The notes beneath the pieces were generated by a model, which did no database searches, was not told the DNA's origin, and worked only from the letters and a program-made list of their open reading frames with translations. Shown here piece by piece: positions 1-35,479 of a DNA stretch of 35,479 nucleotides. The position numbers were made by a program, and so were the translations under genes. Numbering within the stretch: the first letter of the stretch is position 1; every line of letters begins with the position of its first letter. Location: the NCBI GenBank assembly GCA_017455295.1, contig JAFTBJ010000079.1, positions 1 to 35,479 on the forward strand. The letters are read 5' to 3'. Source of the stretch: Clostridia bacterium. Its GTDB lineage: Bacteria; Bacillota; Clostridia; Oscillospirales; Acutalibacteraceae.

Positions 1-137
1 CAACCGGTCTGCACGATCTTGACTTCATCCGAAAGCCCTTTTTCCTCGAGCTGCTGTGCAAATAGCTCTTGAAGTTTATGACTACCGGAGGAGGTACAAC
101 CTGTGCCGCCGCAGATCAGAATGTGTGAACGAATCAT
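1..137 (-). CDS. hndC: NADH-binding subunit of bifurcating [FeFe]-hydrogenase (HndC/NuoF-like), N-terminal fragment
   Basis: Only the first 45 codons are in the window; the gene runs off the left edge. The start ATG follows a GGGAGGGAGAAAGC leader 14 bases after hndB. The translated start contains ILICGGTGCTSSGSHKLQEL, the N-terminal thioredoxin-like [2Fe-2S] domain that HndC/HydB proteins carry ahead of the NuoF-type FMN, NADH and 4Fe-4S domains. The family normally passes electrons between NAD(P)H, ferredoxin and the hydrogenase catalytic subunit in a cytoplasmic complex. Its position directly after hndB in a hydrogenase operon supports the call. The diagnostic FMN/NADH motifs lie outside the window, so the assignment rests on this short stretch and on context. 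A catalytic group A hydrogenase gene (hndD/hydA) would be expected just beyond the edge. Confidence 0.8.
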   Translation of the reverse strand, partial: MIRSHILICGGTGCTSSGSHKLQELFAQQLEEKGLSDEVKIVQTG

Positions 138-151
138 GCTTTCTCCCTCCA

Positions 152-520
152 TTAAATATCGGTGCCGCCGATGGTGTATTCGCCAACGACTTGACCGCCT
201 TTGATATGCTTTGCCACGATCTCCTTCGCCTTGTCAGGCGTCAGTTTCACATAGGTCGTCTTTTTGTCGCCTTCAAACACTTCGGCGACCGGCTCATACT
301 GGCAAATACCGATGCACCCGGTTTGAGTGACGGTAGCTTTGCCGGACAGCCCTTCGTTGTTGATCTCTTCGACAAACGCATTGAGAACCGGACGCGCGCC
401 CGCCGCGATGCCGCAGGTCGCCATGCCGACGACGATGCGGATATCTCCGGTACCTTCGCGCAGCACGACTTTGTCCTTCATTCTCTCTTTGATTGCCGCT
501 AACTCTGCCAACGATTTCAT
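152..520 (-). CDS. hndB: Thioredoxin-like [2Fe-2S] ferredoxin subunit HndB
   Basis: This is a 122-residue protein of the thioredoxin-fold ferredoxin family that forms the small HndB subunit of NAD(P)-linked [FeFe]-hydrogenases. The core motifs are ATCGIAAGARPVLNAF near residues 34-49 and TQTGCIGICQYEP further on, giving three cysteines (TCG and GCIGIC). The classical second ligand cysteine is replaced by a residue in the AAGAR loop. The open frame extends 31 codons further upstream, but that extension has no family similarity. The ATG at 520 is preceded by AAAGGATAGAGGAAGCT, so I chose it. The gene lies 44 bases after the GHKL ATPase gene and 14 bases before hndC, in the same operon. It probably relays electrons within the cytoplasmic Hnd complex. 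Confidence 0.85.
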   Translation of the reverse strand: MKSLAELAAIKERMKDKVVLREGTGDIRIVVGMATCGIAAGARPVLNAFVEEINNEGLSGKATVTQTGCIGICQYEPVAEVFEGDKKTTYVKLTPDKAKEIVAKHIKGGQVVGEYTIGGTDI

Positions 521-564
521 AGCTTCCTCTATCCTTTCCTTAAATATTTTTATTGACTGTAAAT

Positions 565-1122
565 TTATGAAACGGATGAAGCGTATTGTTCGTTCAAATA
601 CTCCTCGATCCATTTGATAACTTCATAACTGTCGAGCGGGACATCCTCCCCGAGCACCTCCCGCAGCTGCCGCGTATCCAACGAAACCTCACGCTGCGGC
701 GCTTCGTGCAGAAACAGAAAATCGATGTGCGGCGAACCCATGATGAGGGTGGTCATGGTGGAGACCATGTCGCCGATGGGGGTGAAATCCAGATGGGTCT
801 TGTCAAACGTCGCTGTGACCGTGGTGCCGTGGTCAACGGGATCAGCTTCCGCTGTGCGGGAGGCGATGGCGAACGAGCCGCTCGTCTGCTCCGCCGCCAG
901 CTTGAGAAGCGGCACCCCCATGCCAACCTTGCGGGTGGTGCGGGTGGTATAAAACGGGTCGATCACCCGCTGCACGACCTCCTCACTCATGCCGCAGCCG
1001 TTGTCGCCGATTGTAAGCGTGAGGCCGGTTTCGGTTTCCAAAAGCGTCACCGTGACCAGTGTGGCGCCGGCTTTGATGCCGTTTTCCGCCACATCAAGTA
1101 CGTTCAAAGACAATTCTTTCAA
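565..1122 (-). CDS. Stand-alone GHKL-type ATP-binding protein (histidine-kinase-like ATPase domain)
   Basis: A protein of 185 residues beginning at a TTG codon: LKELSLNVLDVAENGIKAGA. The TTG is preceded by AAAGGGGAG at good spacing and overlaps the PHP gene stop as TTGA, while no ATG exists near the conserved N-terminus. The GHKL ATP-binding boxes are visible: N-box (DVAENGIKAGA, residues 9-19), G1 box DNGCGM, G2 box GMGVPLLK and a final GTTVTATF. There is no dimerisation/phospho-acceptor histidine domain, no sensor and no membrane segment, so it cannot be a complete histidine kinase. About 60 residues after the ATPase are unassigned. Such orphan ATPases recur beside sensory [FeFe]-hydrogenase genes in Clostridia. 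Its role, perhaps phosphotransfer or partner switching in response to the HydS-like protein, is inference. Confidence 0.8.
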   Translation of the reverse strand: MKELSLNVLDVAENGIKAGATLVTVTLLETETGLTLTIGDNGCGMSEEVVQRVIDPFYTTRTTRKVGMGVPLLKLAAEQTSGSFAIASRTAEADPVDHGTTVTATFDKTHLDFTPIGDMVSTMTTLIMGSPHIDFLFLHEAPQREVSLDTRQLREVLGEDVPLDSYEVIKWIEEYLNEQYASSVS

Positions 1123-1859
1123 AGGGTTCTCCCCTTTCTGAGACACTCGAAAAGCGCCGTGCGGATCTCCTCTTCCGATTCGGCTTCCCCGAGCTCGATC
1201 GCACAGCATTTGTCGCGGATATCCCACAGATAGTGCGCGTCGGAACTGGACAGCAGCAGCTTATCCCGCAAGATCGGGTACTTCTCCCGCAACTCGTCGA
1301 ATTTGGCCGGGTCGCGCACCTCCGCACAGCGAAAGGGCGGCGTTTCCGGGAAGGCGCCGAGCACCGCAATCACGCCGTTTGCCTGCCGATCGATGTGCGC
1401 CGGGTAACAAACACCTTGATATTTCGTCACAAGCGACAGGGATTCGTCATAGGTCACCGACGTCGCGTTGGAAAGAAAATGCGGGTCGCGGCCGATCTCG
1501 TTGTCGTCGCCGTCGACGATGATTTGATCGCCGAAAATGTTGACGCGATTTTCAATCAGCATCCGGCGCGGCTGCAGATCCGCGTCAAACGCCATCGCCG
1601 CTTCCACCGTTTCAAACAGGCAGACCACGTGGATATCCTCCGCGGTGGTCAGTTCCATCCCGGCGACGGGGACAATCCCCTGCCGCGCGGCGGCTTCAAA
1701 AAACGCCGGGCAGTTTTTGGCGCTGTTGTGATCGGTCACCGCCATGATCTGCAATCCCGACAGCTTGCCCATCCCCGCGATGTTGTTCGGCGTCATGTCG
1801 TTATCCGCACAGGGGGACAGGCAGGAATGCAGGTGCAGATCGTAATAAAACTCGCTCAT
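1119..1859 (-). CDS. PHP-domain metal-dependent phosphoesterase
   Basis: This 246-residue protein opens with the PHP signature: YYDLHLHSCLSPC at residues 5-17, then AVTDHNSAKN around residue 40. An internal AGMELTT (metal-ligand glutamate), a CYPAHIDR histidine and a SSDAHYLWD aspartate/histidine pair follow. These are the metal ligands of a trinuclear-metal phosphoesterase. The family hydrolyses phosphate esters or nucleotides; the substrate cannot be read from sequence. The start ATG overlaps the preceding DRTGG gene stop (ATGA), and its own stop overlaps the TTG start of the GHKL ATPase, so the three genes are translationally linked. Its place inside the hydrogenase operon suggests it makes or destroys a signalling phosphate compound, which is inference. 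Confidence 0.85.
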   Translation of the reverse strand: MSEFYYDLHLHSCLSPCADNDMTPNNIAGMGKLSGLQIMAVTDHNSAKNCPAFFEAAARQGIVPVAGMELTTAEDIHVVCLFETVEAAMAFDADLQPRRMLIENRVNIFGDQIIVDGDDNEIGRDPHFLSNATSVTYDESLSLVTKYQGVCYPAHIDRQANGVIAVLGAFPETPPFRCAEVRDPAKFDELREKYPILRDKLLLSSSDAHYLWDIRDKCCAIELGEAESEEEIRTALFECLRKGRTL

Positions 1860-2197
1860 AGGCTCGCCTTGCGCAGCGCATCCGAAAGCGCAACTGCCAG
1901 ATCATAGGAAGACAACGGCGAGCGCAGCAGATTGATGTCGCGGGCATTCGCTGTATCGATGACCGCCTGATCCGGCATCACGTCTTCGGCAAGCAGCACA
2001 CACGCCACGTCCGAGAGCGACGCGACCGCGATGACGTTCATATTGGTCATGATGGTGATCCACGCGTTGTCGGCGCGGGCTCGGCCCATCACCCAGCTAA
2101 GAAGATCGCCCATATAGGCGCCGTTGATCACGCGCTCGCCGTCCGGCAGCGCGACCGGGGTAAGCGACAAGGCTGCCGCCAGCTCCGTCACCGTCAT
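1856..2197 (-). CDS. DRTGG-domain protein (second of two)
   Basis: A small protein of 113 residues, essentially a single DRTGG domain. Recognisable parts are the early loop PDGERVINGAYMGDLLSW, a hydrophobic core NAWITIMTNMNVIAVASL, and the end AEDVMPDQAVIDTANARDI with LLRSPLSSYDLA. The start ATG follows AAGGAGGAACGCCC, a strong ribosome binding site. The stop overlaps the PHP start. DRTGG domains occur in phosphotransacetylase-like and CBS-domain pyrophosphatase proteins, where they may sense a ligand; as free-standing proteins they are typical of clostridial hydrogenase operons. It is distantly related to the protein at 3967-4317 in the same operon. The biochemical role is unknown. Confidence 0.75.
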   Translation of the reverse strand: MTVTELAAALSLTPVALPDGERVINGAYMGDLLSWVMGRARADNAWITIMTNMNVIAVASLSDVACVLLAEDVMPDQAVIDTANARDINLLRSPLSSYDLAVALSDALRKASL

Positions 2198-2213
2198 GGG
2201 CGTTCCTCCTTCG

Positions 2214-3512
2214 TTATTTCACAGGCGGATTTTTCGGCGTCCTCGCCTCTTTTTCCGCACGCATTTGTTCATACATTCGGACGATGCAATCGTCAAGACC
2301 CGTATGCCCACGCACCACGTCTTCGGCCAGCGCCCGGCAGGTCGGCGCCCCGCAGGCGCCGCAGTCCAGACCGGGAAGCTCCTCGGTCAGACGCTGGATC
2401 TCGCTCATCATATGCAGCGATTCGATGATGCTGTCAGACAGGCGGGTGATCGGCTCAAAGGTCGGCCTCTCGCCAAAGAAGAAGGAATCCGGGATGGCCG
2501 TTTTGTCTTCCTCCTCCGGGAAATTCTGCGACACCGGCAGATATCGCCGCAGCGTCTGCAGCCGGGCGCGCGCGATGAACGGGTTTTCCACCGCCATCAC
2601 CCCGCCGACGCAGCCGCCGTCGCAGGCATTGAGCTCGATAAATTCCACTTGGGGCAGCTTGCCGGTCTCGATCTCATCGAGCACATCGATGACGTTCTCG
2701 ATGCCGTCGGCCGACAGATAGCTATCGTTGAAAATGGCGGACGCTTCGCCGCCGGTGGTCGCCCAGCTGACGCCGATCATGCCGGAATGGGACACCGGCG
2801 TCGGGGCTTCTTCCCGCTTCATCACGCCGATGAGGTGCGCATACACATCCTGCATCGACACGACTACATCCACCCGGCTTTGATAGGAGCCAAAGCCCTG
2901 GGTCACATAGCTGACCTTGGCGGGACACGGCGAGATAAAGCACACGCCGATCTCTTCCGGCTTCAGTTCCGGATGCGCTTTCGCGGCGCGCTCTTTGGCA
3001 AGAGACGCGGCGATCTCCATCGGGGGCAGCATCGGGAACACATTTTCATAAAGCGACGGAAACCGCAGGCCAATCAGCCGCACCACCGCCGGGCAAGCCG
3101 AGCTGATGATCGGTTTTTTGACGTCCGGCCGACTGACATACCGTCTTGTATAAGCGGAAACAAGCTCCGCCGCCGCCGCGACTTCGAACACCTCGTCAAA
3201 CCCGATGTCCAGCAGTCCCTGCAACACATAATCGACGTCGTCCAGATTTTCAAATTGTCCGTAAAGCGACGGTGCGGGAAGCGCAATCTTCCACTTGAAC
3301 GCGTCCATCGCTTCGATTTTACTATAGTGAGCCCGTTTGGCCTGATGTGGACACACGCGGATGCACTGACCGCAGTCGATGCAACGGTCGGCATTGATGA
3401 CCGCGTGTTTGTCTTTGATCCGGATCGCTTCGGTCGGGCAATGCGTCACGCAGGTGGTGCACCCGGTGCATTTGGACAGATCCAGGCAAACGGAATGTTC
3501 ATAACTGTTCAT
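2214..3512 (-). CDS. HydS-like putative sensory [FeFe]-hydrogenase (group D type)
   Basis: A 432-residue cytoplasmic iron-sulfur protein. Residues 9-54 hold two 4Fe-4S ferredoxin motifs (CTGCTTCVTHCP and CIDCGQCIRVCP). The hydrogenase H-cluster domain follows, with L1 SSACPAV at 137-143, L2 SPCPAK at 194-199 and L3 NACDGGCVGG at 295-304, so all four cluster cysteines are kept (C140, C196, C297, C301). A C-terminal CGACGAPTCRALAEDVVRG motif adds another 4Fe-4S site. Compared with catalytic enzymes, the proton-relay cysteine before C140 is Ala139, and the L2 Met and Glu and the L3 Met are also replaced. That pattern, without a PAS domain, matches the group D HydS type. The ATG at 3512 has AAAAGGATAGG upstream; a TTG at 3548 overlapping the previous stop is a weaker alternative. 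It probably senses H2 or redox state rather than turning over H2. Confidence 0.85.
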   Translation of the reverse strand: MNSYEHSVCLDLSKCTGCTTCVTHCPTEAIRIKDKHAVINADRCIDCGQCIRVCPHQAKRAHYSKIEAMDAFKWKIALPAPSLYGQFENLDDVDYVLQGLLDIGFDEVFEVAAAAELVSAYTRRYVSRPDVKKPIISSACPAVVRLIGLRFPSLYENVFPMLPPMEIAASLAKERAAKAHPELKPEEIGVCFISPCPAKVSYVTQGFGSYQSRVDVVVSMQDVYAHLIGVMKREEAPTPVSHSGMIGVSWATTGGEASAIFNDSYLSADGIENVIDVLDEIETGKLPQVEFIELNACDGGCVGGVMAVENPFIARARLQTLRRYLPVSQNFPEEEDKTAIPDSFFFGERPTFEPITRLSDSIIESLHMMSEIQRLTEELPGLDCGACGAPTCRALAEDVVRGHTGLDDCIVRMYEQMRAEKEARTPKNPPVK

Positions 3513-3544
3513 CGCGACACCTATCCTTTTTAAAGGAGGTTCGT

Positions 3545-3970
3545 TCAAAAATTCACGCGCATCCGGATGGTCGTACCTTCGCCGACGACCGACTCGATGG
3601 TCATATCGTCGGTGTAGCGTTTCATGTTCGGCAGGCCCATACCGGCGCCAAAGCCGAGCGAACGCACATTATCCGGTGCGGTGGAGAATCCCTCCTGCAT
3701 CGCTTGATCGATGTTGGCGATTCCGGGGCCGTGATCGCTCAAAATGATTTCGATCCCCCGCTCATCCACGATCACATCGGCGTCGCCGCCATTGGCGTGA
3801 ATAACCATATTGATTTCGCCTTCATACATCGCAATAGAGACGCGGCGGATCGTCTCGGCATCCACGCCGAGCTCCCGCAGACTTTTTTTGATCTTGACCG
3901 ACGCCTGACCGGCCGATGTAAAATTCTCGCCGTCGACGTCAAAATGGAAGCGAAGGGCGTTATCACTCAT
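3545..3970 (-). CDS. RsbW/SpoIIAB-like ATP-binding protein
   Basis: This protein has 141 residues and starts at MSDNALRFHFDVDGENF; the ATG overlaps the stop of the upstream DRTGG gene as ATGA. The fold is that of anti-sigma-factor serine kinases: N-box SIAMYEGEINMVIHANGG near residues 47-64, G1 box SDHGPGIANI, and GFGAGMGLPNMKRYTDD as the ATP lid, ending in GTTIRMRVNF. RsbW and SpoIIAB phosphorylate an anti-sigma-factor antagonist on serine. No antagonist (STAS) gene or sigma factor is visible nearby, so the partner must be elsewhere or be one of the operon proteins. It lies just upstream of the HydS-like gene. It differs in sequence from the GHKL ATPase at 565-1122, so it is not a recent duplicate. 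Confidence 0.8.
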   Translation of the reverse strand: MSDNALRFHFDVDGENFTSAGQASVKIKKSLRELGVDAETIRRVSIAMYEGEINMVIHANGGDADVIVDERGIEIILSDHGPGIANIDQAMQEGFSTAPDNVRSLGFGAGMGLPNMKRYTDDMTIESVVGEGTTIRMRVNF

Positions 3971-4317
3971 ACAGCCGCTCCGTTTCCGAGGCCCGCTTGA
4001 TAGAGCCGCCCGCACGCTTCATACATCCGCATATCGGTCGTCATCAGCACGATGCCCTCGTCTTCGGCAAGCGCCAACATATCCGGCGTCGGCCGTTTGG
4101 TCCGCACAAACACAACACAGACCATGTCCATCATCTGCGCCGTACGGATGACCTGCGCGTTGACAAGGCCGGTCAGCAGCACCGCCTGATCTTTGACATA
4201 CGCCAGTACATCGCTCATCATATCGCTGCCGCAGGCGGAATGGACGTCCCGCTCCAGATCCTCGCTGCCGCAAAGCAGTTCGGCGCCGAGAAGCTCTTTG
4301 ATCTGACAAATCTTCAT
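3967..4317 (-). CDS. DRTGG-domain protein (first of two)
   Basis: A 116-residue protein starting MKICQIKELLGAELLCGSED after a GAAAGGAACGACAACCT leader. It is a free-standing DRTGG domain with the pattern HSACGSDMMSDVLAYVKDQA, then LLTGLVNAQVIRTAQMMDM and VVFVRTKRPTPDMLALAEDE. It sits 31 bases after hndA and overlaps the RsbW-like gene by four bases. Proteins of this kind are encoded in hydrogenase loci of many Clostridia, but none has a defined activity known to me. A regulatory, ligand-binding role is the most that can be inferred. The end GRLYQAGLGNGAAV is probably unstructured. Confidence 0.78.
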   Translation of the reverse strand: MKICQIKELLGAELLCGSEDLERDVHSACGSDMMSDVLAYVKDQAVLLTGLVNAQVIRTAQMMDMVCVVFVRTKRPTPDMLALAEDEGIVLMTTDMRMYEACGRLYQAGLGNGAAV

Positions 4318-4348
4318 AGGTTGTCGTTCCTTTCAGCGCCTGTTGCGA

Positions 4349-4846
4349 TTACGCGCCGTATTTTGCCAAAATCTTCGGCACATCTTCCACTGTCAGGCGG
4401 CCATACACATCGTCGTTGACCGTCAAAACAGGAGCCAGACCGCACGCGCCGATGCAGCGGCAGGCCGTCAGCGAGAATTTGCCGTCGGCCGTGCATTCGT
4501 CTGCGCCGATGCCGAGTTTTTCAGACAGCTTGTTGAAGATGTCGCCGCTGCCCTTGACATAGCACGCGGTGCCAAGGCAGACGGAGATGTTGTACTCGCC
4601 TTTCGGAGACAGCGAAAACTGTGCATAGAACGTCGCCACGCCGTACACCTTTTCGACCGGCACGTTCATGCCGTCCGCAATCATTTCCTGCACTTCAAAA
4701 GGCAGATAGCCATAGATCTCCTGAGCATCCTGCATCACGCGCATCAGGCAGCTTGAATCATCTTTATACTTCTCGATGACCGCTTTGAGCTGTTGTTCCT
4801 GCTCCGGTGTACCTTTGAAAGGCAGCGTACTTCTTTTCTTTTGCAT
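4349..4846 (-). CDS. hndA: NuoE-like [2Fe-2S] subunit of bifurcating hydrogenase (HndA/HydC-like)
   Basis: The 165-residue product is a NuoE-type thioredoxin-like [2Fe-2S] protein. The helical N-terminal half contains SCLMRVMQDAQEIYGYLP and VYGVATFYAQFSLSPKG, standard for the family. The cluster ligands are CLGTAC around residues 95-100 and CRCIGACGLAP around 135-145, giving the C-x4-C ... C-x3-C pattern. In bifurcating hydrogenases this subunit carries electrons between the NuoF-like flavin subunit and the catalytic subunit in the cytoplasm. It is the first gene of the operon, 31 bases before the DRTGG gene, and has a strong promoter upstream at 4913-4941. The ATG at 4846 follows TTAAGGGAGGATATGCGAT. 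The unusual point is that six regulatory-looking genes separate it from hndB and hndC. Confidence 0.92.
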   Translation of the reverse strand: MQKKRSTLPFKGTPEQEQQLKAVIEKYKDDSSCLMRVMQDAQEIYGYLPFEVQEMIADGMNVPVEKVYGVATFYAQFSLSPKGEYNISVCLGTACYVKGSGDIFNKLSEKLGIGADECTADGKFSLTACRCIGACGLAPVLTVNDDVYGRLTVEDVPKILAKYGA

Positions 4847-4912
4847 ATCGCATATCCTCCCTTAAAATCGTGCTTTATTTTATAAAATATTACACTATTA
4901 CGCGTATTATAA

Positions 4913-4941
4913 ATTATACAATACTCTGCTTATTTTTGCAA
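4913..4941 (-). promoter_or_regulatory. Sigma-A type promoter of the hydrogenase operon
   Basis: On the minus strand TTGCAA (4936-4941) is separated by 17 bases from TATAAT (4913-4918). The leader to hndA is about 60 bases. The surrounding AT-rich stretch 4847-5030 holds no gene. Confidence 0.8.
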
Positions 4942-5029
4942 TAATAATTTTATATTTTCGCCGTTTTTCCACGAATTGCCGACGAATCGTCCCTGTTTTT
5001 GTCAAAAAATTAACAATTTTATCAAAAAC

Positions 5030-5070
5030 ATACAAAAACGGGCGGATCGCGCCGCAACGCGTCCGTCCGT
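5030..5070 (-). terminator. Probable intrinsic terminator after ruvX
   Basis: On the minus strand ACGGACGGACGCG (5070-5058) can pair, with one mismatch and one bulge, with CGCGATCCGCCCGT around 5051-5038. This is followed by TTTTTGTATGTTTTT. It would end the pyr-ruvX transcript before the hydrogenase promoter. Confidence 0.65.
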
Positions 5071-5100
5071 CAAAATGCTTTTTGGATGGTCTGTTGATGC

Positions 5101-5517
5101 TCAAGAGCCGCGGCGGCGGCGCAGATAATCCTCCAGAATGATGACCGCCGACACGGTGTCGATAATCTGCTTGCGCTTTTTGCCGCGAGTATCGGTTTGA
5201 TTGAGATAGCCGGCCGCCGACACGGTGGTCAGCCGCTCGTCCCACAGGTCGACCGGAAGACCGGTAGCCTCGCTGATCGCCGCCGCCAGTGTCCGCGCAT
5301 GAGCGGCGCTCTCGCCTTCTGTACCATCCATGTTGCGTGGCAGGCCGACCACGATGCCGCCCGCCTTTCGTTCGGCCGCAAGCTTCGCGATGGTCTGCAC
5401 CAGCACGTCGTCCCGCCGCTCGGCGATGGTGCCGACCGGCGACGCGATCAGCTCCATCTCATCGCACACGGCCACGCCGGTGCGCGCTCGTCCGAGATCG
5501 ATCGCCAAGATCACCAT
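5101..5517 (-). CDS. ruvX: Putative pre-16S rRNA nuclease / Holliday junction resolvase-like RuvX (YqgF)
   Basis: The product has 138 residues, the usual length for YqgF/RuvX. The RNase H-like fold is evident from MVILAIDLGRARTGVAVCDE (first acidic strand), IVVGLPRNMDGTEGESA in the middle, and LWDERLTTVSAAGYL with a late D in IIDTVSAVIILEDYL. These supply the conserved acidic residues. The family processes the 5' end of 16S rRNA and was earlier named for Holliday junction resolution. The start is preceded by TGAGGTGATAGATT. It is the last gene of the cluster that starts with pyrC, 11 bases after the histidine phosphatase gene. The run of arginines at the C-terminus (YLRRRRGS) is normal for the family. 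Confidence 0.92.
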   Translation of the reverse strand: MVILAIDLGRARTGVAVCDEMELIASPVGTIAERRDDVLVQTIAKLAAERKAGGIVVGLPRNMDGTEGESAAHARTLAAAISEATGLPVDLWDERLTTVSAAGYLNQTDTRGKKRKQIIDTVSAVIILEDYLRRRRGS

Positions 5518-5528
5518 AATCTATCACC

Positions 5529-6203
5529 TCATTCGAAGGCGCTCGGCGAATCCTTGCGCCACCAGGTTTGTTTTTCCAGCGTCGACGTTTCGCTGTCGAG
5601 GTGTGATGCGTCGTTGAATCCGAGCAAGGTCGGGACGCCGTCCTCGATCGCGATGGTGGTCACCGCGGTATTGTCGCACCACGGCGTATCGCCCAAATGA
5701 ATAATGTCTTGACTTTTTGCCCAGCATAGTGCGTTGCGGATCGCGCAGCCGTGAGAAGCGACCGCGATCGCTTTGCCCTCGTTCGCCGCCGCGATGTCAC
5801 ACAGTGCCTCGCTCATGCGGTCATACACCTGCTGCATCGTCTCGCCGCCGGGCGCTTCAAACAAATGCGGACATTTTGCCCATGCCTCCCCGCTTTCGGG
5901 AAACAGCTTGGGCAGATCCGGCCAGGAATGGCGTTCCCAAAGGCCGCCGTTCAGTTCCATCAGACGGTCGTCAAACGCAATCGGCAGGTGGTGATAGGTA
6001 TTGATGGCTTCCGCCGTCAGCCGCGCACGGCGCAGCGGGCTGCTGACGATCCCGTCGATCGGGATGTCCCGAAACCGCTCGGCGAGCAACTTGAGCTGTG
6101 CGCGGCCGTTGTCGGTGATATCGCTGTCAAAGTGCCCATGAAACTCACGATCGACGTTACCGCGCGCCTCGCAGTGCCGCACCAGATAAATTGTGGTCAC
6201 CAT
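5529..6203 (-). CDS. Histidine phosphatase family protein (phosphoglycerate-mutase-like)
   Basis: A 224-residue cytoplasmic protein with the phosphohistidine motif IYLVRHCEARGN (His10), the REFHGHFDSDITDNG stretch, VSSPLRRARLTAEA (Arg of the phosphate pocket), ELNGGLWERHSW with the catalytic acid, and AVASHGCAIRNAL with the second histidine. In most members the first motif reads RHGE; here the glycine is Cys (RHCEA), a tolerated variant. The family includes phosphoglycerate mutases, alpha-ribazole phosphatases and broad phosphatases; I cannot choose among them. The start codon lies 7 bases inside the end of pyrD and follows AGGAGCGGTGCAGGA, so the gene is co-transcribed with the pyrimidine genes, but no pyrimidine-specific role is known. 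Confidence 0.88.
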   Translation of the reverse strand: MVTTIYLVRHCEARGNVDREFHGHFDSDITDNGRAQLKLLAERFRDIPIDGIVSSPLRRARLTAEAINTYHHLPIAFDDRLMELNGGLWERHSWPDLPKLFPESGEAWAKCPHLFEAPGGETMQQVYDRMSEALCDIAAANEGKAIAVASHGCAIRNALCWAKSQDIIHLGDTPWCDNTAVTTIAIEDGVPTLLGFNDASHLDSETSTLEKQTWWRKDSPSAFE

Positions 6204-7108
6204 TCCTGCACCGCTCCTGTCAGCTCGGTGATCGACGACAGCCTCTGGCTGTCGGCAAACGCCTGCAATCCTTCGATGATCTTGATCGACGCATAGGGGT
6301 CATGGAAGGTGGCCGACCCCACCTGCACCGCCGCCGCACCGGCCAACATCATTTCCACCGCGTCCTCCTCGGTGCTGATGCCGCCCATCCCGATGATCGG
6401 AATGCTCACCGCTTTGTATACATCCCGCACCATCCGCACAGCAACCGGCAACACCGCAGGACCCGACAGCCCACCGATGTTGTTTTTGAGGATCGGGCGA
6501 CGGGTGCGGATGTCGATCCGCATACCGGTGATGGTGTTTATGAGCGACACCGCATCAGCGCCGCCCGCTTCCGCCGCTTTCGCGATCTCCGCGATGCTCG
6601 TCACATTCGGCGTCAGCTTCACCATCAGCGGACATTTACATACCGCGCGCACCGCCGCCGTTATCGCTTCCACGCTTTCGCAGGAGGTGCCGAAGCTCAT
6701 GCCGCCCTCTTTGACGTTCGGGCAGGAGATGTTGAGTTCCACCATATCTACGCCCGCGTCGCTGACCTTTGCGGTCGTCGCGACATAGTCGTCGAGGCTA
6801 TGCCCCGCGACGTTCGCGATCACGGCAACGTCCTGCCGCCGCAGCAGCGGCAGATACCGCTTGATAAAGATATCCACGCCGGGATTTTGCAGGCCGACGC
6901 TGTTGAGCATCCCGGCCGGCGTTTCCGCGATGCGGGGGCCGGGGTTGCCAAGGCGCTCTTCCAGCGTCACCGCTTTGCAGACCACGCCGCCAAGGCGGGA
7001 CGCAGGATAAAATTCATTGTATTCGAGGCCGTAGCCGAACGTTCCCGACGCCGCGATCACGGGGTTTTTGAATTCTACGCCCGCAATATTCACACGCATA
7101 TCCGCCAT
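6197..7108 (-). CDS. pyrD: Dihydroorotate dehydrogenase, catalytic subunit (class 1B)
   Basis: This 303-residue FMN enzyme oxidises dihydroorotate to orotate in UMP synthesis. Visible family motifs include FKNPVIAASGTFGYGLEY near the N-terminus, GNPGPRIAETPAGMLNSVGL, and LNISCPNVKEGG, where the cysteine is the catalytic base of class 1 enzymes. Further on are VKLTPNVTSI, NTITGMRID, GGLSGPAVLPVAVRMV and the phosphate-binding GMGGIST and GAAAVQVGSA. It sits right after pyrK, which marks it as the NAD-dependent 1B type working as a PyrD2K2 complex. The start ATG follows GGGAGGGCTGAGAC; a second ATG three codons later is possible but less well spaced. Confidence 0.96.
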   Translation of the reverse strand: MADMRVNIAGVEFKNPVIAASGTFGYGLEYNEFYPASRLGGVVCKAVTLEERLGNPGPRIAETPAGMLNSVGLQNPGVDIFIKRYLPLLRRQDVAVIANVAGHSLDDYVATTAKVSDAGVDMVELNISCPNVKEGGMSFGTSCESVEAITAAVRAVCKCPLMVKLTPNVTSIAEIAKAAEAGGADAVSLINTITGMRIDIRTRRPILKNNIGGLSGPAVLPVAVRMVRDVYKAVSIPIIGMGGISTEEDAVEMMLAGAAAVQVGSATFHDPYASIKIIEGLQAFADSQRLSSITELTGAVQEW

Positions 7109-7111
7109 GTC

Positions 7112-7891
7112 TCAGCCCTCCCAGTCGATTTCGTTTGCATCAAAGACCGGCCCGTTGAGGCACACCCGCGTCATGGTCGTGCCGCCGTCTTTGGTTTTGG
7201 TTTTGCAGGCGCAGCCGAAGCAGGCGCCCACGCCGCAGCCCATGCGTTCTTCCATCGAGATGTAACACGGCACGCCATGTGCTTTGGCGACCGCCGCGAC
7301 CCGCTTCATCATCACCTTCGGGCCGCAGGTATACACCACGTCCGCCGCTCCTTCGGTCAGCACCGTTTCCAGCGCGTCGGTCGTGAAGCCCTTTTGTCCC
7401 GCCGTGCCGTCGTCGGTGCACAGCACCGTTCTCACGCCGAACGCTTCAAAATCCTCTTGCAAGATGACCGCTGACGCCGTTTTGAATCCGCTGATTGCGG
7501 TGGCATTTTGGCCGTAATGCCGGGCGATCGGCATCATCGGCGGGGTGCCGATGCCGCCGCCGACCAGCACGGCCTTTTTGTCGGGATCGAGGAGCGGAAA
7601 GCCGTGGCCAAGCGGGCCGTTCAGCGTGATCGCATCCCCCTCTTTGAGAGCGGCCATCCACGCTGTGCCCTTGCCGCGCACTTCAAACACGATGCGAACG
7701 GTTCCCGCCTCTTTATCAAAGCCCGCGATCGAAAGCGGACGGCGCAGCATAAAGGGCTCGCACAGCACATGCACAAACTGTCCGCACTGCGCAAGCGACG
7801 CGATTTGGGGCGCTTCGATCGTGAACGAATACACCGTATCGGTGAGTTGATCGACACGCGCGAGCGTGCCGGTTTCCTGACAATACCTCAT
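7112..7891 (-). CDS. pyrK: Dihydroorotate dehydrogenase electron transfer subunit PyrK
   Basis: This 259-residue protein carries FAD and a [2Fe-2S] cluster and passes electrons from PyrD to NAD. FAD binding is shown by EPFMLRRPLSIAGFD near residues 48-62. NAD binding follows with VLVGGGIGTPPMMPIAR. The cluster loop is GCGVGACFGCACKTKTKDGG followed by TRVCLNGPVFDANEIDW, which gives the four ligand cysteines. The start ATG has AAGGAGGATATGCGTT upstream, 14 bases after pyrF, and the stop is three bases before pyrD. The PyrK-PyrD pairing is the standard Gram-positive arrangement. Confidence 0.95.
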   Translation of the reverse strand: MRYCQETGTLARVDQLTDTVYSFTIEAPQIASLAQCGQFVHVLCEPFMLRRPLSIAGFDKEAGTVRIVFEVRGKGTAWMAALKEGDAITLNGPLGHGFPLLDPDKKAVLVGGGIGTPPMMPIARHYGQNATAISGFKTASAVILQEDFEAFGVRTVLCTDDGTAGQKGFTTDALETVLTEGAADVVYTCGPKVMMKRVAAVAKAHGVPCYISMEERMGCGVGACFGCACKTKTKDGGTTMTRVCLNGPVFDANEIDWEG

Positions 7892-7905
7892 AACGCATAT
7901 CCTCC

Positions 7906-8820
7906 TTACAGTACAGCGGTTAGATCGGCTTTCATCCGGAGTGCTTCCCGCCTGGCCGCACCCGCAAAATCGGCGGGATCACATTCTTCTTTTTTCCAGG
8001 CGCATAAAATGGCGCGGGACGAATTGACCACAGCACCTCGGCCGTTTTGATCGAACGCGCCGGCGACGTCTTTGGCGCCGCCGCCCTGCGCACCGTAACC
8101 GGGCACGAGAAAGACTGTATGCGGCAGGCGCTCCCGCAATTCTCTCAGCTGCTCGGGGTAGGTCGCGCCCACCACCGCGCCGACCGCGGAATAGCCGAAC
8201 GCGCCGCGCGTGTCCTCTCCCCACCGTTCGCAGCGATCGCCCATCGCGGCATACACCGGCGTGCCGTCGATCCTCTTATCCTGCAGCTCACCGGAGCCGG
8301 GGTTCGAGGTCTTACACAAGACGAAGATGCCGCGGTCGCGCTGCTTGCAAATGTCGAGCAACGGCAAAATGCCGTCGCTGCCGAGATACCCGTTGACGGT
8401 CAGTGCATCACCATCAAACGCCGCGAAGCGTTCGCCGCCCACATCGGTCTCCCCGAGATGCGCCGCCGCATACGCTTCCATCGTGGTGCCGATGTCGTTG
8501 CGCTTGCCGTCGGTGATAACAAACAGCCCTTTATCCTTCGCATAACGGATCGTTTTTGCAAGCGTCCGCATCCCCGCCCAGCCATACAGTTCATAATAAG
8601 CCGCCTGCGGCTTGACGGCGGGCACGACGTCGCAGAGCGCATCGATCAGGCAGCGGTTGTATTCCCACACCGCTTCGGCCGCGCCTTCCAGCGTTTGGCC
8701 GTACTCGGTATAGGCCCTTTGTTTCAAAAAATCCGGCAGGTAATCAAGGCGCGGATCAAGTCCCGCCACCGTCGGGTTTTGTTTTTGATCGATCGCCTCG
8801 ATCAATCGGTCCAGTCCCAT
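7906..8820 (-). CDS. pyrF: Orotidine 5'-phosphate decarboxylase
   Basis: The enzyme makes UMP from OMP. The sequence of 304 residues is the longer bacterial PyrF type rather than the ~240-residue Bacillus type. Motifs include TVAGLDPRLDYLP near the start, PAVKPQAAYYELYGWAGM with the substrate lysine, and ITDGKRNDIGTTMEAYAAA, which holds the catalytic D-K-x-x-D set in its KRNDIG variant. Near the end come FLVPGYGAQGGG and VVNSSRAILCAW for phosphate binding. Two ATGs are possible: one at 8826 overlapping the pyrC stop, and one at 8820. I prefer 8820 because GGAGGG lies six bases before it but touches the first ATG. The gene is tightly coupled to pyrC and followed by pyrK. Confidence 0.94.
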   Translation of the reverse strand: MGLDRLIEAIDQKQNPTVAGLDPRLDYLPDFLKQRAYTEYGQTLEGAAEAVWEYNRCLIDALCDVVPAVKPQAAYYELYGWAGMRTLAKTIRYAKDKGLFVITDGKRNDIGTTMEAYAAAHLGETDVGGERFAAFDGDALTVNGYLGSDGILPLLDICKQRDRGIFVLCKTSNPGSGELQDKRIDGTPVYAAMGDRCERWGEDTRGAFGYSAVGAVVGATYPEQLRELRERLPHTVFLVPGYGAQGGGAKDVAGAFDQNGRGAVVNSSRAILCAWKKEECDPADFAGAARREALRMKADLTAVL

Positions 8821-8822
8821 AG

Positions 8823-10097
8823 TCATCCCTCCGCTCGATATACGATCTTGCCGCCGAGAATGGTTGCTTTCACCCGCCCTTTGAGCGTCATGCCTTTGAA
8901 CGGGGTGTTTTTGGATTTGCCGTGGAGGCGGTCGGGATCGACCGTCCACTCCTCCTGCTGATCAAACAGCACGATATCCGCCGGAGCGCCGACCTGCAGC
9001 GTGCCTGCCGGGATTCCGGCCAGTGCCGCTGGAGCAGTCGACATCGCCCGAAGCAGCGACAGCAAATCCCACCGCCCGGTATGCACCAGTGTCGTCAAGC
9101 AAACGGCGAGCGAGGTTTCCATCCCGATCGCGCCGTTGGGAGCTTTTGCAAATTCGGCTTTTTCTGCCGGGGTATGCGGCGCGTGATCGGTTGCGATCGC
9201 CGACAGCGTACCGTCGAGCAAGCCCTCGATCACCGCCTCGCGGTCGTCGCTCGTCCGCAGCGGCGGGCTCATGCGATAATCCGCGTCCAGCGATCGCAGG
9301 CACTCATCGGTGAGGGCGATATAATGCGGCGCGGTCTCGCCGGTGACAGGCACGCCCGCCGCCTGCGCTGCGCGGATCATCTCGACGCTGCCTCTTGTAC
9401 TGACGTGGCAGATGTGCACCGGGCAGCCGGTCGCCGCGCACAGCGCGATTTCCCGCGCCGTGCCCACTTCTTCCGCCGCACGGGTTACGCCCGGAACGCC
9501 GAGTTCTTCGGACACGGCGCCCTCATTCATCAGGCCGCCGCGCGTGAGTGTCAATTCTTCGCTGTGCGCAAAAAGCGGCAGGCCGACCACTGCCGCAGCC
9601 TTCAGAGCTCGCTCCATCAAATCGGCGGTCAGCACCGGGCGACCGTCATCTGAAAATGCCGCCGCCCCCGCCGCTTTCAGCGCCGCAAAATCGGTCAGCG
9701 TTTCGCCGCGCAATCCTTTTGTGGCAGCGGCAACGGGATACACCCGCGCCGAAGCCGACGTCGCACGGGCGCTGAGATCGGCGATCAAGGCAGGATCGTC
9801 CAAAGCGGGCGTCGTGTTCGGCATGCAAAAGAGCGACGTCACGCCGCCTGCCGCCGCCGCGCGGCAGCCGGACAGCAGATCTTCTTTTTGCGTTTGACCG
9901 GGGTCGCGCAGATGCACATGCAGATCCACAAGGCCCGGGGCCGCGATCCACCCGGCAGCGTCCAGCACCGCCGCATCGGCAGCATCCATCTCGCCCAAAG
10001 CGGCGATCGCGCTGTTTTCGATCAGGATATCCGCCGATCTATCATACCCGCACGACGGATCGATCACCCGTGCGCCGCGGATGAGCAGTCGCTCCAT
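8823..10097 (-). CDS. pyrC: Dihydroorotase
   Basis: This 424-residue amidohydrolase closes carbamoyl-aspartate into dihydroorotate. It has the zinc-ligand motif GLVDLHVHLRDPGQTQKEDL near residues 54-73, the family FCMPNTTPALDDP, the HICHVSTRGSVEMI histidines, and the catalytic aspartate in AIATDHAPHTPAEK. The length matches the class I (Bacillus PyrC) type. An upstream ATG at 10121 is in frame, but AAAGGACGGGAG lies at the proper distance before the ATG at 10097. It is the first gene of the pyr operon, with a promoter close upstream. No PyrR-type attenuator fits in the roughly 30-base leader. pyrB and pyrE are not in the window. Confidence 0.95.
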   Translation of the reverse strand: MERLLIRGARVIDPSCGYDRSADILIENSAIAALGEMDAADAAVLDAAGWIAAPGLVDLHVHLRDPGQTQKEDLLSGCRAAAAGGVTSLFCMPNTTPALDDPALIADLSARATSASARVYPVAAATKGLRGETLTDFAALKAAGAAAFSDDGRPVLTADLMERALKAAAVVGLPLFAHSEELTLTRGGLMNEGAVSEELGVPGVTRAAEEVGTAREIALCAATGCPVHICHVSTRGSVEMIRAAQAAGVPVTGETAPHYIALTDECLRSLDADYRMSPPLRTSDDREAVIEGLLDGTLSAIATDHAPHTPAEKAEFAKAPNGAIGMETSLAVCLTTLVHTGRWDLLSLLRAMSTAPAALAGIPAGTLQVGAPADIVLFDQQEEWTVDPDRLHGKSKNTPFKGMTLKGRVKATILGGKIVYRAEG

Positions 10098-10135
10098 ACG
10101 CTCCCGTCCTTTCGCATTCATGGTTCATGGATTTC

Positions 10136-10165
10136 ATTATACCATAATTTGCATGAAAATTGCAA
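10136..10165 (-). promoter_or_regulatory. Promoter of the pyrC-pyrF-pyrK-pyrD operon
   Basis: Minus-strand TTGCAA (10160-10165) and TATAAT (10136-10141) are 18 bases apart. The leader to the pyrC start at 10097 is about 30 bases. Confidence 0.7.
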
Positions 10166-10257
10166 TCAAAACCTACAAGCACAGGCAAGTTTTCCTCTTT
10201 CTACATGGGAAAATCGCCGATTTTGCATTTTTTAAAAACAAAACTTGCAAAAAGGAC

Positions 10258-10286
10258 TTGCAAAACAAAATCAAACGGCGTATAAT
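10258..10286 (+). promoter_or_regulatory. Promoter of gdhA
   Basis: TTGCAA (10258-10263) and TATAAT (10281-10286) are 17 bases apart on the plus strand. The -35 lies in the second of two ACTTGCAAAA copies (about 10243 and 10257), which could be an operator. Confidence 0.75.
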
Positions 10287-10361
10287 ATAGCACGTTCAGT
10301 AGAATAGGGCGCAATGGTGTGCCCAAAAACGAAATTTCTCAGCAAAGGAGTTGCAGAAAGT

Positions 10362-11705
10362 ATGTCTTACGTATCCAATGTCCTTGCGGAACTCGTCCGC
10401 AAAAACCCCGGTCAGGAAGAATTCATCCAGACCGCCACCGAGGTTCTCACCTCGCTCGAGCCGGTGATCGAGGCTCATCCGGAATACCAGAAAGCCGCTC
10501 TTCTCGAGCGTCTGACCGAGCCGGAGCGTGCCGTGATGTTCCGCGTGACCTGGGTGGACGATCAGGGCAACGTGCAGGTCAACAAAGGATATCGCGTCCA
10601 GTTCAACGGCGCGATCGGCCCGTACAAAGGCGGCCTGCGGTTCCATCCGTCCGTCTATATCGGCATTATGAAATTCCTCGCATTTGAGCAGATTTTCAAG
10701 AACAGCCTGACCGGCCTGCCGATCGGCGGTGCGAAAGGCGGTTCCGATTTTGATCCGCGCGGCCAGAGCGACGGCGAGATCATGCGCTTCTGCCAGGCGT
10801 TCATGACCGAGCTGTATCGCCACATCGGCCCCGATGTGGACGTACCGGCGGGCGATATCGGCGTCGGCGGCCGCGAGATCGGCTATCTTTACGGACAATA
10901 CCGGCGCATCCGCGGTCGTTTTGAAAACGGCGTGCTGACCGGCAACGGCCTCTCCTATGGCGGTTCGCTGATTCGTCCGGAAGCGACCGGCTTCGGCGCG
11001 ATCTATTACACGGTCGAGATGCTCAAGCATTTCGGCGAAGACATCAAAGGCAAGACGGTCGCGATCTCCGGCTTCGGCAACGTGGCGTGGGGCGCCGTGA
11101 AGAAGGTCACCGAGCTCGGCGGCAAAGTGCTGACCATCTCCGGCCCGGACGGCTATGTCTATGACGAAGACGGCATTAGCACCGAAGAAAAGATCAACTA
11201 TATGCTCGAGATGCGCGCTTCCGGTCGCGACAAGGTGCAGGATTATGCCGACAAGTTCGGCGCCAAATTCTTCCCCGGCGAGAAGCCGTGGGGCGTCAAA
11301 GCGGACATCATCCTCCCCTGCGCCACTCAAAACGAAGTCGGTGTGAAAGAAGCCGAGCAAATCATCGCGAACGGCGTGCCGTATTATGTGGAAGTGTCCA
11401 ACATGCCCACCACGAACGAAGCGCTTGAAATGCTTAGAAAAGCCTGCAAAGCGGTCGCGCCCTCCAAAGCGGTCAATGCCGGCGGCGTCGCAGTTTCCGC
11501 GCTGGAAATGAGTCAAAACTCGATGCGGTACAGCTGGACGGCAGAAGAAGTCGACGCGAAGCTGCATCAGATCATGAAGAACATTCACGACAACTCCGCG
11601 GCGGCAGCCGAGAAATACGGTCTCGGTTATGACCTGGTTGCCGGCGCGAACATCGCAGGCTTCTTGAAGGTTGCGGACGCGATGATGGCACAAGGCTTGA
11701 TCTAA
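10362..11705 (+). CDS. gdhA: NADP-type glutamate dehydrogenase (hexameric)
   Basis: This 447-residue enzyme interconverts 2-oxoglutarate plus ammonium and glutamate. The length equals that of the well-studied hexameric GdhA family. Substrate-binding motifs are GPYKGGLRFHPSV and LPIGGAKGGSDFDPRG, which includes the catalytic lysine. The dinucleotide domain begins at KTVAISGFGNVAWGAVKKV. VPAGDIGVGGREIGYLYGQY and the late AGGVAVSALEMSQNS are standard as well. The open frame begins 48 bases earlier, but AAAGGAG precedes the ATG at 10362 and MSYVSNVLAELVRKNP matches the family start. It stands alone behind its own promoter. I see no clear terminator in 11706-11840; the next gene is on the same strand. 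Confidence 0.97.
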   Translation: MSYVSNVLAELVRKNPGQEEFIQTATEVLTSLEPVIEAHPEYQKAALLERLTEPERAVMFRVTWVDDQGNVQVNKGYRVQFNGAIGPYKGGLRFHPSVYIGIMKFLAFEQIFKNSLTGLPIGGAKGGSDFDPRGQSDGEIMRFCQAFMTELYRHIGPDVDVPAGDIGVGGREIGYLYGQYRRIRGRFENGVLTGNGLSYGGSLIRPEATGFGAIYYTVEMLKHFGEDIKGKTVAISGFGNVAWGAVKKVTELGGKVLTISGPDGYVYDEDGISTEEKINYMLEMRASGRDKVQDYADKFGAKFFPGEKPWGVKADIILPCATQNEVGVKEAEQIIANGVPYYVEVSNMPTTNEALEMLRKACKAVAPSKAVNAGGVAVSALEMSQNSMRYSWTAEEVDAKLHQIMKNIHDNSAAAAEKYGLGYDLVAGANIAGFLKVADAMMAQGLI

Positions 11706-11840
11706 TCTCGTTTCTTTTCGAATTTCACGCAGTATGATCGATCCGGCGGGCTTCGACAGATTTTGCTTTTTGCTTGGCGTATACTCTTCTCGTGTAAGTG
11801 TTTTTCCCACTTTCTGTTCGTCAAGAAAGGACGATACACC

Positions 11841-12584
11841 ATGTCGATACTGCCAACCCCCGGGTCGAGTGATCCCGATTTTGAGATTGACGGCAGCGTA
11901 TTGCTGCGCTATCACGGCTCCTCCGTGACGCCGACGGTTCCCGACGGCGTCACCGCGATCGCGCCCGGCGCCTTTGCCGACACAGCGATCACGGCCGTGA
12001 CGCTGCCGCGCTCGGTCAAAGAGATCCTGTCCACCCGCATTGATGACGACGCCGGTGCATTTCAGCGCTGCCATCAGCTTCAAGCGATCGATCTGCAATA
12101 TGTCACCACGATCGGGATCCGCGCATTTTCAAAGTGCTCCGGCTTAACGGACATACGTTTTTCCGCTTCGCCGACCGCGCTCGGCGCCGCCGCGTTTTCC
12201 GGTTGTACGTCGCTCAAAGAGGTCACCTTGCCGCCGATCCTATCGGTGGGATACGGCCTATTTGACGGATGCTGCGAGCTGACGACGCTGCGACTGCAGG
12301 ACAGCGAGATCGTGCCGTCGCTGCGGGATCTTCCCATGCTGGAAACTGTCTGCTTTTATGCCGACGGCGCCTATCGCGACATTTTGACAGAAGCGGACTA
12401 TCCTTATCTTACCAAGCTGCAGCTGGACGATTGGCGCTACATCCGCGACCGCTTTTACGGGACGCCTTATTACGCGCGTTACCGCGAGGTACGGTGCGAG
12501 ATGGAACACCGGTGTCCGCATTGCTTGCACCGCATGAAAAAGGGATTGCTGACCGGGCGATATCGCTGTCGGTACTGCCGTTGA
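11841..12584 (+). CDS. BspA-like leucine-rich-repeat protein with C-terminal zinc ribbon
   Basis: A 247-residue protein without signal peptide or membrane segment. From residue ~25 to ~190 it has LRR_5 (BspA-type) repeats, for example VPDGVTAIAPGAFADTAIT, IGIRAFSKCSGLTDIRFSA and LGAAAFSGCTSLKEVTLPP. BspA-like repeats are usually on secreted proteins, so a cytoplasmic form is notable. The last 30 residues hold CPHCLHRMKKGLLTGRYRCRYC, a two-pair zinc ribbon. A frame extends upstream with a hydrophobic stretch, but AAAGGACGATACACC precedes the ATG at 11841. The function is unknown; protein binding is the only reasonable inference. It ends before a strong bidirectional terminator and faces rsmG convergently. 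Confidence 0.8.
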   Translation: MSILPTPGSSDPDFEIDGSVLLRYHGSSVTPTVPDGVTAIAPGAFADTAITAVTLPRSVKEILSTRIDDDAGAFQRCHQLQAIDLQYVTTIGIRAFSKCSGLTDIRFSASPTALGAAAFSGCTSLKEVTLPPILSVGYGLFDGCCELTTLRLQDSEIVPSLRDLPMLETVCFYADGAYRDILTEADYPYLTKLQLDDWRYIRDRFYGTPYYARYREVRCEMEHRCPHCLHRMKKGLLTGRYRCRYCR

Positions 12585-12602
12585 TCCGCGTTACAAAATC
12601 AA

Positions 12603-12645
12603 AAAACTCCCTGTGCTTGTCCCATAGACAAACACAGGGAGTTTT
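12603..12645. terminator. Bidirectional intrinsic terminator between the LRR gene and rsmG
   Basis: AAAACTCCCTGTG (12603-12615) pairs perfectly with CACAGGGAGTTTT (12633-12645). The stem continues past one mismatch to a CCATA loop. Poly-A and poly-T flanks suit both strands. Confidence 0.9.
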
Positions 12646-12664
12646 CTTATTCCTTAACCTCACA

Positions 12665-13387
12665 TTATCCGAGCGGCGCACGCTTGATTTTGGCCGCGTC
12701 CCGTGGAAATCGTGCCGGGGTTTTCTCTGATTTATCAAACACGATCAGCCGCCGCTGATACTGTTCCCCGTTACAATCGTCCAGCAAGAGTGAGGCCGTC
12801 TCGCGATACCTGCCGCTCAAAGCAGCGGCCGCCGCTTTGGACGCATTGGTCTCGGCATCGCTTTCAGGGCCTTTCATGGCGACAAACACACCGCCCGGCT
12901 TCACAAACGGCAGACAGTATTCGCACAAGGTTGGCAGCGCGGCGACGGCGCGCGCCGTCGCGACGTCAAAATGTTCGCGCAAAGCCGGATTGTGCCCGCC
13001 GTCCTCCGCGCGGGCATGAACCGTCACGGCGGACAGCTCCAATTCTTCACACACCACATCGAGAAATCGCAACCGCTTTTGCAGGCTGTCGAGCAGTGTC
13101 ATGTGCAACGCCGGAGACGCAATCGCAAGCGGCACGCCGGGGAACCCCGCGCCAGTGCCGACGTCGATGAGCGTCACAGCATCCGGCGGCAGGACGCTTA
13201 GGAGCGACAGGCTGTCCGCAAAATGCTTCAGCACCATATCGGCGGGATCGGTAATTCCGGTCAGATTCATCTTTTCGTTCCATTCGACCAGCATTTCGGC
13301 ATAACGGTCAAAACGGCTAAGCTGTGTGTCGTCAAGCGCCACGTCGAAGCCGACAGCGAGACGGCGCAGATACTCTTTATCGATCAT
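12665..13387 (-). CDS. rsmG: 16S rRNA (guanine-527-N7)-methyltransferase RsmG
   Basis: The 240-residue protein methylates G527 of 16S rRNA in the cytoplasm. SAM-dependent Rossmann motifs are VTLIDVGTGAGFPGVPLAIA around residues 70-90, then LLDSLQKRLRFLD. The N-terminal stretch MLVEWNEKMNLTGITDP is diagnostic of RsmG. ATARAVAALPTLCEYCLP and PGGVFVAMKGP complete the fold. The start ATG overlaps the mnmG stop as ATGA, and GGGAGGCGGAAAGCC lies in the mnmG end. The mnmG-rsmG order is the usual one in Firmicutes, although mnmE is not next to it here. Confidence 0.96.
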   Translation of the reverse strand: MIDKEYLRRLAVGFDVALDDTQLSRFDRYAEMLVEWNEKMNLTGITDPADMVLKHFADSLSLLSVLPPDAVTLIDVGTGAGFPGVPLAIASPALHMTLLDSLQKRLRFLDVVCEELELSAVTVHARAEDGGHNPALREHFDVATARAVAALPTLCEYCLPFVKPGGVFVAMKGPESDAETNASKAAAAALSGRYRETASLLLDDCNGEQYQRRLIVFDKSEKTPARFPRDAAKIKRAPLG

Positions 13388-15252
13388 GGCTTTCCGCCTC
13401 CCGTCGCGAGGATCAGCACCGACACATCGGCCGGGCTGACACCGCTGATGCGGGACGCCTGCCCGATGCTGCGCGGACGGATGCGCGAAAGCTTTTCCTG
13501 CGCCTCTTTACGCAGGCCTGTTATCGCGTAATAATCCATGTCGTCGGGCAGCACCCGGTTTTCCAGCCGCCGCATCTCGTCGATCATCGCCTGCTGACGG
13601 CGAATGTAGCCTTCATATTTCAGCTCGATCTCCACCTGCTCAATCACGAGCGGATCAAGCGCCGGACGGGTAATATCCACCGCCGCAAGCGCGGCATAGT
13701 CCACCTGCGGGCGACGCAACAGATCGTCGAGCCGCACCCCGGTTTGCACCGGCGTAGTACCGCACGCGATCAGAGCTGCGTTCAATTCCTCGGACGGCGG
13801 CAGAATGATGTCGTGCAGGCGCTTTAACTCTTCCTGCTTTTGCTGCTGTCGCGCGGTAAAATGCCGGTAGCGTTCGTCGTCTACCAGTCCCACGTCCCGA
13901 CCGATCGGGGTCAGCCGCTCGTCGGCATTGTCCTGCCGCAGGATGAGACGATACTCCGAGCGGGAGGTCATCATGCGATAGGGATCCTGGCAGCCTTTGG
14001 TGACGAGGTCATCGATGAGGGTGCCGATGTAGCTGCTCGCGCTGTCGAGCCGCAAGGCGGGGCGACCTTGGATATTGAGTGCCGCGTTGATGCCGGATAA
14101 GAGACCTTGTGCCGCCGCTTCTTCATAGCCCGAGCTGCCGTTGAACTGCCCGGCGCCGTAAAGCCCCGGCAGGTCGAGGAATTCGAGCGTACTGTCGAGC
14201 TGCAGCGGATCGCAGCAATCGTATTCGATCGCATAAGCGGGGCGCATCACCTGCACCGCTTCCAGTCCCGGGATGGTGTGCAAAAACGCATGCTGCACAT
14301 CCACCGGCAGCGAGGAAGACAGGCCCTGCAGATACATCTCGTCGGTGTGGGCGCCGCATGGTTCGATGAACACCTGATGCCGCTCTTTGTCGGCAAAGCG
14401 CACGATCTTATCCTCAATGCTTGGGCAGTAGCGCGGGCCGACTCCTTCGATCTTGCCGCCATACAGCGGCGACCGGTGCAGGTTGTCGAGAATGACTTTT
14501 TTAGTTTTGTCGTTCGTCCAGGTGATGTGGCACAGTGCCGTGTTGTGCAACTCCTCCTCCGTTTCAAAAGAAAACGGCACGACCGGCTCGTCGCCCGGCT
14601 GTTCTTCCAGCGTCGAAAAATCAATGGACGAACGCAGCACACGGGCGGGCGTGCCCGTCTTGAACCGGCGCAGCGAAATGCCGAGTCGAAGGAGCGAATC
14701 GGTCAGCCCGGTTGCGGCAAACATGCCATCCGGCCCGCCGTCGAACGATACGTCCCCGACAAAGATCTTGCCGCGCAGGAAGGTGCCGGTCGCGAGAATC
14801 ACGGCACGGGCTTCATATTGTTCCTCAAGCCGCGTGGTGAGCAGCCAGGAATCCCCCTGCCGCTCGAGCGATACCACTTCGCCCTGCGACACGGCAAGGC
14901 GCGGCTCCTTCTCCAGCACCTGCTTCATATACCCGGCATAGGCGCGGCGGTCGATCTGTGCGCGCAGGGAATGCACGGCGGGGCCTTTGCCGCGGTTGAG
15001 CATGCGCGACTGCAGCATATTGGCGTCCGCCGCTTTGCCCATCTCGCCGCCTAAAGCGTCGATCTCGCGCACGAGGTGACCTTTGGCCGTCCCGCCGATC
15101 GATGGGTTGCAGGGCATGTTGCCGACACAGTCGAGATTGATTGTGAAAATGCGCGTACCGCACCCAAGGCGCGCCGCCGCCAGTGCCGCTTCGATACCCG
15201 CGTGCCCGGCGCCAATCACCGCCACGTCGGTCTTGCCCGCAAAAAAGATCAT
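13384..15252 (-). CDS. mnmG: tRNA uridine-5-carboxymethylaminomethyl modification enzyme MnmG (GidA)
   Basis: A 622-residue FAD protein that, with MnmE, modifies U34 of certain tRNAs. It begins with the FAD-binding motif VAVIGAGHAGIEAALAAARL at residues 10-29. NMPCNPSIGGTAKGHLVREID and NRGKGPAVHSLRAQIDR follow, then a second dinucleotide motif ILATGTFLRGKIFVG and GVGPRYCPSIEDKIVRF. The C-terminal helical part with YEGYIRRQQ and ISGVSPADVSVL binds tRNA and MnmE. The open frame reaches 68 codons further, but that part is unrelated to the family and crosses the promoter; AAAGGAG precedes the ATG at 15252. The gene has its own promoter at 15287-15315. Confidence 0.96.
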   Translation of the reverse strand: MIFFAGKTDVAVIGAGHAGIEAALAAARLGCGTRIFTINLDCVGNMPCNPSIGGTAKGHLVREIDALGGEMGKAADANMLQSRMLNRGKGPAVHSLRAQIDRRAYAGYMKQVLEKEPRLAVSQGEVVSLERQGDSWLLTTRLEEQYEARAVILATGTFLRGKIFVGDVSFDGGPDGMFAATGLTDSLLRLGISLRRFKTGTPARVLRSSIDFSTLEEQPGDEPVVPFSFETEEELHNTALCHITWTNDKTKKVILDNLHRSPLYGGKIEGVGPRYCPSIEDKIVRFADKERHQVFIEPCGAHTDEMYLQGLSSSLPVDVQHAFLHTIPGLEAVQVMRPAYAIEYDCCDPLQLDSTLEFLDLPGLYGAGQFNGSSGYEEAAAQGLLSGINAALNIQGRPALRLDSASSYIGTLIDDLVTKGCQDPYRMMTSRSEYRLILRQDNADERLTPIGRDVGLVDDERYRHFTARQQQKQEELKRLHDIILPPSEELNAALIACGTTPVQTGVRLDDLLRRPQVDYAALAAVDITRPALDPLVIEQVEIELKYEGYIRRQQAMIDEMRRLENRVLPDDMDYYAITGLRKEAQEKLSRIRPRSIGQASRISGVSPADVSVLILATGGGKP

Positions 15253-15286
15253 ACCCGCCGCTCCTTTCTTTTTATATTTGTCCTTT

Positions 15287-15315
15287 ATTATACTCGTTTT
15301 TTCTTCTGTAGACAA
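15287..15315 (-). promoter_or_regulatory. Promoter of mnmG-rsmG
   Basis: Minus-strand TTGTCT (15310-15315) and TATAAT (15287-15292) are 17 bases apart. The leader is about 30 bases. Confidence 0.7.
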
Positions 15316-15344
15316 GCCCTCCCGCACAAAAAGTGCACTCGCCA

Positions 15345-15386
15345 AAACAAAAACCGTCTGCATCTCTTTTTCGAGCATGCAAACGG
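15345..15386 (-). terminator. Intrinsic terminator after thiT
   Basis: Minus-strand CCGTTTGCAT (15386-15377) pairs with ATGCAGACGG (15363-15354) with one G-T wobble, followed by TTTTTGTTTTG. Confidence 0.85.
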
Positions 15387-15397
15387 CTTTTCGTTTT

Positions 15398-16201
15398 TTA
15401 TTCTTTCGTTTTTTTGAGCGACAGCAAAGCAGCGGCAGCACCGGCAATGAATGCAACGGCCAGCAGCGGTATCACCACATACCAGTTGGCGCTGCCGATC
15501 GCCGTGATGTCAAAGCCTTCCTCCGTCTGGATCGCCATAAAGAGGCAGACGGCAGCCGCCGCGATCGCGAGGATCAGCACCACAAACGCGAGGATGGCCC
15601 CAATGCCGCCGCGTTGACCGGCAAGGCGCTTGAGGCTCTCTCCCCGAAAGTCGAGCGCGGAACCAAGGGCAAGCGCACCCGCCACCGTGAGGATGGTTTC
15701 CGGCACCATATAGGCTGCGTTGTAAGCAATGTCATAGATCAAGGCGTCGGTCGCGGGGATGGAGATGTCCCGCCAGACGACATAGCCGGACACCAAGTGG
15801 CAGGCATAGCGAATCGCGCAGCACAGCAGTGCACCGAGCGCCAGCTCGAGTGCCTGATTATTCCGGCATTTACCGCGAAAGATACCACCGAGCCCCAAGC
15901 AACCGAACGCGAGAAAATAGTCGAACAAAAAGATCATTACGACCGCCAGTGCCGATGTGGCATAGGAGAAATTGTTCAGTCCCATCGCCATTTGCAGCAA
16001 TGCGCCCGCCGCGGCGGTGATTAGCCCCCATTTGATGCCGTGACGATAGGCAACCAGCAGAATCGGTACCATGCTGAACAGCGTAATTGAGCCGCCGAAC
16101 GGCATCGCGATGAACGGAATGAGCGACAGCAAAAACGCGACAGCAAGCATGATGGCGCTTTCAGTCAGGCGAACGGTCGTCTTAATGGAGTTGGAAGACA
16201 T
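15398..16201 (-). CDS. thiT: Energy-coupled thiamine transporter substrate-binding subunit ThiT
   Basis: This is a polytopic membrane protein of 267 residues. The first ~195 residues match the ThiT S-component of ECF transporters: ESAIMLAVAFLLSLIPFI, MPFGGSITLFSMVPILLVAY, then KWGLITAAAGALLQMA. The region around HLVSGYVVWRD and YNAAYMVPETI includes thiamine-contacting aromatic residues of the family. The last ~70 residues add two more hydrophobic segments and a lysine-rich tail beyond normal ThiT length (about 190), an extra membrane extension of unknown role. A TPP riboswitch with terminator in the leader confirms a thiamine role. The shared ECF energising module is not in the window. Confidence 0.9.
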   Translation of the reverse strand: MSSNSIKTTVRLTESAIMLAVAFLLSLIPFIAMPFGGSITLFSMVPILLVAYRHGIKWGLITAAAGALLQMAMGLNNFSYATSALAVVMIFLFDYFLAFGCLGLGGIFRGKCRNNQALELALGALLCCAIRYACHLVSGYVVWRDISIPATDALIYDIAYNAAYMVPETILTVAGALALGSALDFRGESLKRLAGQRGGIGAILAFVVLILAIAAAAVCLFMAIQTEEGFDITAIGSANWYVVIPLLAVAFIAGAAAALLSLKKTKE

Positions 16202-16242
16202 GATGGGTCGATCCTTTCTGTTTCAATTCGGTGCACCACACA

Positions 16243-16270
16243 AAAAAAGCGCCCTTTGTCAACAAGGGCG
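16243..16270 (-). terminator. Riboswitch-controlled terminator upstream of thiT
   Basis: Minus-strand CGCCCTT (16270-16264) pairs with AAGGGCG (16256-16250), followed by C and seven T. It lies 40 bases past the TPP aptamer and 40 bases before the thiT start, so it is the expression platform. Confidence 0.85.
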
Positions 16271-16309
16271 TTTCGTATGGATCGCAAGCGGCGATCCGCC
16301 ATATGGAAA

Positions 16310-16393
16310 CGTCCCTCCGCCGGCATTATCCGGATCAGGTTCAGGGTTACGGAAGATTCCGTTCTCAGCCGACAGTGTGTCAGCACCCCTCGT
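16310..16393 (-). ncRNA. TPP riboswitch (THI element)
   Basis: On the minus strand the aptamer shows GGGGTGCTGAC, CGGCTGAGAACGG, the conserved CCCTGAACCTGATCCGG and AATGCCGGCGGAGGGA. These are the invariant segments of the thiamine-pyrophosphate aptamer (pyrimidine arm CTGAGA, pyrophosphate arm). TPP binding should favour the downstream terminator and turn thiT off. The TTGACA-17-TATGAT promoter lies 30 bases upstream. Confidence 0.97.
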
Positions 16394-16422
16394 TTGCTTT
16401 TTCTATGCGATGTGTTTTGCCT

Positions 16423-16451
16423 ATCATACCGCGTTTGCCGGCTGCTGTCAA
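16423..16451 (-). promoter_or_regulatory. Promoter of the thiT transcript
   Basis: Minus-strand TTGACA (16446-16451) and TATGAT (16423-16428) are 17 bases apart, just upstream of the TPP aptamer. Confidence 0.8.
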
Positions 16452-16488
16452 GAATTTCTGACAGTTTTTTCATTATTTGCCAAAACGA

Positions 16489-16518
16489 TTGACGACAACT
16501 TGCCAAATCTTGTATAAT
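16489..16518 (+). promoter_or_regulatory. Promoter of the DUF4282 gene
   Basis: TTGACG (16489-16494) and TATAAT (16513-16518) are 18 bases apart on the plus strand, divergent from the thiT promoter. Confidence 0.75.
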
Positions 16519-16548
16519 ACAGTTACCAGTTTTAAGGAGGTCAGTTTT

Positions 16549-17181
16549 ATGTATTCCTACTCGTCCTATTCCTTTGCGTACGGCTACGCGATTGTCGTGG
16601 CGGTCCTCGCCACCCTGACGGCGCTTGCCGGTACCGTTTTGTCGTTCATTTTCCTACTTCCGGAAAAGAAGCGGGATCGACTGCCCGGCTTTCTGCGCAT
16701 CGTGGCGGATATCTTCAACTTCAAATGGCTCCTGACCGAGTATATCATGCGGGCGCTGTATATTTTCACCACGCTTTACTGCATCGTGTATGGTTTCTTC
16801 ACGATCTTCACCAATCCCGGGCTCGGTTTCGGCCTGCTGATCGGCGGCGTGATCGGCACCCGTGTGGTGTTTGAACTGATCATGATGCTGATCCTGCTGG
16901 TCAAAAACACCATGCAGATCAATCAAAAGCTCCGCCCGCAGACCGACGTTAAAACCGAAGATCCGTTCCAATCGTTCTCCTCCATTCGTGAAGAAGTCGG
17001 CCAATCGGCAGATGTGCCTCCGGCCGTGATCGTAGACACCTCAGCCGCTCCGGGAGCTCCGGCTGCCCCGGAAGCTCCGACTGCCCCCGTATACCAGCCA
17101 AACTACTGCTATTGCTCGCAGTGCGGCACGCGGTATGACGCGAATACCGGCGGCTGCCCAAACGGCTGCATTGAGCCCTGA
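16549..17181 (+). CDS. DUF4282-like membrane protein with C-terminal zinc ribbon
   Basis: This 210-residue protein starts after TTAAGGAGGTCAGTTTT. A hydrophobic segment at residues ~11-35 is followed by the DUF4282-like region FLRIVADIFNFKWLLTEYIM and two further helices (ALYIFTTLYCIVYGFFTIF; GFGLLIGGVIGTRVVFELI). After that comes a linker rich in Pro and Ala (residues ~160-190) and a terminal YCYCSQCGTRYDANTGGCP zinc-ribbon-like tail with CxxC and a CPNGC pair. The function is unknown. The tail probably projects into the cytoplasm as a binding site. The gene stands alone, with its own promoter and terminator. Confidence 0.75.
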   Translation: MYSYSSYSFAYGYAIVVAVLATLTALAGTVLSFIFLLPEKKRDRLPGFLRIVADIFNFKWLLTEYIMRALYIFTTLYCIVYGFFTIFTNPGLGFGLLIGGVIGTRVVFELIMMLILLVKNTMQINQKLRPQTDVKTEDPFQSFSSIREEVGQSADVPPAVIVDTSAAPGAPAAPEAPTAPVYQPNYCYCSQCGTRYDANTGGCPNGCIEP

Positions 17182-17199
17182 TTATTCTAATAAAGAGTT

Positions 17200-17240
17200 G
17201 ACCGCCGCGGTTCCATTCCGAACCGCGGCGGTCTTCTTTT
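17200..17240. terminator. Intrinsic terminator after the DUF4282 gene
   Basis: GACCGCCGCGGTT (17200-17212) pairs perfectly with AACCGCGGCGGTC (17221-17233), followed by TTCTTTTATTTT on the plus strand. On the minus strand the tail CTCTTTATT is weaker, but it is the only candidate for ending the dockerin operon. Confidence 0.88.
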
Positions 17241-17252
17241 ATTTTAGAACTA

Positions 17253-19385
17253 TCAGATAATGTCAAGCAGCATCGCGCGGACGTCGGCGGTGTTCACCTT
17301 TGTATCGCCGTTGTAGTCAGCCACTTTTTGCTGCGCATCGGTGAGCGCTTTGTCGCCCATCGTATAGAGGAGCAACGTACGCGCATCCGCCGTCGAGACC
17401 TTGCCATCGCCGTCGAGATCGCCTTTTTTGACGGGATTAGACGGCGAGCTTCCGGATTTCACCACATTATCGGTATAGGTCAAAACAGCGGCCGCATCCG
17501 CCACTTGCAGCGCTTTCACGACAACATTCCCCTTGCCTCCGACATGGATCACGACAGACTTGATCGTGCTGATGCCGTCTTCGGGCAGGTTGTTGTTCCA
17601 AGTGTAGCAGCTGTAAAGGTCAACACTGTTTGTATACGAACCCGCCGGCAGACAATCGTTGTCAAGCTGTGTGCACAGTCCCGGCCAGAAGTCAGCTACC
17701 AGCGCATAGGTACGATTGCCTTCGGTGGTCGTCACATTCACCTGAATATCAAAGGGTACGTCCGCCTGCACGTCAAAAACCAGATTCGGCGTTGCCTGTG
17801 GCGTGAAATCCCAATCGGTGTTGAACGCTACATCATAGCCGCTCGTTTCACCGGAAGTCACTGTCAAGGTGCCGCGATCATACATATAGCTGCCGGTCTT
17901 GTTGCCGGAAATGATGGACAGCGTGTTCGGATCCATCAGGTTCTCGTTGCAAGTCGGTGTGGGATCGTTGGTTGCTGAATGGTCTTTCGAGAGCAGGTTG
18001 TAGGTCGTGTCGGTGACGGTGCCGCTGCCCACCGTAAAGTACATATGATCAATCGTGATGGAGGTGTTCGGGGCGAGATACACGCGCACCGTGTCGATGC
18101 GCTCGGCATCCTTCGGCCACCAATAGTCGACCTCGATGTCCAGCTTTTCGGTCGTTCCCATATAGGGCGCGGAATCTTCCTTGACAAGCTGATCGCTCTT
18201 CTCGCAATCGCGCATCATCCAATAGCCGGAACCGGCTTTCGACAAGCCGAAATAGTAGCCGGTGCCGCTGTTTTTCTTGATCTCGATCGAAAAATACGGC
18301 GTGGTTGTCGTGCCGATCTCGAGCGGCATATAGAATTCATAAGCCGCCGCTTCGGCGCTGTTGTTGGTCAAGGTCACCCGCCCGGCGTCATCCACCGATT
18401 TGGTCACCGTGCCGAACGCCGTCTTGTTTGTATACGCCAGCGCGTCAATGCCGATGTATTCGGAGTAATTCTTGATGCTCGCCCAGCCTTCGACACCTTT
18501 ATTGACGGTGACAAATTTACCCCAGTTGCCGGAAAGCTCCGTCACCTTGATGACGTCGCCAAACACGGTGGTATCGAGGATCGTGCTGCCGCTGGTCGTC
18601 GGTTTATCACGCACGTTCAGCGGATCGTCCACCGGCGTCGTGATGCGATAAGTTCCGAGACGCGTCGCTTCGGACTTCGGCACGACTGGCGTGGGATCGC
18701 CGGCTTCCTGGCCGTAATCCAGGTTGATCGGATAGCCGGTGCCGGTCAGGAGGCAGAACCAGTCGAGCAGCATTTTACCGGTACTCATCGCCGACTGGGT
18801 CATCCACGCATCACCCGAACCGGTGCCGCGCGCGGTGGTCGGATAGCTGTCATAGACGTGGAACTTGTTGCTCGAAGAGCTATAGCCCACCAGAGCGATG
18901 AAGTGACCGGGCACGTGACCGATCGCCACGCCGCCGTTCGCCAAATGATTCTTCAGTTTGGTGGAAGACGCTTTCGCCCAATAGCCGTCGCCCGAACCGC
19001 AGTCGACCGTGAAGCCGTACTTCTTGCCGTATTTGGCCTGCAGGCGCGGATAAACCGTCGTGCGATAGGTGCCCGCATGAGAAGTGCCGGGGTTGTAGCC
19101 GCCGATGCTGTGCGCCCAGGAGGCCACTTCGGTGACACTCATCTCGTTACCGGTGAGGTACCCGACCGCATTGACGATCGCAAACATACCGCAACCGGTG
19201 CGGTACAACGTGCCATTGACCGGGTCGCCATAGGTATAGTTTTTCCATTTGGCGAGGTTTTGCCGTACCAGCGCCCGCGGTATCACCTCTTCCGCCGAAG
19301 CGGACAGCGGCGCTATCAACAGCGCCGATACCAGCAGCGACAACACGCAAAGCAGACCAATGCCGCTTTTCAGCCATTTTTTCAT
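17253..19385 (-). CDS. Secreted papain/C39-like peptidase with SH3b, two unknown modules and type I dockerin
   Basis: This 710-residue exported protein starts with a signal peptide (MKKWLKSGIGLLCVLSLLVS, cut near ASAEE). Residues ~35-220 resemble C39-like cysteine peptidases: Cys65 in RTGCGMFAIVNAVGYLTG, His161 in GHVPGHFIALVGY and Asp179 in HVYDSYP. A bacterial SH3 domain (NVRDKPTTSGSTILDTTVFG) follows at ~260-320, then two beta-rich unknown modules (~325-480 and ~490-640). The end is a type I dockerin with two calcium loops, DLDGDGKVSTAD and DYNGDTKVNTAD. The likely role is cutting peptide cross-links in cell wall or other peptides, held on a cohesin scaffold. It lies 28 bases after the GH25 gene in one operon. 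The ATG at 19385 has AAGGGGGACCACGAC upstream. Confidence 0.85.
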   Translation of the reverse strand: MKKWLKSGIGLLCVLSLLVSALLIAPLSASAEEVIPRALVRQNLAKWKNYTYGDPVNGTLYRTGCGMFAIVNAVGYLTGNEMSVTEVASWAHSIGGYNPGTSHAGTYRTTVYPRLQAKYGKKYGFTVDCGSGDGYWAKASSTKLKNHLANGGVAIGHVPGHFIALVGYSSSSNKFHVYDSYPTTARGTGSGDAWMTQSAMSTGKMLLDWFCLLTGTGYPINLDYGQEAGDPTPVVPKSEATRLGTYRITTPVDDPLNVRDKPTTSGSTILDTTVFGDVIKVTELSGNWGKFVTVNKGVEGWASIKNYSEYIGIDALAYTNKTAFGTVTKSVDDAGRVTLTNNSAEAAAYEFYMPLEIGTTTTPYFSIEIKKNSGTGYYFGLSKAGSGYWMMRDCEKSDQLVKEDSAPYMGTTEKLDIEVDYWWPKDAERIDTVRVYLAPNTSITIDHMYFTVGSGTVTDTTYNLLSKDHSATNDPTPTCNENLMDPNTLSIISGNKTGSYMYDRGTLTVTSGETSGYDVAFNTDWDFTPQATPNLVFDVQADVPFDIQVNVTTTEGNRTYALVADFWPGLCTQLDNDCLPAGSYTNSVDLYSCYTWNNNLPEDGISTIKSVVIHVGGKGNVVVKALQVADAAAVLTYTDNVVKSGSSPSNPVKKGDLDGDGKVSTADARTLLLYTMGDKALTDAQQKVADYNGDTKVNTADVRAMLLDII

Positions 19386-19413
19386 GTCGTGGTCCCCCTT
19401 TTCAAAGCACTCG

Positions 19414-21663
19414 TTAAGCAATCATATCGAGCAACATTCTCCGCGTATCCGCCGAGGTGACTTCGCCGTCACCGTTGTAGTCGGCGGCCTGCGTTTGATC
19501 GTCGCTAAAGGTAATCATACCGATCATTTGTTTCAAGATCATACGAGCATCCGCCGTCGTCACAACGTCGTCGCCGTTGACGTCGCCCGGAGTGACAACC
19601 GGCGTCGGGCGAATCGGATCGGGCGTATCCGACGGTGAGGTCTCGCTCGCCTGCACGCCGTCATAGAAAATGACGATCGCGTGATTGTTGGCAAGCTGCA
19701 GCGCGTTGACATACACTTTGCCTTTGCCGCCGAGTTTCACCGTCACGGTTTTCACGGTGGTCACGCCGTCGGCGGGAATCACGTTATTATAGGTATAGCA
19801 GCTCTTGAAGTCAAGACCGGCCGTATGGGTCATCGCGGGGATATAGTCGCCGTCGGGCGCGTCACAAATCGCCGGCCAGAAGTCGGCGCACACGCCGAAC
19901 GTGCGGTCGCCGTCCGCCGTCGTCACCGTCAGCGAAATCTCATACCGCACCTGCGCTTCCACGTTGAGGAGCAGCTGGGTCACGTCGTCGAGGTCGAACG
20001 TCTTGTTGAGGTTGAACGCCACTTCGTAGCCGCTGTCCTCTTCCGAGGTCACGCACAGCATACCGTTTTGATAGGTATAGCCGCCGTGTTTGGTGGGATC
20101 CACGATCGTCAGGCGGTCGGGATCCATCAGCGTTTGGTTGATCGCCGCGACCGTGCCCTTGTTGAGGTTATAGGTCGTGTCCTTAATGGTGTTGCTGTTC
20201 ACCGCAAAGTACATATAGTTGATGGTGACGTCGGAATGCGGAGCGAGGTACACCCGCACGGTGTCGATGCGGTAGTCGTTCGTCTTCCACCAATCCGCAA
20301 GCTTGATCTCCAGCGTCTCCGCAGCGTTCATATACGGCGCCGATTCCTCTTGAACAAGCTGATCGCCGGAATTGCAGTCGCGCATCATATAGTAGCCGGT
20401 GCCGGACTCGGTGAGACCGAAGTAATAGCCGCCGCCGCTGCTCGGCGCGATCTGTATCGCAAAATACGGGGTGGTGCTGGTGCCGACTTTCACAGGCAGT
20501 TTGAAATCATACGCCACGGCGTCATCCGACGTATTCGACAGCGTCGTGCGGCCGTTCTCGTCCACCGACTTGGCAACCGTGCCCCACGCGGGGTTGGAGG
20601 TATAGGCCTGCGCGTCGATGCCGATATAATCGCTGTAATTCTTCAGGCTTGCCCAGCCATCGGAGCCGTTCGGGGAAACAAAGCGTCCCCAGTTGCCCGA
20701 CAGCGCCGTGACGTTCACGATATCGCCTAATTTGACCGTATCCAGGATGGTGCTGTCCGACGTGGTCGCTTTGTCGCGTACATTCAGCGGATCATCGACG
20801 GGCGCGGTGATGTAATAGGTGCCGAGCTTGTCGGCCACGCTGCCGCCGCCCTGCATGTTGTTATAGCCGTACTGCGCCATGATGGCGGGATAATCTTTAT
20901 AGCAGATGTTCACATCGAGGAAGTTCAGGCCGATGCCGCTGAAAATCTTCTCGCCGCGCCAGGTGTACTGCCACATGCCGAAATTGGCGCTGTAATCATA
21001 GGTATTCCAATAGAAGCGATTGCTCGGGGTCTCGTTCGCTTTGACCTTCGCCGTCCAGCGGTCATAGCGACTGCAGAAGCTGCTGGACAGTTTGGACATG
21101 GAGGAGTTGGCGCCGTACATGGCGGGGAAATACCCCGCCGCTTCCATCGTCTCGCAGAAGCCGAGCGCCACGTTCGTGAACGCCGAATTGGACAGCGCCG
21201 TCTGCGTCTTTTCTTCCATATCGGTATAGATCGGGTACTCGAAATACATGTTGTTGCGCTCGATGACGTCGATCACCCATTTGGCTTCCTTCGCGGCGTG
21301 CGAATAGGTCGTCGCATGGGAATAGAAATTGATGCCGACCTTGAGGCCCGCCGCACGCGCACGGGAATAGTACGTCATAAACGCTTTATCCATGGTGCAC
21401 GAGCCGCTCGAGCTGCCCAGTCCGATGCGCAGGATCACGAAATCGCAGCCGGACGACGCCAGCTGGCTGAAATTGACCAGCGAATAGTTCGTCGCTTTGT
21501 TCGTGTTCCAATACGACAGATCGACGCCATGCAGGCGGACATATGTGCTGCTCTTGCCGACGCCTTCCAACGCCGACGCCGTCATCATGCCGCTCGACAC
21601 CAACAAACTGCCGAGCAAGGCAATAGTCACAAGAATCGCCACAAATCGTTGTGTATATTTCAC
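19414..21663 (-). CDS. Secreted GH25 lysozyme-like muramidase with SH3b, two unknown modules and type I dockerin
   Basis: A 749-residue exported protein starting at GTG after AGAGGGTGCTATT. The signal peptide runs to about ASALEG (residue 33). Residues 40-265 form a GH25 domain: HGVDLSYWN with Asp48, FVILRIGLG, VGINFYSHA and the catalytic YTDMEEK (Asp148, Glu150), ending in GLNFLDVNICYKDYP. This should cleave peptidoglycan between MurNAc and GlcNAc. Then come an SH3b domain (NVRDKATTSDSTILDTVKLG), the same two unknown modules as in the neighbouring peptidase, and a dockerin with DVNGDDVVTTAD and DYNGDGEVTSAD. It is the first gene of the two-gene operon, divergent from an AraC-type gene. A dockerin on a muramidase suggests attachment to a scaffoldin, for remodelling its own wall or attacking competitors. 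Confidence 0.9.
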   Translation of the reverse strand: MKYTQRFVAILVTIALLGSLLVSSGMMTASALEGVGKSSTYVRLHGVDLSYWNTNKATNYSLVNFSQLASSGCDFVILRIGLGSSSGSCTMDKAFMTYYSRARAAGLKVGINFYSHATTYSHAAKEAKWVIDVIERNNMYFEYPIYTDMEEKTQTALSNSAFTNVALGFCETMEAAGYFPAMYGANSSMSKLSSSFCSRYDRWTAKVKANETPSNRFYWNTYDYSANFGMWQYTWRGEKIFSGIGLNFLDVNICYKDYPAIMAQYGYNNMQGGGSVADKLGTYYITAPVDDPLNVRDKATTSDSTILDTVKLGDIVNVTALSGNWGRFVSPNGSDGWASLKNYSDYIGIDAQAYTSNPAWGTVAKSVDENGRTTLSNTSDDAVAYDFKLPVKVGTSTTPYFAIQIAPSSGGGYYFGLTESGTGYYMMRDCNSGDQLVQEESAPYMNAAETLEIKLADWWKTNDYRIDTVRVYLAPHSDVTINYMYFAVNSNTIKDTTYNLNKGTVAAINQTLMDPDRLTIVDPTKHGGYTYQNGMLCVTSEEDSGYEVAFNLNKTFDLDDVTQLLLNVEAQVRYEISLTVTTADGDRTFGVCADFWPAICDAPDGDYIPAMTHTAGLDFKSCYTYNNVIPADGVTTVKTVTVKLGGKGKVYVNALQLANNHAIVIFYDGVQASETSPSDTPDPIRPTPVVTPGDVNGDDVVTTADARMILKQMIGMITFSDDQTQAADYNGDGEVTSADTRRMLLDMIA

Positions 21664-21712
21664 AATAGCACCCTCTTTTGATTAAAAAAACTAGGAAAAC
21701 TTACTGTTCCAC

Positions 21713-21741
21713 TTGTAATATAAGACAAAAAGTGTTATAAT
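21713..21741 (+). promoter_or_regulatory. Promoter of the AraC-type regulator gene
   Basis: TTGTAA (21713-21718) and TATAAT (21736-21741) are 17 bases apart on the plus strand. It overlaps the divergent promoter almost completely. Confidence 0.7.
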
Positions 21742-21745
21742 GCAA
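21717..21745 (-). promoter_or_regulatory. Promoter of the GH25-peptidase operon
   Basis: Minus-strand TTGCAT (21740-21745) and TATATT (21717-21722) are 17 bases apart. It lies face to face with the AraC-gene promoter. Confidence 0.6.
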
Positions 21746-21793
21746 GTCAATAAAACGCGATTATCGGTCAAAAAGTGCACAAAGGAGGGCCTT

Positions 21794-22552
21794 ATGGAGC
21801 GGATTTTTCGGGAAACCAAACAAGAGATTTCCTTTTTCAAAACGACCTGTCTCGATTTTTCCGGGCATCTCCACGAGGACATCGAAGTGGTGCTGGTACG
21901 GAAAGGGACCGCTGTCGCCTATTGCGATGGGGTACAATACCGTCTGCGTGCCGGTTCGTTTTTCATGGTCTTCCCCAACCAGGTGCATCACTACATCGAC
22001 AGCAACGCCGGCGAATACATTTTGCTGATTGTCAAGCCGGAGCGGCACAATCTGCTGTTTGACGGCCGTCCGCTTTCCTGCGTATGCGAACAGGCGGACG
22101 CCAATGCCATCGCGCTGCTGGAAATTGCCTTGTCGGAATATGAGAATAGCGGCTACACCGCCGTTGTGGCATCGTGCCTCACCGCTTTTTTTGAGAAACT
22201 GCTAACCTTTTATCAAATCGAAAAAGGCACGCCGCAAAGCAACATTGCACTCGGGATTCTGCACTATTGCAGCGAGCATTACACCGAAGATATCACCATC
22301 ACCGATATCGCCAAGGCGCTTCACGTCAGCAAGAGCGCCGTGTCGCACACCTTCAAAAAACGGCTGGGCGTCGGCTTTATCGATCACATCCACGCGCTGC
22401 GGCTGATGGACGCGGTGCGGCTGCTGCAGGGCGATCAGTATTCGATCACCGAGATCGCCGACCTCTCCGGCTTTTCCACCGTTCGGACATTCAACCGCGC
22501 GTTTCAAAAACAATATGGCATGTCCCCGTCCGAATACCGAAAAAGACGGTGA
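21794..22552 (+). CDS. AraC-family transcriptional regulator with N-terminal cupin domain
   Basis: This 252-residue cytoplasmic regulator has a cupin-like sensor half (residues ~18-100, with HLHEDIEVVLVRKGTAVAYC, RLRAGSFFMVFPNQVHHY) and a C-terminal pair of helix-turn-helix motifs. These are ITDIAKALHVSKSAVSHTFK and ITEIADLSGFSTVRTFNRAF, ending in the family YGMSPSEYRKRR. An in-frame extension upstream exists, but AAAGGAGGGCCTT precedes the ATG at 21794. The family usually senses a sugar or similar small molecule. It is divergent from the GH25-peptidase operon with overlapping promoters, so it probably controls that operon, itself, or both; the ligand cannot be read. Confidence 0.92.
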   Translation: MERIFRETKQEISFFKTTCLDFSGHLHEDIEVVLVRKGTAVAYCDGVQYRLRAGSFFMVFPNQVHHYIDSNAGEYILLIVKPERHNLLFDGRPLSCVCEQADANAIALLEIALSEYENSGYTAVVASCLTAFFEKLLTFYQIEKGTPQSNIALGILHYCSEHYTEDITITDIAKALHVSKSAVSHTFKKRLGVGFIDHIHALRLMDAVRLLQGDQYSITEIADLSGFSTVRTFNRAFQKQYGMSPSEYRKRR

Positions 22553-22566
22553 TGCCGAATTTTAGT

Positions 22567-22598
22567 TTTAAGTCCGTTTAAGGATACGGCGATATACT
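22567..22598 (+). promoter_or_regulatory. Putative response-regulator box and promoter of the two-component operon
   Basis: TTTAAG occurs at 22567-22572 and again at 22577-22582, one helical turn apart (10 bases). Ten bases later lies TATACT (22593-22598) as the -10. No good -35 hexamer exists at 17 bases, so the repeats probably take its place by activation. The same layout is found before htrA at 24635-24665. Confidence 0.55.
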
Positions 22599-22625
22599 GA
22601 TTTTATCAAACAAGGAGGGCCTACC

Positions 22626-23300
22626 ATGCGCATATTACTTGCCGAAGACGAAAAGGCGCTGTCCAAAGCCATCGTCAAGATTTTGGAAAAGAACAACTAT
22701 TCCGCAGACGCCGTCTATGACGGCGAGAGCGCGCTGGATTATCTGGAGACTGGGTGTTATGACGCTGCGATCCTCGACATTATGATGCCGAAAATGGACG
22801 GCATCACCGTCTTGAAGCGTGTGCGCGCCGCCGGCAATTCGATTCCGATTTTGATGCTCACCGCCAAATCCGAAATCGAAGACCGGGTACTGGGGCTGGA
22901 CAGCGGCGCCAACGATTATCTGCCAAAACCATTTGATACGCGGGAACTTCTTGCCCGCCTGCGCAGCATTACCCGCAGCAAAACGGAATCCGACGCCAAA
23001 CTGACCGTCGGCAACATCACGCTGGACCGGGCGACTTTCGAACTGGCCTCTCCCACCGGCAGCTTCCGACTGGCCAACAAAGAGTATCAAATGATGGAAT
23101 ACCTGATGGTGAATCCCCGTCGGGTTCTGTCGACCGAGATGCTGATGGAAAAGATCTGGGGGTATGACGCCGACGCCGAGGTCAACGTGGTGTGGGTGTA
23201 TATCTCCTATCTTCGCAAAAAGCTGGCCGCGCTGCAAGCCACGATCCAAATCAAGTCGTCGCGGAACGCCGGCTATTCGTTGGAGGATGTCCATGATTAA
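22626..23300 (+). CDS. OmpR/PhoB-family response regulator
   Basis: A 224-residue two-component response regulator. The receiver domain has the acidic pair E7-D8 (LLAEDEKAL), phospho-acceptor Asp51 in AILDIMMPKMDG, Thr79 in MLTAKSE and Lys101 in LPKPFDTREL. The C-terminal winged helix (residues ~125-222) has FRLANKEYQMMEYLMVNPRR, LMEKIWGYDADAEVNVVWVY and SYLRKKL, typical of OmpR/PhoB DNA-binding. The start is preceded by CAAGGAGGGCCTACC. The stop overlaps the kinase start by 8 bases. A tandem TTTAAG repeat upstream suggests autoregulation, and a like repeat before htrA suggests that gene is a target. Confidence 0.95.
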   Translation: MRILLAEDEKALSKAIVKILEKNNYSADAVYDGESALDYLETGCYDAAILDIMMPKMDGITVLKRVRAAGNSIPILMLTAKSEIEDRVLGLDSGANDYLPKPFDTRELLARLRSITRSKTESDAKLTVGNITLDRATFELASPTGSFRLANKEYQMMEYLMVNPRRVLSTEMLMEKIWGYDADAEVNVVWVYISYLRKKLAALQATIQIKSSRNAGYSLEDVHD

Positions 23301-24534
23301 CAAATTAAAACGGAAATTTTTGACGATCGGCACCGTGTTCATGTTCCTTTTGATGACGTTGCTGGTACTGACTATGAATCTGGTCAACTATTATGAAGTG
23401 ACGGCCGACGCCGACGCTGTTTTGGACGTTCTTCTCCAGCCGAATCTGCCGGACTTCGACGGCCAAACGCCGCGTGGCAACGCGGATGATATGCACGATT
23501 TCATTCCGCGCAATATGTCGGTGGAAGTGCCGTATGAATCCCGCTTTTTTGTCGTTATGGTATCGGCGGACGATGAAGTGCTGCAATCGGATTTGTCCCG
23601 GATCGTGTCGGTGGACGACGACGATGTGAACGACTATATCGACCAAGCACTGAACAGCTCGTCCGCCCGCGGGTTTATCGGCAACTTCCGCTATGCGAAA
23701 ACGGCCGACGAAACCGGCACCCGGATCCTGTTTCTTGACTGCGGCCGAAAACTGGATTCTTTCACCGGGTTTTTATGGATCAGTGTGATCGTCGGGCTGA
23801 GCGGCTGCATCATCATTTTTGTGGCGTTCATGCTGGCGGTCGGCAAGATCGTCGCCCCGATCGCGGAGAGTTACGAAAAGCAAAAGCGCTTTATCTCCGA
23901 TGCAGGACATGAGATCAAAACGCCACTGACCATCATCAATGCGAATGTGGATCTGCTGGAATCGGACGGCGAAAAAGAAGAGCTCACCGACATCCGCCAG
24001 CAAACCAAACGGCTGACGGAACTGACAAACAACCTGATCTTTCTTTCCAAAATGGAAGAAGCCGAACACACATTGCAAAAGATCGCGTTTCCTTTGTCCG
24101 ATCTGGTGGAAGAAACGGCCAGTTCTTTCCGCGCACTCGCCGCCTCGCGATCGCTGCAGTTGGAGACGGATATCACGCCGCAGATGACGATGAACGGGTC
24201 GCCCGATGCGATCCGGCAACTGGTTTCCATCCTGCTCGAAAACGCCGTCAAGTATTCACCCGAGGGCGGCGCCGTGACACTCACATTGGCGCCGCACCGA
24301 AAAGCCGCGGTGCTGATGGTGCGCAACACGGCGGTGAATCCTGTAAACGACGCCGATTTGCCTCATCTTTTTGACCGGTTTTACCGCACCGACACGTCGC
24401 GTAACTCCGGCACCGGCGGGCACGGTATCGGCCTCTCGATCGCCAAGGCTATCGTGGACGCCCATGGCGGCGCTATCGCCGCCTCCACCAAAGACGGCCA
24501 GGATTTCATCATCACCGTCACCCTGCCGCTTTGA
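23293..24534 (+). CDS. Membrane sensor histidine kinase
   Basis: A 413-residue sensor kinase. TM1 is at residues ~10-32 and TM2 at ~158-180, enclosing an extracellular domain of about 125 residues rich in acidic residues, including a run of DDDD. HisKA follows with the phospho-acceptor His206 in FISDAGHEIKTPLTIINANV. The ATPase has N-box LVSILLENAVKYSPEGG, an F/G1 region HLFDRFYRTDTSRNSG and G2 GGHGIGLSIAKAIVDAHGG. No HAMP or PAS domain is obvious. The start overlaps the regulator stop, and the SD TTGGAGGATGTCC lies inside the regulator gene. A strong terminator follows. The nearby htrA points to a stress of secreted or wall proteins as the signal, which is inference. Confidence 0.94.
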   Translation: MINKLKRKFLTIGTVFMFLLMTLLVLTMNLVNYYEVTADADAVLDVLLQPNLPDFDGQTPRGNADDMHDFIPRNMSVEVPYESRFFVVMVSADDEVLQSDLSRIVSVDDDDVNDYIDQALNSSSARGFIGNFRYAKTADETGTRILFLDCGRKLDSFTGFLWISVIVGLSGCIIIFVAFMLAVGKIVAPIAESYEKQKRFISDAGHEIKTPLTIINANVDLLESDGEKEELTDIRQQTKRLTELTNNLIFLSKMEEAEHTLQKIAFPLSDLVEETASSFRALAASRSLQLETDITPQMTMNGSPDAIRQLVSILLENAVKYSPEGGAVTLTLAPHRKAAVLMVRNTAVNPVNDADLPHLFDRFYRTDTSRNSGTGGHGIGLSIAKAIVDAHGGAIAASTKDGQDFIITVTLPL

Positions 24535-24555
24535 TCTATATAATAAAGAATACCG

Positions 24556-24586
24556 GGGAGCAAGAGAGTCTCTTGCTCCCTTTTTT
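24556..24586 (+). terminator. Intrinsic terminator of the two-component operon
   Basis: GGGAGCAAGAGA (24556-24567) and TCTCTTGCTCCC (24569-24580) form a near-perfect hairpin followed by six T, separating the kinase from htrA transcription. Confidence 0.93.
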
Positions 24587-24634
24587 GTGTGTTTTCAAAA
24601 ACTCTGACAATATTTTCAAAAAACAGCTCCCGGT

Positions 24635-24665
24635 TTTAACTGCATTTAAGTTTGGCCGGTACAAT
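24635..24665 (+). promoter_or_regulatory. Putative response-regulator box and promoter of htrA
   Basis: TTTAAC at 24635-24640 and TTTAAG at 24645-24650 form a direct repeat with a 10-base period. Nine bases later lies TACAAT (24660-24665). This repeats the arrangement before the response-regulator gene. The leader to the start at 24701 is about 30 bases. Confidence 0.55.
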
Positions 24666-24700
24666 AGAACTTGTAAAGTACATGAAGGAGGTACACCACC

Positions 24701-26026
<1,326 letters not shown>

Positions 26027-26072
26027 GCAAGACAAGATCCCGACACGCGACATAATCCAACACAAAAAAACG

Positions 26073-26104
26073 AAGGACAAGAGCGATTGATCGCTCTTGT
26101 CCTT
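26073..26104. terminator. Bidirectional terminator between htrA and the acetylation operon
   Basis: AAGGACAAGAGCGAT (26073-26087) pairs perfectly with ATCGCTCTTGTCCTT (26090-26104). A-rich sequence lies before it and T-rich after, so it can end both convergent transcripts. Confidence 0.93.
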
Positions 26105-26123
26105 TATCTTTTATCATATTCCA

Positions 26124-27527
26124 TCAAAATGTTTGCGTACCGATGCAGCGCCATGCGCCGTCTTTTTGGGCGATCACGCGCATGACGGTATCACCGGCGA
26201 CCGCCTCGGCCGGAACGGTGGCTTCAAAGCCGTATTCGCTTTCGGTCACGCCGCCGTTTACCATCGACCGCAGCGACGCTTCATAGCAGCGTGTCTCCCC
26301 GCCGCTTGTCAGGCAGATGTATATGGGAGAATCGTCGTCGATCTGTGCGGGGTCGGATACCACGCCGGTCAAATGCCCCTGCTCCGCCTCGGTCCTTTCA
26401 GTGGCAAGCGTGGTGCAGGCCGCGTCACCCGAAACATCCGGCATGTCCCGCTCGGGGGCGATCATCACCGGCACCTGCCATTGGAAGAACGACAGGCTGC
26501 GCTCGACGATCTCAAACACGACCACATCCGCCTGATACTGATCGATCAGCGACAAATCATAGGGCACCTGCCGGGAAAAGGCCGCCGTGCCGAACTGCTC
26601 CGCCATCAGCGGCAGCAGCGTGTTGCCGAAGGAATCACGGTACATCACCAGCGACCCTGCCTTGCCCTCGCAGGAGGTCACCGCCAGCGTGCTTTCCGGG
26701 CTGTCCCCGACCATATAGGTATAGGTTTGCGGGATATCGTATACATACTCTTCGCTGTAGGCCACAGCGCGGGGATACAGCATGATCTCCAGGTCGCCGC
26801 GATGGATATTTTGGATCGACACCGCCGCATCGGCATAGGTATCGTACGCTTTGCCGGTCGCGGACAGGATCGCGTTATACGCCATCACCGCCCCGCGATT
26901 GTTCCAATGGGAATCGGTCGGGTGATACAGGATATCCGACTCGGCTTGCAGCGCCGCAAACAGATCGACATAGGCAACGCCGTCCAGCGCCTCGGCCAGT
27001 GTGACCGCGTTTTTGTCGCTTGAAAGCGGCACATACCGATCGGGCATATACGCGGGATAGAGGCTGTTTTTGTTGGGCGAGATCGTAAAGAAGAACGATG
27101 CGCCGCGGGCAGCGGCATATTCGCTCATCAGCCGCAGATTGGTCGCCGCGTTATAGATCTGGCGGCCGGACATCAAATCCTTGCCGAGATAGTCGTTGAC
27201 CGTGTCAACATAAAACAGCCAGCCGTCCTTGCCGACGATCACCGAACTGCCCGAAGACTCACCGAGCACATCGGCGGTCGCTTTGGCATTGGCGGTCACA
27301 AGCTGCTGACGGAACGCAAAATGATCGTTGAACCAGGCGCCGAGATCGGCCATAAAGTTCACGTTCGGCCGTCCGTCTTGGAACAATGACGGGAACGGCG
27401 TCGGCACCCGGTTCTCAAGTCCTTCGATCGGCTGGTCGAACGCCATGCATACAAACGGCGCCAGCGAACACGCCAAAAACACGACGATCACGAGAAGCGA
27501 CAGCCCTTTTTGAAGTTTCGAATTCAT
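26124..27527 (-). CDS. AlgJ/AlgX-like SGNH protein for polysaccharide O-acetylation
   Basis: A 467-residue protein with an N-terminal membrane anchor or uncleaved signal (LSLLVIVVFLACSLAPFVCM). It resembles the AlgX/AlgJ SGNH fold: ENRVPTPFPSLF, FNDHFAFRQQLVTANA, SVIVGKDGWLFYV, the Asp-His pair in YHPTDSHWNNRGA and the serine of VMYRDSFGNTLLPLM. These proteins take an acetyl group passed across the membrane by an MBOAT protein and put it on a polysaccharide. The MBOAT gene lies 15 bases upstream in the same operon. The last ~100 residues form an extra beta-rich domain of unknown role. The start follows GGAGGGATGGTCT. The target polymer is not identified by neighbours. Confidence 0.85.
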   Translation of the reverse strand: MNSKLQKGLSLLVIVVFLACSLAPFVCMAFDQPIEGLENRVPTPFPSLFQDGRPNVNFMADLGAWFNDHFAFRQQLVTANAKATADVLGESSGSSVIVGKDGWLFYVDTVNDYLGKDLMSGRQIYNAATNLRLMSEYAAARGASFFFTISPNKNSLYPAYMPDRYVPLSSDKNAVTLAEALDGVAYVDLFAALQAESDILYHPTDSHWNNRGAVMAYNAILSATGKAYDTYADAAVSIQNIHRGDLEIMLYPRAVAYSEEYVYDIPQTYTYMVGDSPESTLAVTSCEGKAGSLVMYRDSFGNTLLPLMAEQFGTAAFSRQVPYDLSLIDQYQADVVVFEIVERSLSFFQWQVPVMIAPERDMPDVSGDAACTTLATERTEAEQGHLTGVVSDPAQIDDDSPIYICLTSGGETRCYEASLRSMVNGGVTESEYGFEATVPAEAVAGDTVMRVIAQKDGAWRCIGTQTF

Positions 27528-27542
27528 AGACCATCCCTCCTC

Positions 27543-28943
27543 TTAAAACCGGAAATAAATAAACGGGTTATATGCACCGGCGGATAGGCGCAGCACGCAC
27601 AGCGCAAACACCGCAAAGGTCGCAACATAGGACAGCACGACGGCGACGGGGCGCCCTTCAAAGCGCTCTTTCACTTTGGGCAAGATCGGCATGGCAAACA
27701 CCGCTCCGACGATCAGAACAATCACCAACGACGGCACGACGATCGGACAAAACGCGGTGATCTGTTCGGGCGTCATCACAAATCCGGTGACCATCTGCTT
27801 GAACATCTGACCCGCCTGCGACAACGTGTCCGCACGGAAGATCACAAAGCCGCCGATCACGACCAGACAGGCATACAACTGCCGCACCGGCCGCCATTTG
27901 ATTTTGCCGATCGGCACGATCTTCGCCTGCTCAAGCAGCTGAAAGAGGCCGTGATACAAGCCCCAGACGATGAACGTCCAGTTGGCGCCGTGCCAGAGTC
28001 CTGTGCAGAAAAACACGATCACCTTGTTCAGGATGGTGCGTGCCTGACCGCGGCGATTGCCGCCAAGTGGGATATAGAGGTATTCTTTGAACCAGGTGGA
28101 CAACGAGATATGCCAGCGACGCCAGAAATTTTGAATGCTGTCCGCATAGTACGGATGATCGAAATTCTCTTTGAGCTGAAATCCAAAGGTGCCGCTGATG
28201 CCGATCGCCATATCGCTGTAGCCGCTGAAATCGTAATAGATCTGCAGCGCATAGGCAATGGCGCCGAGCCATGCGGCCGGAGCCGACAGTTCAGACGGAG
28301 CCAGCGCATAGATGGTGTCCACCGCCAGCCCCAGCGTATTGGCCAGCAGCACCTTTTTGCCGAGTCCCAGCATAAAGCGCCGCAGCCCCCGCGCCACGCC
28401 CGGCAGCGTTTGGGTGCGATGGTCGATCTGTGCGGCAACGTCGTGGTATTTCACGATAGGGCCCGCGATGAGCTGCGGGAACAGCAGGATATACAGCAGC
28501 AGTTTATAAAAATTGCGCTGCGACGTTGACGGGTCGCGATAGACGTCGATCACATAGGACATCGCCTGGAAGGTATAAAAAGAGATGCCGATCGGGAACG
28601 TCAGCTGCGGCACCGGGATCGCCAAGTGAAATGCGCCGTTGATCGTTTCGGTAAAAAACGCGCTGTATTTGAACACGGCAAGCAAGCCGAGATTGAGCAC
28701 CACCGCGGCGGCCAGTACCAGCTTTCGCCAGGGTTTAGGCGATGCTGCCAGGCGTCCGAACACATAGTTCATCAGACAGCTGGCGAGCAGCAGCAGCAAA
28801 TAGACCGGTTCGCCGTAAGCATAAAACACCAGACTGACGATCAGCAGCCAAATATTTTTCGGCAGCATTTTCGGCATGAGGAAATAGCCGATGAGCGCCA
28901 CCGGGAAAAACACAAACAGGAATTCCACCGAACTGAAAACCAT
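27543..28943 (-). CDS. MBOAT-family O-acyltransferase (AlgI/DltB-like)
   Basis: This 466-residue polytopic membrane protein belongs to the MBOAT family. Its signature regions are FPIGISFYTFQAMSYVIDVY, LFPQLIAGPIVKYHDV, YYDFSGYSDMAIGISGTFGF and the catalytic-histidine segment FCTGLWHGANWTFIVWGLYH. The WRRWHISLSTWFKEYLYIPL stretch is typical of the AlgI/DltB branch. It moves acetyl groups from acetyl-CoA across the membrane for use by a partner such as the AlgJ/AlgX-like protein downstream. The ATG at 28943 gives MVFSSVEFLFVFFPVAL, the usual start; the open frame upstream is unrelated and spans the promoter. AAAAGGGGG serves as ribosome binding site. No dltA, dltC or dltD is present, so teichoic acid D-alanylation is unlikely. 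Confidence 0.94.
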   Translation of the reverse strand: MVFSSVEFLFVFFPVALIGYFLMPKMLPKNIWLLIVSLVFYAYGEPVYLLLLLASCLMNYVFGRLAASPKPWRKLVLAAAVVLNLGLLAVFKYSAFFTETINGAFHLAIPVPQLTFPIGISFYTFQAMSYVIDVYRDPSTSQRNFYKLLLYILLFPQLIAGPIVKYHDVAAQIDHRTQTLPGVARGLRRFMLGLGKKVLLANTLGLAVDTIYALAPSELSAPAAWLGAIAYALQIYYDFSGYSDMAIGISGTFGFQLKENFDHPYYADSIQNFWRRWHISLSTWFKEYLYIPLGGNRRGQARTILNKVIVFFCTGLWHGANWTFIVWGLYHGLFQLLEQAKIVPIGKIKWRPVRQLYACLVVIGGFVIFRADTLSQAGQMFKQMVTGFVMTPEQITAFCPIVVPSLVIVLIVGAVFAMPILPKVKERFEGRPVAVVLSYVATFAVFALCVLRLSAGAYNPFIYFRF

Positions 28944-28985
28944 GGCGCGCCGATCCCCCTTTTCTTCTCTCGTGCATTTGGCAAC

Positions 28986-29014
28986 ATTATAGCATTCTCC
29001 CGTTGGAAATGCAA
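28986..29014 (-). promoter_or_regulatory. Promoter of the MBOAT operon
   Basis: Minus-strand TTGCAT (29009-29014) and TATAAT (28986-28991) are 17 bases apart. The leader to 28943 is about 35 bases. Confidence 0.75.
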
Positions 29015-29049
29015 CCGCTCTTCTCAATTTTCATCCGGACGATCAACGT

Positions 29050-29091
29050 GCCGCACACCTTCAAACGGGGATCGCTTTCAAGGTGTGCGGC
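29050..29091. repeat. Inverted repeat after the nuclease-like gene
   Basis: GCCGCACACCTT (29050-29061) is the exact complement of AAGGTGTGCGGC (29080-29091), with an 18-base loop. It lies just after the minus-strand gene ending at 29101. No T-run follows on that strand, so it is either a weak terminator or an RNA-stabilising hairpin. Confidence 0.6.
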
Positions 29092-29100
29092 AAGCGGCGG

Positions 29101-30459
29101 TCAAACGCGTCGCCTGACGGCTTCTAAGTATTCTTCAATCGTCAGAAACCGCCCGTCCATATCTTTGATATGGCGCAGCTTGACATAGCAGCGAGGAAAA
29201 GCGCGCTTGACGGCGGAATACAGATTCGGATAATCTCCTCCGTCTGCAAACCGGTTGGGGGACACATAAAACACCGTCACGCTGTGCGGGTCGCTTTTGG
29301 CCGCCCGCACCAGATAGATGGATATACCGAGCTCATCCATCATGCGCTGCCATCGGTCGACTACCTGCTGCATCGCGTCTTTCTCCGCTTCGGCTTTGGC
29401 TTTTTCCTCCCGCTTTTTGGCTTTGAGCGCTTCTTTTTCCTGCGCTTTTCGACGAAGCGCCTCCCAATAGGACGCCATGTCGTTGCGTTCGAAATACGGG
29501 CACGCTTTGCCGAGGCAATCGTGACTTTCCAACAGCGATTTTGTCAGCGCGCCGCGATGAATATAATGATGGCACCAGCCGACCACATGTTTGCGCTTGA
29601 GCGGAACGTACTCGCCGGTCAGCAGCTTGGTGTTTTTTACCTCGTTTGCCTTTTGTTCGACGGATTCCGGCCATTCCTGTTTTGCCGCATCCGGCTGCGG
29701 CACAGACAGCTTCTTTGTCGTCCGCTCACCCAGATCCGGCCGACACAGGCGGCACGGGCGGCGGCTCTTTGCCGCCGTTTCATAATAGACGGAGCCTTGA
29801 ATATGTGAGACGGATCGCGCGTTCAGGCATGCGGTGCAGGTGGAGCGGTGAAATACCGGAGAACCCGCCAGGTACACATAGTGATACGCAGATCCCATCA
29901 CCTCGATCCAGCGGCGATTATAGTCCCGCCGCATCAGAAAAGGCAGCCGGGCGCGACGATCCGGCGACACCTGCATCACATCCATCACCTGCCGCATCAT
30001 GTCGATGCTGTTGACGCTGCGATGCATGGGAGAAAGCGGCGGTATATTCAAAGCGGTAACCACCGCGTACAAATTGGGGCTGTCGGCGCGCGGAAACGCA
30101 CGCGCAATCGTTCGCGCCATGTCGTATAGCGGCGGACACGGCCGTTCTTTCTCATAGCGCCTCCAAAGCTTTCTCAAAAACCCGGCGTTGGATGCCGCCC
30201 ACGTCCAGATCACGTCATCCGGCTGCAGCCATTCGATCAGATCCCGCACGACCTCCTCCTCGCTTTTCGCCTCTTTAAACCGGCTTTTCTCATACCCGCC
30301 GAGCGGCAATGCCGCCCATTCCAGCGCTTCTTTGGACGGATGCGCCAGCCGCGTGAACCGGTCCTGTTCTTCCCATTGTGTACTCACCCGCATCGCGGCC
30401 AGTTGCGTCAATTCCGCTTTTCCCGCTTCTGCCCATTCGAGATCCAGCAAAACAATCAT
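29101..30459 (-). CDS. DEDD-exonuclease-like protein with Ada-like cysteine motif and coiled coil
   Basis: A 452-residue protein that I recognise only in parts. Residues 1-160 look like a DEDD-type 3'-5' exonuclease fold: MIVLLDLEWAEAG with the D-x-E pair, VIWTWAASNAGFLRKLWRRY where the second acidic motif should lie, and MHRSVNSIDMMRQVM as a degenerate third motif. At ~205-245 is FHRSTCTACLNARSV followed by RRPCRLCRPDL, which resembles the Ada-type zinc-binding or strand-marking motif (H-x4-C ... C-x2-C-RP). Residues ~330-370 are a charged coiled coil (KAKKREEKAKAEAEKDAM). A C-terminal beta/alpha part remains unassigned. No membrane segment is present. The start follows AAAGGAGGTGCTCGACG. 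The gene is monocistronic. A role in nucleic-acid handling is inferred. Confidence 0.6.
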   Translation of the reverse strand: MIVLLDLEWAEAGKAELTQLAAMRVSTQWEEQDRFTRLAHPSKEALEWAALPLGGYEKSRFKEAKSEEEVVRDLIEWLQPDDVIWTWAASNAGFLRKLWRRYEKERPCPPLYDMARTIARAFPRADSPNLYAVVTALNIPPLSPMHRSVNSIDMMRQVMDVMQVSPDRRARLPFLMRRDYNRRWIEVMGSAYHYVYLAGSPVFHRSTCTACLNARSVSHIQGSVYYETAAKSRRPCRLCRPDLGERTTKKLSVPQPDAAKQEWPESVEQKANEVKNTKLLTGEYVPLKRKHVVGWCHHYIHRGALTKSLLESHDCLGKACPYFERNDMASYWEALRRKAQEKEALKAKKREEKAKAEAEKDAMQQVVDRWQRMMDELGISIYLVRAAKSDPHSVTVFYVSPNRFADGGDYPNLYSAVKRAFPRCYVKLRHIKDMDGRFLTIEEYLEAVRRRV

Positions 30460-30550
30460 CGTCGAGCACCTCCTTTAACCATATCTTATCAAAAGAGGTG
30501 TCCGATAAACCGGACAATCGAATTTTTTGCCGAAAATATCCCGAGCAATT

Positions 30551-30688
30551 TGCCGACTGCTCTAAAGGACAGTCGGCAGTTATGAGTTCCGCTGACGCGG
30601 AGCGCTATGAGCGCTTATGGCGCGTTATGATTGCTTTGCAAGTTATGAGTGCCTGCGGCACGTTTGCAAAACTCATATCATAACTTGC
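30551..30688. repeat. Array of short palindromes linked by GTTATGA
   Basis: The 360-base gap 30460-30819 holds no gene. Within it is a chain of small hairpins: 30551-30559/30570-30578 (TGCCGACTG stem), 30588-30601 (TCCGC stem), 30602-30614 (GCGCT stem), 30611-30623 (GCGC stem), 30631-30641 (TTGC stem), 30649-30661 (GTGCC stem) and 30662-30672 (GTTT stem). GTTATGA lies between them at 30579, 30624 and 30642, with weaker forms in the hairpin loops. An inverted copy ends the array at 30678-30688, pairing with 30638-30648 over 11 bases. The stem sequences differ while the linker is kept. The nature of the element is unknown. Confidence 0.7.
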
Positions 30689-30741
30689 CCACAAAACGTG
30701 CCATCCTATCTGTAAGCGGTTTCTTTGCAGCGATATGCGAC

Positions 30742-30785
30742 AAAAATACCGGCTGAATAAGGATCATTTTCCTTACTCAGCCGGT
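30742..30785 (-). terminator. Intrinsic terminator of the CE2 esterase operon
   Basis: Minus-strand ACCGGCTGA (30785-30777) pairs with TCAGCCGGT (30756-30748), with an inner TAAGG/CCTTA pairing, followed by ATTTTTG. Confidence 0.87.
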
Positions 30786-30819
30786 TATTCAACATGAAAG
30801 TACGCCGCTTTTGAAAATA

Positions 30820-33012
30820 TTATGCAAGTCCTGCCGACAGCATATGCCGCACGTCGGTGGTGGAGACGGTGCTGTCGCTGTTATAGTCGGCGGCAGCGGT
30901 TGCCGCGGCGCTAAGCGGCGCCGATTGGCCGAGCAGTGAGCGCAGCACGGCGCGCGCATCGACAGACGTCACCCGCCCGTCTCCTGTGACGTCTCCTGTG
31001 ACGGCGATGATCACGCGGTCAACCACCGCGCCGTTTTGGATCAACTCCAGCGTCATGCCGGTGCCGACAAGGCCGGTCACCGTGTTGCCTTTTGCATCCT
31101 TCACAACCAGCGACGCGGATTGATCCATCATGTTGATCAACCTATCGGCCGTCGTGCCCGCCGGGATATCTCCGAGCACACCGTCCTTGACGGAATAGCG
31201 GCCGGTGATCGTCGAAACGTCGCCCGCCTCATCGGTGAAGCGGCAGTCATACAGCCGCACGCAGGTATCGGTTTGCCCGATCACAAACATATCACAATAG
31301 AGAATCGGCACCAGCCCTTCACTGTCGGCATGGCCCATTTGGCGGATATAGGCGCCGAAATCGACGGTGAGGACGCCGCGATTGTGCGCCGGGAGATCGG
31401 TGCTGTCGATATTGGACAGCGTCGCCGCGTTGACATAGGCGAGCTCGCCATCCGGTTTGCGATAAGTCAGGGAAATATTAAACGCGGTGTCACTGGCAAA
31501 ATCGATCCGCCAATAGGGCGTTTCGTCGATATCCACCAGCGCGTTGTTATAGGCCGTGGTGATCTGCGGCCAATAGAATCCGTCGCCGCCTTTATAGAGC
31601 GCCACCGAACCGTCGCCGTAGCCGTAATACGGCCAGATATAGGAGACGCCGTCCTTGGCGATCGGGGTCTTAGAGATGCCCTCTTTGGGCATCAGCGACA
31701 AACCGCCCGCGTCACCGGCAAGCGCGTTTTCGATCGCTGTCCGCCGTGCGCCGAGGCGATAAGGATCGGTCGTGCCGACGGCCAGTTCCGTCTCCGCACG
31801 GGCGACAGCCCCCGCGATCGTCGCGGTCTGCGTGGCGGCTTTGGCGGTGTTGATCGCCGAGCGCAGCTGCTCCGCTGTCGCTTTGGCCGACGTATAGTCG
31901 GACGGCAAAACGGTGTTCAAGAGAAAGTCGGAGAGCACGTCGCCTGCCGCTCGCTGCTGTGCCACTGTGGGATGGGTCACCGCGCCGGACATGCCCTTCG
32001 GGAGGATCAGGAAATAATACCCCGCCGCCTCGCCGCCGAGCTCGTTTTGCGCTGCGGTGATCTCGTTTTGATAAAATACGCCCGACATGCCGGTGCACCA
32101 GACGATCTTGGCGTTCAGGTTATAGTTTCGCGCCATCTGCATCAGGTTCTTCGCACCGGCTTTGAATTCCGCGTTGGAGAGGTTATTGGCCGAGCGGGTG
32201 GCATAGTCGTTGTCGCCGAGATTGATGACCACCACATCCGCCTGCGGATCAAACGCATAGGCGGATGTTTGATCGCGCCACCAGCAGGTGATCGGATACA
32301 TCATCTGCAGATTGACATCGCGTCCGTTCCACCCGGCGACGCAGCCATAGCCGCTCGTCTGGGTCACGCGGACATCCGCTCCGAGCGTCTTGCCCGCAAA
32401 GAAGGCGTAGGTCTGGGTGCCGTCCTCATAATAGGGATCGTTGTCGCCGGGATCCGCGACGCCGAGCGACGAGTTCCACAGGCAGCCGTACCCGCCCGAA
32501 AGCGAGTCTCCGATCACGTCGATCACGAGCGGTTTATCGGGCGCGCCGCTCAGCAGATGCCCCGTGAAGGTGAGTGCCTCCGCACAGCAAAGGGAAATCT
32601 GCGCCTCGGTCTGGCGATACACCTCAATATGGTGCGCGCCTTGCGAAAGACCGCTTGCCAGTTTGATCCATGTCCGCTCGTGCACGTTTTTCTGCGAGCA
32701 GGAAACGCGCACGCGCGATGACTGCCCGTCTACGGCGACCAGCAGATATTGCTCCGCTTCAAACTCCGAATTGCACAGCACGGTCGCCGTCAGCGTCACA
32801 TCCCCCCGCCCTTCGAAATAGACCTCAAAGCCGGAGGCAACATCATCCATATATAAACAGTTTGCCTGCTCGACCGTACGGCCGAGCGTGTGATAATAAC
32901 CGTGCATCCGTCCGAACGTAAGCGTCTGCGTCTCATCCGCCGAAGCGAAAGCAACCGGCAGGCAAAGTGCGAGCAGACAAGCGATGCACAGAATGATCCA
33001 CACATATCTCAT
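30820..33012 (-). CDS. Secreted CE2-type SGNH acetyl esterase with dockerin (downstream copy)
   Basis: A 730-residue exported esterase. The signal peptide runs to about AFASADE (residue 26). Residues ~28-155 form the CE2 N-terminal jelly roll (SGFEVYFEGRGDVTLTATVL, GLSQGAHHIEVYRQTEAQIS). The SGNH domain follows with Ser170 in VIDVIGDSLSGGYG, VVINLGDNDY and the histidine in AVTHPTVAQQ. A helical stretch, a beta-rich module (~455-620) and a dockerin with DVTGDGRVTSVD and DYNSDSTVSTTD complete it. CE2 enzymes remove acetyl groups from plant xylan or mannan. The dockerin suggests assembly on a cellulosome-like scaffold. The ATG at 33012 has GGAGGACGATC upstream; an earlier start lacks such a site. 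It is a paralogue of the next gene, 23 bases apart. Confidence 0.88.
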   Translation of the reverse strand: MRYVWIILCIACLLALCLPVAFASADETQTLTFGRMHGYYHTLGRTVEQANCLYMDDVASGFEVYFEGRGDVTLTATVLCNSEFEAEQYLLVAVDGQSSRVRVSCSQKNVHERTWIKLASGLSQGAHHIEVYRQTEAQISLCCAEALTFTGHLLSGAPDKPLVIDVIGDSLSGGYGCLWNSSLGVADPGDNDPYYEDGTQTYAFFAGKTLGADVRVTQTSGYGCVAGWNGRDVNLQMMYPITCWWRDQTSAYAFDPQADVVVINLGDNDYATRSANNLSNAEFKAGAKNLMQMARNYNLNAKIVWCTGMSGVFYQNEITAAQNELGGEAAGYYFLILPKGMSGAVTHPTVAQQRAAGDVLSDFLLNTVLPSDYTSAKATAEQLRSAINTAKAATQTATIAGAVARAETELAVGTTDPYRLGARRTAIENALAGDAGGLSLMPKEGISKTPIAKDGVSYIWPYYGYGDGSVALYKGGDGFYWPQITTAYNNALVDIDETPYWRIDFASDTAFNISLTYRKPDGELAYVNAATLSNIDSTDLPAHNRGVLTVDFGAYIRQMGHADSEGLVPILYCDMFVIGQTDTCVRLYDCRFTDEAGDVSTITGRYSVKDGVLGDIPAGTTADRLINMMDQSASLVVKDAKGNTVTGLVGTGMTLELIQNGAVVDRVIIAVTGDVTGDGRVTSVDARAVLRSLLGQSAPLSAAATAAADYNSDSTVSTTDVRHMLSAGLA

Positions 33013-33035
33013 GATCGTCCTCCAAAACACGATTC

Positions 33036-35225
33036 TCACATAACCCCCGCGGACAGGATCTGCCGCACGTCGGTGGTGGAAACGGTGTTGTCGCTGTTAT
33101 AGTCGGCGGCAAGCTGCTGCGCGGTGTTCAGCGGACTGGCATCATCTAAGAGCGAGCGCAGCACGCCGCGCGCATCGGTGGAGGTAGCGCGGCCGTCGCC
33201 GGTAACGTCGCCTTTGACGGCGATGATCACACGGGCGAGCAGCGTGCCGTCGCCATAGAGCTCGAGCGCCATGCCGGTGCCGACCAGGCCGGTCACCGTA
33301 TTGCCGCTGCCGTCTTTCACGAGGACCCCGGTGCTGTTATCCAGCGCGGCAAGCAGGCCGTCCGCCGTCACACCGGCGGCGATGTTGTACATCACGCCGT
33401 CTTTGACCGGGTAGCTGCCCGTGATGGCCGAAGGGGCGCTGTCCGCTTCGCTCGTGAAGCGGCAGTCATACAGCCGCACGCAGGTGTCGGTGCTGCCGAT
33501 CACGTACATATCGCACGAGATGATCGGCACCAAGCCTTCGCTGTCGGCGTGCCCCATTTTGCGGATATACGCGCCGAAGTCGACGGTGGTGGCGCCGCGT
33601 GTGTGGGCGGGAAAATCGGTGCTGCCGATACCGGCAAGCTCCGCCGCGTTAACATACGCAAGCTCGCCGTCTGGGCGGCGATAGGTGATCGCGATATTGA
33701 AGGAGGCGTTGCTGCCGAATTCAAACCGCAGGTAAGGCGTTTCGTCGATGTCCACCAGCGCGTTATACGATGTGGTGATGCACGGCCAATAGAAGCCGTC
33801 GCCGCCTTTATAGAGTCCCACCGAGCCGTCGGTGTTGCCGTAATACGGCCAGATGTAGGATGTGCCGTCCGCGGCGGTCGGGGTTTTGGAGATGCCCTGC
33901 TTCGGGACGAGCGACAGGCCGTCCACTTTGCCGGAGAGAGCCGTCTTGATCGCCTGCAGACGGGCATAAAGGCGATACTGGTCGGTGGTGCCGACGGCAA
34001 GCTCCGCTTCCGCACGGGCGACCGCGCCCGCGATCGTCGCGGTCTGCGTGGCCGCTTTCGCGGTGTTAATCGCCGAGCGCAGCTGCGCGGCGGTCGCTTT
34101 GGCCGACGTATAATCGGACGGCAGAATCGTCGAAAGCAGGAAGTTCGAGAGCATCTGCCCCGCCGCCGTTTGCTGGGCCACCGTCGGGTGGGTCACGGCG
34201 CCGGAGGTGCCTTTCGGGAGCAGCAGGAAATAGTAATCGGCCGAAGCGCCGCCGAGCTCGCTGATCGCTTCTTCCACTTCGGGTTGATAGTAAGTGCCCA
34301 TCATGCCGGTGCACCAGATAACCTTGGCTTTCGGATTATAGGTCTTCGCCATCTGCATCAGGTTCTTTGCGCCCGCTTTGAATTCCGCATTGGTGAGGTT
34401 GTTCATCGTGCGGGTGCCGTAGTCGTTGGTGCCGAGGTTGATCACCACCACATCCGCCTGCGGATCAAAGGGATAGGCAAACGACGTGCTGCGCCACCAA
34501 CAGGCAAGCGGATACATTGTCTGCAGGGTGACATCACGCCCGTTCCATCCGGCGACGCAGCCGTAGCCGCTCGTCTGGGTCACGCGGACGTCCGCGCCGA
34601 GCGTTTGACCGGCGAGGAAGGCATACGTCTGGGTGCCGTCTTCATAAACGGGATCGTTGCCGCCAGGGTCGGACACGCCGAGCGACGAATTCCAGAGACA
34701 GCCGTAGCCGCCGGAGATGGAGTCGCCGATCACGTCGATCACAAGCGGTTTATCGGGCGCTTGTGCAAGGAGATGCCCAGTGAAGGTCAGGCTCTCGGCG
34801 CGGCAGCGCGAGATCTGCGCTTCCGTCTGGCGGTACACCTCGATGTGGTGCGTGCCCTGCGCAAGACCGCTTGCGAGCTTGATCGCTTTGAGTTCCTCCA
34901 CGCTTTTCTGCGCGCAGTCCACCCGTACCCGTGAACGCACACCGTCCACGATCACCGTGAAAAACTGCACCGCTTCAAAATCAGAGCAGCACATGACCGT
35001 CGCATTTAGCGTGACGTCGCCGCGACCCTCAAAATAGATCTCGAAACCGGACGCGGTGTTGTCCATATAGAGGCAGGTCATGTATTCGACCGTGCGGCCG
35101 AGCGAATGATAATAGCCGTGCATCTGCCCGAAGGAGAGCGTCTGCGTGTCGTCCGCCGACACGGCAAACGGCAACGCCGCCAGCAGCATTGCCGCCACAC
35201 ATACCATTGCAAGGCATCGTTTCAT
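33036..35225 (-). CDS. Secreted CE2-type SGNH acetyl esterase with dockerin (upstream copy)
   Basis: A 729-residue paralogue of the adjacent esterase with the same domain order throughout: signal peptide (MKRCLAMVCVAAMLLAALPF, cut near VSADD), CE2 jelly roll, SGNH domain with Ser169 (VIDVIGDSISGGYG), VVINLGTNDYGTR and AVTHPTVAQQ, helical linker, beta module and dockerin (DVTGDGRATSTD, DYNSDNTVSTTD). The long identical stretches show a fairly recent tandem duplication. The start follows GTGAGGGTTTATC and there is a promoter at 35259-35287, so this is the first gene of the pair. Differences cluster around the oxyanion region (TNDYGTR versus DNDYATR) and the dockerin contact residues. Both should act outside the cell on acetylated glycans; substrate is not known. 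Confidence 0.88.
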   Translation of the reverse strand: MKRCLAMVCVAAMLLAALPFAVSADDTQTLSFGQMHGYYHSLGRTVEYMTCLYMDNTASGFEIYFEGRGDVTLNATVMCCSDFEAVQFFTVIVDGVRSRVRVDCAQKSVEELKAIKLASGLAQGTHHIEVYRQTEAQISRCRAESLTFTGHLLAQAPDKPLVIDVIGDSISGGYGCLWNSSLGVSDPGGNDPVYEDGTQTYAFLAGQTLGADVRVTQTSGYGCVAGWNGRDVTLQTMYPLACWWRSTSFAYPFDPQADVVVINLGTNDYGTRTMNNLTNAEFKAGAKNLMQMAKTYNPKAKVIWCTGMMGTYYQPEVEEAISELGGASADYYFLLLPKGTSGAVTHPTVAQQTAAGQMLSNFLLSTILPSDYTSAKATAAQLRSAINTAKAATQTATIAGAVARAEAELAVGTTDQYRLYARLQAIKTALSGKVDGLSLVPKQGISKTPTAADGTSYIWPYYGNTDGSVGLYKGGDGFYWPCITTSYNALVDIDETPYLRFEFGSNASFNIAITYRRPDGELAYVNAAELAGIGSTDFPAHTRGATTVDFGAYIRKMGHADSEGLVPIISCDMYVIGSTDTCVRLYDCRFTSEADSAPSAITGSYPVKDGVMYNIAAGVTADGLLAALDNSTGVLVKDGSGNTVTGLVGTGMALELYGDGTLLARVIIAVKGDVTGDGRATSTDARGVLRSLLDDASPLNTAQQLAADYNSDNTVSTTDVRQILSAGVM

Positions 35226-35258
35226 GATAAACCCTCACTTTCAAAATCATGATATATT

Positions 35259-35287
35259 ATTATACCGCAATTCTCCCCCGCCGTAAA
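35259..35287 (-). promoter_or_regulatory. Promoter of the CE2 esterase operon
   Basis: Minus-strand TTTACG (35282-35287) and TATAAT (35259-35264) are 17 bases apart. The -35 is weak, which would fit control by an activator. Confidence 0.6.
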
Positions 35288-35295
35288 GAGAGGAA

Positions 35296-35345
35296 GCAAA
35301 AAATCCCGGCTGCGTTTTGTGCAAAAATCCCGGCTACATTTTGAT
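35296..35345. repeat. Two tandem copies of a 25-base repeat
   Basis: Copy 1 (35296-35320) and copy 2 (35321-35345) share GCAAAAA, then ATCCCGGCT and TTTTG, differing at a few bases. They lie between the esterase promoter and the tRNA promoter. No function is evident. Confidence 0.6.
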
Positions 35346-35370
35346 TATTCCACAAATTTTCATAAAACTC

Positions 35371-35399
35371 TTGACAAGTCGGCAGGGATACGGTACAAT
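35371..35399 (+). promoter_or_regulatory. Promoter of the tRNA-Ala gene
   Basis: TTGACA (35371-35376) and TACAAT (35394-35399) are 17 bases apart, 18 bases before the tRNA start. Confidence 0.85.
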
Positions 35400-35417
35400 A
35401 CTATTCGTTCCGCATAT

Positions 35418-35479
<62 letters not shown>

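Follow-up and report, generated by a model that had tools for sequence, protein, structure and literature searches.

A solo, decayed hairpin array in a Clostridia contig belongs to a dispersed family of Gut-1-like elements

What is a string of small hairpins with unrelated stems, separated by one and the same heptamer, doing in a gap between two genes? The question is raised by positions 30551-30688 of a 35,479-nucleotide stretch of a Clostridia bacterium (contig JAFTBJ010000079.1), which as a whole is referred to here as the window. A preliminary description had reported seven hairpins, GTTATGA linkers and a terminal inverted TCATAAC. The linkers are present as described, with exact copies of GTTATGA at 30579, 30624 and 30642; the heptamer at 30604 is degenerate (GCTATGA), and that at 30678 is inverted. 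Hairpins with unrelated stems do lie between them (30552-30577, 30586-30603, 30611-30623, 30631-30641 and 30649-30661), but the number seven is reached only when overlapping alternatives around 30602-30623 and a central arm at 30662-30677 are counted. GTTATGA occurs nine times in the window where 2.8 exact copies are expected, and none of 100 shuffles contained nine or more. The array also folds more stably than any of 200 dinucleotide shuffles, whether treated as plus-strand RNA (z -4.8), minus-strand RNA (z -4.5) or DNA (z -5.2). The array is real and not a product of chance.

The array lies, as first reported, between two minus-strand genes: one at 29101-30459, whose start faces the array and whose product has a weak match to an exonuclease domain, and one at 30820-33039, whose end faces it and whose product resembles a dockerin-bearing GDSL esterase. 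The latter gene and its neighbor at 33036-35225 are adjacent paralogs (dockerin plus GDSL-like esterase), with DNA about 72% identical over a 470-bp stretch. Elsewhere in the window there are a TPP riboswitch (16295-16400, minus strand) and a tRNA (35418-35479, plus strand) that is cut by the window end. The array is not a CRISPR, as had been stated from the start, since its repeat has 7 nt as opposed to direct repeats of ~23-47 nt and its "spacers" are palindromic rather than non-palindromic and unique. We also rejected an integron attC array, as the GTTATGA linker does not fit the core site GTTRRRY/RYYYAAC.

A chance low-complexity sequence should have no relatives, and this reading is not supported, as copies were found both in the same genome and in many others. 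Two further sites were detected by blastn within the same genome (1.88 Mb in 230 contigs). L033 is a partial copy (83% over 75 bp); L034 has the start hairpin and the 3′ part in common with the window copy but carries the linker GCGATAT. GCGATAT-hairpin-GCGATAT pairs occur 41 times in this genome versus 0 for the reversed pattern, and 37 times in the examined part of it versus a mean of 0.12 for permuted heptamers. When contigs were scanned for three consecutive GTTATGA copies, real arrays appeared in Clostridia (Ruminococcus sp., Oscillospiraceae and assemblies named "Clostridia bacterium"), several of them matching the window in the identity and order of their hairpins. This identical order recurs with sharp ends at many unrelated sites in other Clostridia, one genome having 43 full or partial matches. 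Copies are found in both orientations, are present or absent between related genomes, and are decaying. Plasmid and phage collections gave no match to the full element, 71 pattern hits in IMG/VR included no real arrays, and the terminal repeat was absent there as well, which led us to reject a phage or plasmid origin. The possibility that arrays form the two arms of a composite transposon, considered at C23 and C60 of genome G013 and at C143 of the own genome, was likewise rejected, as the genes in between are ordinary. The open-access literature that we searched contained no description of the element.

Full copies, from which the unit was defined in Ruminococcus-type assemblies, are ~220-420 bp long and strictly ordered. 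They begin with TATGCCGACTGTTCTGAAGGACAGTCGGCA, followed by four units of GTTATGA plus a hairpin and, at the center, by the first unit in inverted form; the second half consists of two to three units of TCATAAC plus a hairpin, then GACGTTTGGCACACAAACGTCCTGCTTGCAGAGATATGCGAC, a terminator-like hairpin ACCGGCTGAAATAAGG...CCTTACTCAGCCGGTTTT and finally AACTGTCCTTAAGAGTACCTCGCATA. The ends are imperfect terminal inverted repeats of ~25 bp, one of which lies within the start hairpin. Compared with this plan, the positions 30551-30688 contain only the 5′ part of a larger, degraded element that extends over about 30549-30805 (plus strand), as judged by end-to-end alignment with a full copy (L101) and by ends defined from many copies in unrelated flanks. 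The start hairpin TGCCGACTGctctaaaggaCAGTCGGCA (30551-30578), whose stem is invariant in 14 copies, holds the 5′ terminal inverted repeat (core TGCTCTAAAGGACAGT, 30558-30573). It is followed, on the same strand, by an exact linker 1 (30579-30585), hairpin 1 (GTTCCGC-tgac-GCGGAGC, 30586-30603), linker 2 (30604-30610, degenerate here and GTTATGA in other copies), hairpin 2 (GCGC-ttatg-GCGC, 30611-30623), an exact linker 3 (30624-30630), hairpin 3 (TTGC-ttt-GCAA, 30631-30641), an exact linker 4 (30642-30648) and hairpin 4 (GTGCC-tgc-GGCAC, 30649-30661), the four hairpins being delimited by the sequence and by a 14-copy alignment. Comparison with other copies identifies the center (30662-30677, plus strand) as an inverted linker 1 plus the 5′ arm of hairpin 1, reading GCAAAACTCATA here and GCGGAACTCATA in intact copies, and an exact inverted linker TCATAAC occupies 30678-30684 on the minus strand.

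Beyond this point the window copy is shortened and degenerate. Alignment with L101 shows one inverted unit and the GACGTTTGG segment to be absent and the 3′ repeat to be eroded. The remnant of the second half lies at 30685-30730 (plus strand), with that inverted-linker/hairpin unit and the GACGTTTGGCACACAAACGTC segment missing; it is followed by a terminator-like hairpin, ACCGGCTGAGTAAGG...CCTTATTCAGCCGGT plus ATTTTTG (30748-30785, minus strand), which is conserved in full copies, and by the eroded 3′ terminal inverted repeat (30786-30805, plus strand). The window copy is a solo, decayed member of a dispersed family of Gut-1-like hairpin-array elements. On balance we think it probable that the array forms the structured core of an element of gut Clostridia that is dispersed, non-coding and probably mobile, and that the copy in the window is old and has been deleted in part.

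The preliminary observation that pairing is maintained although the stems vary is borne out when homologous copies are compared. In 14 aligned copies, 93.8% of hairpin cells are paired (25-40% in slid controls), and eight pairs have changed on both sides, a number reached in 0 of 500 shuffles. Whole-element folds have z values of about -8 to -12; that of L101 has -141 kcal/mol as opposed to -90 for its shuffles (z -10.3). In this predicted fold the GTTATGA copies are base-paired to the TCATAAC copies, and the resulting stem is divided into short pieces with a hairpin at each cut. Among 22 arrays folded, 20 had 33-100% of their linker bases paired with inverted linkers, while such pairing was absent in two, L091 and L148, the latter being poorly delimited. 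Four versions of the linker and its inverted form are found (GTTATGA/TCATAAC, ATGATGA/TCATCAT, GTGAAAT/ATTTCAC and GCGATAT/ATATCGC), the second of them with homologous hairpins in L229 and L241, and linker and distant complement switch together throughout all units of a copy. A motif that occurs in both orientations yields complementarity for free; the pairing is nevertheless supported by a strict order: in nearly all two-directional arrays the linkers of the first half have a single orientation and those of the second half the opposite one. The linkers thus appear to be more than spacers, in that they are predicted to pair with inverted linkers as a segmented stem in full copies. Many of the GCGATAT arrays in the own genome are one-directional and must therefore fold as separate hairpins, so that linker pairing is not universal. 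The joint replacement of a linker and its distant complement amounts to an unusually clear natural covariation experiment.

These data bear on the possibility that the variation of the stems is a mutational product in selfish DNA whose fold has no function. Quasipalindrome correction, by template switching during replication, perfects imperfect palindromes, and short stems with small loops such as those seen here are its typical product. The concerted change of all linkers with their distant complements is not easily explained in this way, and we regard the process as a distinctly unlikely account of the array as a whole; it may still be acting within single hairpins.

Three hairpins whose stems vary, connected by one unchanging 7-nt linker, make up the plan of Gut-1 (RF01706), a structured RNA candidate (Weinberg et al., 2010, PMC2864571), which was listed in 2010 as occurring in the human gut only and was known from environmental sequences alone (PMC2864571). 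The Rfam consensus and alignment show this plan with the linker GUGAAAU, and the window array follows it with three such hairpins and the linker GTTATGA. The Gut-1 covariance model gave no match to window positions 30500-30850 even at an E value of 10, and the window copy is therefore a sister version rather than a scored member of Gut-1. In contrast, copies with the linker GTGAAAT, set in the same terminator-inserted frame, score 70-77 bits against a cut-off of 50 bits: the GTGAAAT version is Rfam Gut-1. A GCGATAT copy (L034/L048) with the same ends as the element matches the model over its full length at 45.3 bits, which is below the cut-off, and the own genome has a single place above it (C34, 55.6 bits). 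In six genomes Gut-1 was found at up to 48 places, often as pairs on opposite strands that correspond to the two halves of a single element. The Rfam model spans 77 nt of an element of ~320 bp and includes neither the inverted half, the ends nor the terminator-like hairpin. Given the identity of the GTGAAAT version, Gut-1 is most reasonably regarded as a piece of this element family and not as a free-standing noncoding RNA, and an orphan Rfam family gains a concrete home in a dispersed Clostridia element that sits in transcription terminators.

Alternatively, the host may keep the array for its function, as a Gut-1-type noncoding RNA or as an mRNA element that acts as an attenuator, insulator or mRNA stabilizer, with its spread being secondary. 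The strong conservation of the fold and the description of Gut-1 as a structured RNA candidate (PMC2864571) would fit such a role, as would the many GCGATAT arrays between genes, some of them just before ribosome-binding sites. We nonetheless consider it unlikely, as the copies occur at unrelated sites, vary in presence between related genomes, take both orientations and decay.

Complete copies have an A-tract and a stem on one side, and the matching strand of the stem with a T-tract on the opposite side. AAAA was present in the 5′ flank of 19 of 22 copies and TTTT in the 3′ flank of 21 of 22; with homopolymers masked, flank complementarity exceeded that of 95% of mismatched flank pairs in 7 of 22, with clear flank stems in L204, L289, L216 and L242. 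A search for empty sites, in which the joined flanks of copies served as the query, uncovered an empty terminator in genome G063 (...ACTCAATAAAAAACGCGGTATCAAAACCGCGTTTTCTGTTACC...) at the site that is filled in G064 (...ACTCAATAAAAAACCGCGGCAC[element]CTCAACATCCGCGTTTTTTGTTACC...), with the same genes around. Here the insertion went into the loop of an intrinsic terminator. The loop differs between the two genomes and there is no clear target-site duplication. For the window copy, no orthologous flank or empty site was found in congeners, and its flanks have no clear terminator stem. The early statement that the array is not a terminator is only half correct, as the full element contains a terminator-like hairpin and relatives sit inside terminators. 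A terminator would probably be a harmless site for an element that brings its own. In the own genome, one-directional GCGATAT arrays (L329-L337) occupy an intergenic niche that differs from that of terminator-inserted copies, lying between genes and in several cases immediately downstream of a stop codon or upstream of a ribosome-binding site.

In being short, non-coding, folded and present in many copies with terminal inverted repeats (intact in full copies, with the 3′ repeat eroded in the window), the element resembles a MITE. One might thus suppose an ordinary MITE, in which a transposase supplied in trans, of the DDE or another type, reads the ~25-bp repeats and prefers terminator loops, the array being passive and S23 (discussed below) an unrelated cargo. 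Besides the repeats on both ends, this is favored by the fact that their core also delimits terminator-inserted units of quite different content, some of them single genes or operons that lack arrays. These array-less units, which measure ~0.3-4 kb, make a transposase in trans a serious rival for copies of the window type. However, no partner transposase was found in any unit read and no target-site duplication was recognized, arrays are also found without these ends, and the concerted linker change and conserved fold suggest that the array matters; the inner hairpin array and the preference for terminator loops also set the element apart from a MITE. We see the MITE explanation as a real possibility that falls short of an even chance. 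The clustered ORFs of the units read included no transposase or other moving enzyme, a weak negative given that MAG assemblies are incomplete. An autonomous transposase was rejected, as the units bounded by terminal repeats yielded only cargo, DUF559, TnpV and DUF6809-like ORFs (by Pfam for those tested).

The initial proposal of a REP-like mobile element stands in part: the family is dispersed, multi-copy and structured, with defined ends and an empty orthologous site for one relative, but it does not qualify as a true REP, since conservation is confined to linkers and ends and does not include the stems of the units, and since related arrays are associated with a PF05635 (S23) gene. Like REPs and BIMEs, it forms intergenic clusters of short palindromes in many copies, with a conserved part that alternates in orientation. 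An element of this kind, moved by a REP-associated tyrosine (Y1) transposase (RAYT), is nevertheless highly improbable, since REPs are built on one conserved palindrome whereas here the stem differs in every unit and the linkers are conserved, the copies carry terminal inverted repeats, and no such transposase lies beside the copies read. BOX elements of Streptococcus (PMC3049150) are similar in being dispersed, MITE-like and strongly folded, with modular ends and a variable number of inner structured modules; this comparison concerns plan and not sequence, and boxB modules are conserved in sequence whereas in our element only the linkers are conserved and the stems change.

Some relatives of the array adjoin genes for PF05635 (S23), a widespread small helical protein known from selfish rRNA insertions, to which the Gut-1-like family is thereby linked. 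S23 is known from rRNA intervening sequences (IVSs), which have been called selfish and replace small tetraloops of 23S helices (PMC4990558). A profile built from two PF05635 proteins identified 11 ORFs in 490 loci that had been partly selected for arrays; 10 of the 11 lie 0-104 bp from an array, or 9 of 10 independent cases, as L030 and L324 are one locus. The eleventh (L307) has an array with the linker GTGAAGT/ACTTCAC directly before its start codon, and in L153 and L372 arrays lie on both sides of the ORF. Pfam confirms PF05635, and the nearest solved chain is 2rld. Among 30 PF05635 loci of the class, chosen regardless of arrays, a heptamer was over-represented in the flanks (p ≤ 0.01) in 10, compared to 0 of 30 distant control stretches, with no significant heptamer at the other 20. 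Four loci (L506, L508, L510 and L512; linker GCTAAAT/AGCTAAA) show forward units, an inverted center and inverted units just upstream of the PF05635 gene. The single PF05635 gene of the own genome (C34) lies directly behind a terminator and a Gut-1 array. The window copy itself has no PF05635 ORF inside or beside it. In addition, PF05635-like genes in a Deltaproteobacteria MAG (L137) and a Bacteroidales MAG (L128) are bordered by tandem GAGTTATGAGTAATGA-type heptamers, with no good hairpins, and heptamer arrays near S23 may thus extend beyond Clostridia in a simpler form.

The IVSs, for example that of Coxiella (PMC4990558), and the array elements would have in common that they are selfish, form stems and occupy loops of small hairpins, a parallel that we draw by analogy. 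They differ in that an IVS lies in rRNA with an ORF inside, whereas the window copy lies between protein genes, not in 23S rRNA, and contains no ORF. In the mechanism that we favor, the element, in the form of RNA or single-stranded DNA, would fold into one segmented stem by pairing of linkers with inverted linkers, with hairpins budding at the junctions. This folded strand could be recognized by the S23/PF05635 four-helix-bundle protein, encoded beside the array in some relatives, and a nuclease, transposase or reverse transcriptase would place the element into loops of small hairpins, namely terminators here and rRNA helices in the case of S23-bearing IVSs. We infer that the element may be mobile at present, that S23 may play a role and that the folded strand, whether RNA or single-stranded DNA, may be the substrate. 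The terminal-repeat frame is shown for copies of the window type; the S23-linked arrays may be moved by different machinery, the array being what both have in common. More broadly, we tentatively propose, as an idea that is more doubtful than not, that heptamer-linked arrays, Gut-1 and S23-bearing IVSs form one selfish class, in which the fold is handled by an S23/Avd-like protein, insertion occurs into the loops of small hairpins, those of terminators in most genomes and those of rRNA helices in known IVSs, and each lineage has a linker code that changes together with its complement.

Other units in intrinsic terminators have the same ends. An inverted-repeat core of ~17-25 bp, TNYTCTNAAGGACAGT, which is present in 58 of 396 genomes of the order, bounds units at L286:1755-5800, L287:188-4149, L284:628-1675, L296, L301, L317, L318, L316, L464 and L473. 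Their cargo includes GH2 with a ROK regulator, a glycyl-radical enzyme with its activase and an AraC regulator, NUDIX, peptidase S51 and methyltransferase-like genes, with no recognizable transposase. These units resemble mobile gene cassettes with terminators as their targets, and they may be a larger discovery than the array. A near-identical ORF of ~122 aa with an endonuclease-fold domain (DUF559) recurs in terminator-inserted units (L264, L272, L273, L301, L316, L462 and L464) and adjoins another dispersed palindromic repeat (CTCCCTTGTGCAAAGGGAG...). A further version of the terminal repeat, GTGTTCTTAAGGACAGTTACTG... (L274, L307, L309 and L282), leads into units with TnpV (PF14198) and a DUF6809-like ORF.
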